Source: an uncultured Erysipelotrichaceae bacterium
Lineage (GTDB): Bacteria; Bacillota_I; Bacilli_A; RFN20; CAG-826
Assembly: GCA_902797855.1 (NCBI GenBank)
Contig: CADBUI010000002.1
Coordinates: forward strand, 1 to 64,000
Reading direction: 5' to 3'
Length of the DNA: 64,000 nucleotides
The notes below the pieces were generated by a model. The model saw only the letters and a list, made by a program, of their open reading frames with translations. It had not been told where the DNA came from and made no database searches. Below, piece after piece: positions 1 through 64,000 of the stretch (position 1 is its first letter; every line of letters starts with the position of its first letter). The position numbers were made by a program, and so were the translations under genes.

Positions 1-1
1 A

Positions 2-151
2 TTAGCCAAAAACTATGACTCATTTATCAAACCAATAGAAGAGAAGAAATTTGATAAATTTATTCATAATAAGGCTATTCAAAAAGCGGTTGAATCTTAT
101 CGTGTGAGTGAAGAACACAAAACATATTTAAAAAGCTTAAAAGTGAAGTAG
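2..151 (+). CDS. 3' end of an unidentified gene (partial)
   Basis: This is the last 49 codons of a reading frame that enters from the left edge of the window and stops at TAG (149-151). The visible part is rich in lysine and glutamate and reads as soluble, probably helical protein, with no membrane segment or catalytic motif. The 5' portion lies outside the window, so I do not recognise the family. No clear terminator follows. The next 114 bases (152-265) carry the upstream region of the antitoxin remnant. Confidence 0.55.
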   Translation, partial: LAKNYDSFIKPIEEKKFDKFIHNKAIQKAVESYRVSEEHKTYLKSLKVK

Positions 152-191
152 TGGACTATCAGTCGCCCATAATGGGTTTACTTATTGCTAA

Positions 192-211
192 TTGTACACA
201 AAAGTGTTCAA
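192..211. promoter_or_regulatory. Candidate antitoxin operator (inverted repeat with TGTACA core)
   Basis: TTGTACAC (192-199) and GTGTTCAA (204-211) form an inverted repeat with seven of eight positions matching, separated by AAAA. The left half contains TGTACA. YefM-type antitoxins are known to bind operators with a TGTACA core, and a YefM/Phd-like reading frame starts 55 bases downstream. A TATAAT-like element lies at about 245-250. The operator role is inference from position and core sequence. Confidence 0.4.
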
Positions 212-265
212 TTGTAGTTGATTACGTACGTATTGTTTGTTTAATATAATCAGGAGGAAATACTT

Positions 266-415
266 ATGGCAGTTATTATCTCTGAAGCTGAATGCAACGC
301 TATGTTAGAGACTATTTATTTATCTTCACAGAAAGGTCTTATTGAAAAGATTAAAGAAGGCGAAAAAGAAGATATTTCTAAAATGTCTACTTATAATCCA
401 AATGAAGATTGGTAG
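266..415 (+). CDS. N-terminally truncated PHD/YefM-type antitoxin
   Basis: This 49-residue frame was too short for standard calling but has a near-perfect Shine-Dalgarno AGGAGG (252-257), 8 bases before the ATG. The segment LETIYLSSQKGLIEKIKEGE and the ending YNPNEDW match the C-terminal half of PHD/YefM antitoxins, whose usual form is ETLYLLSIPGMxExIKEG...EEW. Members are normally about 80-95 residues. Here the first 35-45 residues, which form the DNA-binding fold, are missing, and the upstream frame is closed by a TAA about 80 bases before the ATG. The C-terminal toxin-neutralising tail is therefore still made, but probably not the repressor fold. A toxin stub follows directly. The family call is by recall of the consensus. 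Confidence 0.6.
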   Translation: MAVIISEAECNAMLETIYLSSQKGLIEKIKEGEKEDISKMSTYNPNEDW

Positions 416-417
416 TT

Positions 418-480
418 ATGTGGATTATTAAATTTACTAAAAACCCTTTTCGATTAATCTTCAACATAAGTCGTCATTAA
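418..480 (+). pseudogene. Remnant of a YoeB/Txe-type toxin
   Basis: A 20-codon frame begins two bases after the antitoxin stop and starts MWIIKFTKNP. Txe/YoeB RNase toxins typically start MWxIxFTKxA at exactly this spacing after a YefM antitoxin. The frame then ends at TAA (478-480) inside a terminator hairpin, so the catalytic part (about 65 more residues) is missing. Together with the shortened antitoxin this looks like a toxin-antitoxin pair reduced to its junction. The toxin identity rests on a short start motif and its position. Confidence 0.4.
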
Positions 481-494
481 TGTCGACTTTTTTG
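468..494 (+). terminator. Intrinsic terminator after the toxin remnant
   Basis: AAGTCG (468-473) pairs with CGACTT (484-489) and runs into a six-base T tract. The stem is short (6 bp). A TGA-TATAAT extended -10 element for the next gene follows within seven bases of the T tract. Confidence 0.5.
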
Positions 495-495
495 A

Positions 496-501
496 TATAA
501 T
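496..501 (+). promoter_or_regulatory. Extended -10 element for the HD protein
   Basis: TATAAT preceded by TGA, giving an extended -10 form with no good -35 match. It lies 24 bases before the ATG at 526, so the untranslated leader would be under 20 bases and shows no Shine-Dalgarno sequence. Confidence 0.5.
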
Positions 502-525
502 AACTTCAACTAGCGAGACTATCCT

Positions 526-1038
526 ATGATTCTTAGTGAAGAAACAAAGAAACAACTAGAAGACATCTATCAATCGTTTTTGCATGATGAAAAAATTATT
601 AGAATGAAAAAGATTTCTATGCATCGTGGTTCAAACTGTTTTATTCATTCTTTTAAAGTTGCAAAACTAGCAATTAAAAGAGCTATTAGGCATAAAAGAG
701 GGGACCTATTCACAATTTTATTAGGTTCAATACTTCATGATTATTATTTATATGATTGGAGAGTTGATAAATCAAAACGTAGACATCACATGGGGAGTCA
801 CCCATACACTGCAGCGAAGAATGCGGAAAAAGATTTTGGTATTCATGAACCAGTTAAAAAGGTTATTGAAAGTCATATGTGGCCTGTTAATGTTAGGAAT
901 TTTCCAAAATCCAAGGAAGCAAGAATTATTTCTAACGCTGATAAATCTATCTATTTAAAAGAGATTGTTTGTTCAAGAAGATTTAAAGCAAAAAGACAAG
1001 ACAAATATTATAAACAAATTGCGTTATTATTTGATTAA
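526..1038 (+). CDS. HD-domain phosphohydrolase-like protein
   Basis: The 170-residue protein carries the metal-binding pattern of the HD superfamily: H41, the H71-D72 pair, H117 (in ESHMWP) and D139 (in NADKS). HD proteins of this size hydrolyse phosphate esters, often of nucleotides, and act in the cytoplasm. The substrate cannot be read from the sequence. There is no signal peptide or membrane segment. It appears monocistronic: an extended -10 lies just upstream and a terminator hairpin follows at 1051. The start at 526 is the first ATG after the promoter; there is no Shine-Dalgarno match. Confidence 0.8.
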   Translation: MILSEETKKQLEDIYQSFLHDEKIIRMKKISMHRGSNCFIHSFKVAKLAIKRAIRHKRGDLFTILLGSILHDYYLYDWRVDKSKRRHHMGSHPYTAAKNAEKDFGIHEPVKKVIESHMWPVNVRNFPKSKEARIISNADKSIYLKEIVCSRRFKAKRQDKYYKQIALLFD

Positions 1039-1050
1039 TACGAAGGAAAT

Positions 1051-1076
1051 ATTTCGCTGCAATCGAAATAATTTTT
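1051..1076 (+). terminator. Intrinsic terminator after the HD gene
   Basis: ATTTCG (1051-1056) pairs with CGAAAT (1064-1069) over a seven-base loop and is followed by a five-base T run (1072-1076). Confidence 0.55.
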
Positions 1077-1136
1077 ATGAATATTTTATTTAATAAATAA
1101 TCTCTGTGATTATAATTAAATCAAGAGGAAAACGAT

Positions 1137-2174
1137 ATGAAAAAATCCGCGATTATATTTATTATTCCAACTTTATTAATGAGTGGCTGTTCAAATACAG
1201 ATATCAGACATTTCAAACTTTGGAATGAATGTGAATCTTTAACGTCACTTTGTGAATACGTAAAAGATGTCACTAATAAGAATTCTCCAAACTTTATCCC
1301 GGTTGAGGATAGAATTGCTACATTCGATATGGATGGAACATTTATCGGAGAACTTTACCCATCATATTTTGAATATAACATGCTTGAATATAGAGTCTTT
1401 GATGACCCTTCTTACAAAGATATTGCTCCAAGCGATGTTGTTGAAGTTGCTCAAATTATTAGAGATCACGCCCGAGAAGGAGCAGCCTTCCCAAGTGATA
1501 TGGATATGAGACACGCTCATGCAGCAGCAAAAGCATATTCGGGAATGTCAGTTAAAGACTTTGATAACTATGTTAAAACATATGCGAGTAAAACTCCATT
1601 TGGTTTTGAAGGCATGACATACGCAACAAGTTTCTATAAACCAATGCTTGAAGTATTTACTTACTTAGAAAAGAACGATTTTACTTATTATGTTGTCTCT
1701 GGTTCTGATCGATTCATCTGTCGTGCGCTTGTTGAATCTCTTGGAATTGCTCCTAACAGAGTTATTGGAATGGATGTCGAACTTAAATCATCTAAACAAG
1801 GTGATGAAGATGGCGTGAAATATACGATGGGAAAAGATGAAGATTTAATTAGAACAGATAACCTTCTCATCAAAAATTTAAAGACTAATAAAGTTAAACA
1901 AATTGAGCAAGAAATTGGTAAAACTCCAGTTCTTTCCTTTGGAAATAGTAGTGGCGATTGCGCGATGCATAACTTCACCATGGGAAACACCAAATATCGC
2001 AGTGATGCATATATGCTTATTGCCGATGATGATGTTAGGGATCACGCCAATTTAGTGGAAACCGCTAAAAGAGAAGCTTTATGGAAAGAAGTTAATTATC
2101 ACATCATTTCTATGAAAAATGATTTTAAAACAATATATGGAGATGGAGTTAAAAAAGTCGACTTCGTATACTAA
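1137..2174 (+). CDS. HAD-superfamily phosphatase lipoprotein
   Basis: A 345-residue protein with a lipoprotein signal: MKK, a hydrophobic stretch, then a lipobox ending SGC with the modified cysteine at about residue 18. The mature part is a haloacid-dehalogenase-fold phosphatase. Motif I is FDMDGT (nucleophile D64, acid D66), motif II is the serine in VVSGSDR, and the late acidic motif is GNSSGDC (near 269-275). The arrangement resembles the phosphoserine-phosphatase branch. It would act outside the membrane, perhaps releasing phosphate from organic substrates; that role is inferred. TATAAT (1111-1116) and an AGAGGA ribosome site (1124-1129) precede it. It is followed by a terminator and is not in an operon. 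Confidence 0.8.
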   Translation: MKKSAIIFIIPTLLMSGCSNTDIRHFKLWNECESLTSLCEYVKDVTNKNSPNFIPVEDRIATFDMDGTFIGELYPSYFEYNMLEYRVFDDPSYKDIAPSDVVEVAQIIRDHAREGAAFPSDMDMRHAHAAAKAYSGMSVKDFDNYVKTYASKTPFGFEGMTYATSFYKPMLEVFTYLEKNDFTYYVVSGSDRFICRALVESLGIAPNRVIGMDVELKSSKQGDEDGVKYTMGKDEDLIRTDNLLIKNLKTNKVKQIEQEIGKTPVLSFGNSSGDCAMHNFTMGNTKYRSDAYMLIADDDVRDHANLVETAKREALWKEVNYHIISMKNDFKTIYGDGVKKVDFVY

Positions 2175-2200
2175 AACAAACTGAAGTTTGATTATCTAGA

Positions 2201-2227
2201 AAATAGGAAAGAAAAATCCTGTTTTTT
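2201..2227 (+). terminator. Intrinsic terminator after the HAD lipoprotein
   Basis: AAATAGGA (2201-2208) pairs with TCCTGTTT (2217-2224), eight pairs including one T-G wobble, and ends in a six-base T run. Confidence 0.5.
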
Positions 2228-2246
2228 AGTATCAAATGTTTTTTGA

Positions 2247-2252
2247 TATAAT
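2247..2252 (+). promoter_or_regulatory. Extended -10 element for the 2271 gene
   Basis: TGA-TATAAT, the same arrangement as at 496, 18 bases before the ATG. The leader would be about a dozen bases and contains no purine-rich ribosome site. Confidence 0.5.
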
Positions 2253-2270
2253 AAAAACATAATCATCACT

Positions 2271-2942
2271 ATGAACGACTTAACTAAAAAAATAATTAGA
2301 ATCTTAATCCTAACTGCATTAGTTGTGGTGGGTTTGTTAGGCATTATTTTTACAGCACTTTCCACTGATTTTATGGGCGGAAGTTCTGTATTCTTATTTT
2401 TCACTGTTCAAAGTAATATATTTATTATTTTGATGGCCTTAGTGACCTTATGTAATGAAGTGTATTCGTTGATATTCAAAAAGTCATTCATGAATCAAAT
2501 AATTTTATATGTTAAGTTTGTCGCAACAATTGCTATTACGATTACGTTTATTGTTTTCTTCACAATGCTTGCGCCACTTCTTGGCCCAGATTATCTTTTA
2601 TCATTTAACAATTTCTCTTTGCATGCAATTGTTCCAATTTTAGCCATAGTGGATTTCTTCTTATTTGATACTGATATCAACTTAACTTATCCAAGATCAT
2701 CTATGGGTGCGATTGCACCATTATGTTATGTGATATTTGTCTATATAGGAGTGCCACTAAATTTCCAATATGCAGAAAACACAAAATTCCCATATTTCTT
2801 CTTAGATTATGAGACAAATGGTTTCTTATTTGAAAAAGGATTTGGAATTATTATGTGGATACTTGTGTTAATTATTGGAATATCAGGACTATGTGTCTTA
2901 TTCTGTTTCCTTATGAAACTTAGACAAAAGAAAGCTAAATAA
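2271..2942 (+). CDS. Pr6Pr-family-like integral membrane protein
   Basis: A 223-residue protein with about six hydrophobic segments spread over its full length. FFTVQSNIF, HAIVPILAIVDFFLFD and the late PYFFLD are reminiscent of the Pr6Pr / FAR-17a-AIG1-like membrane family of Bacillota (usual forms FTxQSNLL, HxxxPLLxxxDxxLFD and YPYFFLD). The biochemical role of that family is not established to my knowledge. Its gene stops four bases before the glycosyltransferase start at 2947, so the two are very likely co-transcribed and translationally coupled. That suggests, without proving it, a link to membrane glycolipids. Confidence 0.65.
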   Translation: MNDLTKKIIRILILTALVVVGLLGIIFTALSTDFMGGSSVFLFFTVQSNIFIILMALVTLCNEVYSLIFKKSFMNQIILYVKFVATIAITITFIVFFTMLAPLLGPDYLLSFNNFSLHAIVPILAIVDFFLFDTDINLTYPRSSMGAIAPLCYVIFVYIGVPLNFQYAENTKFPYFFLDYETNGFLFEKGFGIIMWILVLIIGISGLCVLFCFLMKLRQKKAK

Positions 2943-2946
2943 AAAT

Positions 2947-3963
2947 ATGAAAGTACTACTTTATTTTGAAGGAATTGAAAAAATCAAAAAAAGCGGAATT
3001 GGTAGAGCCATGCGTCACCAAATGTATGCTTTAAAATCTGCAGGTGTTGATTTCACAATTGACCCAAAAGATTCTTATGATATGGTGCATATCAATACAC
3101 TTTTTTCAAAATCCAAAAAGATTCTTAAAAAAGCAAATAAAAAAGGAATACCTGCTATCGTTCATGGTCATTCAACGTATGAAGATTTCCGCGATAGCTT
3201 TAGACTTTGGAAAGTCGCAAAACTTTGGTTCTATCCTCAACTAACATACATGTATAAACATGCAGGAATGATTATCACTCCTACTCCATATTCTGAAAGA
3301 TTAATTAAGTCATATCACTTATGTGATAATGTCACTAATGTCACAAACGGAATTAATCTTGATGATTATAAAGACGATCCAAAGAAAGTTGAAGACTTTA
3401 AAAATCATTTCGGAATCACAAATCAGAAAGTTGTGATTGGAATCGGCTTCCCATTCCAAAGAAAAGGCATTCATGATTTTATTGAAGTAGCAAGAATGAA
3501 TCCAGACATCACATTTATTTGGTTTGGCTATCTCCAAAGAGCGTTAACATCATTAAAGATGCTAAAAGCAATGAAACATAAACCTGATAATGTCATTCTT
3601 CCAGGATATATTGATAACTCAATTATCAAAGGCGCGATGCAATATGCTTCTTGTTTATTCTTCCCTTCATATGAAGAAACGGAAGGTATTGTCGTTTTAG
3701 AAGCTCTCGCCTCACATTGCCCAGTTCTTGTTAGAAGAATTGGAGTTTATGATGAGTGGTTAGTGGAAAACGAAAACTGTCTTATGGGCGCATCTAACGA
3801 AGAATTTAACGATAAACTTCATAAACTTATGAGTATGGATACATCTAAGATGGTTGAAAGTGGCTATAAAGTTGTGGAACAAAGAACGCTTGAAATCGTT
3901 GGAAAGAAACTAAAAAATATCTACGAAGACTTTTATTCAAAAGCCAAAAAAGTTTCCAATTAG
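2947..3963 (+). CDS. GT4 glycosyltransferase, CpoA/BgsA-like glycolipid synthase candidate
   Basis: A 338-residue GT-B-fold retaining glycosyltransferase. The N-terminal start (LLYFEG...KKSGIGRAMRHQ) and HINTLFSK/HGHST segments resemble the CpoA/BgsA group, which adds a second sugar to glucosyl-diacylglycerol in streptococci and enterococci. The C-terminal half has the GT4 nucleotide-sugar signature in which EETEGIVVLEAL (about residues 243-255) takes the place of the usual ExFGxxxLEA. No signal peptide is present; it would act at the cytoplasmic face of the membrane. It follows the Pr6Pr-like gene by four bases without a Shine-Dalgarno sequence, which implies coupling. The sugar donor and acceptor are inferred from family memory. 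Confidence 0.75.
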   Translation: MKVLLYFEGIEKIKKSGIGRAMRHQMYALKSAGVDFTIDPKDSYDMVHINTLFSKSKKILKKANKKGIPAIVHGHSTYEDFRDSFRLWKVAKLWFYPQLTYMYKHAGMIITPTPYSERLIKSYHLCDNVTNVTNGINLDDYKDDPKKVEDFKNHFGITNQKVVIGIGFPFQRKGIHDFIEVARMNPDITFIWFGYLQRALTSLKMLKAMKHKPDNVILPGYIDNSIIKGAMQYASCLFFPSYEETEGIVVLEALASHCPVLVRRIGVYDEWLVENENCLMGASNEEFNDKLHKLMSMDTSKMVESGYKVVEQRTLEIVGKKLKNIYEDFYSKAKKVSN

Positions 3964-3981
3964 TCATCACTAAATCAAGAT

Positions 3982-4008
3982 TTGGTCCTTATTATGGGAC
4001 CTTTTTTG
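3982..4008 (+). terminator. Intrinsic terminator after the glycosyltransferase
   Basis: GGTCC (3984-3988) pairs with GGACC (3997-4001) and a six-base T run follows. Confidence 0.65.
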
Positions 4009-4047
4009 ATAATTTTAGTTAAATGTCAAAATTCCTTATTTCTTTTA

Positions 4048-4076
4048 TTGAAAGTGAAGGGTTAGAAATGTATATT
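4048..4076 (+). promoter_or_regulatory. Sigma-70/A-type promoter of the zinc-finger protein
   Basis: TTGAAA (4048-4053), a 17-base spacer, and TATATT (4071-4076). The start codon is 29 bases past the -10, leaving a leader of about 22 bases with a weak AGGT ribosome site. Confidence 0.6.
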
Positions 4077-4105
4077 ATTTATCGGATAAACTAGGTAAAA
4101 AAGAA

Positions 4106-5119
4106 ATGTGGAAGTGCGGTATTTGTGGTGAATGGAATTCCGAGATGGATGTCGCCTGTGTTAAGTGCGATTCCGCAAGAGGTGCAACTATTCCTGCTCA
4201 TCAAACACCAAAACCTACTACTGTTTCTCCAATTGATCCAATTGAACATAAGGTTGAACCTACTCCAGTTATTAACGCTGCACCTATTCAACAACCTCAA
4301 AAAGTTGAATCTCAGGTTAGCGTAGCTATTAAATCTGTATTTAACGATAAGACCAAAACTCTTGGTACATCCTTATTATTCCTTTTTATCGCAAGTATTT
4401 TCTATGTGATTTTTAAAGTTGGTGTTCTCACTAGTGATACATCAAACATTCTTGCGATGGTGAGTTTTGGAGTAACCGCTCTTAGTTCACTTTTATTTTT
4501 AATTCTCTCAATCTTCGCCTTTGCAGGTAAAAACAAAGGTGTTTTAACAGTTTCGTTATTTATTTTGGTAGCTTGCTACGCAGTTGATAGTGTGACGAAC
4601 TTCGTTAAAAACCAAAGTGAATTCGCTAACGTTGGAGCGCTTGTTTTTTCAGGTGTCATCTTCGTAATGGGAATTGTTATTGCAATTACTTTAAGTTTAA
4701 AGAAAATCTCAGTGTCCAAAATTATTCTAATAATCTTCTCAGTCCTTATTATTATTTTTGAAATCTTCTTACTCATTTCCTCTATTACAGATATTGGAAG
4801 TATCAATGCACTTATAAGTGAAGATGGAAAAATTGAAATTAGTAAGATGTTTTTAATCTTCTATCACGCGATTCAATTAATCGCTTTACTTATTTTCTTA
4901 ATCTTCTCCGTTTCATCTAAAGAGTCTGTTGCTTCTTTAGAAACTCTTGATCCAGAAGCTAAAAAACTTCTTGATGAAAAAGCTCAAAAAGAAAAGAAAG
5001 ATAATGAACAACTTGATAATGTTGAGATGCTTAAAAAGATTCATGAATTATACGAAAATGGTGTTATTTCTCGTAAAGAATACGAGAAGAAACACATGAA
5101 ATACTATAAGAAACTCTAA
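4106..5119 (+). CDS. Membrane protein with N-terminal RanBP2-type zinc finger and C-terminal SHOCT-like segment
   Basis: A 337-residue protein in three parts. Residues 2-21 match the RanBP2 zinc-finger spacing: W2, C4-x2-C7, x3, N11, x6, C18-x2-C21. A proline/threonine-rich linker (about 25-70) leads to a membrane block with about six hydrophobic segments (about 90-275). The last 30 residues (MLKKIHELYENGVISRKEYE...) resemble SHOCT, a short oligomerisation motif in which a helix is followed by GxIxxxEYExKK. The function is unknown. The likely topology puts both ends in the cytoplasm, with the finger binding another protein or nucleic acid. It is monocistronic, with its own promoter and a strong terminator. 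Confidence 0.7.
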   Translation: MWKCGICGEWNSEMDVACVKCDSARGATIPAHQTPKPTTVSPIDPIEHKVEPTPVINAAPIQQPQKVESQVSVAIKSVFNDKTKTLGTSLLFLFIASIFYVIFKVGVLTSDTSNILAMVSFGVTALSSLLFLILSIFAFAGKNKGVLTVSLFILVACYAVDSVTNFVKNQSEFANVGALVFSGVIFVMGIVIAITLSLKKISVSKIILIIFSVLIIIFEIFLLISSITDIGSINALISEDGKIEISKMFLIFYHAIQLIALLIFLIFSVSSKESVASLETLDPEAKKLLDEKAQKEKKDNEQLDNVEMLKKIHELYENGVISRKEYEKKHMKYYKKL

Positions 5120-5140
5120 TTTATAGTGTCACAAATTAAA

Positions 5141-5174
5141 GGACCGTTTACTTTGATACAAACGGTCTTTTTTT
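5141..5174 (+). terminator. Strong intrinsic terminator
   Basis: GACCGTTT (5142-5149) pairs with AAACGGTC (5160-5167), eight perfect pairs, followed by a T run of seven or more. Confidence 0.8.
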
Positions 5175-5197
5175 ATGACTATTTAGTCCCTTAAAAA

Positions 5198-5226
5198 TTG
5201 ATATCTCTTAAAACGTAGTTTAAAAT
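5198..5226 (+). promoter_or_regulatory. Promoter of the diguanylate cyclase gene, with leaderless start
   Basis: TTGATA (5198-5203), a 17-base spacer, and TAAAAT (5221-5226). Only ten bases separate the -10 from the ATG at 5237, so transcription would begin about four bases before the start codon. Confidence 0.6.
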
Positions 5227-5236
5227 AGGGTCGTAT

Positions 5237-6373
5237 ATGGCTACTAACACTCTTGGAAAATATCTACTATACGGTGGAATTAGTAAAGAAGAATATAAGA
5301 AAACCAAACCGATGATCAATCGCCAAAATTTAAAACTTTGGAAATATTCATCGGTCTTTTTTGAAATCTTATTTGTCGCTGTTTTCGTTGTTTCGTTAGT
5401 GCTTATAAACGTAAGTGCACCTGATAGTCAATTATCTCTTGAAGCAAGCGGATATATTGTTCCATTTGGAATTCTTTCGGTATATATGATGCTATTTGCG
5501 ATTGTTATGCTCGTAGGAATTAAACCAGAATCAAAATCACTTATACCTTTGGTATATATTTCAAATATTGTCATGCTTAGCTGCGTCGGATATGCATCTA
5601 TTTTCTCTTCAGGAAATGATGCTGGTGTTTCCTTCTGTGCAGTTATTGCAGCTCTTCCATTTTTCACTGTAGATAGACCACTCCGCTATAGTTTATTCAC
5701 TATGACATTTGGGGTTGCTTATGTCTTATTAAGTGCGCTTGTTAAACCAATACTTCATCCTTTGGTTGAAGTCATGAAAGACGTCTTATTTGGAAGTGTC
5801 TTTACACTTGTTTCAATATTCATTTCATTATTTTCAAACATCACAAGAATCAAACAATATTTCTTAACCTTAACTGTTGAAGTTGAAAGAGACACTGACG
5901 CTTTAACTGGTGTTAAAAATATCAACGCCTACGATAGAGCGGTTGAAGAAATCAAAGCGAAGATTAGGAATCATGAAAACTTTAGATTTGCTATTGCAAT
6001 TTTTGATATCAACGATTTAAAAGGAATGAATGATAGCTATGGTCACTCCGCTGGTGATAAACTCATCATTCGTTCATCAAAGCTCATTTGTGATGCTTTT
6101 AAGCATTCCCCAGTTTATCGTATTGGTGGAGACGAATTCGTTGTCATTCTTTCAGGTGAAGATTATTCAAATAGAGAAAGAATTATTCGCACTCTTCATG
6201 AGACTCTTGATAAAGAAAGAATTAGTGAGAAACCAGAAGAAGCAACATCGATTGCTTTTGGTGTCTCCATTTATAATTCCCTTAAAGATTTCGATTATGT
6301 CACGATTTTCTCACGCGCTGACGCTGAGATGTATGACAATAAACGCATAATTAAGTCAAAAAGTAATCATTAA
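5237..6373 (+). CDS. Membrane-bound GGDEF diguanylate cyclase
   Basis: A 378-residue protein. The first 215 residues contain five or six hydrophobic segments that form a sensory membrane domain. The rest is a complete GGDEF domain: the DTDALTGxxN entry, the FDINDLKGMND substrate-binding stretch, and an intact GGDEF active site at residues 297-301. Such enzymes make cyclic di-GMP from two GTP. The usual feedback-inhibition RxxD site just before GGDEF is absent, so product inhibition by that route is not expected. No c-di-GMP phosphodiesterase or receptor is visible in the window. It has its own promoter and a terminator at 6386, which separates it from gdpP. Confidence 0.88.
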   Translation: MATNTLGKYLLYGGISKEEYKKTKPMINRQNLKLWKYSSVFFEILFVAVFVVSLVLINVSAPDSQLSLEASGYIVPFGILSVYMMLFAIVMLVGIKPESKSLIPLVYISNIVMLSCVGYASIFSSGNDAGVSFCAVIAALPFFTVDRPLRYSLFTMTFGVAYVLLSALVKPILHPLVEVMKDVLFGSVFTLVSIFISLFSNITRIKQYFLTLTVEVERDTDALTGVKNINAYDRAVEEIKAKIRNHENFRFAIAIFDINDLKGMNDSYGHSAGDKLIIRSSKLICDAFKHSPVYRIGGDEFVVILSGEDYSNRERIIRTLHETLDKERISEKPEEATSIAFGVSIYNSLKDFDYVTIFSRADAEMYDNKRIIKSKSNH

Positions 6374-6385
6374 CTAAATAAAAAT

Positions 6386-6422
6386 AAAAGAGTGCGAAAA
6401 AATCTATTTTCACTCTTTTTTA
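6386..6422 (+). terminator. Intrinsic terminator between the cyclase and gdpP
   Basis: AAAAGAGTG (6386-6394) pairs with CACTCTTTT (6411-6419) and ends in T's to 6422. Its position shows that an in-frame upstream extension of gdpP beginning at 6392 cannot be the real start. Confidence 0.7.
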
Positions 6423-6438
6423 CTTATAGCATTGTTGC

Positions 6439-6444
6439 TATAAT
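6439..6444 (+). promoter_or_regulatory. -10 element of the gdpP-rplI-dnaB-walJ operon
   Basis: TATAAT, ten bases before the ATG at 6455, preceded by the previous gene's terminator. The -35 is poor. The predicted transcript would start about four bases before the ATG, which is a leaderless arrangement. Confidence 0.5.
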
Positions 6445-6454
6445 TAAAGTCAAT

Positions 6455-8488
6455 ATGAATAAGCAATTAAAGAACATTGAAATCTTTACCTTCATTCTAA
6501 TTGTCGTCGAAGTGCTTATTTACACTGGTTTTTCAGTCTTTTATTTTGGTGATATCATCGGTGCGAAGCAATTCTTTGAATCCAATTTAGTCGTTGTTTT
6601 CTTTGTCTTAGTTGCTTTAACTCTCATCAACATTTTAGCGACTCTTATTACAATCTATAGTTTTGCAAAAGCTAGACGTAAATCAGATTTAAAAGCTGCC
6701 GACCTTCTTGGTGATGATATTCAAGAAGCATATAACTTCGGTATGATTGGTCTAGTGATTGTTGATGAACATAATACTGTCTTATGGGTTAATGAATTAT
6801 TTAGAGATCGTAAAATCGATATTCTTGATAAAAATATCTTAGAGTGGCAACCACACTTAAATGATTTACAAGACGCTCCAACAGAAGCATCGATTAAACT
6901 TGAAATCGAAAATAGATATTATAGTGTCAAATTCCTAGATGACGCTGGACTATATATCTTTAAAGATATTACTGAACTAGAAATATCTGAACAAACTCAA
7001 AAAAGAGAAGCCGTTGTTGTTGGTTACGTTTTAATTGATAACTATTCAAATATTTCTGAAAACGCTGATGACGCTAATGACGTTATTTCTAAAGTTAGAA
7101 ATGCTATTTTTGAATATTTCAAAGATATGAATGTCGCTATCCGTCGATCTAAAGCTGATACATATTTCATGGTTTGTAATTATGAATCGCTTGAAAAGAT
7201 GAAAGCTGATAAGTTTTCAATTATTGATAAGATTCGTGAACTTGGTGAAAAAGAACCAGTTCCACCAACCTTATCAATTGGTATCGCTCATGACTTCCCA
7301 GGAATTTTAAAACTTTCTGACATGGCTAGTAGCGCGCTTGAAACATGTATGGCGCGTGGTGGTGACCAAGTTGTCGTTTCTAAATTTGGTGAAGATTTAC
7401 TTTATTATGGTGGTAAAACTAGAGCAACTGAATCTAGAAACAAAGTTAAAGTCCGTGTTGTTAGTGATACTTTAGTATCCTTAATTAAAAATAGTGGAAT
7501 CGTTCTCATCATGGGTCACACTGGTACAGATATGGACGCAATTGGTGCATGCCTAGGCGTGAAGGCTATCTGTGATTTCTGTAAAGTTAAATCATGGGTT
7601 GTTTATAATCCACGTGCAACTGAAACAAAGACTCGTGGAGCGATGACTAACTCCTTTACAAGAGAAGAATTAAGTGAAATTACTCTTTCACCTGCGGAAG
7701 CAATTGAAAAAGCAAAATCCAAATCCAATGTTCTTCTTATCGTATGTGACGTAAGCGATCCTACACGTGTTATTGAACCAAAACTTATCGATACGATTGA
7801 TAAGATTGCAATTATTGACCATCACCGTAAGAGTGAAAAATATATCGATAACAACATTTTCTCCCATATTGATGTTGCCTCTTCTAGTGCTTCAGAAATT
7901 GTGACTGAATTTATTCATTATTCATTCTCTAACCCAAAAATTAAATTACCTGCAAGTTATGCGACAATTATGCTTTCTGGTATTTTCTTAGATTCGAATT
8001 ATTTCAAATCTAGAAACACATCCACGAACGCTTTTGAAGCTGCGATGGTACTTAAAGAATATGGCGCGGATAACTTTAAGGCTGATGATTTCCTTAAAGA
8101 TGAATATGAAGAAGCTGCTTTAGTTAATAAGATTTCTTCCACTATGTACTCTCCATTTTATGGAGTGGTCATCTGTAAAGCTGATGAAAACGATATTATT
8201 GAACCTGCTGCACTTTCTAAAGTCGCAAATCAATGTATGCAAATGAAAGGCATTAATGCCGCCTTTGTTATTGGTAAATCTGATGAAAGAACTGTGAGAA
8301 TCTCCTGCCGTAGTGATGGTACTATTTCAGTTCAAATTCTTGCTGAAAAACTCGGCGGTGGTGGACATCAACAAAGTGCCGCTACTGAAATTGACAACAT
8401 CACAATTGATGAAGCAGAAGAAAGACTTAATGAAGTCTTAAAAGAAAATCTAAATGACGCTCGTGTGAGTGAATTCGAGGCTAAATAA
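6455..8488 (+). CDS. gdpP: Cyclic-di-AMP phosphodiesterase GdpP
   Basis: A 677-residue protein with the full GdpP plan: two N-terminal membrane helices, a PAS-like domain, a degenerate GGDEF domain without the GGDEF residues, and a DHH/DHHA1 phosphodiesterase. Visible catalytic motifs are GHTGTDMDA (from G354), the DHH motif D455-H456-H457, and GGGGHQQSAA (G634 onward). It hydrolyses c-di-AMP to pApA and so affects potassium balance, cell-wall stress and beta-lactam tolerance. The start chosen is the ATG just after TATAAT; an upstream in-frame start lies within the preceding terminator. It heads the gdpP-rplI-dnaB cluster conserved across Bacilli. Confidence 0.95.
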   Translation: MNKQLKNIEIFTFILIVVEVLIYTGFSVFYFGDIIGAKQFFESNLVVVFFVLVALTLINILATLITIYSFAKARRKSDLKAADLLGDDIQEAYNFGMIGLVIVDEHNTVLWVNELFRDRKIDILDKNILEWQPHLNDLQDAPTEASIKLEIENRYYSVKFLDDAGLYIFKDITELEISEQTQKREAVVVGYVLIDNYSNISENADDANDVISKVRNAIFEYFKDMNVAIRRSKADTYFMVCNYESLEKMKADKFSIIDKIRELGEKEPVPPTLSIGIAHDFPGILKLSDMASSALETCMARGGDQVVVSKFGEDLLYYGGKTRATESRNKVKVRVVSDTLVSLIKNSGIVLIMGHTGTDMDAIGACLGVKAICDFCKVKSWVVYNPRATETKTRGAMTNSFTREELSEITLSPAEAIEKAKSKSNVLLIVCDVSDPTRVIEPKLIDTIDKIAIIDHHRKSEKYIDNNIFSHIDVASSSASEIVTEFIHYSFSNPKIKLPASYATIMLSGIFLDSNYFKSRNTSTNAFEAAMVLKEYGADNFKADDFLKDEYEEAALVNKISSTMYSPFYGVVICKADENDIIEPAALSKVANQCMQMKGINAAFVIGKSDERTVRISCRSDGTISVQILAEKLGGGGHQQSAATEIDNITIDEAEERLNEVLKENLNDARVSEFEAK

Positions 8489-8489
8489 T

Positions 8490-8939
8490 ATGAAAGTTAT
8501 ATTACTTCAAGACGTTAAAGGTATTGGCAAAAAAGGTGAAACTGTCGAAGTTAAAGACGGTTACGCCGCTAATTTTCTTATTCCTCGTAGACTTGCCGTT
8601 AAATTAACTGATAAATCTCTTGAAGTGCTCGATAAACAAAATAAAGATGCTGCTGAGCAAGTGAGACAAGATACGCTTAAAGCTCAAGAAGTAGCGAAGA
8701 AACTTGAATCAATTGTTTTAGAATTCGCCGCTAACACCGGTAGTGATGGAAGAATGTTTGGAACCATCTCAAATAAACAAGTTGAAGAGAAGCTTAGAAA
8801 TGAATATAAGATCTCAATCGACAAACGTAAATTCATTGATAAGACTATCGTGGATAGACTTGGTTACACCAAATTAAGAATTGAGTTATATAAAGGTGTA
8901 GAAGGGGTTGTCACTGTTCATGTCGGTGAAAAGAAATAG
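8490..8939 (+). CDS. rplI: 50S ribosomal protein L9
   Basis: A 149-residue protein beginning MKVILLQDVKGIGKKGE, the classical L9 N-terminal signature, with NFLIPRRLA and a C-terminal TVHVGEKK. The length fits L9 (about 148-150). It is a structural protein of the large subunit at the base of the L1 stalk. The chosen ATG at 8490 follows the gdpP stop by one base; a GTG start at 8469 inside gdpP would add a non-conserved extension. Co-transcription with gdpP and dnaB is conserved in Bacilli. Confidence 0.97.
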   Translation: MKVILLQDVKGIGKKGETVEVKDGYAANFLIPRRLAVKLTDKSLEVLDKQNKDAAEQVRQDTLKAQEVAKKLESIVLEFAANTGSDGRMFGTISNKQVEEKLRNEYKISIDKRKFIDKTIVDRLGYTKLRIELYKGVEGVVTVHVGEKK

Positions 8940-8947
8940 GTGATATT

Positions 8948-10447
8948 ATGCCAAAAAAAGAACATGTTCCATATATTTCTTTAGAAAAGCTTCCACATAA
9001 CGATGATGCTGAAAAAGCTGTCTTAGGTGCGATGCTTCGTTCAAACACCATTTTAAATGACGCCTTAGCAAGACTAGATGTCGTAGACTTCTTTGAAGGT
9101 AACGCGAATCATAGAGCGATCTATAAAGCTATGCTCGACTTATTTAAAGAAGGTAAGCCAGTTGATCCTCAAACCGTTATTAATCAACTCATTAATAACA
9201 AAGAACTAGAAGTTGCAGGAGGTGCGAATTATCTTCTTGAACTTTCTGATTCAATTATTACATTCGCGAATATTTCAACATATATTCAAGACGTTAGAGA
9301 CCAAGCAATCTTAAGAAGATTTTTATTAACTTTAAACGAAATTCAAAATGATTATTTAGATAACGAAGTTGATAAAGATTTCCTTAACATTGCTGAAACC
9401 AAAATTAATAAAGTTACTGAACTTAGAAATATTGGAGATTTTAGAAGTGCGGCAAGTATCGCGGAAGTTGTCCAAAAAGATTTAGACCAACTTAAAGTTT
9501 CCACGACTGACGATCAAGTTACTGGTGTTCCTACTGGATATCCTAGACTTAATCAACTCACACATGGTTGGCAAAAAGGCAACTATATTGTCTTAGCTGC
9601 TCGTACAGGTGTTGGTAAAACTGCCTTCTCTCTTAATCTTGCTCTTAATGCGGCAGTTAGAGGAGTTCCAGTTGCATATTTCTCACTTGAAATGAGCGCG
9701 GAAGATTTATTCAAACGTTTAGTTTCTGGTGATTCAAACGTTAAATATAATACCCTTTTAACAGGTTATGAACTTAATAGAGACGCTAGACTACGTTTAC
9801 AACAATCTTGTCAAAGACTTGGTTCACTTAAATTCTATGTTGAAGATACTTCCGGTATTAATTTGATTGAACTAGTTTCTAAGATTAGAAAACTCAAAGC
9901 TCAAGAAGCTGATTTAAGTCTTGTCTTTGTCGACTATATTGGTTTAGTTACCACAAGCGGAAAAAGAAAAAGTGATTCTAGACAACTTGAAATCCAAGAG
10001 ATTTCTACAACCTTAAAGAAGATTGCTCTTGAACTTAAGATTTCAATTGTGGCGGTTGCTCAACTTAACCGTAAGGTTGAAGAACGTGGTGGTGAACCAA
10101 TGCTTAGTGACCTTCGTGAATCTGGTTCTCTTGAACAAGATGCTGATATTGTTATTTTAATGGCGGAAGCTAAAGCTGATGAAAGAAAAGCTTTCGGTAA
10201 GAAAGATGCACCTGATAATGGTGCGGCTCAAATTAACTCCATGGTTGATACAGTCGCTAAACAAGAAGGTGGAGCGAACGCTAAATTCATCAATATCATC
10301 ATCGCTAAAAATAGAGCGGGTCAACAAGGTAGAGTACCTCTCTTATTTAGAAGAGACTACGTTAAATTTGATACACCAAGCACTGAGGGTGAAGAAAAAC
10401 TTGCCCAAATTGAAAACGCTCGTGTTGAATATCTAAAAGGCGAGTAA
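8948..10447 (+). CDS. dnaB: Replicative DNA helicase DnaB
   Basis: A 499-residue hexameric helicase (called DnaC in Bacillus). The N-terminal domain begins with the conserved NDDAEKAVLGAML, followed by a linker and the RecA-like domain with the Walker A motif AARTGVGKT (K224), the FVDYIGL Walker B strand and LSDLRESGSLEQDAD. An AGGT site precedes the ATG. The stop overlaps the walJ start by one base (TAATG). A serine- and alanine-containing insertion near residues 410-440 (KKDAPDNGAAQ...) makes it somewhat longer than the typical 450-460 residues. Confidence 0.96.
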   Translation: MPKKEHVPYISLEKLPHNDDAEKAVLGAMLRSNTILNDALARLDVVDFFEGNANHRAIYKAMLDLFKEGKPVDPQTVINQLINNKELEVAGGANYLLELSDSIITFANISTYIQDVRDQAILRRFLLTLNEIQNDYLDNEVDKDFLNIAETKINKVTELRNIGDFRSAASIAEVVQKDLDQLKVSTTDDQVTGVPTGYPRLNQLTHGWQKGNYIVLAARTGVGKTAFSLNLALNAAVRGVPVAYFSLEMSAEDLFKRLVSGDSNVKYNTLLTGYELNRDARLRLQQSCQRLGSLKFYVEDTSGINLIELVSKIRKLKAQEADLSLVFVDYIGLVTTSGKRKSDSRQLEIQEISTTLKKIALELKISIVAVAQLNRKVEERGGEPMLSDLRESGSLEQDADIVILMAEAKADERKAFGKKDAPDNGAAQINSMVDTVAKQEGGANAKFINIIIAKNRAGQQGRVPLLFRRDYVKFDTPSTEGEEKLAQIENARVEYLKGE

Positions 10448-11190
10448 TGAAAATATATATTCTTGAAAGTGGTAGTAGAGGAAACTCTGCTTTATTAGAA
10501 GATAGTGGACACCTTTATCTAATAGATATGGGTGTTCCTTTATTTGTCCTTGAGAATGCTTTAAATGCCCTTGGACATAAACTTATTGATATTGAAGCAA
10601 TGTTATTAACTCATGAACACGGTGATCACACTCGTGGAATTCAATATCTTCCACCTTTACCAATTTACACCACGAAAGGTACTTGGGAAGGAAATAATGT
10701 TATTGATATAACTCCATACAAGGAATTTAAATTAAACAACCTAACTATTCTTCCAGTATCAATTTCTCATGACGTTAATGATCCAGTTGCGTTTGTGATT
10801 TCTAATGGCACTGAAAAATTAGTCTACCTCACCGATTCAGGATATATTCCATCTAAGACGCTTGAATATTTAAAAGACGCAGATTATTACGTTATCGAAT
10901 CAAATTATGACTATAAACTTTTAGTAGCGACAGGTAGACCTCGTTCACTAATTACACGTATCTCAAGTGATCACGGACATCTATCAAATAAAGATTCCGC
11001 TAGATATATGGTTGGTTTAGTTGGACCTCACACAAAAGCAATTGCTTTAGCCCATATCTCACTAGAAAGTAACACTCACGAAGTAGCGATTGAAACATAT
11101 CGAAAAATATTTAAAAAAGCTCATCTTAATCTTGATGATTATAATGTGCAATGTGCAAGTCAATACGAGATGACTTTCTTAGGAAAATAA
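10447..11190 (+). CDS. walJ: Metallo-beta-lactamase-fold protein WalJ/YycJ
   Basis: A 247-residue MBL-fold hydrolase with the metal-binding signature THEHGDH (H56, H58, D60, H61) near the N-terminus, and later metal ligands in LTDSG and the SSDHGHLS segment. YycJ/WalJ proteins are implicated in coordinating DNA replication with cell division or in nucleic-acid processing. In most Bacilli walJ lies in the walRK operon; here it follows dnaB with a one-base overlap, which fits a role near replication. It is the last gene of the gdpP operon and a terminator follows at once. Confidence 0.88.
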   Translation: MKIYILESGSRGNSALLEDSGHLYLIDMGVPLFVLENALNALGHKLIDIEAMLLTHEHGDHTRGIQYLPPLPIYTTKGTWEGNNVIDITPYKEFKLNNLTILPVSISHDVNDPVAFVISNGTEKLVYLTDSGYIPSKTLEYLKDADYYVIESNYDYKLLVATGRPRSLITRISSDHGHLSNKDSARYMVGLVGPHTKAIALAHISLESNTHEVAIETYRKIFKKAHLNLDDYNVQCASQYEMTFLGK

Positions 11191-11213
11191 AAAGACCACA
11201 TAGTGGTCTATTT
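11191..11213. terminator. Bidirectional terminator between walJ and the Cof phosphatase
   Basis: AGACCAC (11193-11199) and GTGGTCT (11203-11209) form a perfect 7-bp stem with a three-base loop, flanked by A's on the left and a T-rich run on the right, so it can serve both convergent genes. The end of the Cof gene (11208) overlaps the stem. Confidence 0.7.
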
Positions 11214-12011
11214 TATTAACTTGTAATGCTTCATGGCTTTTGCCCAGCCATCAGCATCGATATCTGCTGTAACATAATCAGCGACTGCTTTAACTTGTCT
11301 AACAGCATTTCCCATTGCAACACTTGTGCCGGTAAATTGAAGCATTTCTATATCGTTTGGATTATCTCCAAGTGACATTGCGTTATCAGGAGTATATCCA
11401 TAATGTTCAAGGACTGCTAAGATACCTTTTGCTTTATCGCTATCTTTAAGCATAATATCGACAGCGTATTCATCCCATCTAGCAGATTTACATTCTTTTA
11501 AGTGAGGTAGGAATAAACTTTCATCAAGTTCATCACAGAATGCGATCATTTGGTAGACAACTCTATCATAATGATCTGGATAATGACGTGGTTGAGGGAA
11601 ACGAGTTCCGTATTTTTCGTGAGCAGATATTACTCTATCATCAACATAGTTAATATGTCCTTCGTTTTCTTCAATAAGAGTTAAACCGAATTTAAGTCTT
11701 TTGGAGAATTTAATCATAACGTCGACAACGTTTTCAGGAATTGGATAACGATAGATAATCTTTCCATCGATAATCGCATTACTACCATTCATGGTAATAA
11801 GTCCATCAGGATGGATGATGTCTAAGATGCCAGTTTTTCTAATAAGATAATAGTTTCTTCCTGAACAAAGGAATACCTTTATTCCATTAGCTTGCATTTC
11901 TTTAATAGCTTTTATGGCACTTTCAGGAACTTTATGAGTGCGATGAGAAAATAAAGTCATGTCAATATCGGTGAAGATAATTTTAATGTCTTTTTTTGGT
12001 TGTTTTTCCAT
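11208..12011 (-). CDS. Cof-type HAD hydrolase
   Basis: A 267-residue member of the Cof/YidA group of HAD phosphatases. Motif I is TDIDMT (D15, D17), with SGR as motif II, and the C-terminal GDNPNDIEML motif supplies Mg2+ ligands. These enzymes dephosphorylate sugar phosphates and cofactors such as FMN or pyridoxal phosphate, with broad specificity. It is read leftward, with an AAAGGAAC ribosome site ahead of the ATG at 12011. The gene is monocistronic and divergent from 12073. Confidence 0.9.
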   Translation of the reverse strand: MEKQPKKDIKIIFTDIDMTLFSHRTHKVPESAIKAIKEMQANGIKVFLCSGRNYYLIRKTGILDIIHPDGLITMNGSNAIIDGKIIYRYPIPENVVDVMIKFSKRLKFGLTLIEENEGHINYVDDRVISAHEKYGTRFPQPRHYPDHYDRVVYQMIAFCDELDESLFLPHLKECKSARWDEYAVDIMLKDSDKAKGILAVLEHYGYTPDNAMSLGDNPNDIEMLQFTGTSVAMGNAVRQVKAVADYVTADIDADGWAKAMKHYKLIK

Positions 12012-12033
12012 CTAATATCGTTCCTTTCTATTC

Positions 12034-12062
12034 TTGTTAATAATTAATAATTATTGTATATT
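12034..12062 (+). promoter_or_regulatory. Promoter of the 12073-13713 operon
   Basis: TTGTTA (12034-12039), exactly 17 bases, then TATATT (12057-12062). The ATG at 12073 is ten bases further on, giving a predicted leader of only a few bases. A TTG at 12034 that could be read as an upstream start is in fact the -35 box. Confidence 0.65.
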
Positions 12063-12072
12063 CTTATATGCT

Positions 12073-12411
12073 ATGAAATACGATGAGTGGTCTAAGTTAG
12101 ATACTGTTAAGGATGATAATAATCCTTTCACTCCAATGTATGTTTATCCATCAGGAGAAATGTTTTTTGTTGAACCTGCGTTTTATACACAGCTTACATA
12201 TTTGAAACAAATATATCCTGATAGATATCGCTCAATTATAGATGAAATGGAAAGATTAGTAAAGAAGTCGAAAAAAGTTATTTTCACTCATGATTATGAA
12301 TTTCCACTTATTAAGAGAGACGATTTTATTTATTTAGAAATCACCGATGTCACCGACCCTCTTCAGATTTATGTTGAAGATAAATCACGTGGCAGTGACT
12401 ATGGAGATTAG
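12073..12411 (+). CDS. Unknown 112-residue cytoplasmic protein
   Basis: A small acidic protein starting MKYDEWSKLD with no membrane segment, signal peptide or recognised motif; aromatic residues are frequent. I do not recognise a family. The start is set by the promoter at 12034-12062, which excludes the upstream TTG. The stop (TAG) lies three bases before the ATG of the UDP-glucose-dehydrogenase-like gene, so the two are almost certainly one transcript. That is the only functional clue. Confidence 0.7.
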   Translation: MKYDEWSKLDTVKDDNNPFTPMYVYPSGEMFFVEPAFYTQLTYLKQIYPDRYRSIIDEMERLVKKSKKVIFTHDYEFPLIKRDDFIYLEITDVTDPLQIYVEDKSRGSDYGD

Positions 12412-12414
12412 TGA

Positions 12415-13713
12415 ATGAACTTTACATTTATTGGTCTAGGATATGTAGGTCTAGTGAACTCTGTTTTACTGGCCTCTTTTTATCATAATGTTATCGGTTA
12501 CGATATTGATAAAAATAAAATTGAACTATTAAAACAAGGAGTGTCAACGATTGAAGAGCCTAATCTTCAGACTTTATTAAGTGAGGCTAAAACAAAACTT
12601 AGATTCACAAGCAATGCGCAAGACGCAATATCAATTAATAACATCATCGTCATCTGTGTTGATACTCCAAATAAAAATGGTCAAATTGATTTAACTCATT
12701 TTAATGAAGCACTTGATGATATCGCTCGTTACGCTGAAAAAGATTGTTATATCATCATTCGTTCTACTGTCCCTATTGGCACTAATAAGTACACAAAAGA
12801 ATATTTAGAAAGTAGATCCAAACATAAATTCCAAATTATTTCGATGCCTGAATTCATGTCTGAATCCACAGCGGTTTATGACACAATTAATCCATATAGA
12901 CTTGTTATTGGAGTGAATAACCAAGAATCTATCGAATTTGCTCAATCAATAACCCCTGTATTCTTAACTAAAAAAGTTCCAGTACTTATTACCACTCCAG
13001 AAAATGCAGAGTTAATTAAGTTGTCTTCTGATGCATTTATCGCTACTAAGATTTCATTCACTAATTCGCTTGCAAAAATCTGCGAAGATGTCGGAGCGGA
13101 TATTGACCGTGTTAGCTTAGGAATGTCTCTTGATCCAAGAATTGGAAAATCTTTCCTTAAACCAGGAATCGGTTATGGTGGAGTTATGGAAGAAACAATT
13201 GATCCAAATTGTTGGATTCTTTCAAAGAAAGAGACTAACTTCGAAGTAGTGAAAGCTGCGATGGAAGTTAATAAGAAACAAGCTACGCGCCTTCTTGATA
13301 AAATATTTAAAAAATATAAAGCCGTTAGTTCACTCACCATCGGAGTTCTTGGCGCCTCATATAAAGCAAACACTGAAGATATTAGAAATTCCGCTGCTAT
13401 TGAAATAATTAGAACTCTTCTTGATAAGGGTGCGGATATTCAACTATACGATCCTCTTTGTATGGATAAAGTTGAAAAAGTATTCTCTAGACACACCCAC
13501 ATCAAATATAAGAATTATGCAAAAGATGCAATTAAGGGAACGCATCTTGTGCTTATCTTAACTAACGCTGATGAATTTAAACTTATAAAACCAGAAGATT
13601 ATATTTCGCTTATGATTGCTAAACCAGTCGTGATCGACGCTCATAACATTTACAAAGTAAATGAAATGAACGGAATAGAATATATTTCTAACGGGCGAAA
13701 GATTAATAAATAA
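12415..13713 (+). CDS. UDP-glucose/GDP-mannose dehydrogenase-family protein lacking the catalytic Cys
   Basis: A 432-residue protein with the N-terminal NAD-binding motif GLGYVGLVNSVLLA, the central helix with the conserved lysine region (ELIKLSSDAFIATKISF), and the C-terminal UDP-sugar-binding domain (GVLGASYKANTEDIRNS). The family oxidises UDP-sugars to uronic acids in two steps through a thiohemiacetal on the cysteine in GGSCFPKD. Here residues 255-262 read GGVMEETI, so the cysteine position (258) is methionine and the PKD is gone; the nearest cysteine is C266. It is either a variant enzyme with altered chemistry or a non-catalytic homologue. It is co-transcribed with the small gene at 12073 and followed by a terminator. 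Confidence 0.85.
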   Translation: MNFTFIGLGYVGLVNSVLLASFYHNVIGYDIDKNKIELLKQGVSTIEEPNLQTLLSEAKTKLRFTSNAQDAISINNIIVICVDTPNKNGQIDLTHFNEALDDIARYAEKDCYIIIRSTVPIGTNKYTKEYLESRSKHKFQIISMPEFMSESTAVYDTINPYRLVIGVNNQESIEFAQSITPVFLTKKVPVLITTPENAELIKLSSDAFIATKISFTNSLAKICEDVGADIDRVSLGMSLDPRIGKSFLKPGIGYGGVMEETIDPNCWILSKKETNFEVVKAAMEVNKKQATRLLDKIFKKYKAVSSLTIGVLGASYKANTEDIRNSAAIEIIRTLLDKGADIQLYDPLCMDKVEKVFSRHTHIKYKNYAKDAIKGTHLVLILTNADEFKLIKPEDYISLMIAKPVVIDAHNIYKVNEMNGIEYISNGRKINK

Positions 13714-13715
13714 AA

Positions 13716-13746
13716 GAAAGCCTCCATTAATTTTGGAGGCGTTTCA
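13716..13746. terminator. Bidirectional terminator
   Basis: GCCTCC (13720-13725) pairs with GGAGGC (13735-13740); GAAA and TTTC outside the stem extend it past a one-base bulge. It separates the convergent genes ending at 13713 and 13747. Confidence 0.65.
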
Positions 13747-14880
13747 TTATTTCTTTTTACTTGAGATTGTTTTAGCTTGTACGTTTTTGTTTTGTGGTTG
13801 ACTTGGCTTATTGATAACTTCAGCGTTTTCAGGTCTAAGTGTTTTCATTGATAGCCACATTAATCTCATACCGATAAGAAGTGGGAATGCGATTTGTGCA
13901 AATGAGGCAATCATGAATCCAAAGACAAGTGAGAGTACTGCTGGAGCAGGTGCTGCCCAGTAAACAATCTTTTGAGTGTCCCAGATTGTATAAATTCTAA
14001 ATGGATTCATTTTTCCTCTAGTGAGGAGATAGACCATAAGTCCCATAAAGACAACAATACCGAGGTTAATACCAAACATGATTAATGTTGTTTGCCACAT
14101 GGCAGTGTATTTATTTGTGAGGTAAGTGGTGTTAAAGAATGCTTTCCAGTTTTGCCACACTCCACGAGTATATGCTCCATAAGCACCTTCGAATTGTGGA
14201 TTTGTTCTTGTTTCTTTAGTTAGCATTTGTCCATCAACATAGACAAGTGCAAGACTATTAATTCCAAATCCTTCTTCAACGTGTTTATAATCACCATAAA
14301 GTGTTCCGCTTACAGAACCATTGTTAGCTCTATAAAGTGCGCCCATTAAAGTGTTTCTCGCAAAGATGAAATAGTTACTTGTTCTACGAACAATACTAAC
14401 TGAACCATCTTCTTTAATATTTTTAACTTGAGCGATTTCGTTTAAATAATCTTGAGTTAATGTTCCATCGATATAATAGATTTCAAAATCAACATTATTT
14501 TCGGCATTTAAATGTTTGTAGCAATGATGTCCGAACGAGTTAACTTCTGGATAGGCCATCGCCCAAGCTTCTGCTCCGCTTTTTCCAGCGTAACTAAAGC
14601 GAAGAATCTTTTCACCTTGCTCTTGGTGGACTGACATATCTGCACCTTTATCTTGAATATCTTCAGCAAAGCGCATTGTCGCAACATCATATCCGTTTGC
14701 ATATGTATTAACAAAATCAGCACCATTCTTATTAGCAGTATTCACGAATGTTGGAACAAGGCAAATAATCATGGAAACAAATAACATAATAACTGCAAAA
14801 TACCATGGTAATTTTCTACCACCAGTAACGCAGGCTTCGTTATTAATTAAACTCTTTAAAACTAACTTAAAATTTTTCAT
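13747..14880 (-). CDS. Unknown membrane protein with large extracytoplasmic domain
   Basis: A 377-residue protein read leftward. One hydrophobic helix lies near residues 25-45, followed by a soluble domain of about 200 residues, then three hydrophobic segments (about 270-345) and a lysine-rich tail. The N-terminal helix and the late membrane block place the middle domain outside the cell. I do not recognise a family; some resemblance to DUF1189-type proteins is possible but not secure. The ATG is seven bases downstream of a TATATT-like -10, with no Shine-Dalgarno sequence. Confidence 0.7.
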   Translation of the reverse strand: MKNFKLVLKSLINNEACVTGGRKLPWYFAVIMLFVSMIICLVPTFVNTANKNGADFVNTYANGYDVATMRFAEDIQDKGADMSVHQEQGEKILRFSYAGKSGAEAWAMAYPEVNSFGHHCYKHLNAENNVDFEIYYIDGTLTQDYLNEIAQVKNIKEDGSVSIVRRTSNYFIFARNTLMGALYRANNGSVSGTLYGDYKHVEEGFGINSLALVYVDGQMLTKETRTNPQFEGAYGAYTRGVWQNWKAFFNTTYLTNKYTAMWQTTLIMFGINLGIVVFMGLMVYLLTRGKMNPFRIYTIWDTQKIVYWAAPAPAVLSLVFGFMIASFAQIAFPLLIGMRLMWLSMKTLRPENAEVINKPSQPQNKNVQAKTISSKKK

Positions 14881-14967
14881 AGCGAATAATATAGTATATT
14901 AAACATCATTTCTTTTCAAATAATTATATTTTCTAATTCGCTTTTTCTCTTGAAAGAATAGTGGACC

Positions 14968-14973
14968 TATAAT
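14968..14973 (+). promoter_or_regulatory. -10 element of the tmRNA gene
   Basis: TATAAT about 32 bases before the mature tmRNA 5' end. Between them lies a small hairpin (TTGCTT...AAGCAA), so the primary transcript probably carries a short leader that is removed by 5' processing. No -35 at standard spacing is obvious. Confidence 0.45.
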
Positions 14974-15005
14974 AATATATTTTTGCTTTTAAGAAGCAAC
15001 ATCAT

Positions 15006-15400
15006 GGGGTCGAACAAGTTTCGACAGGGATGATGCCTGGCCTTAACTGCAGCTGAGTGGTGACATAATCACCAAACAAAAATAACTGACAACAGTTATA
15101 TGAGAGCACCACGTGCTCAATCCCTCTGCTTAGCTTAATTTAGCTTCCGACATAGGATCCGACGCATCGCGCCGGGCAGAGCGCACCTCAAGGTTTTCGT
15201 CCTTCACGCTTGAGTCGTGTGTCATACCAAAGGAATAAGTGCTAAAAGTTGATGAGTTAATTAGCAACGAAAAATTGTTCATCTAGTGAATGATAGTTCG
15301 TCGATATCAAATCATTCATGAAGCGCAAATATCATCTAAGCTGTAGACGTTATCGTAGGGCCTTCCTTGGACACGGGTGCAATTCCCGCCGACTCCACCA
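15006..15400 (+). ncRNA. ssrA: Transfer-messenger RNA (tmRNA)
   Basis: The 5' end GGGGTCG (15006-15012) pairs with CGACTCC near the 3' end to make a tRNA-like acceptor stem, and the gene encodes the terminal ACCA (15397-15400). TTTCGACAGGG and GGGTGCAATTCCC (T arm) are tRNA-like parts. The length, 395 nt, is typical. The best tag frame starts at GAC (15088) after TAACT and ends at TAA (15136-15138): DNSYMRAPRAQSLCLA, 16 residues. tmRNA rescues stalled ribosomes and tags the unfinished protein for proteolysis. The tag's CLA ending and internal arginines are unusual, and a perfect 6-bp hairpin lies within the tag codons. Confidence 0.95.
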
Positions 15401-15412
15401 ATTAACAACAAC

Positions 15413-15436
15413 GCCAAATCTTTGATTTGGTTTTTT
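15413..15436 (+). terminator. Terminator of tmRNA
   Basis: CCAAATC (15414-15420) pairs with GATTTGG (15424-15430) around a three-base loop; TTTTTT follows. Confidence 0.8.
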
Positions 15437-15455
15437 ATTTTTTGTATATTAACAA

Positions 15456-15477
15456 TATCACGGAAAAGTGATATAAT
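15456..15477. promoter_or_regulatory. Promoter with overlapping inverted-repeat operator for the DUF4160/DUF2442 pair
   Basis: TATCAC (15456-15461) and GTGATA (15468-15473) form a perfect inverted repeat whose right half overlaps the -10 TATAAT (15472-15477). A protein bound here would block RNA polymerase. The downstream operon encodes an HTH-containing protein, so autoregulation is an attractive inference. Confidence 0.5.
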
Positions 15478-15498
15478 TTTATCGAAAGGAGGTTACCA

Positions 15499-15753
15499 AT
15501 GCCCGTAATATCGCGTTTTTATGGGCTTATCATTAAAATGTATTTTCAACAGAGTGAGCATCTTCCGCCACATTTCCATGTGATTTATGCAGAATATTCC
15601 GCCGCTATAACAATTGATAGTGGTGACATTCTTGAAGGTGATCTTCCAAATAAGGCACTCATGTTGGTACGTGAATGGTTAAGTTTGCATAGAGACGAAC
15701 TAAAAGCTATTTGGGATACGCAAGAATTTAAAAGTATAGAAGGCTTGGTTTAA
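15499..15753 (+). CDS. DUF4160 protein
   Basis: An 84-residue protein with the DUF4160 hallmarks: an N-terminal PVISRFYGLIIKMYF strand, the His-rich PPHFHVIYAEY motif, and a C-terminal helix with the WLSLHRDEL pattern. DUF4160 genes are usually paired with a DUF2442 gene, and the pair is often listed as a candidate toxin-antitoxin module; biochemical roles are not settled. The ribosome site AAAGGAGGT is the strongest in the window. It lies just past tmRNA, a common site for integrated accessory DNA. Its stop is four bases from the next ATG. Confidence 0.85.
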   Translation: MPVISRFYGLIIKMYFQQSEHLPPHFHVIYAEYSAAITIDSGDILEGDLPNKALMLVREWLSLHRDELKAIWDTQEFKSIEGLV

Positions 15754-15757
15754 GATT

Positions 15758-16189
15758 ATGTTTCATAAAATTAAAAGTGTTGTGCCCTTAAAAAACTATG
15801 TATTACTAGTTTCTTTTGTTGAGGGTGTCACTAAAACATATAACGTTAAACCACTATTTGAAAAGTGGGACATCTTTAATAGATTAAAAGAAAATCATTT
15901 GTTTTATGATGTCCTAGTTGACCAGGGAGGATATGGTATCTCCTGGAATGATGATATCGATTTGTCGTGTGAAGAGCTTTTTGACAATGGCAAGCTCATT
16001 AATAGTCCTTTTGACGGATTGATTGCTTTTACAGAAGCATGTCAGATGTGGGATCTGAATGAATCCACACTCAGAAAAGCGGTATCGTATGGAAAACTGG
16101 TCGATGGTGTGGATGTGTGTAAATTTGGAAAACAATGGGTTGTTACAATCGAGGCTATGCAAAGAGAATATGGTCCTCGCGTAAAATAA
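15758..16189 (+). CDS. DUF2442 protein with C-terminal helix-turn-helix domain
   Basis: A 143-residue protein with two parts. Residues 1-85 are DUF2442-like: a short strand-rich domain with a TYNVKPLFEKW stretch and GYGISWNDDIDLSCEELF, whose usual form is WxxxxDLSxxxL. Residues 88-143 are a helix-turn-helix of the kind found in small regulators, with EACQMWDLNESTLRKAV as the helices and a C-terminal EAMQREYG. The fusion would combine the partner-binding part with a DNA-binding part. Codon use includes more CTG and GTG than the neighbours, which hints at horizontal transfer. A terminator follows. Confidence 0.8.
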   Translation: MFHKIKSVVPLKNYVLLVSFVEGVTKTYNVKPLFEKWDIFNRLKENHLFYDVLVDQGGYGISWNDDIDLSCEELFDNGKLINSPFDGLIAFTEACQMWDLNESTLRKAVSYGKLVDGVDVCKFGKQWVVTIEAMQREYGPRVK

Positions 16190-16205
16190 CACTTATAGCT
16201 CAAAG

Positions 16206-16237
16206 AAATCTCGCCGAATGATTGCGAGATTTTTTTG
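16206..16237 (+). terminator. Terminator of the DUF4160/DUF2442 operon
   Basis: AATCTCGC (16207-16214) pairs perfectly with GCGAGATT (16224-16231); seven or more T's follow. Confidence 0.8.
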
Positions 16238-16250
16238 TTCAAATTTAATG

Positions 16251-16276
16251 CAATGACTATGTCATTGTTTTATAAT
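16251..16276 (+). promoter_or_regulatory. rlmH promoter region with 17-bp palindrome
   Basis: CAATGAC (16251-16257), TAT, GTCATTG (16261-16267) is a perfect inverted repeat, followed three bases later by TATAAT (16271-16276). The ATG is seven bases past the -10. The palindrome occupies most of the -35 to -10 interval, so it is a candidate operator. Confidence 0.5.
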
Positions 16277-16283
16277 ATATAGG

Positions 16284-16763
16284 ATGAAAATTAGAATAAT
16301 TGCAATTGGAAAAATTAAAGATGATTATCTTAAGGAAGGGATTAGTGCCTATCTTTTAAAATTAAAAAGATACGCGGACGTATACGTATGCGAAGTCATG
16401 GATAGTTCTATTCCTGATAATCCTAATCAATCCGAAATTGAAAAGGCTAAAAACACTGAGGGGGAAAGAGTTTTAAAGATTCTTAAACCTAGTGATTATG
16501 TTATTAATCTAGACCTAAATAAAAAAGAATTTAATAGCGAAGAGTTCTCGTCATATCTAATAAAATCCTTAGAAAAAGCTGGAGCAAATCTTACTTTTTT
16601 AATTGGCGGTTCATATGGACTATCCGATGAACTTAAAAAACGAGCGAACGATGCTATTTCTTTATCAAAAATGACGTTTTTACATCAGATGACAAGGCTT
16701 GTTTTACTAGAACAAATCTATCGCGCATTCAAGATAAATGCGCACGAAATATATCACAAATAG
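16284..16763 (+). CDS. rlmH: 23S rRNA pseudouridine-1915 N3-methyltransferase RlmH
   Basis: A 159-residue SPOUT methyltransferase; length and ends match the family (MKIRIIAIGKIKD at the start, NAHEIYHK at the end, usually GEPYHK). The knot region FLIGGSYGLSDELK binds S-adenosylmethionine, and MTFLHQMTRLVLLEQIYRA is the conserved helix. It methylates pseudouridine 1915 in helix 69 of 23S rRNA on assembled ribosomes. The start sits directly behind a -10 with no Shine-Dalgarno sequence. Confidence 0.96.
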   Translation: MKIRIIAIGKIKDDYLKEGISAYLLKLKRYADVYVCEVMDSSIPDNPNQSEIEKAKNTEGERVLKILKPSDYVINLDLNKKEFNSEEFSSYLIKSLEKAGANLTFLIGGSYGLSDELKKRANDAISLSKMTFLHQMTRLVLLEQIYRAFKINAHEIYHK

Positions 16764-16997
16764 GCGCGTTTTAAATATTTTTATAATATATTGATATTAT
16801 CGACGCTCTTTAAGATAAATCTATACAGTGTATATATAAAATCACATTACGCTTGAACGCGTGTGCGAGTAATAATAAAATAATAATGCGATTAATAAAA
16901 AGCTGATTGCTTAATAGATAACATCGCTAATTTATCAACTTCCCGTAAGTTGTTTTTATATAACATCATTTTTATCGAAAAAAAGGAGTAAAAAAGT
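16764..16997 (+). other. 234-base leader/intergenic region before nrdD
   Basis: An AT-rich stretch without an open frame of note. It holds a possible weak promoter (TTGATA at 16791-16796, poorly matched -10 near 16814) and, at 16936-16957, a terminator-like hairpin. The nrdD ribosome site AAAGGAG lies about ten bases before the ATG. I looked for an NrdR box of the ACACWATATATWGTGT type and saw no good match. Confidence 0.4.
16936..16957 (+). terminator. Terminator-like hairpin in the nrdD leader (possible attenuator)
   Basis: CAACTT (16936-16941), CCCGT loop, AAGTTG (16947-16952), then TTTTT. It sits 41 bases before the nrdD ATG. It may end transcription coming from rlmH, which has no other terminator, or act as an attenuator within the nrdD leader. 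Confidence 0.5.
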
Positions 16998-19364
16998 ATG
17001 TTTAGAATCAAAAAACGTGATGGTAGTATTGTTGACTTTGATCTTAAGAAGATTGAAAAGGCTATTGAGAAAGCTTTCATTGCCGAGCACAAAGAATACA
17101 CTCAAGATGTCATCGAACTTCTCGCATTAAAAGTCACTGCTAACTTCAATCCAAAAATTAAAGATAATCTTGTCTCTGTTGAAGATATCCAAGACTCCGT
17201 TGAAATTGTTTTAATCCAAGCTGGTTATATCGATGTCGCTAAATCCTATATTTTATATAGAAAGCAACACGAAACCCTTCGTCAAATGAAATCAACTGAA
17301 CTTGACTATAAAGATACAGTTGATAATTATCTAAAACTCAACGACTGGAGAGTTAAAGAAAACTCCACAGTTACCTATTCAGTTGGTGGTCTTATCCTTT
17401 CAAATAGTGGAGCGATCACCGCTAACTATTGGTTAAGTGAAATCTACGATAAGGAAATTGAAGAAGCACATAGAAATGCTGATATTCATATCCACGATTT
17501 ATCAATGCTCACAGGTTACTGTGCAGGTTGGTCACTCAAACAACTCATCAAAGAAGGTTTAGGTGGTGTTGTTGGTAAGATTACATCTGCTCCAGCATCT
17601 CACTTATCAACTCTTTGTAACCAAATGGTTAACTTCCTCGGAATTATGCAAAACGAATGGGCTGGTGCGCAAGCATTCTCCTCATTTGATACCTATCTTG
17701 CACCATTTGTAAAGAAAGATAACCTCACTTATAAAGAAGTTAAACAATGTATCCAATCCTTCATTTATGGTGTTAATACACCATCCAGATGGGGTACTCA
17801 AGCACCATTCACCAATATTACATTAGACTGGACCGTACCAAACGATATGGCTGAACTTAACGCTATTGTTGGTGGAAAAGAAATGGACTTCAAATACAAA
17901 GACTGTGTTGAAGAAATGAGAATGGTCAACAAAGCCTTCATCGAAATCATGATTGAAGGCGACGCTAATGGACGTGGATTCCAATATCCAATTCCAACCT
18001 ACTCAATTACAAAAGATTTCGACTGGTCAGAAACAGAAAATAATAAATTATTATTTGAAATGACCGCTAAATACGGAACTCCATATTTCTCTAACTATAT
18101 CAATTCCGATATGGAACCAAGTGATGTTAGAAGTATGTGCTGCCGTTTAAGACTTGACCTTAGAGAGCTTCGTAAGAAATCTGGTGGTTTCTTTGGTAGT
18201 GGTGAATCTACAGGTTCTGTCGGTGTTGTCACCATCAATATGCCAAGAATCGCTTATCTTGCTACTGATGAAAAAGATTTCTATGCACGTTTAACAAGAC
18301 TTATGGATCTTTCCGCAAGATCACTTAAGATTAAACGTAATGTTATTACTAAACTACTTGAAGCTGGATTATATCCATACACCAAGAGATATTTAGGCAC
18401 ATTCAATAACCACTTCTCCACAATTGGTTTAGTTCGTATGAATGAAGCTTGTCTAAACGCTCGTTGGATTAAAGAAGATTTATCCCACGAAAAAGCTATC
18501 CAATTCACAAAAGATGTTCTTAACTTCATGAGAAACAAACTCTCTGATTACCAAGAACTCTATGGTGACTTATATAACCTTGAAGCTACACCAGCCGAAT
18601 CAACAGCATATCGTTTAGCTAAACACGATAAGAAACGCTATCCAGATATCATTACTGCTAGTGATAACGCAGATGCTCCATATTACACAAATAGTAGCCA
18701 TCTCCCAGTTAACTATACAGAAGATATCTTCGCTGCTCTTGATATTCAAAACGGTTTACAAACCCTTTATACATCTGGAACAGTCTTCCATTGTTTCTTA
18801 GGTCAAAAATTACCATCTTGGAAATCGTGTATGAATTTAGTTCGTAAGATTGCTGAAAACTACGAAATTCCATATTACACAATGTCTCCTACATACTCTG
18901 TATGTAAAGACCACGGTTATATCACCGGTGAAGTTTATGAATGTCCACACTGCCATAAACCAACTGAAGTTTATAGCCGTATTACTGGTTACTATCGTCC
19001 AATTCAAAACTGGAACGTTGGTAAGACAGAAGAATTCAAGAATCGTAGAGAATACGTTTATGAGCATTCTCATCTTAAGAGTGAAGGCAAATCCTGCGCA
19101 TGTGAACATGAAGAAAAATCAAATAACTCCGTTAATGAAATTACATTATTCGCTACAAAGACTTGCCCAAACTGCAAGATGGCAAAGATGCTCTTAGACA
19201 AAGCTGGTATTAAATACACAGTTGTTGATGCTGAAGAAAACAAAGAAAAGACCATTTCATTTGGTATTAAAAAGGCTCCAACCCTTCTTGTTCCAAATGG
19301 TGATTCTTATGATGTTTACGATAATGCATCAAACATCAAAAAATACATTGAAAATAGAAACTAA
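16998..19364 (+). CDS. nrdD: Anaerobic (class III) ribonucleotide reductase NrdD with fused C-terminal glutaredoxin domain
   Basis: A 788-residue glycyl-radical enzyme that reduces ribonucleotides without oxygen. In order: an N-terminal ATP-cone (KRDGSIVDFDLKKIEKAI), the ten-stranded barrel with the cysteine-containing RSMCCRLRLD loop, a zinc site (C636, H639, C649, C652), and the glycyl-radical motif RITGY (G664). A linker containing CACEH precedes a glutaredoxin/NrdH-like domain (about 712-788) with an active-site CPNC (C723, C726) and the cis-proline APTLLV. NrdD normally ends soon after the radical loop, so the extra 100 residues are a fusion. trxB follows two bases after the stop, which suggests an NADPH-TrxB-glutaredoxin electron route instead of formate. 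AAAGGAG precedes the ATG. Confidence 0.95.
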   Translation: MFRIKKRDGSIVDFDLKKIEKAIEKAFIAEHKEYTQDVIELLALKVTANFNPKIKDNLVSVEDIQDSVEIVLIQAGYIDVAKSYILYRKQHETLRQMKSTELDYKDTVDNYLKLNDWRVKENSTVTYSVGGLILSNSGAITANYWLSEIYDKEIEEAHRNADIHIHDLSMLTGYCAGWSLKQLIKEGLGGVVGKITSAPASHLSTLCNQMVNFLGIMQNEWAGAQAFSSFDTYLAPFVKKDNLTYKEVKQCIQSFIYGVNTPSRWGTQAPFTNITLDWTVPNDMAELNAIVGGKEMDFKYKDCVEEMRMVNKAFIEIMIEGDANGRGFQYPIPTYSITKDFDWSETENNKLLFEMTAKYGTPYFSNYINSDMEPSDVRSMCCRLRLDLRELRKKSGGFFGSGESTGSVGVVTINMPRIAYLATDEKDFYARLTRLMDLSARSLKIKRNVITKLLEAGLYPYTKRYLGTFNNHFSTIGLVRMNEACLNARWIKEDLSHEKAIQFTKDVLNFMRNKLSDYQELYGDLYNLEATPAESTAYRLAKHDKKRYPDIITASDNADAPYYTNSSHLPVNYTEDIFAALDIQNGLQTLYTSGTVFHCFLGQKLPSWKSCMNLVRKIAENYEIPYYTMSPTYSVCKDHGYITGEVYECPHCHKPTEVYSRITGYYRPIQNWNVGKTEEFKNRREYVYEHSHLKSEGKSCACEHEEKSNNSVNEITLFATKTCPNCKMAKMLLDKAGIKYTVVDAEENKEKTISFGIKKAPTLLVPNGDSYDVYDNASNIKKYIENRN

Positions 19365-19366
19365 AA

Positions 19367-20275
19367 ATGTTTGACGTAATTGTTATTGGCGCAGGCCCGG
19401 GCGGAATGACCGCTGCACTTAATGTTAAAAGAGAAGGAAAATCAGTTCTTCTTTTAGAACACGAAAACTTCGGTGGTCAAATCGCCATGTCACCTCGCGT
19501 TGAAAATATTCCATCTATTAAAGAAATATCTGGTGAAGAATACGCTGCTCAAATCTTTGATCAAATCACAGATTTAGGCGTTGAGTTCGAACTTGAAGAT
19601 GTCGAATCCATTTCAAAAGATAACGAGATCTTCAAAGTAAAAACAAACTATAACGAATATGAAGCTAAAAGCGTAATTATTGCGACTGGATGTGAACATC
19701 GCACAATGGGCATTGCTCGCGAAGCAGAACTCGTTGGTCATGGTGTGAGCTATTGTGCAGTATGCGATGGTGCTTTCTATAAAGATGAAGAAGTAGTGGT
19801 TATTGGAGACGCTAATACAGCAATTCAATACGCCATTGTCTTAGCAGGATATTGCACTAAAGTTCATGTCTGTGCACTATTTGATCACTTATTTGCAGAT
19901 AAGATTCTCTGTGATAGATTATCAAAATTCGCAAATGTAGATGTTCGCTATAATATCTCTTTAGAAGAATTTGTGGGCAATCCTGAATTAACTGGTTTAA
20001 TCTTCAAAGATACAAAAACTGGTGAGAAAGTTGAATATAACTGCAAAGCTGTATTCATCGCTATCGGACAAATCCCTCATAACGATATATTCAAAGAATA
20101 TGTTGATTTAGAAAAAGGATATATTGTTACTAACGAGAGTATGGAAACAAAGACTCCTGGACTATTCGCAATCGGAGATTGTAGAGTCAAAAAATTCCGC
20201 CAAGTTGTAACAGCGGAATCCGATGGAGCGATTGCAGCAATTGAAGCAAGTCACTATGTTGACTTACATCAATAA
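19367..20275 (+). CDS. trxB: Thioredoxin reductase-like flavoprotein
   Basis: A 302-residue NAD(P)H/FAD enzyme. The N-terminal FAD motif is GAGPGGMTAAL; the redox-active disulfide is CAVC (C130, C133) in the usual CDGAF context; the NAD(P)H-binding motif GDANTA departs from the common GGGxSA; the C-terminal FAD motif is AIGDCR. It reduces thioredoxins or glutaredoxins. Two bases separate it from nrdD, so the physiological partner is most likely the glutaredoxin domain fused to NrdD. Its last seven bases overlap the end of convergent nrdG. Confidence 0.9.
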   Translation: MFDVIVIGAGPGGMTAALNVKREGKSVLLLEHENFGGQIAMSPRVENIPSIKEISGEEYAAQIFDQITDLGVEFELEDVESISKDNEIFKVKTNYNEYEAKSVIIATGCEHRTMGIAREAELVGHGVSYCAVCDGAFYKDEEVVVIGDANTAIQYAIVLAGYCTKVHVCALFDHLFADKILCDRLSKFANVDVRYNISLEEFVGNPELTGLIFKDTKTGEKVEYNCKAVFIAIGQIPHNDIFKEYVDLEKGYIVTNESMETKTPGLFAIGDCRVKKFRQVVTAESDGAIAAIEASHYVDLHQ

Positions 20276-20958
20276 CTTCTTAGTTCTACATCACTAATAT
20301 ATTTAAGAACAATGTCCTTAGCCTTAAGGGCATTTTCTTTTTCTAATTCATGAAGACCTTTTTGAATACAGTTTTCACTAGGAATAAATTTTTGAATTCT
20401 ATATGCTCTTGCGCCTTTAAGCCATTGACCGATTTTTTCAAAATCTTCGAGAGTGTGAAACTCTTTTATAACAGTAGTTCTAAACTCATATGGAACACGA
20501 TTTTCTAGTAGGATCTCAATTGTTTTTTCAATATTAGATAAATCTAGTTGCGTTAAACCTGTAGTAATAGCGTACTTTTCTTTAGAGTTTTTAATGTCCA
20601 TAGCGACATAATCAATTAGCTTCTCATCAATGAGCTCTTTAACGATTTCTGGATTAGTTCCATTTGTGTCTAACTTCACTAAAAATCCCATCTTTTTGAT
20701 TTCAGTGATAACTCTTTTTAAATCTTTATGTAATGTTGGCTCTCCTCCAGTAATCACAACTGCATCAAGTACACCAACACGCGTTTTTAAATATGAAAGA
20801 ATATCTTCTTCATCAATTGAAGTTTCTGGAGTGGACACTACTAAAGAAGAGTTATGACAAAATGGGCATCTAAAATTACAACCTGCTGTAAAAATAGTGC
20901 AGGCGATCTTTTCGTCATAGTCCACTAATGAGAGTTTATCGATACCGTAGAATTTCAT
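20269..20958 (-). CDS. nrdG: Anaerobic ribonucleotide reductase activating protein NrdG
   Basis: A 229-residue radical-SAM enzyme with the CX3CX2C cluster motif (C27, C31, C34 in CNFRCPFC) and the SAM-binding TGGEPTL. It uses a [4Fe-4S] cluster and S-adenosylmethionine to install the glycyl radical on NrdD. Its length (classical NrdG is about 155-175) and start LSLVDYDEKIACTIFTAGC fit the longer NrdG2 type that accompanies thiol-dependent NrdD enzymes. It faces the nrdD-trxB operon tail to tail. The ATG lies 13 bases after TATAAT. Confidence 0.9.
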   Translation of the reverse strand: MKFYGIDKLSLVDYDEKIACTIFTAGCNFRCPFCHNSSLVVSTPETSIDEEDILSYLKTRVGVLDAVVITGGEPTLHKDLKRVITEIKKMGFLVKLDTNGTNPEIVKELIDEKLIDYVAMDIKNSKEKYAITTGLTQLDLSNIEKTIEILLENRVPYEFRTTVIKEFHTLEDFEKIGQWLKGARAYRIQKFIPSENCIQKGLHELEKENALKAKDIVLKYISDVELRSY

Positions 20959-21020
20959 ATTTCTACAAACAATTATATTGTTATTTTTAATACTTTTATA
21001 TCTTTTTCATATTTTTTCAA

Positions 21021-21026
21021 TATAAT
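21021..21026 (+). promoter_or_regulatory. -10 element for the 21037 gene
   Basis: TATAAT ten bases before the ATG at 21037, with no Shine-Dalgarno sequence between; a leaderless arrangement. No convincing -35. Confidence 0.5.
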
Positions 21027-21036
21027 AGTTGTTGTT

Positions 21037-22551
21037 ATGAACTTCCTAAAGAAACTTGGAAATTTTGAATCACTATTAACATTCCTAATTATGGAATTAT
21101 TAGCAATCACTGCTTTTATGCTTGGTAACGCGAATAGTGTATTTTTCATTGTTGGAGCGCTATTAACTGTTTTTTCTGGATTAATGTTATATAACAGATT
21201 TTCCAAAAGCGAGCTCCCTTCTTTAGCGTTCATCTTTCTCCCTATTTTATTAATTTCAATATTTGCATCGTTTGGCAATTTTTCTAGTGGGGCTGGAGTG
21301 CTTGTAAACATCCTGACATTCTTAGGAATTAATGCATATTTCTTACTTGGATTATTCACTAGAAGAATTCAAAAAATAGATCTTTCAAAAGTATTAATCT
21401 GCATATATGCAGGTTTTTCCCTTGTTGTGCTTATTTCTTTATTCTACACCTGGGCGAGATATGGTCTATTTTATACACTAATTTATAAAGATACCCCAAC
21501 ATATTATTATGATGGTCAATTATTTAATATCACCATTGAACAAGGGTGGTTAAGTGGTCTTTCATTTAAAGAAGTTTCATTACAATATTCAGGTTTATTT
21601 GGAGTGATTTTATGCACTGCACTTGTGCCTTTAATTTATTTATCTCCAAAGAAAAACAAGATTGAATTTATTATCTATGCAGTCATTTCCTTTATTGGTG
21701 TTCTTTCTATTGTTTCTTCTCCAAATTTAGAAGCTCTTTTATATTTAATTCCTATTGCTTTTGTTGGATTAATTATTCGTCTATTACATAGTGAAAAAAT
21801 CAAAGAAGAAACTAAAAAAACTCTTAAAAAAGTACTATATATTGGCTTTGTTTGTTTAGTTATTATTGTTTTAGTCTTCTTCGTTTTAGCGCTTTTAAAC
21901 GCATCTGGATATAACCAGGCGATTGGCTACACAAGCGAACTTGAACCAATATCATCTTTCTCTCAGTTTATTAAAAATAATTGGTTCTTAAATAAGCTCT
22001 TTAACAATGGAAGAATTATGACTCCAATCAATAAAGTTCTTAATCAAGCAACTGTATCATTTAATCTATTTGGTTTCCTTAATGATGGCAATATGCATCC
22101 AGCGACTGAACTTGCTATCCAAAGTGAAACTCATATGTTTGAAATTGAACTAATTAAAGAAGGTGGAATTTTTGCCTTCATTATTTTGTTTGCCTTAATT
22201 ATCTTTATGTCACAAAACATCATTAGATATTTCCATAAGAGCAAAGACGCAAATCATATTAAAGCAACACTAATTACTCTTGTTATTGTTATCTTTATTT
22301 ATGAATCATTCTCTCATTCGTCTTTCCCAATTATTCATGAACCAACCTCATATAATTCGTTCATGAGATCGTTACCATGTTCTATCTTCTTATTCCTTCT
22401 AGGAATTATGTTCTATCCTCAACTTAAAAAGGATGAAATTCCGATGTTTGAAAAAGAAATTAAAATCGAGGAAGTTAAAAAAGAAGAACAACCAAAAATT
22501 GTTGATGATGAATATACATTCACAATTGACTCAGAAGAGGAGGATAAATAA
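21037..22551 (+). CDS. O-antigen-ligase/polymerase-like membrane protein
   Basis: A 504-residue protein with about a dozen hydrophobic segments and one larger extracytoplasmic loop (about 300-370). The loop end SETHMFEIELIKEGG resembles the H-x-x-x-L-E-x-x-x-E-x-G pattern of the Wzy/WaaL polymerase-ligase family, which joins undecaprenyl-linked glycans outside the membrane. The C-terminal 40 residues are a charged, lysine/glutamate-rich cytoplasmic tail. It is followed two bases later by a lipoprotein gene. The family call is moderate because such proteins are poorly conserved. Confidence 0.6.
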   Translation: MNFLKKLGNFESLLTFLIMELLAITAFMLGNANSVFFIVGALLTVFSGLMLYNRFSKSELPSLAFIFLPILLISIFASFGNFSSGAGVLVNILTFLGINAYFLLGLFTRRIQKIDLSKVLICIYAGFSLVVLISLFYTWARYGLFYTLIYKDTPTYYYDGQLFNITIEQGWLSGLSFKEVSLQYSGLFGVILCTALVPLIYLSPKKNKIEFIIYAVISFIGVLSIVSSPNLEALLYLIPIAFVGLIIRLLHSEKIKEETKKTLKKVLYIGFVCLVIIVLVFFVLALLNASGYNQAIGYTSELEPISSFSQFIKNNWFLNKLFNNGRIMTPINKVLNQATVSFNLFGFLNDGNMHPATELAIQSETHMFEIELIKEGGIFAFIILFALIIFMSQNIIRYFHKSKDANHIKATLITLVIVIFIYESFSHSSFPIIHEPTSYNSFMRSLPCSIFLFLLGIMFYPQLKKDEIPMFEKEIKIEEVKKEEQPKIVDDEYTFTIDSEEEDK

Positions 22552-22553
22552 TT

Positions 22554-23441
22554 ATGAAACTTGCTAAATTAATACTCCTTCCACTTATTGCTATATCTTT
22601 ATCTAGCTGCGGAGAAGCAGTTAGAGAACTTTATCGTTCAGATGAATATATAACCTCTGATTTTAATAGTAACTATTACACTTCTTGGAACGGCGTTGAA
22701 TCTATCGTTCCTATTGAAGAGATTAATCATAACGTTAATCCAACAATTCACGATAAAAGAACCGCTAAAATAGATGGACTTAGAACTTGGTATAACGATG
22801 ATGGTGCAGTCGTTGGAGATCAATACGATTCTAAAGGCGCAATCTATAGTTGGCTAGATGATGATCCTGAAACAAAGAAAACAGTTCCAGTAGGATATGG
22901 TCCAAATAAATGCTTATCTAATATAGATAAATCTTTCTCATATGGTTATCTTTCTAAACTATATGACGGACGTGTTAGATGCGATGGATTTTTTGCAAAA
23001 TCGCGCGTTCAACTTAATAAAACTGGTTACGCGACATATTTCCCAAAAGCTCTTTCAACTTATAAATATTTCGCGTTCGCGCTTAGAGGTGGCACAACAT
23101 GTGAAAGATCGTTCTCAGTCATGCCAAAACTCGGCATTAAAGTATCTTTTTATGTCCATAATCCAATCGCAAACACATATAAGAAACATATTTTTAATAT
23201 GAATGATATCGAAGTTCAGACAAATGCTGGTGGTAACACCTCCCTCATCAGTTTTTACTTTGATAATGTTTTAGGCTCATCTTGGCAAAGTGAACTTAAA
23301 GACACAACGGCAATGTCATTTGAATATAGTGTTAAATCGATTCAATATGATGACATCACTGATGATATGAATGATAAAGTAAAACACCACTTTGCAGTGA
23401 TGCTTTACGAAGTAATGTTACCAGAATCAACTTGGTATTAA
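22554..23441 (+). CDS. Unknown lipoprotein
   Basis: A 295-residue protein with a lipoprotein signal: MKLAKLILLPLIAISL, then lipobox SSC with the lipidated cysteine at about residue 19. The rest is soluble, rich in aromatic residues, tyrosine and aspartate, and probably a beta-sandwich-like exported domain; I do not recognise a family. A strong GAGGAGG ribosome site lies within the end of the preceding gene, two bases upstream, so it is co-transcribed with the O-antigen-ligase-like gene. The last four bases overlap the convergent ATP-grasp gene. Confidence 0.7.
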   Translation: MKLAKLILLPLIAISLSSCGEAVRELYRSDEYITSDFNSNYYTSWNGVESIVPIEEINHNVNPTIHDKRTAKIDGLRTWYNDDGAVVGDQYDSKGAIYSWLDDDPETKKTVPVGYGPNKCLSNIDKSFSYGYLSKLYDGRVRCDGFFAKSRVQLNKTGYATYFPKALSTYKYFAFALRGGTTCERSFSVMPKLGIKVSFYVHNPIANTYKKHIFNMNDIEVQTNAGGNTSLISFYFDNVLGSSWQSELKDTTAMSFEYSVKSIQYDDITDDMNDKVKHHFAVMLYEVMLPESTWY

Positions 23442-24349
23442 TGCTTTAGATATTTTGAAATATCGAGCCATTCACCCATTTCAAAATCACATTTATCATC
23501 ATCTAAAATTAATGTGCCCTTTGCTGGGGTGAAAGTCATTTCACCAAAGTAGATTTTTCCATTAATGTTATATAAATCAACCCTCACAAATGGGAATTTT
23601 TTTGCTAGGTTCTCGGCTATTTTTACCATTTCATCCCAATTACTTGGGATAGGAACGCCATCTTCTTTTTTCTTCCAGCCATTAAACTGTGAACCATCGA
23701 ATTCTTTCCAATCAATGTAATAGTTATTGTATCGAATGTCTTGTCCTCTACCAGTTACTACATACATTGATCTAGCTACTCCGTTAAAGACATGAATTTT
23801 ATATTCAACTGGTAAAGAATCAATCTCACCAATATATTTTTCAACTATGATTCTTGGAGTGATACTTGAATAATGTTTCTCAAGTGTTTTATTACCATAA
23901 TTTGTCTTAAGCCATTTATTAAATTGTTTTCTAGCTTTTTTGATATCTAATTTTGATTTGTCTTTCACAATTAGATTGAATGCGCAAGCATGCGTGCACT
24001 TTAAGACAAAGCTATTTGGCAAAGCATCAAAATCAATATCATCAAATTTATCAAACACTCCAAAAGAAGGAATTAGTAAATCTTCATATCCGAGTTCTTT
24101 TAAATACTCTCTTGCCCCATCTCTAGATGCGCATTTACTCACCAAGTTATCCTTTGGATACACAAAGAGTCTAAGATATTGTAGTTTCTCTGTGTATCTA
24201 ATTGGATTTTTTAAATTGCACTTATGATGAGTGATGTATTTATATTGCTCTTTAACATAAAAGGCAGGAAAAAGTGTCCTAACTATTCCTCTAAATGGCA
24301 CAAGCAAGGCTCTTTTTAATTTATTTTCTTTTAAGTTTGGATTTGGCAT
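23438..24349 (-). CDS. TupA-like ATP-grasp protein
   Basis: A 303-residue protein with the pattern of the TupA-like ATP-grasp family: NPIRYTEKLQYLRL, DGAREYLKELGYEDLLIP, FVLKCTHACAFN, PRIIVEKYIG and YKIHVFNGVA, ending in the metal-binding EMTFTPAKG. The family is found in polysaccharide and teichuronopeptide loci, where it is thought to form amide bonds between acids on the glycan and amino groups. It is read leftward from a good promoter (24358-24386). Its neighbour is the polymerase/ligase-like gene. Confidence 0.85.
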   Translation of the reverse strand: MPNPNLKENKLKRALLVPFRGIVRTLFPAFYVKEQYKYITHHKCNLKNPIRYTEKLQYLRLFVYPKDNLVSKCASRDGAREYLKELGYEDLLIPSFGVFDKFDDIDFDALPNSFVLKCTHACAFNLIVKDKSKLDIKKARKQFNKWLKTNYGNKTLEKHYSSITPRIIVEKYIGEIDSLPVEYKIHVFNGVARSMYVVTGRGQDIRYNNYYIDWKEFDGSQFNGWKKKEDGVPIPSNWDEMVKIAENLAKKFPFVRVDLYNINGKIYFGEMTFTPAKGTLILDDDKCDFEMGEWLDISKYLKH

Positions 24350-24357
24350 GCAAGATT

Positions 24358-24386
24358 AGTATAGGTTAACGATTTCTTTTAATCAA
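24358..24386 (-). promoter_or_regulatory. Promoter of the TupA-like gene (leaderless start)
   Basis: On the minus strand: TTGATT (24386-24381), 17 bases, TATACT (24363-24358). The ATG at 24349 is eight bases past the -10, so transcription would begin at about the start codon itself. Confidence 0.65.
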
Positions 24387-24414
24387 ATGTGAAAAATATT
24401 ATTATATATTCGCT

Positions 24415-24795
24415 ATGAAAAAGGCATTAACAAAATGGTATTTATACCTAATCGGTTTGGGATTAGGAATCATTATTTCCTGTATTTCAATTATTCCACA
24501 CATTGTTGCAACCTATGTTCCAAATAGTGGAGTGGATTGGCCTTTTCAATTCATCGGTTATTGCTATTTCTTTTCAGCAGTAATTTGCTTTGGAATTGGG
24601 TTCATTTGGCAGGATATATATCGCGCTCACCATAGACACAAAACCAAGAACTGGAGTGACAAATTACCTGATCAAATCCTAGAAACTGCTTGGACAATAT
24701 TTATTCCATTTATCGTTGGTGCGCTCATCGCTCTCATTGCAGGTACTGTTCATTATTTAATGTATATAAATATACCGGCGAACCAACTATACTAA
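24415..24795 (+). CDS. Unknown small membrane protein
   Basis: A 126-residue protein with three hydrophobic segments (about 10-34, 45-65 and 90-115) and a charged loop rich in His, Arg and Lys between the second and third. I do not recognise a family. A TATTAT/TATATT-type -10 lies within about 12 bases of the ATG and no Shine-Dalgarno sequence is visible. A strong terminator follows, so the gene is monocistronic. Confidence 0.65.
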   Translation: MKKALTKWYLYLIGLGLGIIISCISIIPHIVATYVPNSGVDWPFQFIGYCYFFSAVICFGIGFIWQDIYRAHHRHKTKNWSDKLPDQILETAWTIFIPFIVGALIALIAGTVHYLMYINIPANQLY

Positions 24796-24811
24796 GAAAT
24801 AAATTAATTAA

Positions 24812-24838
24812 AGAACCACTTTAGTGGTTTCTTTTTTT
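24812..24838 (+). terminator. Strong intrinsic terminator before the opp operon
   Basis: AACCACT (24814-24820) pairs with AGTGGTT (24823-24829), followed by C and a seven-base T run. Confidence 0.75.
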
Positions 24839-24852
24839 ATAAAGTTAATGTA

Positions 24853-24894
24853 AGCACTTTTTAAGTTGTTTAATTATTTAAATAGTGCTATATT
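24853..24894 (+). promoter_or_regulatory. Promoter of the opp operon with flanking inverted repeat
   Basis: TTGTTT (24866-24871), 17 bases, TATATT (24889-24894). AGCACT (24853-24858) and AGTGCT (24884-24889) form an inverted repeat, one half upstream of the -35 and the other touching the -10, which could be an operator. The leader of about 37 bases carries a strong AAAGGAGGT site, unlike most first genes in this window. Confidence 0.55.
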
Positions 24895-24937
24895 ATACGC
24901 AATCTAAAAGATTGAAAGGAAAAAGGAGGTAAAAATT

Positions 24938-27403
24938 ATGAAAGTAAAAACAAACTTAGTTACTTCACTTGTAGCTCTCTCCGCTTTGCTTTTAACAGGT
25001 TGTCCTCATACTCAAGAAGAGGAATACCGTGTTACTGGCGATTACTTAACTGGTAAGCTCGCCAAAAGAGATTACAAAGCATATCTTGGTAGTGCACCTA
25101 CTACTCTTGATGCCACAAAATCTCAAAGCGCTGAGAACATTTCTCACTTAGCAAACTTCGAAGATTGCTTAGTTATGAATGATAGCTATGGAGTCCTTAG
25201 GAGATCCTTAGCGGCTACTGCTACTAGAGATGCTAGTAAACAAGTATTCACCTTCACTATTAAAGAAGGAATTCCTTGGATGACTGCTGATGGTAGCCAA
25301 TATGTGTATAGAAACACTCCTCAATTTGTTAAAGCTGAAGACTTCGTTACAACTGCTAAACAAGTCCTTAACTATAACAACAACTCTGAGATTTACTACA
25401 TGTATACTCTCTTCATCAATAACGCTTGGGAATACTATTGCTACACAATGATGGCAAAACGTATTGCTGACCAATATGTTGATGAAAAAGGCTTCCATTA
25501 TGACACATTACAAAATAATATGGATGCCCAAGCTACTAAGTTAACTGAACTCGTTAGAGAACTTTCTAACCAAGATCCAGATACTGAAATTACCGGTTCT
25601 GTCATTGGCGATATTAAGGACTTTAAGAGAGTTGGTGTTTCCGCTAAAAATGGTGTGCTTACATACACACTTAACCAACCAGCGGACTTCTTCCCAACAA
25701 TGTTAACTTACACTCCATACACCCCAATTAACTCACACTTCTTAGCAGCTCACAAAAATGACTACGGAACCAAGAAAGATACAATTCTTTACTGCGGACC
25801 ATTCATTCTTGATGAATTATCAAGCGAAACTGTGAGATATAAAAAGAATGAACAATATTGGGATAAAGATTCAGTTCATATTGACACTGTCGAATATCAA
25901 ATCGCAGACAGCTCCCTTGGATATGCTGATATGCGTACTTCATTCGACCAAGGTAAAGTCGACGGATTCTCATTATCCATCGAAGATGAAACTGGATGGA
26001 ATATGTACATTAAAGGACCAGATGGTACTGGTACAATCCAAAACCCAGCTAGTGACCTTGTTAATAGTAGAGAATTAGATGACGTTGATTACACATATCA
26101 CATGATTCTTAACACAAACCGTTCTACTGACGAATCTTCATATAGCAACTCACCATTCTATATTGCTATGAGAAATGCCAAGCATTGGGATGATGCTGAT
26201 ATCCAAGCTGATATTCTTAACTCAAACAAAGCATTCAAGCTTAGAGAAGTTCGTAAGATGATTCTCGATGGTATCAACCTCGAAATCTATAACGAAAACT
26301 ATCACGCTCCAGAACGTGATCAATACCAAATCAACACATTCACTCCACGTGGATATGTCTTCGATGGTGCTGGTGTTGACTATATTGATTACTACTATTC
26401 CTACTATGCAGTTCAAAAAGGATTAGTTTCACCAAGTGCAACTGAAGCAGAAAAAGTTGCTGCTGGTAAAGAAGCTGTTGGACCACAACAAATCAAAGGT
26501 GTCCAACTCACACAAGACGCAGAAACAATTGCTAAATATCCATGGTTAGACTTAGCCAAAAATAGAGATAGAGCAAAAGCTGCTGTTGATCTATACAACG
26601 CTGCTAATCCAGGAAATCAAATTGCAAAACCAGTCAACATTGAATATATCGGTGTTGGTGCTCTTAACTCCAAATCAGACACAAATGAAAAAGCTGTTGT
26701 CCAATCTTGGAACGAAAGAGCAAATGGATGTGCTATTGACCCAGGTCGTGCTGCTCAAGTTGGTTTACCAACATGTCAAGAAGCATTCGGCACAACTGAT
26801 TACCCATACTTCTATATGAGACTTTCTCAACCAGGTTCACAAGATAAGTTACAAACTATTGTTGAAAACGGTCGTTGCTCAATTTACACCGGTTGGGGAT
26901 GGATTGGTGACTACGCTGACCCATTAACCTATGTTCACTGCTATGTTACAAACGGTGAAATGTCTAAGATGAGTGGTAACAATACACTCGACTTAGATAA
27001 CTGGCGTTTAAATGATGAAGGTACAGTCATCACTAAAGATGCGGAGAAGTTATTCGAACAATATAACTTAGATGTCATTGCTGCAAACAATCAACGTGAT
27101 TCCCTTACAGCTAGATATCAAGAATTCGCAAAAGTCGAATACAAATTGCTCAACGATCTATACGTCATGAAACCACTTGCTATGCATACCCAAGGTTGGG
27201 CTGCATCAGTTTCAAGAGCTGCTGGATATGAAAACCCACAAGCTCACTACGGTTTAGCTGATAACATTCTTAAAGGAATGTGGGTACTTGTCGATGTTCC
27301 AACAGGTGCGGAACGTAAACAATGCCGTGATCTTCAAAACCAAAGAAAAGCCGAAGCAATGGCTGCTGTTGGTGGTAATGCCATCAATGGTGCATTCATG
27401 TAA
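24938..27403 (+). CDS. oppA: Oligopeptide ABC transporter substrate-binding lipoprotein (OppA-like, enlarged)
   Basis: An 821-residue lipoprotein: lipobox LTGC near residue 22, then an SBP_bac_5 (family 5) domain. Recognisable parts are the N-terminal LGSAPTTLDATKSQSAEN, the FxLxEGIPW segment (FTIKEGIPWMTADG) and YCGPFILDE...RYKKNEQYW. OppA proteins are normally about 520-600 residues; the extra length lies mainly in the second half. It captures peptides outside the membrane and delivers them to OppBC. It is the first gene of oppABCDF and is followed by a stable intercistronic hairpin. Confidence 0.9.
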   Translation: MKVKTNLVTSLVALSALLLTGCPHTQEEEYRVTGDYLTGKLAKRDYKAYLGSAPTTLDATKSQSAENISHLANFEDCLVMNDSYGVLRRSLAATATRDASKQVFTFTIKEGIPWMTADGSQYVYRNTPQFVKAEDFVTTAKQVLNYNNNSEIYYMYTLFINNAWEYYCYTMMAKRIADQYVDEKGFHYDTLQNNMDAQATKLTELVRELSNQDPDTEITGSVIGDIKDFKRVGVSAKNGVLTYTLNQPADFFPTMLTYTPYTPINSHFLAAHKNDYGTKKDTILYCGPFILDELSSETVRYKKNEQYWDKDSVHIDTVEYQIADSSLGYADMRTSFDQGKVDGFSLSIEDETGWNMYIKGPDGTGTIQNPASDLVNSRELDDVDYTYHMILNTNRSTDESSYSNSPFYIAMRNAKHWDDADIQADILNSNKAFKLREVRKMILDGINLEIYNENYHAPERDQYQINTFTPRGYVFDGAGVDYIDYYYSYYAVQKGLVSPSATEAEKVAAGKEAVGPQQIKGVQLTQDAETIAKYPWLDLAKNRDRAKAAVDLYNAANPGNQIAKPVNIEYIGVGALNSKSDTNEKAVVQSWNERANGCAIDPGRAAQVGLPTCQEAFGTTDYPYFYMRLSQPGSQDKLQTIVENGRCSIYTGWGWIGDYADPLTYVHCYVTNGEMSKMSGNNTLDLDNWRLNDEGTVITKDAEKLFEQYNLDVIAANNQRDSLTARYQEFAKVEYKLLNDLYVMKPLAMHTQGWAASVSRAAGYENPQAHYGLADNILKGMWVLVDVPTGAERKQCRDLQNQRKAEAMAAVGGNAINGAFM

Positions 27404-27425
27404 GATATAATCTTATAAACAACTT

Positions 27426-27459
27426 AATTCAGGGTCGAAGACTAACTCGGCCCTGAATT
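27426..27459 (+). other. Long intercistronic stem-loop between oppA and oppB
   Basis: AATTCAGGGTCGA (27426-27438) pairs with TCGGCCCTGAATT (27447-27459): 13 pairs with one T-G wobble and an eight-base loop. No T run follows, so it is not a standard terminator. In other transport operons such hairpins protect the upstream binding-protein message from 3' exonucleases, raising its level over the permease message. Confidence 0.7.
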
Positions 27460-27484
27460 TACCTTATTTGAAAGGAGATAATTA

Positions 27485-28690
27485 ATGGCTACTTATATTA
27501 TTGGATATACCTTAATCGCCCTCGTTGTGATTTTTGTTATATTCGTCGAATTAGTAAGCCATAAAGTCATCTTCACTAAGTCGCCTAAGATTCAGATGAT
27601 ATTTGGTCACCCTCTTCTACGTTATTCAATCCGTAGATTTGGTAGTGCCATCATATCTATTTTGCTTGCCATTACGGCAACTTTCTTTTTAATTAGATTC
27701 AAAGTTGACGCTAATGGTGGTGAAAGTTTCTGTTCGACAATTGTGTCTACTTGGGACAAACTTAAAAACCAACCTGCTATTCGTCTTGATCTATGTAACA
27801 AGATGAAAGCAAACCTTGGTTTAACTGATAACTGGTTCAAGGATTTATTCACTTATTTCTATAACATCCTTCCATTCCCAAAGACAATTTGTCTTTCTTA
27901 CTTTGATGTCGACACAAATGCGATGTCATTCTCCGATTGCCGTAACACTATTATGTATTTAGGTCGCGCATTCTTCGTTGCAGGTAGCAATGGTGAATAC
28001 GTTACCGATTTACTATTTAGCAAGATGGGAATTTCATTCCAAGTCGGCATTATCGGGTCACTTATTGAAGTTGGACTTGGTTACCCAATGGGTATCCTTA
28101 TGGCCAGACACAAAGATGGCGTCTTTGATAGAATTGGTAACGCATATATCATTTCCATCGATGCTATCCCGGGCGTTGCATATTATTACATTTGGATGAT
28201 TTTACTATGTACGCTTATAGGTTTACCAAGCTCTTACGTTTCTAACCCGGCTGATCCAATGCACTTTGTATCAATCCTCCCAGCTGCCTTAACCATGGGC
28301 TTTACTGGAATGGCGGGTATCGCACTTTGGGTTAGACGTTATATGCTTGATGAATTTAACTCTGATTACGTTAAATTTGCTAGGGCAAAAGGTCTTTCAG
28401 AAAGAAGAATTCTTGGCGTTCACGTTTTAAGAAATGCGATCGTTCCTTTAGTACGTTCTATTCCTGCTGCTATTTTAGGAGCACTTCTTGGAACATTCTT
28501 CCTTGAAAAGATTTATGGAATTCCAGGTATTGGTATTCTTGCCTATCAAGTTGAAACCGCAAGTAAACTTGACGTTTACGTTTTACAAGGAATCATCATT
28601 ATTTCAGCATTAATCAGTGTTGTTAGCTATTTACTTGGTGATATTGTCACTGCAATTATCGATCCACGTATTAGCTTTAGTGATGATTAG
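27485..28690 (+). CDS. oppB: Oligopeptide ABC transporter permease OppB
   Basis: A 401-residue permease with the binding-protein-dependent transport signature (EAA loop) ARAKGLSERRILGVHVLRNA, which contacts the ATPase, and the typical GTFFLEKIYGIPGIG. An additional N-terminal helix and an extracytoplasmic loop of about 110 residues with four cysteines make it larger than the normal 305-320 residues. GAAAGGAGA precedes the ATG. The cysteine-bearing loop may dock the enlarged OppA; that is inference. Confidence 0.92.
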   Translation: MATYIIGYTLIALVVIFVIFVELVSHKVIFTKSPKIQMIFGHPLLRYSIRRFGSAIISILLAITATFFLIRFKVDANGGESFCSTIVSTWDKLKNQPAIRLDLCNKMKANLGLTDNWFKDLFTYFYNILPFPKTICLSYFDVDTNAMSFSDCRNTIMYLGRAFFVAGSNGEYVTDLLFSKMGISFQVGIIGSLIEVGLGYPMGILMARHKDGVFDRIGNAYIISIDAIPGVAYYYIWMILLCTLIGLPSSYVSNPADPMHFVSILPAALTMGFTGMAGIALWVRRYMLDEFNSDYVKFARAKGLSERRILGVHVLRNAIVPLVRSIPAAILGALLGTFFLEKIYGIPGIGILAYQVETASKLDVYVLQGIIIISALISVVSYLLGDIVTAIIDPRISFSDD

Positions 28691-28704
28691 AAAGGAGTGA
28701 GATT

Positions 28705-29712
28705 ATGTTAGAGACAAACAATATTAAAAATATTGATTCAACTGTCTACCATAACGTTGAAGACCTCTTCACAGTTGTGGGTGCATCAGATGAAGAAATC
28801 GAAAAACTTAATGCCGCTCCTTATTCATATTGGAGAGAGACATTAAAACAACTCTTCAAACGTCCATTAACAATTATTTGTCTGGCGATGATTGTTATTT
28901 TGATTTTCTTCACAATCTTTGGACCAATGATGACCAATTACTCAATGATTACTGATGAGGCAAAAGGTCTTGTGAAGAGCGAATTTGAACCAAACCTTCC
29001 TTGGAGTGCAGAACACTTCTTTGGCACTGGTGGTACATTATCTAACTCTTATTTTGATAAAGTTGACTTATGGACCGCCGTTTGGGTTGGTACAAGATTA
29101 TCTTTGTTGCTCGGAACCGTTGTTGCACTTATTGATACCATTTTAGGTATTTTGATGGGTTCTATTTGGGGTTATTTCCGCAAATTAGACCCAATTATGA
29201 TTGAATTCCGTAACTTTGTTAATAACGTTCCTAGCATCTTACTATATTTCCTACTTATGCAATTCCTTAACCCATCATTCTGGACTATTGTATTAGTCTT
29301 ATGTATGTTTGGTTGGCTTGGACTAGCAGGATTTATTCGTAACCAAATTATTATTATTCGTAATCGTGAATATAACGTTGCTTCTTTGACTTTAGGAAGC
29401 TCACCACGTGCCATGATTACCCATAACTTATTACCATACTTAGTTTCAGTTATCGTGACTGTTGTTTCGACTGCTATTCCAGCAGCGATTAGCTCTGAAG
29501 TTGGTCTTGCCTTCTTCGGCTTATCATTCTCACCAAGCAATGGTGACATTACTCTTGGACAACTTTTAACAGCAGTTACATCTGCAGGTGAATGGATTGA
29601 CCATCCAAACTTACTTGTCGTTCCACTCATCGTAATGGTACCTCTTACTATTTCTTTCTATATAGTAGGTCTTACTTTAGCGGACGCGACTGATCCTAAG
29701 AACCATAGATAG
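28705..29712 (+). CDS. oppC: Oligopeptide ABC transporter permease OppC
   Basis: A 335-residue permease partner of OppB, with an N-terminal OppC-type domain (YWRETLKQLFKRPLTIICLAMI), the FGTGG loop and the EAA motif NVASLTLGSSPRAMITHNLLP. The C-terminal LADATDPKNHR is typical. Length fits the family (about 300-340). GAAAGGAGTGAG precedes the ATG, and the gene lies 14 bases after oppB. Confidence 0.93.
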   Translation: MLETNNIKNIDSTVYHNVEDLFTVVGASDEEIEKLNAAPYSYWRETLKQLFKRPLTIICLAMIVILIFFTIFGPMMTNYSMITDEAKGLVKSEFEPNLPWSAEHFFGTGGTLSNSYFDKVDLWTAVWVGTRLSLLLGTVVALIDTILGILMGSIWGYFRKLDPIMIEFRNFVNNVPSILLYFLLMQFLNPSFWTIVLVLCMFGWLGLAGFIRNQIIIIRNREYNVASLTLGSSPRAMITHNLLPYLVSVIVTVVSTAIPAAISSEVGLAFFGLSFSPSNGDITLGQLLTAVTSAGEWIDHPNLLVVPLIVMVPLTISFYIVGLTLADATDPKNHR

Positions 29713-29728
29713 AAAGGAGAAGCACATA

Positions 29729-31027
29729 ATGGAAGAGAAAAAGAAAATTCTTGAAGTTAAAAACCTATGTGTCGGATTCCTTTCACATGGTAAAAAGATG
29801 AATGTTATCCGCAATATTTCCCTTGATGTATATAAAGGTGAAACATTCGCGATTGTCGGTGAATCTGGTTCAGGTAAATCAGTTTTTACAAAAACATTCA
29901 CAGGCATGCTTGATTCTAACGGATTTATTTCCGATGGAACAATCATGTACCACGGACAAGATTTAGCAAAACTAAAAACAATGAAGGATTGGATGGGAAT
30001 TCGTGGAAGAAAGATCGCTACTATCTTCCAAGACCCAATGACTTCACTTAACCCACTTCTCACAATTGGTTATCAAATTGAAGAAGTGTTAATGGTTCAC
30101 TCAAAACCAACTAAAGAAGAACTTGATGCTTATAAAGCGTTAAGCGATAAAGAAAAAGCAGAATTATCCGCTAACAAACCTTCTTTAGAAGAACTTGAGG
30201 AAAAATATTATAAACAAGAAATTAAATATCTTTACGAAGGTAAAGCTAATTTCATTCAAAAATTACTCGCTAAACGAAGTGCAAAACGTCGTGCAAAACT
30301 TACCAAGAGTGGAAAACCTCATGGTATGTTACGTAGAGAAGCAACTGTTGAAGCAATTAAACTTTTAACTAAAGTTAGAATTCCTCAACCTGCTCAACGT
30401 GTCAAAGATTACCCATTCCAATATAGTGGTGGTATGAGACAAAGAGTCGTTATCGCTATCGCTTTAGCATGCCGTCCAGAAATTCTTATCTGTGATGAAC
30501 CTACAACCGCTCTTGACGTTACAGTTCAATCTCAAATCCTTGAACTTATTAAAGAACTTCAAAGAGAGTATAAATGGACTACTATCTTCATTACCCACGA
30601 CTTAGGTGTCGTTGCTAATGTTGCAGATAGAATCGCTGTTATGTATGGTGGTCAAATTGTTGAATATGGTACAGCAGAAGATATCTTCTATGAACCAGCT
30701 CACCCATATACCTGGGCGCTTCTTTCCTCGCTTCCACAACTTGGAACAAAAGAAGAACCACTTGTCTATATCAAAGGTAATCCACCAGCATTCACAAGCG
30801 AAATTATTGGAGATGCATTCGCTATTCGTAATGAATATGCAATGAAGATTGACTATGTCATGGATCCACCAATGTTTAAGATTAGTGATACTCACTATGC
30901 TAAAACATGGCTCCTTGATAAAAATGCTCCAAAAGTTAAAAAGCCAGCTATCATCGAAAACTTAAGAGAAAGGATGAAAGCTGCCGCTAAAGAACTTCAA
31001 AGAGAGGAGGCAGTCTTTAATGAATAA
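29729..31027 (+). CDS. oppD: Oligopeptide ABC transporter ATPase OppD with an internal insertion
   Basis: A 432-residue ABC ATPase. Walker A is GESGSGKS, the Q-loop is FQDPMTSLNP, the signature is YSGGMRQRV and Walker B is ILICDEPTTALDV. Between the Q-loop and the signature lies an insertion of about 80 residues (about 125-205), rich in lysine and glutamate and probably coiled coil (KALSDKEKAELSAN...). The usual C-terminal cysteine cluster of OppD is not visible. It couples ATP hydrolysis to peptide import. The last eight bases overlap oppF. Confidence 0.92.
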   Translation: MEEKKKILEVKNLCVGFLSHGKKMNVIRNISLDVYKGETFAIVGESGSGKSVFTKTFTGMLDSNGFISDGTIMYHGQDLAKLKTMKDWMGIRGRKIATIFQDPMTSLNPLLTIGYQIEEVLMVHSKPTKEELDAYKALSDKEKAELSANKPSLEELEEKYYKQEIKYLYEGKANFIQKLLAKRSAKRRAKLTKSGKPHGMLRREATVEAIKLLTKVRIPQPAQRVKDYPFQYSGGMRQRVVIAIALACRPEILICDEPTTALDVTVQSQILELIKELQREYKWTTIFITHDLGVVANVADRIAVMYGGQIVEYGTAEDIFYEPAHPYTWALLSSLPQLGTKEEPLVYIKGNPPAFTSEIIGDAFAIRNEYAMKIDYVMDPPMFKISDTHYAKTWLLDKNAPKVKKPAIIENLRERMKAAAKELQREEAVFNE

Positions 31028-32138
31028 AGAAGAAACTATGGTTAGTGAAGTTTCAGAAGTTAAAGAAGATAGACTTTATATCGAAGCTGAACCAATCTAT
31101 CGTCCAGAAAACGCCTCCCGTAACAACAAGAAGGGTTCTAAACTCAAAGAACACGATGGTACCTCACTTAGTACTATTAAAGGTGATAAAGAAAACATCG
31201 TAACCCTTTCCCATGTTGATATTGGTTTTAAACTTGGCACTGATTTACGTGTTGTAGTTAAAGATTTTAACCTCGCTATTAAACGAGGTGAAATTTTTGG
31301 TTTAGTTGGTGAATCCGGTTCAGGTAAAACCACAGTTGGACGTTCTATTATGAGAATTATTCCAATCTTAGATGGTGAAATCCGTTATAATGGTCACCTC
31401 ATCAGTGGTAATATCGGATCCAAACGCGCTAAAGAACTTAAAACCAAGATTCAAATGATTTTCCAAGACCCAAGTGCTTCGCTTAATGATAGAGCTAACG
31501 TTGACTATATCGTTAGTGAAGGCTTAAGAGCGTTCCATTTATATAAATCAGAAGAAGAACGCCTTGAGAAAGTCGAAAACATCATGAAACGTGTTGGACT
31601 CCGTCCAGAACATTTAAAACGTTATCCACACGAATTTAGTGGTGGTCAAAGACAACGTATTGGAATCGCTAGATGCATGGTAGTTAATCCAGAAGTCGTC
31701 ATCGCCGATGAACCTATCTCCGCCCTTGACGTTTCTATCCGTGCTCAAGTACTTAACTTAATTAAAGAATTCCAAAAAGAAAACAATATGACAGTTATCT
31801 TTATCGCGCACGATTTAAGTGTCGTTAAATATATCTCTGATCGTATTGGTGTTATCTATGGTGGACGTCTTGTTGAACTTGCAAGTGCGAATAGACTATT
31901 TGAAATGCCACTTCATCCATATACAAGAAGTTTGCTTTCAGCAGTCCCTATTCCAGATCCACAAGTCGAAAGATATAAAAAGGTCGTTACTTATGATCCA
32001 ATGCAACACCATTATAGATGGGATGATGTACCTGATTTTTATGAAGTTGAACCAGGACACTATGTACGTTGTAACCACGCTGAACTAAAAAAATACAAAG
32101 AAATTATTTCTAAAGAAAAGAAGGGAGGCAAAAAATAA
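31020..32138 (+). CDS. oppF: Oligopeptide ABC transporter ATPase OppF
   Basis: A 372-residue ABC ATPase: Walker A GESGSGKTT, Q-loop FQDPSASLND, signature FSGGQRQRI, Walker B VVIADEPISALDV and the H-loop FIAHDLSV. A charged N-terminal extension of about 65 residues precedes the ABC core. The C-terminal part has the oligopeptide-transporter tail ending EVEPGHYVRCNHAE. It overlaps oppD (ATG inside the oppD end) and its own stop overlaps the next start by one base (TAATG). Confidence 0.92.
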   Translation: MNKEETMVSEVSEVKEDRLYIEAEPIYRPENASRNNKKGSKLKEHDGTSLSTIKGDKENIVTLSHVDIGFKLGTDLRVVVKDFNLAIKRGEIFGLVGESGSGKTTVGRSIMRIIPILDGEIRYNGHLISGNIGSKRAKELKTKIQMIFQDPSASLNDRANVDYIVSEGLRAFHLYKSEEERLEKVENIMKRVGLRPEHLKRYPHEFSGGQRQRIGIARCMVVNPEVVIADEPISALDVSIRAQVLNLIKEFQKENNMTVIFIAHDLSVVKYISDRIGVIYGGRLVELASANRLFEMPLHPYTRSLLSAVPIPDPQVERYKKVVTYDPMQHHYRWDDVPDFYEVEPGHYVRCNHAELKKYKEIISKEKKGGKK

Positions 32139-34354
32139 TGGAATACATTGAACCAAAGCCAGTGGAAGAAAAGCCACACGCTAAGCGCAATAAAATCATT
32201 ATTGGATCTACTATTGCTGCCCTATCTTTAGCCGCTATTGGTGTTGGATATTATTTCCTCATTGATAAAATCTTTATGGATTTCGAGAATATTGAAATTT
32301 ATGACTACTCATATAAATATGACGAAAATAAAAATGTTATCGGAACCATTATTAATACTTTAAAAGATGACGCAGAAATTCCTGCTCACTTACGTATCCC
32401 AAGGAAACTTGGTGGCTATCCAGTTATTGAACTCGCTGCAGGTAGTTGTGAATATTTCCCAACTCTTGAAAGCGTTGATTTCCCAGACACAATTAAAACC
32501 ATCGGTGCTGAAGCATTTAAAGAATGTATTAACTTATCAAGCTTTAACGCTCCTCGTGATCTAGAAGAAATTGGTACTGATGCATTCATTGATACCAAAT
32601 GGTTCGATGATCAAGAAGATGGCGAAGTCATGATTGGTAAATTCCTTTATGCATATAAAGGCGATATGGAAGAGGATACTATCTTAGTTGGTAGTGAATC
32701 TTCATCTCTTCTTGATGAATATCCAGATGCAGATGTTATCGACTTAAGTAAATACACTCATATGTCTAATGGTGTCTTTAAAGGAAAGAGCCGTGTTCGT
32801 GCAGTTGAATATCCAACTACATTAACTAAAGTTAATAATGATACATTCGCGGATTGTTTAAATCTTGAGAAGGTTATTTTACCTGCAAACGTTACATCAA
32901 TTGGTAATAACGCATTCTCAACATGCTCACTTACTGCACTTCCAGATTTAACTCACATTTATTCAATTGGTGATAGCGCATTCGCCTTTAATAAAATTGC
33001 TGGCGAAATTACAATTCCTGAAAGTGTTCACTCTATTGGATCAAGTGTTTTTAGAAAAAACAAACAACTCACAAAAGTTACTGTTACTGATTCACTTGAC
33101 ACTATTCCAAGTTCCGCATTCCTTGATTGCGAAAACTTAGCACAATTTGTTTTCCCTGAAAGCGAATTTGTTCCTGGAACATCGCATATTAAATCTATTG
33201 GAGCAAGCGCATTTGAAAACACAAAGATCGCTACATTTGATGTTCCATATAACGTTAACACAATCATGAGCCGTGCATTTGCAAAATGTAGTCTACTTAC
33301 AAGTGTAAGTTTATATAACAACACAAGTGCATCTAAGTTCATCAATAGAACTGTTAACTCTGAAGGAGTTTATGGTGATTGGAGAGTTAATGAAGACACC
33401 ATTCAAGGTATTACCTTATTTGGTGATAGTGTCTTTGAAGAAGATTCTTCATTAATGGAAGTTCGCTTAACTAACTCAGATGGCACTAAGACAAATGCAA
33501 ACACTGTTTCTATTCCAGTAACTGTTGTTTCATTTGGTTCTCAATCCATTAGTGGTGGTTCAAAAATCTTCTATAACACAGCAATTACGGAAATTAATTT
33601 TGCTCAAAATCCAACCGCTAGTGTAGCGCCATTCTTTAGAGGACTTACCTATATCGCTCCATCACTATGTGAAAATTGTCATTCACTTACAAAAATAATT
33701 ATTCCTGAAAATTCACTTATTACATCAATCCGTTCTGCAGCATTTAAAAATTGCAATAGCCTAGTTAACGTTACAATTCCTGCTTCAGTTAGCTCAATTG
33801 GTGACGCAGTATTTGAAGGATGTGGAAATTTAGGAAGCGGACTTGTGTTTGCAAGTGGATTTAACACAACAAGCTTCAAAGCTTATTCATTCAAAGGGAC
33901 TGCAATTGCTAGTGTAACAGCACCTGTTTCACTTGCAGATATTGAAACTAGCGCTTTTGAAGGATGTACATTCTTAACTAGCTTTGATTTAACTTACACA
34001 ACTGGTTTAGCAACCATTGGTGATAGCGCGTTTAAAGGATGCTCTTCACTTTCATCCTTACAACTACATCAATCAATTACTCGTATTGGTGCTAGTGCAT
34101 TTGAAGGTTGTTCATCACTTACTTCATTATTCTTAAGTGTAAACATTGCTAACCTTCCAAATGCGGTGTTTAAAGGATGCTCATCCTTAGATACCTTAGT
34201 GCTCACTGCTCCAAGTGTTGTTACTATTGGCAATGAAGCTTTAGATGGTTGTACTTCATTAACAAAGATTAAAGTTCCTAACGAGTTGGTCGATGCTTAT
34301 AAAGCATCATCTCAATGGGGTACTTATACTATCGAAGCAATTCCTGGTGAATAA
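32138..34354 (+). CDS. Membrane-anchored BspA-type leucine-rich-repeat (LRR_5) protein
   Basis: A 738-residue protein with a short Lys-rich cytoplasmic N-terminus, one membrane helix (about 25-46) and an extracellular region made of roughly 20 LRR_5 repeats of about 23 residues. The typical unit is ...IGDSAFKGCSSLSSLQLHQSI..., with AF, C and L at fixed places. BspA-like repeats bind host or microbial surface ligands. There is no C-terminal anchor; the N-terminal helix holds it. Its start overlaps the oppF stop (TAATG), so it is the sixth gene of the opp operon. That location suggests a role in peptide capture, which is not proven. A terminator follows. Confidence 0.88.
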   Translation: MEYIEPKPVEEKPHAKRNKIIIGSTIAALSLAAIGVGYYFLIDKIFMDFENIEIYDYSYKYDENKNVIGTIINTLKDDAEIPAHLRIPRKLGGYPVIELAAGSCEYFPTLESVDFPDTIKTIGAEAFKECINLSSFNAPRDLEEIGTDAFIDTKWFDDQEDGEVMIGKFLYAYKGDMEEDTILVGSESSSLLDEYPDADVIDLSKYTHMSNGVFKGKSRVRAVEYPTTLTKVNNDTFADCLNLEKVILPANVTSIGNNAFSTCSLTALPDLTHIYSIGDSAFAFNKIAGEITIPESVHSIGSSVFRKNKQLTKVTVTDSLDTIPSSAFLDCENLAQFVFPESEFVPGTSHIKSIGASAFENTKIATFDVPYNVNTIMSRAFAKCSLLTSVSLYNNTSASKFINRTVNSEGVYGDWRVNEDTIQGITLFGDSVFEEDSSLMEVRLTNSDGTKTNANTVSIPVTVVSFGSQSISGGSKIFYNTAITEINFAQNPTASVAPFFRGLTYIAPSLCENCHSLTKIIIPENSLITSIRSAAFKNCNSLVNVTIPASVSSIGDAVFEGCGNLGSGLVFASGFNTTSFKAYSFKGTAIASVTAPVSLADIETSAFEGCTFLTSFDLTYTTGLATIGDSAFKGCSSLSSLQLHQSITRIGASAFEGCSSLTSLFLSVNIANLPNAVFKGCSSLDTLVLTAPSVVTIGNEALDGCTSLTKIKVPNELVDAYKASSQWGTYTIEAIPGE

Positions 34355-34362
34355 AAAGCAAA

Positions 34363-34403
34363 ACAAAAAAGATTCGGAATCAAAAACCCGAATCTTTTAT
34401 TTT
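34363..34403. terminator. Bidirectional terminator of the opp operon and the flippase gene
   Basis: AAAAGATTCGG (34367-34377) pairs with CCGAATCTTTT (34388-34398): eleven pairs, A-rich on the left and T-rich on the right, so it serves both convergent genes. Confidence 0.8.
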
Positions 34404-35896
34404 TTGTATCGACTAAGCATCGCTTTAAATAGTTTTTCTTTACTTATAAATAATAATAATAAATAGATAACAATATCGATTGATAACATTATTAATATTT
34501 CAAAGATGTAACTGAGTTCAAGAGAGTTATTCGCGTTAAATAATGCTTTAAATATTACGTCTCCAAGGAAATATGTCACTACTGCGATTAGACCTGAAAT
34601 AATAAGTAATTTAAGGTTATTTAGATTAAGTAGTAACGCTTTACTATCATTCCAAGTTAAAGCAAATAAAGTAACTAATACAATTAAATCAGATATTGAA
34701 GTAGCAACACTAACTCCAATAGCAGGATTATCTTTAAAGATAACTAGTCCAAATAAAAGTGATAGTCCGATATTTAACAAAGCTCCACCAAGCATTGAGA
34801 ATAGATAATATTTTTCTTTCTTTTGAGGGATTAATATTTGGGTATAAATCACGAATGAAAGTGAATATGTAAGCATTAATGATGAAAGCACCATTAAAAT
34901 AACATTTGCATTTATATATTGATCGACTGTACTTCCAGAGAATAATGATGTGATAGGAGTGGCTAATGTCGTCATCATTGCAATCGCAGGAAGCACGATA
35001 AATAAAGCAATATTAAATGAATATTTATTTAGATTAGCGAATTGTTTCTCATCATTTTTTTGATAATAGTAGGTCGCTCTTGGAATGAAGACAATTGATA
35101 AGCTAGTGATAATTCCGATGATAATTTCAACACCTTTCATACCGACCGAATATGAACCAACAGAGCGTTTGGATTCATCAATAAGTCCAAGAATAAATGT
35201 ATCGGTTTTGTCATATATAGCGACCACAATTGATATTAAAAATAACATTGAAAGTATTGGAAGATATTGTTTGAAATTATATTTTCCAACTTTCTTAAAT
35301 CTCGTTATAGCAGGTAGATAACAAAGATTTGAAATAACAATTAATACTGTTCCAAGAATTGAAATAAATGCATATAAATAGATGTGACCTGGATTCTTCA
35401 CGAATACAAAAATTAATATGTCACTAAGCGCATAGACGATGATTGATCTAACCGACATATAAATATGTTTTTCAAATGCAGTGAAGACCCATTCAAAAGA
35501 CATAACTCCAACAAGGAAATTTAAACTTAGGATGAATGCGAGGGACTGATAATCTGTACTTGATGTAAATGATGGAAGCGAAAAGACAAGAGCGCTCATT
35601 AATCCAAAGGAAATAAGTGTCATCACAGCTTGAATTATGAATAACTCCTGAATCTTCATTGATAATTTTTCAGGATCATTTTTAACTTTAACGCATTCTC
35701 TAACCGCAATGTTTGGAATTGAGATTCTCGCTAGAATGAAAAAATAATAGATGAATGCTGATACCCATGAATAGACACCCATTTGAGCATCGCCAAGAAT
35801 TCGACAAACATATGGGAAAGTCACAAGTGACAATATCGTCATTGTGATGGTGCGGATAATATTAACGACAACTGAGGTGTTTATATTGTTCTTCAT
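34397..35896 (-). CDS. Polysaccharide/oligosaccharide flippase (Wzx-like)
   Basis: A 499-residue protein with about 14 hydrophobic segments and the polysaccharide-biosynthesis N-terminus NIIRTITMTILSLVTFPYVCRILG, plus the GVYSWVSAFIYYF and FEWVFTAFE segments typical of Wzx exporters. It would move undecaprenyl-linked glycan units across the membrane. It lies near three glycosyltransferase genes in the same or opposite direction. The ATG is 12 bases past TATAAT on the minus strand, with no Shine-Dalgarno sequence. Confidence 0.88.
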   Translation of the reverse strand: MKNNINTSVVVNIIRTITMTILSLVTFPYVCRILGDAQMGVYSWVSAFIYYFFILARISIPNIAVRECVKVKNDPEKLSMKIQELFIIQAVMTLISFGLMSALVFSLPSFTSSTDYQSLAFILSLNFLVGVMSFEWVFTAFEKHIYMSVRSIIVYALSDILIFVFVKNPGHIYLYAFISILGTVLIVISNLCYLPAITRFKKVGKYNFKQYLPILSMLFLISIVVAIYDKTDTFILGLIDESKRSVGSYSVGMKGVEIIIGIITSLSIVFIPRATYYYQKNDEKQFANLNKYSFNIALFIVLPAIAMMTTLATPITSLFSGSTVDQYINANVILMVLSSLMLTYSLSFVIYTQILIPQKKEKYYLFSMLGGALLNIGLSLLFGLVIFKDNPAIGVSVATSISDLIVLVTLFALTWNDSKALLLNLNNLKLLIISGLIAVVTYFLGDVIFKALFNANNSLELSYIFEILIMLSIDIVIYLLLLFISKEKLFKAMLSRYKK

Positions 35897-36034
35897 AAGC
35901 GCTTAATCATTATAAATATTTTTTTCACCTATTCAAATGGTGAAAAACTAATTTATATATATTAACTAGTCAATAATATATTTATATATTAGTAAGCCAT
36001 CTAAAATGTTTAACAAAATAATTGTTAAATAATA

Positions 36035-36040
36035 TATAAT
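36035..36040 (+). promoter_or_regulatory. -10 element for the GT4 gene at 36051
   Basis: TATAAT that overlaps an in-frame ATG at 36039; the true start must be the ATG at 36051, ten bases after the -10 (leaderless). Confidence 0.55.
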
Positions 36041-36050
36041 GTATCAAGAA

Positions 36051-37238
36051 ATGAAGATTCTTATTGTTTCGCAATTTTATTATCCAGAAAGATTCTCAGT
36101 TGACCAAGTTGCGAGTCAACTTGTTTCTTTAGGCCATGAAGTTCAAGTTATTACTGGCGTGCCTAACTATGGATTTGGAAGAAAACTAAAAGAATATAAA
36201 CATGTTCATGATGAAGTAATTGATGGAGTGAAGGTTCACCGTGTTAATTTATTTGCAAGAAAGAAAACACATTTAAGTGTTTATTTAAATTACTTAAGCT
36301 TCTGGAAAAACGCCAAGCGATATGTAGGTAAAATCAAAGAAAAATTTGATGTAGTTTTATCTTTTTCGTTGTCGCCTGTTATTTCAATCGCTCCAGCAAT
36401 AAAATATGCAAAGAAATGGAACGTTCCACATGTTTTAATGTGTGAAGATCTCTGGCCAGAATCAACTGTTGTGACCGGAGCAGTTAGAAAGAATTCATTA
36501 ACATATAAAATCCTTTATAAATGGAGTGTTTCCTTATACAAAAACTGCGATAAAATTTTGATTTCATCTCCATCGTTTGAAGAATATTTTAAAAATGAAC
36601 TTAAAATTAACGATAAAAAGTTTGTTTACATTAATCAACCAATCCTAAAAAGCCAAAAGAAGCTAGAACCTGTTGTTTTTTCTAGTAAATACAATATTGT
36701 TTATGCTGGAAACATTGGTAAACTCCAGCTCACAGACAAACTATTAGACGCTATGAAACTACTTAAAGATGTAGATGTTACTCTTCACCTTTCAGGAATG
36801 GGTAGCGAACTTGATCATATCTTAAAAAGAATTAGAGAAGAAGACCTTATAGATAAAGTTAAATATAACGGGGCTCTTCCAATTGAAAAATGCGAAAGAT
36901 ATTTCTTTAACGCAGATGCATTAATTGTTGCTCTTAAAAGTGGTGGAGTAGTGGGTAAAACTATTCCAAATAAAGCCATCCAATATATGTCTTATGGTAA
37001 ACCAATTCTAGGTATTATTTCTGGAGACGGAAAAGATTTATTAGCTCAGGCTAAAGGAACAATCTTCTCAAGTGAAGATCCTAAAGAGATTGCTAAAGCA
37101 ATAAAAGAAATCTGCTCTTTAGAAGAAAAAGAAAAAGTTAGACTTGGAACAAATAATAAGAACTATTTTGAAACAAATCTAACTACTGAAAAATTAACTT
37201 ATTTATTAAGCGAAGAATTGATTGATTCAATAAAGTGA
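36051..37238 (+). CDS. WbuB-like GT4 glycosyltransferase
   Basis: A 395-residue GT-B glycosyltransferase beginning MKILIVSQFYYPERFSVDQV, which with VITGVPNYGFGRK, SPVISIAPAI, CEDLWPES and GNIGKLQ is the WbuB-like group that transfers N-acetyl-amino sugars in O-antigen and capsule synthesis. The start is placed at 36051 because the upstream ATG at 36039 is inside the -10. The last 40 bases are antisense to the end of the convergent gene ending at 37199. The stop is TGA. Confidence 0.85.
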   Translation: MKILIVSQFYYPERFSVDQVASQLVSLGHEVQVITGVPNYGFGRKLKEYKHVHDEVIDGVKVHRVNLFARKKTHLSVYLNYLSFWKNAKRYVGKIKEKFDVVLSFSLSPVISIAPAIKYAKKWNVPHVLMCEDLWPESTVVTGAVRKNSLTYKILYKWSVSLYKNCDKILISSPSFEEYFKNELKINDKKFVYINQPILKSQKKLEPVVFSSKYNIVYAGNIGKLQLTDKLLDAMKLLKDVDVTLHLSGMGSELDHILKRIREEDLIDKVKYNGALPIEKCERYFFNADALIVALKSGGVVGKTIPNKAIQYMSYGKPILGIISGDGKDLLAQAKGTIFSSEDPKEIAKAIKEICSLEEKEKVRLGTNNKNYFETNLTTEKLTYLLSEELIDSIK

Positions 37239-38371
37239 GTCATTCCTTCTCCTTGGTTTCTTAGACCATAAAGTTCATATACTTTAAGGCGAGCACTTGT
37301 TGCTTGCTTTTTTAATTCTTTATAGTCATATTCTGAAATTGATTCGATAGCTCTTTCTAAGCCTCTTTCACTATCATCTTCAACCCATATGGCATCGATT
37401 GTGAATATTTCGTGAAGTTTGGTATGCATTGTGGACATTGTTGGCGCACCACTAGCGAAATATTCAAGTAATTTTGATGGAACAGATTCTCTATCCATTC
37501 TATAAGAATATGGTCTTGGATTAATATTCACTAAAGCGTTTTGTTCAAGTCCATATAAAGTCTTTTTATCAAGCATGGATAAATATAAAATTCTTCTATC
37601 CTTTTCGGTCATATCAAAGATATATTTTCTAAGTTCACCATCACCCGCTAAAACGAGTTTATATGGAGATGATGATTTATGGAATGCATCAATGAGGCGT
37701 TTAACACCAAATCTTTCACTAAGAGCGCCTCCAAAGAATAGATAATCACCAATTGGTAATTTCTTAACGGGTTCGAAATCTTCAACTAGACCTTCAAGGA
37801 TATAAGAAGGTTTATTCATTGTGTTAAACACTCTATTAAGCCCTTCGGAAAGAAGGATATAACCATCATAATTTGAGGCGTGAGATCTAATACTTCTAAT
37901 GTATGAGCTACTTGCGGATGAAATATTCGCTGGGTTATCAGTAACTACACCAATAACAGTTGCGTTATATTTTTTAGCAATCTTGTTAGCAGCTTTCACT
38001 AAAGAATAACGAAGAGTGTCGACAACTAAAGTGAATTTGGAATAATGTTGTTCATTAACAATCTTATCGACAGTTGAGACAATCTCATCAACTTGATGGA
38101 ACATCTTAAAAGATGAAGTTGCTTTAATATATGGATAATAATAACGAGTTGTTCCGTCACTAGATTCACTTTCGTTTAAGAAATTTTCATCAAACATTCC
38201 TTTAACAAATGGTCTTAAAGAAACAACACTAACGTTGTTATTAGTGGTTAAGGCTTTTATTAATTTAGAATAAAAATTCTGATTGCTAGGATTAGGCTTA
38301 ATTCTCGCTTTACTAGCAAAAGAATTGAATTCTTCATCAATCATTGAACTGGTTAAGACAATTAAATTCAT
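37199..38371 (-). CDS. Glycosyltransferase (GT-B, family uncertain)
   Basis: A 390-residue protein with a glycosyltransferase C-terminal half (FGGALSERFGVKRLIDAFH, LAGDGELRKYIFD, NINPRPYSYRMDRESVPSKLLEYFASGAP). The serine-lysine-leucine-glutamate stretch (PSKLLEYFASG) is the nucleotide-sugar contact helix of GT4-type enzymes. The donor and acceptor are unknown. It starts inside the end of the gene at 38368 (ATGA overlap), so the two are translated together. Its 3' end overlaps the oppositely oriented glycosyltransferase by 40 bases, with no space for a terminator. Confidence 0.8.
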   Translation of the reverse strand: MNLIVLTSSMIDEEFNSFASKARIKPNPSNQNFYSKLIKALTTNNNVSVVSLRPFVKGMFDENFLNESESSDGTTRYYYPYIKATSSFKMFHQVDEIVSTVDKIVNEQHYSKFTLVVDTLRYSLVKAANKIAKKYNATVIGVVTDNPANISSASSSYIRSIRSHASNYDGYILLSEGLNRVFNTMNKPSYILEGLVEDFEPVKKLPIGDYLFFGGALSERFGVKRLIDAFHKSSSPYKLVLAGDGELRKYIFDMTEKDRRILYLSMLDKKTLYGLEQNALVNINPRPYSYRMDRESVPSKLLEYFASGAPTMSTMHTKLHEIFTIDAIWVEDDSERGLERAIESISEYDYKELKKQATSARLKVYELYGLRNQGEGMTHFIESINSSLNK

Positions 38372-39462
38372 TTTGTAGCCTCTTTAATAATATCTAGATG
38401 GTTTCTAACCATCTTCTCATAAGTGTTTTCCCTAGCAATAGCAGTCGATTCTTTAAATAAATCGTGGGATAAAACATAGTTTATAGCATTATTTAATGAT
38501 TTAGAATCAATATCTTCTAAAATTAACTCTTTCGCTTCATTTTTTTCTAAATGAAGAGCGCTGTTAACGTTATTACCTGAGATAACTGGAAGGCCTTGCG
38601 ATAATGCTTCATTTACAACATGACCATAGATATCTTCTTTGCTTGGGAAAATAAATGCATCACTAATTCGATAATATTTAAAAATCTCTTCTCTATTTAA
38701 ATAACCAAGTAACTTCACATTAGTGATTTTGTTTTCGCTTATGTAAGCTTCAATCTGTGGTTTTTGTTTTCCACTTCCAATAATTAAAAGTGTGTTCGAC
38801 ACTGGTTGATCTTTCCATAGCTCAACAAGTTTTAAATAGTTCTTTCTTTCAATTAATTGTCCGCATGAAACAAAGATGTTATCTCCAGTTACGTCAAGCT
38901 CTTTACGAAGATTTTCTCTTTCTTCTTTAGATAGCTTTTTATCTAAAACTTCGTGATCATATATTGTTGCATATGGATAGTTATAAATCTTTGATTTATC
39001 CGCGCCATAATAGACAAGATATTCATTACTTCTTTCATCTGGAGAGAAATAAAATTTCGCGCCTGAAATATATTTAGTTTTTAGATTCTTTTTCCATTTG
39101 CTTTCTTTATGGTTAATGATTCCACCATTAATGTATAAAGCATATTCTTTGTTATGTTTCTTAAGATACTTAATCGCTTTTAATTCAGGGATATTTGAAT
39201 AACCATTCATAATAATGAGATCATATGTATTTTTCTTGATGTGCTTAGTAACACCATTAGAAATCATATTCTCATTACCGAGTTTGATTCCTTTTATAAA
39301 TATGGATTTGAAATTGTATTTATTTTTAGAATAGAAATCTTTCTCTCTATCTTTATTTTTGTTGCGTTCAAAAATGACTGTTAAATCTATGTGTTTGGAT
39401 AGTTCATTAAATAGTTGAACTTTATAAGGCGCTGGATGATTAAATACAAATAGAACCTTCAT
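38368..39462 (-). CDS. GT4 glycosyltransferase
   Basis: A 364-residue GT-B enzyme. The start MKVLFVFNHPAPYKVQLFNEL and the C-terminal SCGQLIERKNYLKLVE, IIGSGKQKPQIE and FPSKEDIYGHVVNEALSQGLPVI define GT4. It probably acts at the cytoplasmic face in assembly of the lipid-linked glycan exported by the nearby flippase. It leads a two-gene transcript with the gene ending at 37199. Its promoter is interleaved with that of ung, and the ATG is ten bases past the -10. Confidence 0.88.
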   Translation of the reverse strand: MKVLFVFNHPAPYKVQLFNELSKHIDLTVIFERNKNKDREKDFYSKNKYNFKSIFIKGIKLGNENMISNGVTKHIKKNTYDLIIMNGYSNIPELKAIKYLKKHNKEYALYINGGIINHKESKWKKNLKTKYISGAKFYFSPDERSNEYLVYYGADKSKIYNYPYATIYDHEVLDKKLSKEERENLRKELDVTGDNIFVSCGQLIERKNYLKLVELWKDQPVSNTLLIIGSGKQKPQIEAYISENKITNVKLLGYLNREEIFKYYRISDAFIFPSKEDIYGHVVNEALSQGLPVISGNNVNSALHLEKNEAKELILEDIDSKSLNNAINYVLSHDLFKESTAIARENTYEKMVRNHLDIIKEATK

Positions 39463-39472
39463 AATAATAACA

Positions 39473-39500
39473 ATTATACATTGTTAACTAACTTATTCAA
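39473..39500 (-). promoter_or_regulatory. Promoter of the glycosyltransferase pair (leaderless start)
   Basis: On the minus strand: TTGAAT (39500-39495), 16 bases, TATAAT (39478-39473); the ATG at 39462 is ten bases further. It physically overlaps the ung promoter on the other strand. Confidence 0.65.
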
Positions 39501-39509
39501 AACTATAAT
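39481..39509 (+). promoter_or_regulatory. Promoter of ung (leaderless start)
   Basis: TTGTTA (39481-39486), 17 bases, TATAAT (39504-39509), with the ATG at 39516 only six bases past the -10, so transcription would begin on or next to the start codon. It is interleaved with the divergent promoter. Confidence 0.7.
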
Positions 39510-39515
39510 AACTAT

Positions 39516-40172
39516 ATGAAATCTTGGAATAAGTTTTTTGAAATAGTTAAAAGTAAAGAATATTCAAAAACTCTAAAAGATTTTTTGGACTATGAATATT
39601 CTCACTACGAAATATATCCACCTCGAAAGGATATGTTTAAAGCTTTTGAATTAACTCCAAGTGAGAACGTTAAAGTTGTTATTATTGGACAAGATCCATA
39701 TCATGAACCAAACCAAGCGATGGGATTATCTTTTTCTGTTCCATCATCCACAGTTGTGCCACCAAGTTTAGTGAACATCTTTAAAGAACTTAAAAATGAT
39801 TTAAATCTCGATATGAAAAATAATGGAGATTTAACATATCTTGCTAAGCAAGGAGTGTTTCTTATTAACGCCTATTTAACTGTTAGAGCTCACCAAGCTT
39901 TATCTCACAAAAGAAAAGAATATGACGAGTTCATGAAGGATTTAATTATTTATTTAAATTCACTTGATCAACCTATTGTATTTATGCTTTGGGGGAACTT
40001 CGCAAAGCAATACGAAAAATATTTAAATAATCCAAATCATCTAATTTTAAAAAGCGTTCACCCTTCTCCACTAGGCGCAAATCATGGAGGGTGGTTTAAC
40101 CTTCATCAATTCTCGCGTTGTAATGAATTTCTTTCTTCTAAAGGTGTCTCTCCTATTGATTGGCAAAATTAG
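39516..40172 (+). CDS. ung: Uracil-DNA glycosylase
   Basis: A 218-residue family-1 UDG with the catalytic motif GQDPYH (general base D60), the GVFLIN motif, and the HPSPLGANHGG leucine-insertion loop. It removes uracil from DNA to start base-excision repair. Length and motifs are canonical. The -35 of the following riboswitch transcript lies within its last codons. Confidence 0.97.
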   Translation: MKSWNKFFEIVKSKEYSKTLKDFLDYEYSHYEIYPPRKDMFKAFELTPSENVKVVIIGQDPYHEPNQAMGLSFSVPSSTVVPPSLVNIFKELKNDLNLDMKNNGDLTYLAKQGVFLINAYLTVRAHQALSHKRKEYDEFMKDLIIYLNSLDQPIVFMLWGNFAKQYEKYLNNPNHLILKSVHPSPLGANHGGWFNLHQFSRCNEFLSSKGVSPIDWQN

Positions 40173-40183
40173 AAGAATATAAT
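40156..40183 (+). promoter_or_regulatory. Promoter of the TPP riboswitch-thiT transcript
   Basis: TTGATT (40156-40161), 16 bases, TATAAT (40178-40183). The predicted transcription start, about 40190, falls exactly at the beginning of the riboswitch. Confidence 0.65.
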
Positions 40184-40189
40184 TAATAG

Positions 40190-40271
40190 TACCGGTGCTA
40201 TCCACTAGATGGCTGAGATAAGTCTATAGCAGACTTGACGGAACCTGATCCAGGTAATGCTGGCGGAGGTA
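40190..40271 (+). promoter_or_regulatory. TPP riboswitch aptamer (THI element)
   Basis: The conserved pieces are in order: ACCGGTGC at the 5' side, GGCTGAGA (40211-40218) that binds the pyrimidine ring, CCTGATC (40244-40250), and GGTAATGC then GGCGGAGG (40253-40269), corresponding to the consensus CTGGATAATGCCAGCG. Thiamine pyrophosphate binding turns down expression. It precedes thiT, a thiamine transporter, as expected. Confidence 0.92.
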
Positions 40272-40310
40272 AACTTATATGTTTTTTCCTCCGCGATTGG
40301 AGGATTTTTT
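40263..40310 (+). promoter_or_regulatory. Expression platform of the TPP riboswitch
   Basis: GCGGAGG (40263-40269, part of the aptamer) can pair with CCTCCGC (40288-40294), or CCTCC can instead pair with GGAGG (40299-40303), the thiT ribosome site, followed by ATTTTTT. With TPP bound the aptamer holds the first strand, so the second hairpin forms and hides the ribosome site or ends transcription. Two exclusive structures are thus directly visible. Confidence 0.75.
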
Positions 40311-40311
40311 A

Positions 40312-41376
40312 ATGAAAAATACAGTAAGCACAGTGCGAATCATCTGTGAAATTGGTGTTATCGCAGCCTTAGGATTCGTTTTTGATGAACTTCAAGGGAT
40401 TCTTTTTAAAGGAGTTTTCCCAAATGGAGGATCTATTGGATTTGCGATGGTTGTTGTTTTAGTCATGGCGTTCCGTAGAGGATTTTTACCAGCCATGTTA
40501 ACTGGTTTATTAATGGGATTACTTGATATCGCGACAAGCGCCTATATTCTCCATCCAGCCCAGTTGTTACTAGATTATATTTTGCCTTACGCTGTTGTTG
40601 GTCTTGTTGGATTGTTACGACCTCTATATGTAAAAAGCGATCAAAAAAGTACAAAGATTATGTGGCTTGCACTAGGCGCATTAATAGGCGGAATGCTTAA
40701 GTTTTTATCCCATTATTTAGCGGGTGTTATCTTTTGGGCAAACCCAGAAGATTTTGCTTGGAATTTGACCAGCATGAACCCATATTTATACTGCTTTATT
40801 TATAATATTGCCTTTATTGGTCCATCAATTATCCTTAGTGGTGGACTATTAATTACGATGTATTTATTAGCTCCTCAAATTCTTAATGATCAACCTATTA
40901 TTTCTGAAACTAAAATAGAAAAGAAAAATATTTATCCTTATGTTATCTCATCAGTCTTAGCGATTGTTGGTACGGCGGTATTTGTTATCTTCTTAGTAAG
41001 ATACATTCAAAGCTTTGAAAGCTATGAAGATGGTTCAGCCTTTGGTTATGATTTTGACCCAGATAGCTTAATACTATTTGTTCTTGGTTTATTTGTGATG
41101 GTTCTTGGAATTAATGCATTAATTGCATCTTTCTTAAAGAAATTTTCATATCTAAGAACAAGTCTAAATCTCTTATGTATTGTTGCGGCGTCTTTAATCT
41201 ATGGAATCGCTCGCTTAATTAGAATGTATGTGAAAGAGAAAGATCCAACCCAATATTGGATTTGGTTTGGTGTTGGAGTAGCTACCCTTGCTATATGTGG
41301 AACATTCTTTGCTCTTTCATTAATGAAGCATCTTAAAAACAAAAAAGAACCAAAAGCTATTCAAGAAGCAAATTAA
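40312..41376 (+). CDS. thiT: Thiamine ECF transporter S component ThiT with extra C-terminal membrane domain
   Basis: A 354-residue protein. Residues 1-200 match ThiT: six membrane helices with FKGVFPNGGSIGFAM, the MAFRRGFLPAMLTG motif for ECF interaction and QLLLDYILPYAVVG, which line the thiamine site. ThiT is normally about 180-200 residues. Here about 150 more residues (201-354) add four or so membrane helices with an acidic loop (DGSAFGYDFDPDS). The ECF energising subunits are not in the window. The start at 40312 uses GGAGG at 40299-40303; an upstream in-frame ATG at 40279 is in the expression platform. Confidence 0.88.
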   Translation: MKNTVSTVRIICEIGVIAALGFVFDELQGILFKGVFPNGGSIGFAMVVVLVMAFRRGFLPAMLTGLLMGLLDIATSAYILHPAQLLLDYILPYAVVGLVGLLRPLYVKSDQKSTKIMWLALGALIGGMLKFLSHYLAGVIFWANPEDFAWNLTSMNPYLYCFIYNIAFIGPSIILSGGLLITMYLLAPQILNDQPIISETKIEKKNIYPYVISSVLAIVGTAVFVIFLVRYIQSFESYEDGSAFGYDFDPDSLILFVLGLFVMVLGINALIASFLKKFSYLRTSLNLLCIVAASLIYGIARLIRMYVKEKDPTQYWIWFGVGVATLAICGTFFALSLMKHLKNKKEPKAIQEAN

Positions 41377-41444
41377 CTAACAACACTAGTTAATGAAAAA
41401 GATATTTATATATGTTATATTTCCTTTAAGGAAAATTATTAAAT

Positions 41445-42470
41445 ATGCCAAAAGAAAAGAAAACTAAAGAAGAAAAAGAAGTCACCAAAGAAGCTAGTGA
41501 AGAAAAAGTTGAACAAGATGTTATTATTCATCACGAAGATGAACTACGTTATGAATATTCTTCTAAATATTTAGAAGATATTGAACATTCTCGTTTAGCA
41601 TTTAATAAAAAGTTTAAAAAGAACAATTACTTTAAGTGGATTGTTTCCGCTATTGCGATTGGTATTTTAATATTTGCATTCCTAGGCGTTCCTAATATTG
41701 TTCCAAAAGGTGAAGGAAATTCAAATAATCCTCTCCAAATTGCATTAATGGTTTCTTTAGCGGTTATTTCTTTAGGAATCATGTTTGGTTATTCAATTTT
41801 CACAAAGAAATTGATTAACAAAAAAGCAAAAGAATATTTTGCAGAACTATATTCAAATATCACCTCATTTGTCTTTGAAGATGAAAGATATAAAGAAGTG
41901 GTGTGTGATTCTCAAAAGAGAATTGAAAAAATTCAATTTGATGAAAACTGTTTATTTAAAGATGTTTTTGATGTTGGTAGTAGAGCTACAACTGAATTTA
42001 CATACGAAGATATTCCAGTAATGCTTTGTGATTGTGCCGCCCAAATCAAAACTGATAAAAGAGCGAAACCCGTATTTGTGGGAAAATATGTTATTGCTCC
42101 TGCTAACTATGAAAGCGATGAGATTATCGCAATCTATGTTAAAGGAGATAAGAGATCTCTTCCTCCAACAAATTTAGATGAACTCAAATGTGTTTTAGAT
42201 AATGAACAGATTGCTATTTATTCAAATAGTTCATCGTGGAATAAAGTAGTTACTAGCAAAGTTAAAAACCTAATTCTTGCTATTTCTAAAGGTAAGTCAC
42301 TCGTGGATATTTCTATTTCAATTCGCTTAGGAAAGTGCTTTGTTTGCTTAGGATATGATGATGATTTAATGGTTTTACCATTAGAGCAACCATTTAATCC
42401 AAAACCAACCGAAGAATATAAAGAAGAATTGCTTAAAGTTATGTCATTAATTAAGGAGCTTAATAAATAA
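41445..42470 (+). CDS. Unknown membrane protein (possible DUF3137-like)
   Basis: A 341-residue protein with a charged N-terminus rich in lysine and glutamate (1-60), two membrane helices (about 66-85 and 98-120) separated by a short loop, and a soluble C-terminal domain of about 210 residues. The overall plan (two helices, then GKYVIAPA...) resembles DUF3137-type proteins, but I am not sure. Its stop overlaps the next ATG by one base (TAATG), so it is co-translated with the DUF402 protein. An AAGGAA site precedes it. Confidence 0.6.
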   Translation: MPKEKKTKEEKEVTKEASEEKVEQDVIIHHEDELRYEYSSKYLEDIEHSRLAFNKKFKKNNYFKWIVSAIAIGILIFAFLGVPNIVPKGEGNSNNPLQIALMVSLAVISLGIMFGYSIFTKKLINKKAKEYFAELYSNITSFVFEDERYKEVVCDSQKRIEKIQFDENCLFKDVFDVGSRATTEFTYEDIPVMLCDCAAQIKTDKRAKPVFVGKYVIAPANYESDEIIAIYVKGDKRSLPPTNLDELKCVLDNEQIAIYSNSSSWNKVVTSKVKNLILAISKGKSLVDISISIRLGKCFVCLGYDDDLMVLPLEQPFNPKPTEEYKEELLKVMSLIKELNK

Positions 42471-42997
42471 TGAATAATCTTTCTAACAGGTGGATTATTG
42501 TTCAAGCCTACAAACATAATGGAGAACTCCATCGTCAATGGAGCCATGGTTTTGTTGTTAGTGATGATGAAGATTATTTTGTTGTTGTTTCTGTTAGATC
42601 AAGCGTTATTGAAAATGATGGTCGTAAATGGCACACAAAAGAACCTGCTGTGTTTATTTTTCCTAAACATAAATGGTTTAATGTTATCGCCATGCTAAAA
42701 GATAATGGCATTGCCTACTATGTAAATATCGCTTCCCCAACTATCTACGACAAAGGATTCTTGAAATATATAGATTACGATTTAGATATTAAATTGTTTG
42801 CGGATGGATCCACTAAGTTACTCGATGAACAAGAATATAAAAAGCACGCTATTGAACAGGGATATAGTGCTGACATTGAAAAGAAACTAAATGAAGCTGT
42901 CGAGCAAGTTTATTCATTAATTAAAAATAAAAATTTCCCATTTGTGGATGGAGAAATTCTTAAATTATTCGAAAGTTTTAAAAATAAAACTAGATAA
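42470..42997 (+). CDS. DUF402 nucleoside di/triphosphatase (NtdP-like)
   Basis: A 175-residue protein with the DUF402 pattern of the NtdP (YgaC) group: VQAYKHNGELHRQW, TKEPAVFIFPKHKWFNVIAML, YYVNIASP and KYIDYDLDIKLFADGSTKLLDEQEY. These proteins bind Mg2+ through the acidic DYDLD cluster and hydrolyse nucleoside di- and triphosphates. It is soluble and about the same length as NtdP. It overlaps the previous gene by one base, and its last eight bases overlap the convergent FNR gene. Confidence 0.85.
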   Translation: MNNLSNRWIIVQAYKHNGELHRQWSHGFVVSDDEDYFVVVSVRSSVIENDGRKWHTKEPAVFIFPKHKWFNVIAMLKDNGIAYYVNIASPTIYDKGFLKYIDYDLDIKLFADGSTKLLDEQEYKKHAIEQGYSADIEKKLNEAVEQVYSLIKNKNFPFVDGEILKLFESFKNKTR

Positions 42998-43886
42998 TTA
43001 TATTAATGATTTTTCTAGCTTCTTCATTACCCGGGGCGATACGCCTCTTTTTATTTTCATAACTCGCTAAATCACCGATCGCAAATATATGTTCAGCTGC
43101 AAATAAATGTTCGTCAACTTTTACAAAATTAGCGTCATAATCAAGCTCAAATTGAGTGCTTGCAGGGATGTTTCCATAATTCACAAAAATGTAATCCACG
43201 GGAATATCTATGTGTTGTTTTGTTTCAACTTGTTCGATTATTAGAACCTTAGCAAGACCATTTTCTTTGGTGATACTATAAGGAACATAAGGTAGATAAA
43301 TCGCTAAATTTTTGCAACCTTTTATTGTTTCGGGATTACCTCTAAATTCAGTTCGTCTATGAATTAAAGAAATCCCATCAGAAATCTTTGATAGAGTCCT
43401 TGCCCAATCAAGCGCGGAATCCCCTCCACCTAATATTGCAACTTTTTTATTTTTTAGATGATTGTATTCTTTTATTGAATAGATGATATTTGGAGTGTTT
43501 TCTTCGCCTTCCACTCCCATTGGACGAGGTTTAGAAAATCCTAGACCTGTCGCTAAGGCAATATATTCAGAAACATAAGTTGCATCACTTGTGATAACCT
43601 TAACATCTTCTTTATATTTAGAAATAGATTGAACGGTAACGCTACATCTAACTTTATCGGGATCTATTTTAGACACGAGCAAAGCGATGTAATCTTTTGC
43701 TTTAATTGATTCTATTCCTGGAATATCAACAATATCTTTTTCCGGATATAGATTTATTAATTGACCACCAACATGGTCGCTAGATTCTAAAAGAAGGTAA
43801 TCAATTTCCTTCTCTTGACATAAAGAAGCAAGGTAAAGGCCGATAGGACCTGCACCAACAATTATAATTTTATGTTTCTTTTGCAT
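42990..43886 (-). CDS. Ferredoxin-NADP reductase, TrxR-like type (YumC-like)
   Basis: A 298-residue FAD/NADP enzyme: N-terminal FAD motif GAGPIGLYLA, the SSDHVGGQL stretch, the NADPH-binding GGGDSALDWA and SLIHRRTEFRGN, and a C-terminal AIGDLA. The CxxC of thioredoxin reductases is absent, which points to the FNR of Bacillota. It exchanges electrons between NADPH and ferredoxin or flavodoxin. It is shorter than the 325-350 usual for the type, so the C-terminal aromatic tail is missing. The ATG lies six bases past TATAAT. Confidence 0.85.
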   Translation of the reverse strand: MQKKHKIIIVGAGPIGLYLASLCQEKEIDYLLLESSDHVGGQLINLYPEKDIVDIPGIESIKAKDYIALLVSKIDPDKVRCSVTVQSISKYKEDVKVITSDATYVSEYIALATGLGFSKPRPMGVEGEENTPNIIYSIKEYNHLKNKKVAILGGGDSALDWARTLSKISDGISLIHRRTEFRGNPETIKGCKNLAIYLPYVPYSITKENGLAKVLIIEQVETKQHIDIPVDYIFVNYGNIPASTQFELDYDANFVKVDEHLFAAEHIFAIGDLASYENKKRRIAPGNEEARKIINIII

Positions 43887-43892
43887 GATATT

Positions 43893-43898
43893 ATTATA
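43893..43898 (-). promoter_or_regulatory. -10 element of the FNR gene
   Basis: TATAAT on the minus strand, six bases from the ATG at 43886; leaderless arrangement. It lies back to back with the TsaE promoter. Confidence 0.5.
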
Positions 43899-43915
43899 TA
43901 ATATTTCTTGCTATT

Positions 43916-43924
43916 TGCTATAAT
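43916..43924 (+). promoter_or_regulatory. Extended -10 promoter of tsaE-tsaB-rimI-tsaD
   Basis: TGC-TATAAT, an extended -10, followed by a GGAGGT ribosome site at 43930-43935 and a TTG start at 43942. Confidence 0.55.
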
Positions 43925-43941
43925 GTTTTGGAGGTAGTGCT

Positions 43942-44406
43942 TTGAAGTATACAGTTGTATCCACAAGTGAAGAATTCACCAAAGAGTTTGCTAAAAAAAT
44001 CGCTAGCAAGTTAAAAGTTGGTGGCATTGTTTTACTTACAGGCGATTTAGGCGCAGGTAAAACTACTTTTGTTGGTGGAGCGCTTGAATATTTTGGGTAT
44101 AAAGAACACGTTATTTCTCCTACTTTCAATATTTTAAAATGTTATTTTGAAGTTAATCCTCCTATTTACCATATTGATGCCTATCGATTGGAAGGACAAA
44201 ATATCGACATTGGTTTAGAGGAATATATTGAGGGAAATGGTATTTGTTTCATTGAATGGCCTATTTTCATTATGAAAATAATCCCAGAAAATCATCTCAC
44301 TATTTCAATTAAACGACTTGATGACACCACTCGTTCAATTACACTTGAGGATCATTGTGGTAAATATGATCATCTTATTGATGAACTTAGAGAGGAGGCG
44401 TTCTAA
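43942..44406 (+). CDS. tsaE: tRNA t6A threonylcarbamoylation ATPase TsaE
   Basis: A 154-residue P-loop protein with Walker A GDLGAGKTTF and the conserved SPTFNILKCY and HIDAYRLEG segments. It works with TsaB and TsaD to make t6A at position 37 of tRNAs that read ANN codons. The start is TTG at 43942, well spaced from GGAGGT; no better ATG exists. The stop overlaps tsaB by one base. Confidence 0.95.
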   Translation: MKYTVVSTSEEFTKEFAKKIASKLKVGGIVLLTGDLGAGKTTFVGGALEYFGYKEHVISPTFNILKCYFEVNPPIYHIDAYRLEGQNIDIGLEEYIEGNGICFIEWPIFIMKIIPENHLTISIKRLDDTTRSITLEDHCGKYDHLIDELREEAF

Positions 44407-44999
44407 TGTATCAACTTTTACTTGATAGTGCGAATAAACTTCTCCTTGTAGGTCTTGCTAAGGATAAAAAAGTCATCGATGTAATTTGCTACGAAGCTTG
44501 GCAAAGACAATCTGAAATGATGGTTCCTGAAATTGATAACATTATGAGAAGAAATAATGTTTCAAAAAAGGATATCGATGCAATTGTTGTGGGTATTGGA
44601 CCTGGCTCATATACCGGCACTAGAATTGCGATAACAATCGCTAAAACAATGGGCTATGCCCTTAAATGTAAGGTCTATAAAGCATCATCGCTTTCTTTAT
44701 TTAGAACACCAAAAGAGGCGACTATCTGCTTGTTAAATGCTCGTTCAGGCCGTTCTTACTTTGCCGTTTATCTTGATAATAAAGTTATTGAAAAAGACCA
44801 AGTTTTAGAAAATGACGAAGTGAAAAAATATATCGAATCGCATCCTAACTATGTTGTAGCAGGAGAATGTGAGCATCTTGGAATAACTTCCGCTCCTTTT
44901 GATTTAGCAAGAGAACTCGTTAGTAGTATTAACGAAGAAAATCTTGTTGATAATTTATTCAAATTAGATCCAATGTATCTAAAGGATTTATATAAATGA
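44406..44999 (+). CDS. tsaB: tRNA t6A threonylcarbamoyladenosine synthesis protein TsaB
   Basis: A 197-residue ASKHA-fold protein of the TsaB family, with the conserved GIGPGSYTGTRIAITIAK segment and the LLNARSGRSYFAVY region. It is a partner of TsaD. It starts in a TAATG overlap with tsaE and stops with TGA inside the rimI start (ATGA). That TGA stop supports the standard genetic code. Length is slightly shorter than the common 220-230. Confidence 0.93.
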   Translation: MYQLLLDSANKLLLVGLAKDKKVIDVICYEAWQRQSEMMVPEIDNIMRRNNVSKKDIDAIVVGIGPGSYTGTRIAITIAKTMGYALKCKVYKASSLSLFRTPKEATICLLNARSGRSYFAVYLDNKVIEKDQVLENDEVKKYIESHPNYVVAGECEHLGITSAPFDLARELVSSINEENLVDNLFKLDPMYLKDLYK

Positions 45000-45445
45000 T
45001 AACGATTCGCGAAATGACTAGTAATGATTTAGAAAGCGTTTTATCTATTGAGAACGAATGTTTTCGTGAACCTTATAAACTATCTGATTTAGAATATGAA
45101 TTAAATGAAAATCCAGTTAATAAAATGCTTGTAGCAATTGATGATGATAAGGTTGTTGGATTTATTGACTATATGATCACATTTAATTCAAGTACAATAA
45201 CTCAAATTGCTGTTACTTCTTCTTATAGAAGAAAAGGTGTCGCTACAAAGTTACTAAATGCGATGGTTGAATCATTTCCAAAAGATATCGAAGATAAAGT
45301 TGAAACTATTACTTTGGAAGTAAGAGCATCAAATTTAGGAGCGATTAAATTATATGAATCATTTGGATTTGAAAAAGTGATTATTAAACCTAAGTATTAT
45401 AAAGATTTTGAAGACGCCATATACATGGTAATGAGGTTGATATAA
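44996..45445 (+). CDS. rimI: Ribosomal protein S18-alanine N-acetyltransferase RimI-like
   Basis: A 149-residue GNAT acetyltransferase with the acetyl-CoA-binding motif SSYRRKGVATKLLN (R/Q-x-x-G-x-A/G) and ASNLGAIKLYESFGFE. In this gene order (tsaE-tsaB-rimI-tsaD) it is the RimI-type protein, which acetylates the N-terminal alanine of S18; the real substrate could differ. It overlaps tsaB (ATGA) and tsaD (one base). Confidence 0.9.
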   Translation: MITIREMTSNDLESVLSIENECFREPYKLSDLEYELNENPVNKMLVAIDDDKVVGFIDYMITFNSSTITQIAVTSSYRRKGVATKLLNAMVESFPKDIEDKVETITLEVRASNLGAIKLYESFGFEKVIIKPKYYKDFEDAIYMVMRLI

Positions 45446-46458
45446 TGGCAACGATATTAGCGTTAGAATCAAGTTGTGATGAAACAAGTATTGCTATCAC
45501 TAAAGACGGCAAACTTTTAAGCAATGTCGTCGCTACACAAATCAAAATGCATCAGCAATTTGGTGGGGTTATGCCTGAGGTTGCTTCTAGATTACACTGC
45601 GAAAACATTTTATTTGTTCTTGATGAAGCTCTTAGAGAAGCAAACGTCTCATTAGAAGAAATTGATGCCTTTGCTTTTACAAGAGGTCCAGGACTTATTG
45701 GAGCGCTTCATGTAGGCATGCAAATGGCTAAAACACTAGCGATGTTATATGAAAAACCATTAATTCCTGTTCATCATTTAGCGGGACATATATACGCAAA
45801 TGAATATATTGAAGGACTCAAATTCCCTCTTCTATCAATTGTTGTTAGTGGTGGTAATACTGAGTTTGTTTATATGAAAGAATCGATGGATTTTGAAATC
45901 ATTGGTGAAACAAAAGATGACGCCATCGGAGAATGCTTTGATAAAGTAGCAAGAACTGTTGGACTTCCTTATCCAGGAGGTATCCCAATTGATAAGTTAT
46001 CTAAGGAAGGTAAACATACATATGATTTACCAAGTCCGCTTCATGACGGCTCGCTTAATTTCTCCTATTCTGGACTTAAAACTGCTGTCATTAACTTGGT
46101 TAATAATGAAAAAGCTAGAGGTAATGAAATTAGAATTCCTGACTTATGTAAATCATTCCAAGATGTTGCAGTAGGAATGGTTATGGATAGACTAAACAAG
46201 GCTCTTGAAAGATATGATGTTAAACAAGTCGTTCTTGCTGGAGGAGTATCTGCAAACTCTTACTTAAGAGAACAGATGCATAAGAGACTAGATAATAGTC
46301 CAATTGATTTAATTGTTCCACCTATTTGGTGTACGACAGATAACGCAGCTATGATTGCAAAAATTGCTGAGCATTTATATGAAATGAAAGTATTTGCTCC
46401 ATTAACAATTTCTTGCGACCCTAATTGGCGCATTGATAAATATAAAATTTACCAATAG
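45445..46458 (+). CDS. tsaD: tRNA t6A transferase TsaD
   Basis: A 337-residue Kae1/Qri7/TsaD family protein. ESSCDETSIAI starts the ASKHA fold, VHHLAGHIYAN carries the metal-binding histidines, and VVSGGNTEFVY and LAGGVSANSYLR are conserved. It transfers the threonylcarbamoyl group to A37 of tRNA. It is the last gene of the conserved t6A cluster, with asnS 21 bases further on. Confidence 0.96.
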   Translation: MATILALESSCDETSIAITKDGKLLSNVVATQIKMHQQFGGVMPEVASRLHCENILFVLDEALREANVSLEEIDAFAFTRGPGLIGALHVGMQMAKTLAMLYEKPLIPVHHLAGHIYANEYIEGLKFPLLSIVVSGGNTEFVYMKESMDFEIIGETKDDAIGECFDKVARTVGLPYPGGIPIDKLSKEGKHTYDLPSPLHDGSLNFSYSGLKTAVINLVNNEKARGNEIRIPDLCKSFQDVAVGMVMDRLNKALERYDVKQVVLAGGVSANSYLREQMHKRLDNSPIDLIVPPIWCTTDNAAMIAKIAEHLYEMKVFAPLTISCDPNWRIDKYKIYQ

Positions 46459-46479
46459 AATATTTAGCGAGGTAACAAA

Positions 46480-47958
46480 ATGGAAACTTATGGTATTTTA
46501 ATCAGCGACGTTTATGAACTTCTTGCATTAGCAAATGAAGAACCTCATGAATGTGGCTGTCATCATGATCATGAAGAAGATCAAGAATGTGAATGCGGAC
46601 ATCATCACGATGACCCAAGAGATCAAATTCGTGAACTTGTTGATAATGAAGTAATTGTTCAAGGTTGGGTTAGAACTAACCGTGATAATGGACAAATTGG
46701 TTTTATCGCTTTAAACGATGGAACTTGTTTTAAAAATGTTCAATTAGTCTACGATGCAAAAATCGTCAAAGACTATAAAGGATTAAGCCATATCAATACT
46801 GGTGCTGCTATTGAAGTACTTGGTAAACTTGTACTCACCCCAGAAGCTAAACAACCATTTGAAATTAACGTTAAAGAATATCGTTTACTTGGTGAAGTTG
46901 ATCCTGATTATCCACTTCAAAAGAAACGCCATTCAATGGAGTTCCTACGTGATATTGCTCATCTTAGACCTCGCGCAAATACATTCAATGGTGTCTTTAG
47001 AGTAAGAAACGCTTTATCGATGGCAATCCATGAATTCTTCCAACAAAATGGATTCATGTATGTTCATACACCTATCATCACAGGTAATGATGCTGAAGGC
47101 GCTGGTGAAACATTCTATGTTGTCACTAAAGATAAAGATCCAGCAGCATTCTTTGGTAAGCCAGTTACTCTTTCAGTTTCTGGTCAACTTCATGTTGAAG
47201 CATTTGCATTAGCCTTCCGTGATGTTTATACTTTTGGACCTACATTTAGAGCCGAGCATTCAAATACTACTAAACACGCATCCGAATTCTGGATGATTGA
47301 ACCTGAAATTGCTTTTGCAGATTTAGAAGATGATATGGATTTAATTGAATCCTGCATTAAATATTGCATCAACTATGTGCTCACAAATTGCCCAGATGAA
47401 ATGGTATTCTTCAATGAATTCGTCGATAAATCGCTTGTGTCTAGATTAACTGACGTGGTTAATAGTGATTTCAAACGCATGACATACACTGATGCAATTG
47501 AAGAACTTAAATATGCAGTTGAACATGGTCACGAATTTGAAAACAAGAATATCTATTGGGGTATGGATTTACAATCCGAACACGAAAGATATCTTTCTGA
47601 ACAAGTTGTTAAAGGACCAGTCTTTGTAACTGATTATCCAAGAGAACAAAAAGCTTTCTATATGAGACTTAATGATGATGGAAAGACAGTTGCAGCATGT
47701 GACCTTCTTGTTCCATATGTCGGTGAACTTGTTGGAGGTTCTCAAAGAGAAGAACGATATGACCTTCTTAAAAAGAGAATGGAAGAAGTCGGAAACCTTA
47801 AAGGACTTGAATGGTATCTTGACCTTCGTAAATATGGTGGTTGTAAGCACGCTGGATTTGGAATTGGCTTTGACCGCTTAATTATGTATTGCACCGGTGT
47901 TCAAAACATTCGTGATGTCCAACCATTCCCAAGAACAAGCGATCCAATTAAATATTAA
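46480..47958 (+). CDS. asnS: Asparagine-tRNA ligase with His/Cys-rich N-terminal extension
   Basis: A 492-residue class IIb aminoacyl-tRNA synthetase. The OB-fold anticodon domain is [24 protein letters not shown]; class II motifs are the [27 protein letters not shown] region, [21 protein letters not shown] and the GFGIGFDRL motif 3. An unusual N-terminal extension (1-50) has four cysteines and seven histidines between residues 23 and 43, in two similar clusters (HECGCHH and ECECGHHH). AsnRS is normally about 430-465 residues and lacks this. A GCGAGGT site precedes the ATG. A 50-residue protein follows. Confidence 0.94.
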
Positions 47959-47975
47959 TTGAGTGAGGTTATTTT

Positions 47976-48128
47976 ATGGAAGAAAATGAAGCAAATAATG
48001 TCTCTGGAAGTGAGATTAAACAACAAAGAAGCAACAACCGTGTGTTTGCGTTCTTCCTTATTTTAGATTTAGTTTTACTAGGTTTAATAATATACGAAAT
48101 AATCGCCCTCGCAATGGGAATTAAATAG
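47976..48128 (+). CDS. Small single-pass membrane protein
   Basis: A 50-residue frame starting MEENEANNVSGSEIKQQ: a polar N-terminal half, a membrane helix of about 21 residues (FAFFLILDLVLLGLIIYEII), and a short tail. A GTGAGGT ribosome site lies six to ten bases before the ATG, and the frame ends just before a strong terminator, so it looks like a real last gene of the asnS transcript. The function is unknown. Confidence 0.65.
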   Translation: MEENEANNVSGSEIKQQRSNNRVFAFFLILDLVLLGLIIYEIIALAMGIK

Positions 48129-48143
48129 AACTATTTTCTAAAG

Positions 48144-48174
48144 AAAATACTTAGCGATTCGCTAAGTATTTTTC
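48144..48174. terminator. Bidirectional terminator
   Basis: AAATACTTAGCG (48145-48156), ATT loop, CGCTAAGTATTT (48160-48171): twelve perfect pairs flanked by A's and T's, shared by convergent genes. Confidence 0.85.
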
Positions 48175-48175
48175 A

Positions 48176-48904
48176 TTATTGTTGATTAATATTATTTGCT
48201 GGTGGATTAGTTGGTTGGTTATCAGGATTTTCAGCATTAATTGGTGCGACAGGAGCGCTATTTGGATCATAGTTTTCTAAGCTCTTATTAAATACTGATT
48301 TACAGAGTTTCATAAGCGCATATGAACGAGCGATATAAGCTTGCACTGCAAGTAGATACCAGACTCCACCTACTAGGATTGATGGAACAAACATATATGA
48401 ACCCCAGGCAAGATTTGACCAGTGAGGAGTGTCATAAGTTCCATCGGGGAATTGAACGAGGTTTGGCCATTTAAGCATGAACCATTTCGCACCGCTTTCA
48501 TCTGTATGAATCATTCCACCCCAATCAAAGTCATACATTAATGTTCTAAAACCTGTTTCTTCATTTCCGAATGGATTAAATCCCCAGGTATTATTGATTA
48601 AGCAACATAAAAGAAGCATTAATGAACCAAAGGCAATTATTAATAGAGGAATCCAAGATTGTTTTAATAAAACACGTCTACTTTTCTTTAGACCAAATCT
48701 AAATAATTTTCTCTCGTTACTAATTACACCAGTAACTACAACATCATGGATTAAATCGTCAGCTTTTTTGCCTTCCCATTTCATGATCTTTTTAACAAGA
48801 ATTCCAATTAGCCCAATGATGACGAAAAGTAAAACTAATACGATAACTAAGGCGATAATTAATCTACGAGAATCTTCAGAGAAGATAGAGACAAAACTAT
48901 TCAT
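48176..48904 (-). CDS. Unknown membrane protein
   Basis: A 242-residue protein with three hydrophobic segments: one near the N-terminus (about 18-38), one about 84-104 and one about 170-190. A tryptophan-rich extracytoplasmic loop lies between the last two, and an Asn/Pro-rich tail ends the protein. I do not recognise a family. It overlaps the upstream gene (48897-49331) by eight bases and shares a transcript with it. Its general plan (helix, long loop, helix, Asn/Gln/Pro tail) recalls the membrane protein at 13747-14880. Confidence 0.6.
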   Translation of the reverse strand: MNSFVSIFSEDSRRLIIALVIVLVLLFVIIGLIGILVKKIMKWEGKKADDLIHDVVVTGVISNERKLFRFGLKKSRRVLLKQSWIPLLIIAFGSLMLLLCCLINNTWGFNPFGNEETGFRTLMYDFDWGGMIHTDESGAKWFMLKWPNLVQFPDGTYDTPHWSNLAWGSYMFVPSILVGGVWYLLAVQAYIARSYALMKLCKSVFNKSLENYDPNSAPVAPINAENPDNQPTNPPANNINQQ

Positions 48905-49331
48905 TGTCGTCTTTACCTCCTGTTGTGAGTTCTTGATATTCGCCCTCGATTAGTTCAGGTTCTTTTTGTGGAAGAGGTTGAACGTTATTATTTGGTAGTT
49001 GATTTGCACTTAAAACAGTTCCATCTGGAGCCATGGTTCCAGGTTGAACATTCGCGCCTTGGATAATGAAAATATTTTGGGATTGAGGCATTGCTGGTTG
49101 AGTATTAAGTTGAGCGTTTTGTTTAGCAAGCAAAATTTCTTTAGCTCTAACATCTTCAGCGAGATCTCCAAATGGAGTGCCACCTTTAAAGAAGATAATT
49201 AAAGTTCTAAGCGCTTCATAAATAGCAAGTCCAAAACAATAAACAGCGTATAAAGCTAAAACTAAAAGGATGAGTGGTGAAAGAATTGTATATAAAACAC
49301 CATATCCAATTGTTTTAAGAAAACCCATCAT
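48897..49331 (-). CDS. Unknown membrane protein with Gln/Pro-rich tail
   Basis: A 144-residue protein: a hydrophobic N-terminal region of 35-50 residues with probably two close helices, then a polar, Gln/Asn/Pro-rich tail of about 90 residues that is likely disordered. No family is recognised. It lies between the membrane protein at 49347 and that at 48176 on the same strand with small spacing or overlap, so the three form an operon. Confidence 0.6.
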   Translation of the reverse strand: MMGFLKTIGYGVLYTILSPLILLVLALYAVYCFGLAIYEALRTLIIFFKGGTPFGDLAEDVRAKEILLAKQNAQLNTQPAMPQSQNIFIIQGANVQPGTMAPDGTVLSANQLPNNNVQPLPQKEPELIEGEYQELTTGGKDDNE

Positions 49332-49346
49332 AGTGCTTTTATTGTA

Positions 49347-50258
49347 TTACTTAAGAGTGCCCTTCTTCAAGAAGGAAACGAGTAAGATTATTGAAGCGAT
49401 TAAAAAAGGCGCGATTGCATGCACTAATAATCCAGAAGCTGGATTTAGATATGTGTAAATAAACACATAAATTAGTGAACTAACGATAACACTTACTAAC
49501 GAAAAAATAAGTGTTTTCCACATTCTTTTACTAACGACTTCACTAAGTAAAACAATCGCAAAATATATGGCAATTAAAAACGCCAAATAGGCTAGCTCTA
49601 AACTTAGGAAATATAGTCCGATAATTGATAAGGAAAATCCTATCGTGATATAGCAAATAATTCTAACTGGAACTTCCTCTTCTTCATATTCATAACCAAA
49701 CTTTTTTATTTCGTTATTAATAACAAAATAACTTAATGTAATTTGGATGAGTGATAAGAGTAAAATTACACTAGGAATTATGTATGTAATATTTACTGAA
49801 TCTTGAAGTGAAAAGAACACTAAAAATGTATGGATAATATCTATGCCTAATATGTAATTAATTAAAGGTATAGTCGCGTATGTAATTCCAGCTTGAATAA
49901 TCGCACAAGAAATAATGACCCAGATCGGTGAAACTTTATATTTTGCGGATAATCCAAATAGATATCCAGTTATTAAAGAAGGAAATAAATAAAGAATTGT
50001 TGATTGAATATTCCAAAGAGTTGCTACTAAAGCAAGACCAAGTGTTGCGAAGAAATAAATAGGATAATATCTATCTTTACAGCAAACTTCCACAATCGCA
50101 CTTGATAAAGGAAGTAAAAGCATCACAAACAAAGATAGACCAACAAAAAACATATCAGTCACTGCAAGTAAAACAGTAATGATAATGCTTATTGCTGCCA
50201 TGATGCCCATGAAGGCAATATTTTGGACAGGTGTTTCTTTCTTCGAAAATAGATTCAT
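49347..50258 (-). CDS. Multi-pass membrane protein (possible DUF2232/ECF S-like)
   Basis: A 303-residue hydrophobic protein with about eight membrane segments. The start NIAFMGIMAAISIIITVLL followed by FFVGLSLFVMLLLPLSSAIVEV resembles DUF2232 (YybS-like) and ECF substrate-binding subunits in general, but no diagnostic motif is seen. I take the ATG at 50258, seven bases past a TATAAT on the minus strand; a GTG one codon earlier is also possible. It heads the three-gene leftward operon. Confidence 0.6.
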   Translation of the reverse strand: MNLFSKKETPVQNIAFMGIMAAISIIITVLLAVTDMFFVGLSLFVMLLLPLSSAIVEVCCKDRYYPIYFFATLGLALVATLWNIQSTILYLFPSLITGYLFGLSAKYKVSPIWVIISCAIIQAGITYATIPLINYILGIDIIHTFLVFFSLQDSVNITYIIPSVILLLSLIQITLSYFVINNEIKKFGYEYEEEEVPVRIICYITIGFSLSIIGLYFLSLELAYLAFLIAIYFAIVLLSEVVSKRMWKTLIFSLVSVIVSSLIYVFIYTYLNPASGLLVHAIAPFLIASIILLVSFLKKGTLK

Positions 50259-50326
50259 CACAATGATTATAAAAAATATTTTTAGAAAATGAGCACTTTT
50301 TTAAAAATTCACCCCAATATATTAGT

Positions 50327-50797
50327 GTGGGAAGAAAAAGATATTACGCTTTAATACTTTTATGCTCGCTACTATCATCATGCGACTTCTTATCTAATGC
50401 AAGGGTCCTAAAAAATGATAATGAACCGATTAATGATGATACGCGAGTATCTTCCCACTCCTACGAGGAAATTTCAGATAGAAAAATATATTGGAGTGAA
50501 GTATTTAAACAACAGGAACTCAGCTATTTTGTCTATTTTTACTCTTTATCGTGCTCTCATTGTGAATCGCTAAAAGATGACATAATTGGCTACTCGTTAT
50601 CAATAGAAGAAAAGATGTATTTTGTGGAATCTTCTCCTGAAGTAGTAGTTGATGAAAACTTATCTAAAAATGTAGGGGTGGATTCCATTAATCAATTAGG
50701 GATTAAAGGCTACCCAACACTCATAAGAATTGAAGAGAAAAAAGTTATCTATAATGTCGCTGGAATCGCACTTATTAAAGATGCTTTAAAAATGTAG
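50327..50797 (+). CDS. Thioredoxin-like lipoprotein
   Basis: A 156-residue protein with a lipoprotein signal (RKRYYALILLCSLL, lipobox SSC) and a thioredoxin-like fold: FYSLSCSHCESLK carries a CxxC redox pair (CSHC) after a short strand, and the cis-proline is in IKGYPTLIRIE. It would act outside the membrane on disulfide bonds. The start is GTG at 50327, very close to a TATATT; this is the least certain start here. Downstream is the promoter for pcrA, so it is monocistronic. Confidence 0.75.
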   Translation: MGRKRYYALILLCSLLSSCDFLSNARVLKNDNEPINDDTRVSSHSYEEISDRKIYWSEVFKQQELSYFVYFYSLSCSHCESLKDDIIGYSLSIEEKMYFVESSPEVVVDENLSKNVGVDSINQLGIKGYPTLIRIEEKKVIYNVAGIALIKDALKM

Positions 50798-50816
50798 TAA
50801 TTTCCATTCCTTTTTA

Positions 50817-50845
50817 TTGAGTGAATACTACCCTTATGGTAAAAT
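50817..50845 (+). promoter_or_regulatory. Promoter of pcrA-ligA-gatCAB
   Basis: TTGAGT (50817-50822), 17 bases, TAAAAT (50840-50845). An in-frame TTG at 50817 is the -35 and not a start codon; the first good start is the ATG at 50874. Confidence 0.6.
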
Positions 50846-50873
50846 TACCTTTGGTAAAAGATTCACTAAGGTT

Positions 50874-55099
<4,226 letters not shown>

Positions 55100-55122
55100 A
55101 AGTGTGGTAGGATTATTACATT

Positions 55123-55419
55123 ATGAAAGAATACAATATTGAAATATTAAAAGATGCCGCACATCGATTATTATTCGATATGCCTACTGAGCAATATGAG
55201 ACATTATTGAAAGAATTTGATGTCATTATTGCGCAAATGAAAGTCTTAGGTGAAAATCCACTTATTGACCAATATGAGCCAATGGTCTTCCCTTTTGAAT
55301 GCAAAACTTCTTATTTAAGGGAAGATATTCCAGGTGAACCTTTAGATAGAGAAGAAGCTTTAAAGAATGCCCACAATAAAACAGGTGGACAAATTAAACT
55401 TCCAAAGGTGGTGATTTAA
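55123..55419 (+). CDS. gatC: Asp/Glu-tRNA amidotransferase subunit GatC
   Basis: A 98-residue GatC: an N-terminal helix pair, then the extended PFECKTSYLREDIPGEPLDREEALKNA segment that wraps around GatA and ends NAHNKTGGQIKLPKV. It stabilises the GatA-GatB complex, which converts Glu-tRNA(Gln) to Gln-tRNA(Gln). Because asnS is present in the window, the complex probably serves glutamine and not asparagine. The length is normal and it lies 1 base before gatA. Confidence 0.9.
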   Translation: MKEYNIEILKDAAHRLLFDMPTEQYETLLKEFDVIIAQMKVLGENPLIDQYEPMVFPFECKTSYLREDIPGEPLDREEALKNAHNKTGGQIKLPKVVI

Positions 55420-55420
55420 G

Positions 55421-56878
55421 ATGAACTATCGTAATTTATCCATCAATGAACTTCACGAATTACTTGTGAAGAAAGAAGTCACTCCTTTAGAGCTTGCTAA
55501 AGAAGCAATTAGACTCGCTAAAGAAGATAAAAATAACGCTTTTGAATACATCATGGAAAAAGAGGCACTTGAAATTGCTTCTAAACTAACTGTTCCAGAA
55601 GCTAATAATCCTCTTTGGGGAATTCCTTTTGTAATCAAAGATAATTTTTCCACTAAGGATGTCCCAACTACCGCTAGTAGCAACATCTTAAGTGGCTATG
55701 TTCCTTTATATGACGCAACTGTTATGACTAAGCTACTTGAAGCTCATGCTGTGCCTATTGGAAAAACAACATTAGATGAACTCGCTATGGGTGGTACTGG
55801 TACAACTGGTCATTTAGGAACAACATTTAATCCTCATGATAAATCTCACACCAGATATGTAGGTGGTTCTTCTTGTGGATCTGCTGCTGCAACAGCTGCA
55901 GGAATTGTTCCATTTGCTCTTGGAAGTGATACTGGTGACTCAACTCGTAAACCAGCATCATTCGCTGGACTTGTTGGCTTCAAACCAACATGGTCAAGAA
56001 TTTCTAGATTTGGTTTATTCCCATTCACTCCAAGTCTCGACACTGTTGGAATTTTTTCTAGAAATGTTAAAGACTCCGCTTATGTTTTAAATGTCCTTGC
56101 GGGGAGAGATGAAAAGGATTCAACCTCATCTACTAAACCGGTTGAAGACTATACCTCTTTAGTTGGTAAATCTATTAAAGGATTACGTATCGGAGTAGTG
56201 AAAGAAATTTTAGATACATTAAAAGATAAAAACGCGATTGATGCGTTTAACAAATCGTTAGAAGGATTCAAAGAAAAAGGTGCGATTGTGAACTATGTTC
56301 ACATTCCAACTGAAATCCTCTCATCTCTTCTTCCAACATATTTTGTTCTTTCTTGTGCGGAAGCAACAAGCAATAATGCCTGTTTAGATGGTATTAAATA
56401 TGGTCCATATTACGATGGAAAAACATATGAAGAAGTTATGATGAACGCTCGAACAAAAGGTTTCTCTGAACTTATTAAACGTCGTTTCGTTTTTGGTTCT
56501 TATGCACTTATGAGTGAAAACAAAAATGAACTATTTATTCGCGCTCAAAAGAACAGAAGAAGAATTGTTGAAGCTGTTAATAAAGCATTTGAAGAATGCG
56601 ATGTTATTTATACACCTGCTGCACCTAGTGTGGCACCTAAGTTCACTGACTCAAGTGATAGACTTTCCGATGAATACTTAATCGCTGATAATCATTTGGT
56701 GCTTGGTAATTTTGCGGGACTTCCTTCAATTACAGTACCTATTGCACTTATTAATGAACTTCCTTATGGCGCAAACTTAATGACTAAAGCTTTTGAAGAA
56801 AAAGAATTATTCATGTTTGCCTCGGTTCTTGAAGACATTTCAGGACTTAAAAATTTAGTAGCAAAGGAGGACAAATAA
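55421..56878 (+). CDS. gatA: Glutamyl-tRNA(Gln) amidotransferase subunit GatA
   Basis: A 485-residue amidase-signature enzyme that hydrolyses glutamine to give ammonia to GatB. The triad region is visible: the catalytic lysine in PFVIKDNF, the cis-serine in GGSSCGSAAA, and the nucleophile serine in SDTGDSTRKPASF. Two substitutions differ from the usual consensus (GGSSGGS and DTGGSIRQPAS): glycine to cysteine, and glycine to aspartate next to the nucleophile. The catalytic residues themselves are kept. It is co-transcribed with gatC and gatB. Confidence 0.95.
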   Translation: MNYRNLSINELHELLVKKEVTPLELAKEAIRLAKEDKNNAFEYIMEKEALEIASKLTVPEANNPLWGIPFVIKDNFSTKDVPTTASSNILSGYVPLYDATVMTKLLEAHAVPIGKTTLDELAMGGTGTTGHLGTTFNPHDKSHTRYVGGSSCGSAAATAAGIVPFALGSDTGDSTRKPASFAGLVGFKPTWSRISRFGLFPFTPSLDTVGIFSRNVKDSAYVLNVLAGRDEKDSTSSTKPVEDYTSLVGKSIKGLRIGVVKEILDTLKDKNAIDAFNKSLEGFKEKGAIVNYVHIPTEILSSLLPTYFVLSCAEATSNNACLDGIKYGPYYDGKTYEEVMMNARTKGFSELIKRRFVFGSYALMSENKNELFIRAQKNRRRIVEAVNKAFEECDVIYTPAAPSVAPKFTDSSDRLSDEYLIADNHLVLGNFAGLPSITVPIALINELPYGANLMTKAFEEKELFMFASVLEDISGLKNLVAKEDK

Positions 56879-56879
56879 A

Positions 56880-58313
56880 ATGGAATTCGAACCAGTAATC
56901 GGTCTAGAAATTCACGTTGAACTTAAGACCAAATCAAAAATGTTCTCTAACGCTCCTGTGTTATTTGGTAAAGAACCAAACACTTTAGTAGTGCCACTAG
57001 ATATGGCGTTCCCAGGAACTCTTCCTACTGTAAATAAGGAAGCTGTTATTTATGCAATTAGAGTATGTAACGCATTACATATGTCAATTGATCACGAATT
57101 ACATTTCGACCGTAAAAACTATTTCTATAGCGACCTTCCAAAAGGATATCAAATTACTCAAGATAAACGTCCTATTGGTAGTGAAGGATATCTAGAAATA
57201 GTTAAAGATAACAAAGAAGTTAAACGTATCAATATTGAAAGACTTCATATTGAAGAAGATACATGTAAACAACTTCACTTTAATACATTTACTCTCCTTG
57301 ACTATAACCGCGCGGGCACACCTCTTATTGAAATCGTTTCTAAACCAGAAATGAGAAGTGGTGAAGAAGCTATGAAATATGTCGAGAAGATTAGATCAAT
57401 TGTCGTCTTCTCTGGAGTAAGTGATGGAAAGATGGAAGAAGGCTCACTTCGTTGTGATGTCAATATTTCATTAAAACCACTAGGAAGTCCAGTATTTGGT
57501 ACGAAAGTTGAGATTAAAAACATCAACTCGATCTCACATATCCAAAAGGCAATTGATTTTGAAATTGCTCGACAAAGTAAGATTCTTAATGAAGGCGGAA
57601 GTATTAGACAAGAAACTCGTCGATATGAGGACTCTAAAAAAGAAACTATCCTCATGAGAGTTAAAACCGATGCAGTGGATTATAAATATTTCCCAGAAGG
57701 TAATATCACCCCAATCGCCTTATCTGATGAATTTATTAATAACGCAATTAAGTCATGTCCAGAACTTGCAGATAGCAAGAAAGATAGATACATGAATAAC
57801 TTTGGACTTAATGAATATGACGCTGGTCAATTAATTATGGATAAAGATATTTCTGATTATTATGACGAAGCAAGTAAACATACGAAAGCGTATAAATTGC
57901 TCGCTAACTGGGTGAATGTTGATGTTATTTCTTATTTAAATAAGAACAATATCTCAATTCAATCATTCCCATTAAGCGCTATTAGACTTGCTGAACTTGT
58001 TGATATGGTTTCAAGTAACGATGTTAACTCTAATCAAGCTCGTGAAATCTTTAATAAGATGATTAGCGATAATCTTTCTGCTAGTGAAGCTAAAAAAGCT
58101 TTAGGAATTGTTTCACAAATTTCTGATGATGAATTTATTAAAAAAGTCATCAATGAAGTTCTTGATGAATTCCCAAATTCAATAGTGGACTATAAAGAAG
58201 GAAAAGGACGTGCTCTTGGATTTATGATTGGCCAAGTTATGAAAAAGACACAAGGAAAAGTAAATCCAAAACTCACAAACGATTTATTACTTGAAGAACT
58301 TAAAAAGAGGTAA
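56880..58313 (+). CDS. gatB: Glutamyl-tRNA(Gln) amidotransferase subunit GatB
   Basis: A 477-residue GatB: N-terminal EPVIGLEIHVELKTKSKMF, the cradle-domain motif FDRKNYFYSDLPKGYQIT with its Mg2+ and kinase site, and the C-terminal YqeY-like tRNA-binding domain (about 330-477). It phosphorylates Glu on tRNA(Gln) and replaces the phosphate with ammonia from GatA. It lies one base past gatA with an AAAGGAGGA site. Confidence 0.96.
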   Translation: MEFEPVIGLEIHVELKTKSKMFSNAPVLFGKEPNTLVVPLDMAFPGTLPTVNKEAVIYAIRVCNALHMSIDHELHFDRKNYFYSDLPKGYQITQDKRPIGSEGYLEIVKDNKEVKRINIERLHIEEDTCKQLHFNTFTLLDYNRAGTPLIEIVSKPEMRSGEEAMKYVEKIRSIVVFSGVSDGKMEEGSLRCDVNISLKPLGSPVFGTKVEIKNINSISHIQKAIDFEIARQSKILNEGGSIRQETRRYEDSKKETILMRVKTDAVDYKYFPEGNITPIALSDEFINNAIKSCPELADSKKDRYMNNFGLNEYDAGQLIMDKDISDYYDEASKHTKAYKLLANWVNVDVISYLNKNNISIQSFPLSAIRLAELVDMVSSNDVNSNQAREIFNKMISDNLSASEAKKALGIVSQISDDEFIKKVINEVLDEFPNSIVDYKEGKGRALGFMIGQVMKKTQGKVNPKLTNDLLLEELKKR

Positions 58314-58320
58314 AAGAAAT

Positions 58321-59343
58321 ATGAAGAAACAAATTTTAGTTACTGGTGGACTTGGTTTTATTGGTTCACATACTGTTGTAGAACTCATTCAAGAGAACTA
58401 TGAACCTGTTATTGTTGACAACCTTTGTAATTCAAAAACTGAAGTCTTAAATCGCATTAAAAAGATAACTGGAGTTAAGCCAGAATTCATCGAACTCGAT
58501 GTTCGTGATGAAGAAAAGTTATCAAAAGTATTTGCTTCTCATAATATTTTTGCGGTTATTCATTTTGCAGGACTTAAAGCTGTTGGTGAATCTGTTCAAA
58601 AACCACAACTATATTATGATAACAACATCGGGTCTACCGAGGTTTTACTTAAAGTAATGGATAAATATAATGTGAAAAACATTGTGTTTTCTAGCTCTGC
58701 GACTGTTTATGGAAATCCAAAGAGAGTTCCAATTTACGAAACTGATCCTGTTGGAGAATTTACAAACCCATATGCTGAAACAAAAGTTCGCATTGAAGAA
58801 ATGCTTATTAAATTAAGTAAGCAAGATCCAAAGATGAACATTGCCATTCTTAGATACTTTAACCCAATCGGCGCACATAAAAGTGGACTTATGGGTGAAG
58901 ACCCAAGAGGCATTCCAAATAACCTAATGCCATATGTTACTCAAGTTGCGGTTGGTAAGCTTCCTGAATTATCAATTTTTGGTAATGACTATCCAACTAA
59001 AGATGGTACAGGTGTTCGTGACTATATCCACGTTGTTGATTTAGCGATTGGTCATGTCTTAACACTAAAGAAAATCGAACAAAATCCTGGACTTGTTATA
59101 TATAATTTAGGCACTGGTGTGGGTACTTCTGTCCTTGAACTTGTCCACGCTTTTGAAGAGGCAAACGGTATTAAAATCGCCTATAAAATGGTCGGTAGAC
59201 GTCCAGGCGATGTACCTGAATGCTACGCGAATGCTGATAAGGCGTATCGTGAGCTAGGATTTAAAACCAAATATAATATTGTTGATTGCTGTCGTGATTC
59301 ATGGAATTGGCAAAAGAACAATCCAAAAGGTTATGATAAATAG
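58321..59343 (+). CDS. galE: UDP-glucose 4-epimerase GalE
   Basis: A 340-residue extended short-chain dehydrogenase: the NAD-binding TGGLGFIGSHT, the catalytic SSSATVYG serine-threonine region and Y151-x3-K155 (YAETK), and the GTGVGTSVLELV segment. It interconverts UDP-glucose and UDP-galactose for cell-surface glycans. I choose the ATG at 58321, which matches the family start MKKQILVTGG; a frame open from 58291 lies in gatB. It follows gatB by seven bases. Confidence 0.95.
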   Translation: MKKQILVTGGLGFIGSHTVVELIQENYEPVIVDNLCNSKTEVLNRIKKITGVKPEFIELDVRDEEKLSKVFASHNIFAVIHFAGLKAVGESVQKPQLYYDNNIGSTEVLLKVMDKYNVKNIVFSSSATVYGNPKRVPIYETDPVGEFTNPYAETKVRIEEMLIKLSKQDPKMNIAILRYFNPIGAHKSGLMGEDPRGIPNNLMPYVTQVAVGKLPELSIFGNDYPTKDGTGVRDYIHVVDLAIGHVLTLKKIEQNPGLVIYNLGTGVGTSVLELVHAFEEANGIKIAYKMVGRRPGDVPECYANADKAYRELGFKTKYNIVDCCRDSWNWQKNNPKGYDK

Positions 59344-59355
59344 GAGGAATTTGTT

Positions 59356-60297
59356 ATGGCACGAGAATTAATTAAGCAAGAACTTAAAGATGGTTCAGTC
59401 AAACTAGGCTATGCCTGGACGATTAAAGACCCAATCGCGAATGTAATTATTGTTACAGGAATGGCCGAACACGCGATTAGATATGATGATTTTGCGAATT
59501 TCTTAAATGATAACGGCTATAACGTTTATTGTATTGATCATTATGGCCAAGGTTTAACTGCTGGAAGTGAAGAAAAATGTGGTATTGTTCCAAATTCATT
59601 CTTCTCAAAATCTGTTAAAGATATCGATGATCTTGTCACAAGACTAAGAGCCTCCCTTTTACCAACCTATATCTTTGCTCACTCAATGGGCAGTTTTATG
59701 CTTCAAGACTATATCCAAAGATATACCGCTCACGTTAATAAAGTGGTCATCTGTGGCACTAACGGACCAAATGCAAAATTATTATTTAGATTCGGTTATC
59801 TAGTAACTAAATTACTCGTCCATAAAAAGAATCGCTTAGGAAAAGGTGATTTCTTCGACAAATTATCCTTTGGAGGATATAACAAACGCATTAAACCACA
59901 GAGAACAAAATTTGATTGGCTAAGTGTTAACGAAGAAAACGTTGATAAATATATCGCTGATCCATATTGTGGATTTATTCCTACAAAAGGATTCTTCCGC
60001 GAATTTTTAAAAGGAAATAATCGTCTATACAAAAAGAAATTCTTAAAGAAGATTAGAAAAGATATGTCTGTTCTTCTTATTGCTGGTGAAGAAGATCCAG
60101 TTGGAGCGTATGGAAAAGGTCCTAAGAAACTTCAAAAACTTTATAACAAACTAGGTTTAGAAGATGTTCAATTAAAACTTTATCCAGGACTTCGTCATGA
60201 AATCCTAAACGAAAAGGAACATGAAGCAATCTATAAAGATATTCTTAAATTCTTAAAAGCAAAACATGAGGTTGCTGAAGAAATATTAGAAAACTAA
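59356..60297 (+). CDS. Alpha/beta-hydrolase, monoacylglycerol lipase/lysophospholipase-like
   Basis: A 313-residue serine hydrolase of the Hydrolase_4 group. GMAEHAIRYDDFANFLN with YxVYCIDHYGQG is characteristic, as are the nucleophile elbow AHSMGS (S110) in place of the usual GHSMGG, the acid in the GEEDPVG loop, and the histidine in LRHEILNE. It is similar to lysophospholipases and monoacylglycerol lipases. There is no signal peptide. It is in the same transcript as galE (12-base gap, AGGAGG site). Confidence 0.88.
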   Translation: MARELIKQELKDGSVKLGYAWTIKDPIANVIIVTGMAEHAIRYDDFANFLNDNGYNVYCIDHYGQGLTAGSEEKCGIVPNSFFSKSVKDIDDLVTRLRASLLPTYIFAHSMGSFMLQDYIQRYTAHVNKVVICGTNGPNAKLLFRFGYLVTKLLVHKKNRLGKGDFFDKLSFGGYNKRIKPQRTKFDWLSVNEENVDKYIADPYCGFIPTKGFFREFLKGNNRLYKKKFLKKIRKDMSVLLIAGEEDPVGAYGKGPKKLQKLYNKLGLEDVQLKLYPGLRHEILNEKEHEAIYKDILKFLKAKHEVAEEILEN

Positions 60298-60304
60298 GAA
60301 ATAT

Positions 60305-60330
60305 TAACTCGTCCTTGTGGCGAGTTTTTA
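60305..60330 (+). terminator. Terminator of the pcrA-to-lysophospholipase operon
   Basis: AACTCG (60306-60311) pairs with CGAGTT (60321-60326), then T's. Confidence 0.6.
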
Positions 60331-60348
60331 TTTGGTGTCATCACTACT

Positions 60349-60376
60349 TTGAATACTTCTTTATAAGTCTTATAAT
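60349..60376 (+). promoter_or_regulatory. Promoter of the LRR lipoprotein gene
   Basis: TTGAAT (60349-60354), 16 bases, TATAAT (60371-60376). The leader of about 35 bases carries a purine-rich AAGGGGG ribosome site ahead of the ATG at 60417. Confidence 0.6.
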
Positions 60377-60416
60377 GTAATTAGAATGAAACCTAAGTGG
60401 TTAAGGGGGAAACACG

Positions 60417-62324
60417 ATGAATAAACGTTATCTTTTTGTTGTTCCATTTTTAGCTATGGCTTTAGCAAGTTGTGGTGGAGGAGAACCTCCTACTCCTGTT
60501 GTTGAAACATTTACTATTACTTGGAAAGATTATAATCAGTCTGTTTTAGCGACATCAATTGTTAATAAGGGTGTAGTCCCAACTTATCCAAACGGCACTC
60601 CAACAAGAGCGTCTACTCCTGACTATGAGTATACTTTCAAAGGCTGGAATCCAGAAGTAGTTGCTGCGACAGCGGATGCAACTTACGTCGCGGAATATGA
60701 CTCAACTAAACGCTCATATTCAGTTACATATTATGATGAAGATGGAACCACTATCTTAGATCAACAAATGGTAGATTATGGATCGACTCCTGAATATGCT
60801 GGAGAAACTCCATCCAAGGCAGATGCTGGTGGATTAACTTATGAATTTGATGGTTGGGATCACGCTGAATCGATGGTTACAGGCGAACAAACATATACAG
60901 CAACATATAATTCAAGCCCATTATATTTTGTCTGGGAAGACGACCATTACTATGTTAATGGTTTGTTATCTAGTTCTGGATATCCATCAACAATTACAAT
61001 TCCTTCGACTTGGAGAGGATATCCTGTCTCAGGTGTTGCTGAAAGTGCCTTTAGACAAAGACACGGAATTCAAAAGTTAATTTTAAATAATGGTAACATC
61101 GGTGCTTACGCGTTCTATGAAGATGAAAACATTAAAGAAATTGTATTTAATAATGATATTACTTATGACATCAAACAATATGCCTTTGGAAAGTGTACAG
61201 GCTTAGAAACACTTGTATTACCTAACAACATTACTCTCGCCGGTTATGCATTTAATGGTTGCCGCAATTTAAAACAAATTGAAACAGGCAAAACACTCCC
61301 TACACTTGGTAGTTTAGTGTTTCAAAATTGTTACTCCATAACAGAACTTGTTAACAACACTAGTGAAACTATCACCAGTTTCAGTTGGGCCGAACGTTAT
61401 CTAATAAAAATAATAAGTGCTGATAAAAAAGGAACTTTTGGTAAGGTTCCTGGTGAAAATTCAACCGATTTAAATCTTATTACCTATAAACCATATGATG
61501 AAACTGACGTATATATTGTTGGCACATATGATAATGAAGGAAGAAGTATTTTAAAAACTGGCAGTGCTACAAAAATTAAACAACACGCATTTTTTGGAAA
61601 TGAATATCTTGTAAAGGCATATATAGGTAGTAGCATCACTTCTTTAGGCATAGCTTGCTTTGAAGCATCTCCATTAACCGAAGTTCATTTTGAAGGTACA
61701 TCCCAATTAGAAATATCTTCAGAGGCATTTAGAGATTGCCCAATGTTAACTACAATTGATTTTGGTTCTAGACAAATTACTGCATTAAGATCATTGGCGT
61801 TTTCAGGTTGCTCATCTTTAGCATCTTTCACAATTCCTAATACTGTAACAGAAATTGAAGGTGAAGTTTTTGTGCAAACTAACATTTCAAGTTTAAACAT
61901 TCCTGCTAGTGTTTCTAATATCACTTCAAATCCTGCAAACGGAGCACTTCAATCTTATACAGTTGACTCTGAAAATCCATACTATAAAGTTGTTGATGAT
62001 GTATTATTCTCAAAAGATGGCAAAAGACTAATAGCATATCCTGGTTTGAAAGCAGCTACTGAATACACAATTCCTGAAGGCACAACAGTAATTGCTAGGT
62101 ATGCACTTGGAAAGGTTAAAAATTTAGTGACAGTTCATTTCCCATCAACATTAACTGAAATAATCTATGGTGCCCTTGTTGGACTAGGAAATGGTAAAGA
62201 CGTAACATTAACTTATCCTGGCACTGTGGAACAGTTCTCTGGCATTTCTGGTGCAGTAACGGAATGGTGGACACCTGCAAAATTTAATGGTGTTATCTGC
62301 TCTGACGGAACTTGGACAAAATAG
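60417..62324 (+). CDS. Lipoprotein with two InlB B-type repeats and LRR_5 repeats
   Basis: A 635-residue surface lipoprotein: signal MNKRYLFVVPFLAMALAS with lipobox SCGGG (C19). Two InlB B-like repeats follow (about 33-92 and 98-155), each beginning with a VTxxDxxG-type strand and ending FxGWxxxxxxxTxDxTYxAxY. About ten LRR_5/BspA-type repeats (about 200-560) come next, and a last, more beta-rich segment closes the protein. It is exposed on the outer face through its lipid. Possible roles are adhesion or sensing of surface ligands. It is monocistronic, and a perfect terminator follows. Confidence 0.88.
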   Translation: MNKRYLFVVPFLAMALASCGGGEPPTPVVETFTITWKDYNQSVLATSIVNKGVVPTYPNGTPTRASTPDYEYTFKGWNPEVVAATADATYVAEYDSTKRSYSVTYYDEDGTTILDQQMVDYGSTPEYAGETPSKADAGGLTYEFDGWDHAESMVTGEQTYTATYNSSPLYFVWEDDHYYVNGLLSSSGYPSTITIPSTWRGYPVSGVAESAFRQRHGIQKLILNNGNIGAYAFYEDENIKEIVFNNDITYDIKQYAFGKCTGLETLVLPNNITLAGYAFNGCRNLKQIETGKTLPTLGSLVFQNCYSITELVNNTSETITSFSWAERYLIKIISADKKGTFGKVPGENSTDLNLITYKPYDETDVYIVGTYDNEGRSILKTGSATKIKQHAFFGNEYLVKAYIGSSITSLGIACFEASPLTEVHFEGTSQLEISSEAFRDCPMLTTIDFGSRQITALRSLAFSGCSSLASFTIPNTVTEIEGEVFVQTNISSLNIPASVSNITSNPANGALQSYTVDSENPYYKVVDDVLFSKDGKRLIAYPGLKAATEYTIPEGTTVIARYALGKVKNLVTVHFPSTLTEIIYGALVGLGNGKDVTLTYPGTVEQFSGISGAVTEWWTPAKFNGVICSDGTWTK

Positions 62325-62337
62325 TCAAATGATATTA

Positions 62338-62369
62338 AAAAACTCGGTGCAATTGCATCGAGTTTTTCT
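62338..62369. terminator. Bidirectional terminator
   Basis: ACTCGGTGCA pairs with TGCATCGAGT across 62342-62363 (ten pairs, one G-T), extended by AAAA/TTTT. It separates the LRR lipoprotein from the convergent phosphoglucomutase. Confidence 0.8.
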
Positions 62370-62380
62370 CTTAGAAAATA

Positions 62381-64000
62381 TTAATTCTTTTCAATGAATT
62401 CACTAACGAGTTTCTTTAGAGATTCAAGACTCTTTTCACCATTAGCAAATATGTAAGCTTTTAGTTTTGGTTCTGTACCACTTGGACGAATTGTAATGGT
62501 CTCACTAGTGGACAAAAAGAATTTAACAACATCAGATTTTGGTAGTCCAGTTGGTTCACTATGATCTTTGAAATGAATTTGTCCTTCAAGATAATCTCCA
62601 ACGTGATCAACATTTCCAAGAAGTTTCTTAATTTCTTCACCTCTAAATGCTTTCATAAGACCTTTGATCTTTTCTTTACCTTCTAAGCCTTGGAATTCAA
62701 AGCTAAGTGTAGCGGTCTTATAATCACCATATTTCTTATAGATTTCTTGAAGTTTGTCATATAAAGAGATTCCAAGATGTTTATAGTAGTTTGCCATTTC
62801 TGCAACTAAGATAGCAGCGTTAACAGCGTCTTTATCTCTAACATTCTTGTTGGTGAGATATCCACAGGATTCTTCGAATCCAAAGATATATCTATCAACT
62901 TCTCCTTTTTGTTCTAAGAAGAGCATTTGTTCTCCGATGAATTTAAAGCCTGTTAAGACTTCTTTAACAACCACTCCATATTCTTTAGCGATAATGTTTA
63001 CTAAATCACTAGAAACAATTGTTTTAACCACAACTGGACTTTCTGGAAGATTGTTGTGTTCTTTTCTAACTTGATAGATGAAGTTAAATAAGAGAATACC
63101 AACTTCGTTTCCAGTTAAAATAACTGGTTTCCCTTTTTGATTCACAACGACACCAACACGATCACTATCTGGATCGGTTGCGATTAAAATATCATTTTTG
63201 CCATCAATTAATTTCTTGATACCAAGTTCTAGTGCGGCAGGCATTTCTGGATTTGGATATGGACATGTTGTGAAATTACCATCTGGATATCTTTGTTCTT
63301 CAACGATATCGATATGTTTAAATCCATCCATTGATAAGACACTTGTCACAGAACGATAACCCGCACCATTAAGTGGAGTGTATGCAATGTTTAAGATTCT
63401 TTCTTTATCATCAATTGATTGGCCTAAGCAGCTCTTAAAATAATCTTGAATTAAGTCTTCAGAGATGAAATTAATGAGCTTCTTAGCAGATAATTTATCA
63501 AAATCACCAAGTTTAACATCTTTAAATATGTCGACTTTTTCGATTTGTTCATACACTGCATTAGCAGCATCAATTGTCATCTGGCAACCATCTGATCCAT
63601 AAACTTTATAACCATTATATTGTTTTGGGTTATGGCTAGCGGTAACAACAATACCAGCTGAGCATTTTAAATATCTAACAGCGAAAGAAAGCGCTGGTGT
63701 AGGCATAAGTTCTTTATAGATGTGAACTGTGATTTTGTTACTTGCTAGTACGATTGCAGCTTCAAGCGCAAAGTCTCTTGAGTTATTACGTGAGTCATAG
63801 GCGATAGCGACACTTGGATGCTTATATTGAGCGTGAAGATATCTCGCTAAACCTTGTGTAGCGCGTCTAATAACATATTTATTCATTCTATTGGTTCCTA
63901 GTCCCATAACTCCACGGAGACCACCGGTACCAAATTCTAAATCTTGGGAGAATCTTTCTAAGATTTCTTTTTTGTCGAGCGCAAGTCCTTTAAGTTCATT
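62381..64000 (-). CDS. Phospho-sugar mutase (phosphoglucomutase/phosphomannomutase), 5' end outside window
   Basis: A minus-strand gene whose reading frame runs unbroken through the right edge of the window; an internal ATG at 63907 is not the start because the 31 upstream codons encode FGTGGLRGVMG, the family's conserved metal/phosphate region. The active-site phosphoserine loop is TASHNP, the metal-binding loop is ATDPDSDR, and the C-terminal sugar- and phosphate-binding loops (FGFEESCGYL and RPSGTEPK) are present. It interconverts hexose 1- and 6-phosphates and so feeds UDP-glucose/galactose formation with GalE. 540 codons are visible, including the stop. Confidence 0.92.
   Translation of the reverse strand, partial: NELKGLALDKKEILERFSQDLEFGTGGLRGVMGLGTNRMNKYVIRRATQGLARYLHAQYKHPSVAIAYDSRNNSRDFALEAAIVLASNKITVHIYKELMPTPALSFAVRYLKCSAGIVVTASHNPKQYNGYKVYGSDGCQMTIDAANAVYEQIEKVDIFKDVKLGDFDKLSAKKLINFISEDLIQDYFKSCLGQSIDDKERILNIAYTPLNGAGYRSVTSVLSMDGFKHIDIVEEQRYPDGNFTTCPYPNPEMPAALELGIKKLIDGKNDILIATDPDSDRVGVVVNQKGKPVILTGNEVGILLFNFIYQVRKEHNNLPESPVVVKTIVSSDLVNIIAKEYGVVVKEVLTGFKFIGEQMLFLEQKGEVDRYIFGFEESCGYLTNKNVRDKDAVNAAILVAEMANYYKHLGISLYDKLQEIYKKYGDYKTATLSFEFQGLEGKEKIKGLMKAFRGEEIKKLLGNVDHVGDYLEGQIHFKDHSEPTGLPKSDVVKFFLSTSETITIRPSGTEPKLKAYIFANGEKSLESLKKLVSEFIEKN

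Follow-up and report, generated by a model that had tools for sequence, protein, structure and literature searches.

The window analysed here, a stretch of 64,000 nucleotides from an uncultured Erysipelotrichaceae bacterium, carries an NDP-sugar dehydrogenase homologue without the cysteine on which the chemistry of this family depends. The question is whether such a protein is a decaying relic, an altered enzyme or a protein retained for something other than oxidation. The open reading frame starts with ATG and runs for 432 codons with no stop or frameshift. The following features of the gene were used in the comparisons.
12415 to 13713, plus strand: Cys-less NDP-sugar dehydrogenase homologue, 432 aa, with full-length Pfam and TIGR03026 matches.
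12433 to 12450, plus strand: NAD motif GLGYVG, residues 7-12, intact by motif comparison.
13030 to 13032, plus strand: Asp206, at the central-helix position where the alignment has an invariant catalytic Asn (S. pyogenes UGDH Asn208), the role of that Asn being taken from PMC4794789.
13171 to 13212, plus strand: rewritten active-site loop GYGGVMEETIDPNC, residues 253-266, with the Cys and the following PKD gone and one codon shorter.
13642 to 13644, plus strand: His410, where the comparison of conserved sites has the Arg of the C-terminal GRN motif.

The three Pfam domains were each matched over nearly their full length (NAD-binding, 5.7e-50; central, 4.3e-23; UDP-binding, 2.7e-27), and the TIGR03026 model of NDP-sugar dehydrogenases scored 352 bits (cut-off 189.8). 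By sequence homology the protein is a member of family TIGR03026; as an enzyme of this family, it lacks two tested defining features, the catalytic Cys and Asn208. The closest solved structures are UDP-glucose dehydrogenases. In the family model search, the cut-offs of the UDP-glucose-specific equivalogs were not reached (308 bits for TuaD; cut-off 700). The name UDP-glucose dehydrogenase, which the initial annotation had used for the homology, is unproven, as GalU (TIGR01099) was below its cut-off in all 14 genomes of the genus searched (best E-value 9e-15), ten of which carry the dehydrogenase gene, intact or not. Some genomes of genus g1 encode intact UGDH-like proteins though GalU was above cut-off in none of those searched, and the substrate of these proteins may be other than UDP-glucose. 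A search with PF01704, for another type of UDP-glucose pyrophosphorylase, was silent everywhere, controls included, and is thus uninformative.

In the window protein, GYGGVMEETIDPNC stands in place of GYGGSCFPKDTNGLY, that is, GGVMEETID where the family has GGSCFPKD. The absence of the catalytic Cys, as initially claimed, was confirmed together with V257, M258 and C266, and the fold and both ligand sites are kept; cysteines are found at 81, 111, 223, 266 and 349. Since the loop is one codon shorter than that of the closest homologue (GYGGSCFPKDTNGLYW), residue pairing within it is uncertain: Cys260 pairs with V257 or M258, and Asp264 with T261 or I262, or with E260 if KDT is set against EET. 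The general-base position thus holds Thr, Ile or, in another alignment of the loop, Glu, and the Asp is lost or shifted. The S. pyogenes numbering used here was transferred by motif and not by aligning the S. pyogenes sequence itself.

In a published comparison of 229 NDP-sugar dehydrogenases the catalytic Cys was invariant; the same study listed 18 invariant residues and identified Asn208 of S. pyogenes UGDH as a catalytic residue (PMC4794789). Exactly three of the 18 (Asn208, Cys260 and Asp264) are lost or displaced in the window protein and the rest are kept. To judge from the sequence, these three are the residues of the chemistry, while those that bind NAD and the UDP-sugar remain. The changes to Asp206 and His410, both at conserved sites, had been overlooked initially. 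In human UGDH, Cys276 forms the thiohemiacetal and Asp280 activates water (PMC3184952). It had been proposed that the second oxidation step (thiohemiacetal) should fail because the catalytic Cys is missing, and we agree that the normal two-step oxidation should fail; because the Cys, the Asn and probably the Asp are gone, neither oxidation step should run normally.

The NAD-site residues present in the window protein are GxGxxG, Thr83, Ser117 and Thr118, and those of the UDP-sugar site are Lys204, GG, Asn287, Lys320 and the inter-subunit Arg. These retained sites suggest binding without turnover. An AlphaFold2 monomer model (pLDDT 81.5) matched BceC best, with a TM score of 0.93. C266 lies about 8-10 residues past the catalytic position, and the geometry of a rescue by this residue could not be judged because the loop there has a pLDDT of only about 55 (63-73 for the same loop in the model of an intact homologue).

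The closest homologues, in G007 and G014 (58 % identity, same locus), have an intact GGSCFPKD loop, and the alignment of homologues showed the VMEE loop to be private to the window genome. The initial annotation had taken intact close homologues as a sign of a local mutation or a pseudogene. Such homologues do exist, but the plain pseudogene that they were to imply was not borne out by the selection tests given below, and the loss of the Cys recurs. A maximum-likelihood tree of 56 proteins, drawn with the loop columns left out, needs three changes of Cys state, of which at least two are forced by well-supported branches. The window protein shares a partly unresolved fork with G007, G014 and their relatives, while G017 falls with the G022 clade and the sister family f3 stands apart. 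Besides the loss in the window lineage, the Cys was lost at least once, and probably twice, more in the order.

All 18 sampled f3 genomes, from four genera, are Cys-less. The loop replacements differ by lineage (VMEETID, TFYPKD, SMLPIS or PVLPFS, and GGPxLxxD in f3). Lys204, the GG pair, Asn219, Asn287, Lys320 and the inter-subunit Arg are kept in all 23 Cys-less proteins. The NAD site is intact in the window protein, whereas most f3 proteins and the G022 clade have changes at Gly9, Thr83 and/or Thr118. The f3 proteins keep Lys204, Asn208 and Asp264, so that f3, with Asn208 and Asp264 kept and the NAD site altered in many members, is the reverse of the window protein. The f3 and G017/G022 proteins share with it the same or a related locus near a 112-aa gene and the UDP-sugar lysines, but the losses are separate. 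One further copy, in G002 (L047:6877-8190), has an intact GGSCLPKD loop, yet its Ser117 is changed to Tyr and GlmU was not found in the genome; it may represent an early step towards the same loss.

Selection on the gene was then compared with that on its neighbours and relatives. The dN/dS values were 0.24 for the window gene against G007 (0.07-0.31 for neighbouring genes in the same pair), 0.06-0.08 for the Cys-less G022, G010 and G008, and 0.01-0.18 for f3 pairs, all of them rough because synonymous sites are near saturation. The f3 dehydrogenase homologue is the best conserved among the locus genes compared (mean identity 0.69; others, 0.32-0.49). In the codon model, a window-branch omega of 1 was rejected (lnL -14500.7 vs -14471.5; 2dlnL about 58), and so was equality with the background, which the window branch exceeds (2dlnL 16.7); branch lengths were at the bound, which makes absolute omegas unreliable, and the likelihood comparisons alone were used. 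The window branch of the tree is 0.53 changes per site long, compared with 0.19 for the intact sister, and identity to G020 is 47 % for the window protein and 62 % for the sister, while most other genes are about equal. The faster branch and the raised omega indicate that the window gene is under relaxed constraint, yet the sequence data also indicate that it is not free of it.

A neutral simulation (300 runs, each stopped once nine of the 11 loop residues differed, with point changes assumed) gave a mean of 19 stops elsewhere in the gene (minimum 7), and none is observed. On average 15.5 of the 62 conserved sites were kept in the simulation, as opposed to 54 in the window gene; the argument would be weaker if the loop had been exchanged in one event. 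The window gene shows neither a disrupted frame nor neutral evolution, the marks of a pseudogene, and these sequence-based tests speak against plain pseudogene decay.

The gene lies in a conserved neighbourhood, in which three further features are needed.
6392 to 11190, plus strand: upstream block of GdpP-like, rplI, dnaB and yycJ-like genes, named by sequence resemblance, which anchors the synteny.
12073 to 12411, plus strand: conserved 112-aa protein with no Pfam or NCBIfam match, ending 3 bases before the dehydrogenase ATG.
13747 to 14880, minus strand: convergent conserved protein of 377 aa with hydrophobic stretches by eye and no family match, which flanks the locus in most relatives.

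In genomes of the same family the order is dnaB, yycJ-like, the 112-aa gene, the dehydrogenase and the convergent gene, with a HAD gene often present before the 112-aa gene and an ATP-grasp (RimK-like) gene sometimes after it. The f3 loci have a different upstream block, usually an alpha/beta-hydrolase gene, and the 112-aa gene near. Intact copies are found at the locus in G007, G014, G015, G002, G020, G064, G090, G110, G209, G171, G271, G176 and others, and Cys-less copies in the window genome, G017, G022, G010, G008 and the 18 f3 genomes. No dehydrogenase gene was detected in 14 of the 24 genomes of the genus, several of which are incomplete, and in G003, G004, G013, G023, G027, G032, G033 and G034 the 112-aa gene lies next to the convergent gene with no dehydrogenase between them.

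Given the spacing of only 3 bases, the 112-aa gene and the dehydrogenase gene likely share a transcript. The initial annotation had suggested the 112-aa protein as a partner of the dehydrogenase homologue. It has matches with an E-value below 0.001 in 42 of 59 related genomes, many of them without the dehydrogenase gene, and at some loci (genera g50 and g52) the dehydrogenase is present with no 112-aa gene called beside it; it is not an obligate partner.

Several other observations were made at these loci and in the window. A RimK-like ATP-grasp gene lies directly upstream of the dehydrogenase solely at intact-Cys loci (9/9; L052:7470-8369 and other c14 loci), and an alpha/beta hydrolase gene lies beside the homologue solely at Cys-less f3 loci. 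In G028, a degenerated yet open 429-aa dehydrogenase copy with 20 of 66 conserved sites left stands by the 112-aa gene (L119:5924-7213), and an intact dehydrogenase of another kind is encoded elsewhere in that genome. Just past the convergent gene, the window has a tmRNA gene (15006-15400, plus strand; RF00023, 97.7 bits). Further along the plus strand are an anaerobic ribonucleotide reductase-like protein whose C-terminus carries a CPNC redoxin-like extension (16998-19364) and a thioredoxin-reductase-like gene directly 3' of it (19367-20275), both by eye. A 738-aa protein on the same strand (32138-34354) partly matches the leucine-rich-repeat adhesin HupY/LrrG, at 119 bits, a score far under the cut-off.

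The window genome encodes a second family member on contig C22, a HasB-type protein of another subtype with an intact YGGYCLPKD loop and 34 % identity to the window protein. It adjoins a GDP-sugar-type glycan cluster (L178) with mannose-1-phosphate guanylyltransferase-like, GDP-mannose 4,6-dehydratase and GmhA-, HddA- and GmhB-like heptose-pathway genes, as well as ABC export and glycosyltransferase genes (by eye).

The supply of UDP-sugars was also compared. Neither GlmU nor GalU was detected in the window genome by profile search. When GlmU was called with TIGR01173 (E-value of 1e-40 or lower), it was found within the genus in four of five genomes with an intact dehydrogenase (G007, G014, G015 and G020), in none of the five with a Cys-less one and in none of the 14 without the gene. 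Over the family the counts were 16/19 for intact and 0/5 for Cys-less genomes (Fisher 0.0013), which by phylogeny amount to about 2-3 independent contrasts, with some genomes incomplete. Exceptions to this link are G002, with an intact loop and no GlmU, and f3, several members of which have GlmU matches; GalU had a clear match in most f3 genomes searched. Loss of UDP-GlcNAc synthesis genes and a deteriorating peptidoglycan capacity have been reported for the RF39/RFN20 gut lineages (PMC7301438), a group to which the window genome presumably belongs.

The reading we prefer, with a probability of about 0.5, is that the window protein is a pseudoenzyme which lost its chemistry after the UDP-sugar supply eroded and which purifying selection retains as a ligand-binding oligomer. 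Its ancestor would have been an NDP-sugar 6-dehydrogenase that was encoded at this locus and still active. Substrate loss was likely the first event, and catalysis would have become dispensable once the supply eroded in the genus. The sequence shows that the nucleophile (Cys), the residue holding the sugar O6 (Asn) and the general base (Asp) are lost or displaced, and that Ser117/Thr118, Lys204 and Lys320 are kept along with the dinucleotide motif and the inter-subunit Arg. Such a protein is predicted to fold and oligomerise like UGDH and to bind NAD and UDP-sugar while being unable to complete the four-electron oxidation. Purifying selection would keep it for a task outside redox chemistry, the simplest candidate being an oligomer that binds or senses in a ligand-dependent way; in f3 the disarmed form is fixed and strongly conserved. 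In favour of this pseudoenzyme reading are the selective loss of the three chemical residues, the intact relatives at the syntenic position, the recurrent loss of the Cys, the selection results, the GlmU pattern in the genus and the UGDH-like model. Against it count the relaxed constraint on the window branch, the many congeners with no dehydrogenase gene, and the few independent events and the exceptions behind the GlmU link. A broader proposal, which we hold tentatively and would not bet on, is that the Cys-less homologues at the locus are a class that evolved repeatedly and is selected for some function other than oxidation, be it UDP-sugar sensing, scaffolding or another reaction; the class would be fixed in f3 and have been reached independently in the window lineage.

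The main rival of the pseudoenzyme reading is slow decay, in which the gene survives as a relic whose constraint weakened after substrate loss and which is heading for deletion, with no selected function of its own. The accelerated window branch, the undetected GlmU and GalU, the congeners in which the dehydrogenase is undetected while its flanking genes adjoin in several, and the wrecked copy of G028 are all in its favour. We nevertheless consider it rather doubtful, as the frame is open throughout, plain neutrality was rejected by both the simulation and the codon test, the dN/dS of the window gene resembles that of its neighbours, and Cys-less forms are strongly conserved in other lineages. 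An altered catalyst, with one redox step or a Cys-independent chemistry (C6 alcohol/aldehyde interconversion, aldehyde-hydrate oxidation or oxidation at another carbon, for example), would account for the intact NAD site of the window protein and for the Lys204, Asn208 and Asp264 of f3, and human C276A does oxidise the aldehyde, though it cannot go to completion from UDP-glucose (PMC3184952). It is improbable, however: the window protein is without Asn208 and probably without the general base, and the replaced NAD-site residues disfavour redox chemistry in many f3 proteins and the G022 clade.

That the window protein is a regulatory subunit of the HasB-type paralogue is very unlikely. The second dehydrogenase is indeed there, but it is of low identity and a different subtype, and no other PF03720 protein was above cut-off in 16 of the 18 Cys-less f3 genomes or in G022 and G010, so that such a role is unlikely as a general rule. 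An artefact of the draft assembly or its sequencing, for which the single genome of a single strain might speak, is the least credible explanation of all in view of three unlinked changed sites, a clean frame, conserved synteny and no indel-pair explanation. Chance or sequencing error is an implausible cause because the loop is wholly rewritten along with two other separate sites while 54 of 62 conserved sites are kept elsewhere; the change is real as far as one genome can show. A compensating frameshift pair was rejected as the origin of the loop, since the motif is restored in no shifted frame of the DNA. Oxidation at C4, hinted at by PDB 9dh0, was also rejected, as the UDP-4-keto-xylose there was made by E. 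coli ArnA and not by UGDH (PMC11713868).

Compared with TIGR03026 proteins of the TuaD-like UDP-glucose 6-dehydrogenase type (PDB 3gg2, 4a7p and BceC 2y0e), the window protein is homologous over its whole length and shares the three domains, the NAD motif, the central and C-terminal Lys and the inter-subunit Arg, but not the catalytic Cys and Asn; the general base is lost or shifted and the GRN Arg is replaced. The intact orthologues of G007, G014, G015 and G020 (47-58 % identity) share its gene order and, unlike it, retain the GGSCFPKD, PEF and SN motifs together with GlmU. Human C276A and C276S likewise have the Cys removed, but they are laboratory mutants with the active-site Asn and Asp kept. 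No description of a natural Cys-less UGDH homologue or UGDH pseudoenzyme was found in the open-access literature searched.

For annotation, these results advise caution, as UDP-glucuronate synthesis is not to be assigned from family hits alone. For the enzyme family, they point to repeated loss of the catalytic Cys, two to three times or more, at a single chromosomal locus of small-genome Bacilli; in one of these cases the disarmed protein has been retained throughout a bacterial family (f3). These would be natural, replicated cases of the passage from enzyme to pseudoenzyme, with intact sister proteins as controls.
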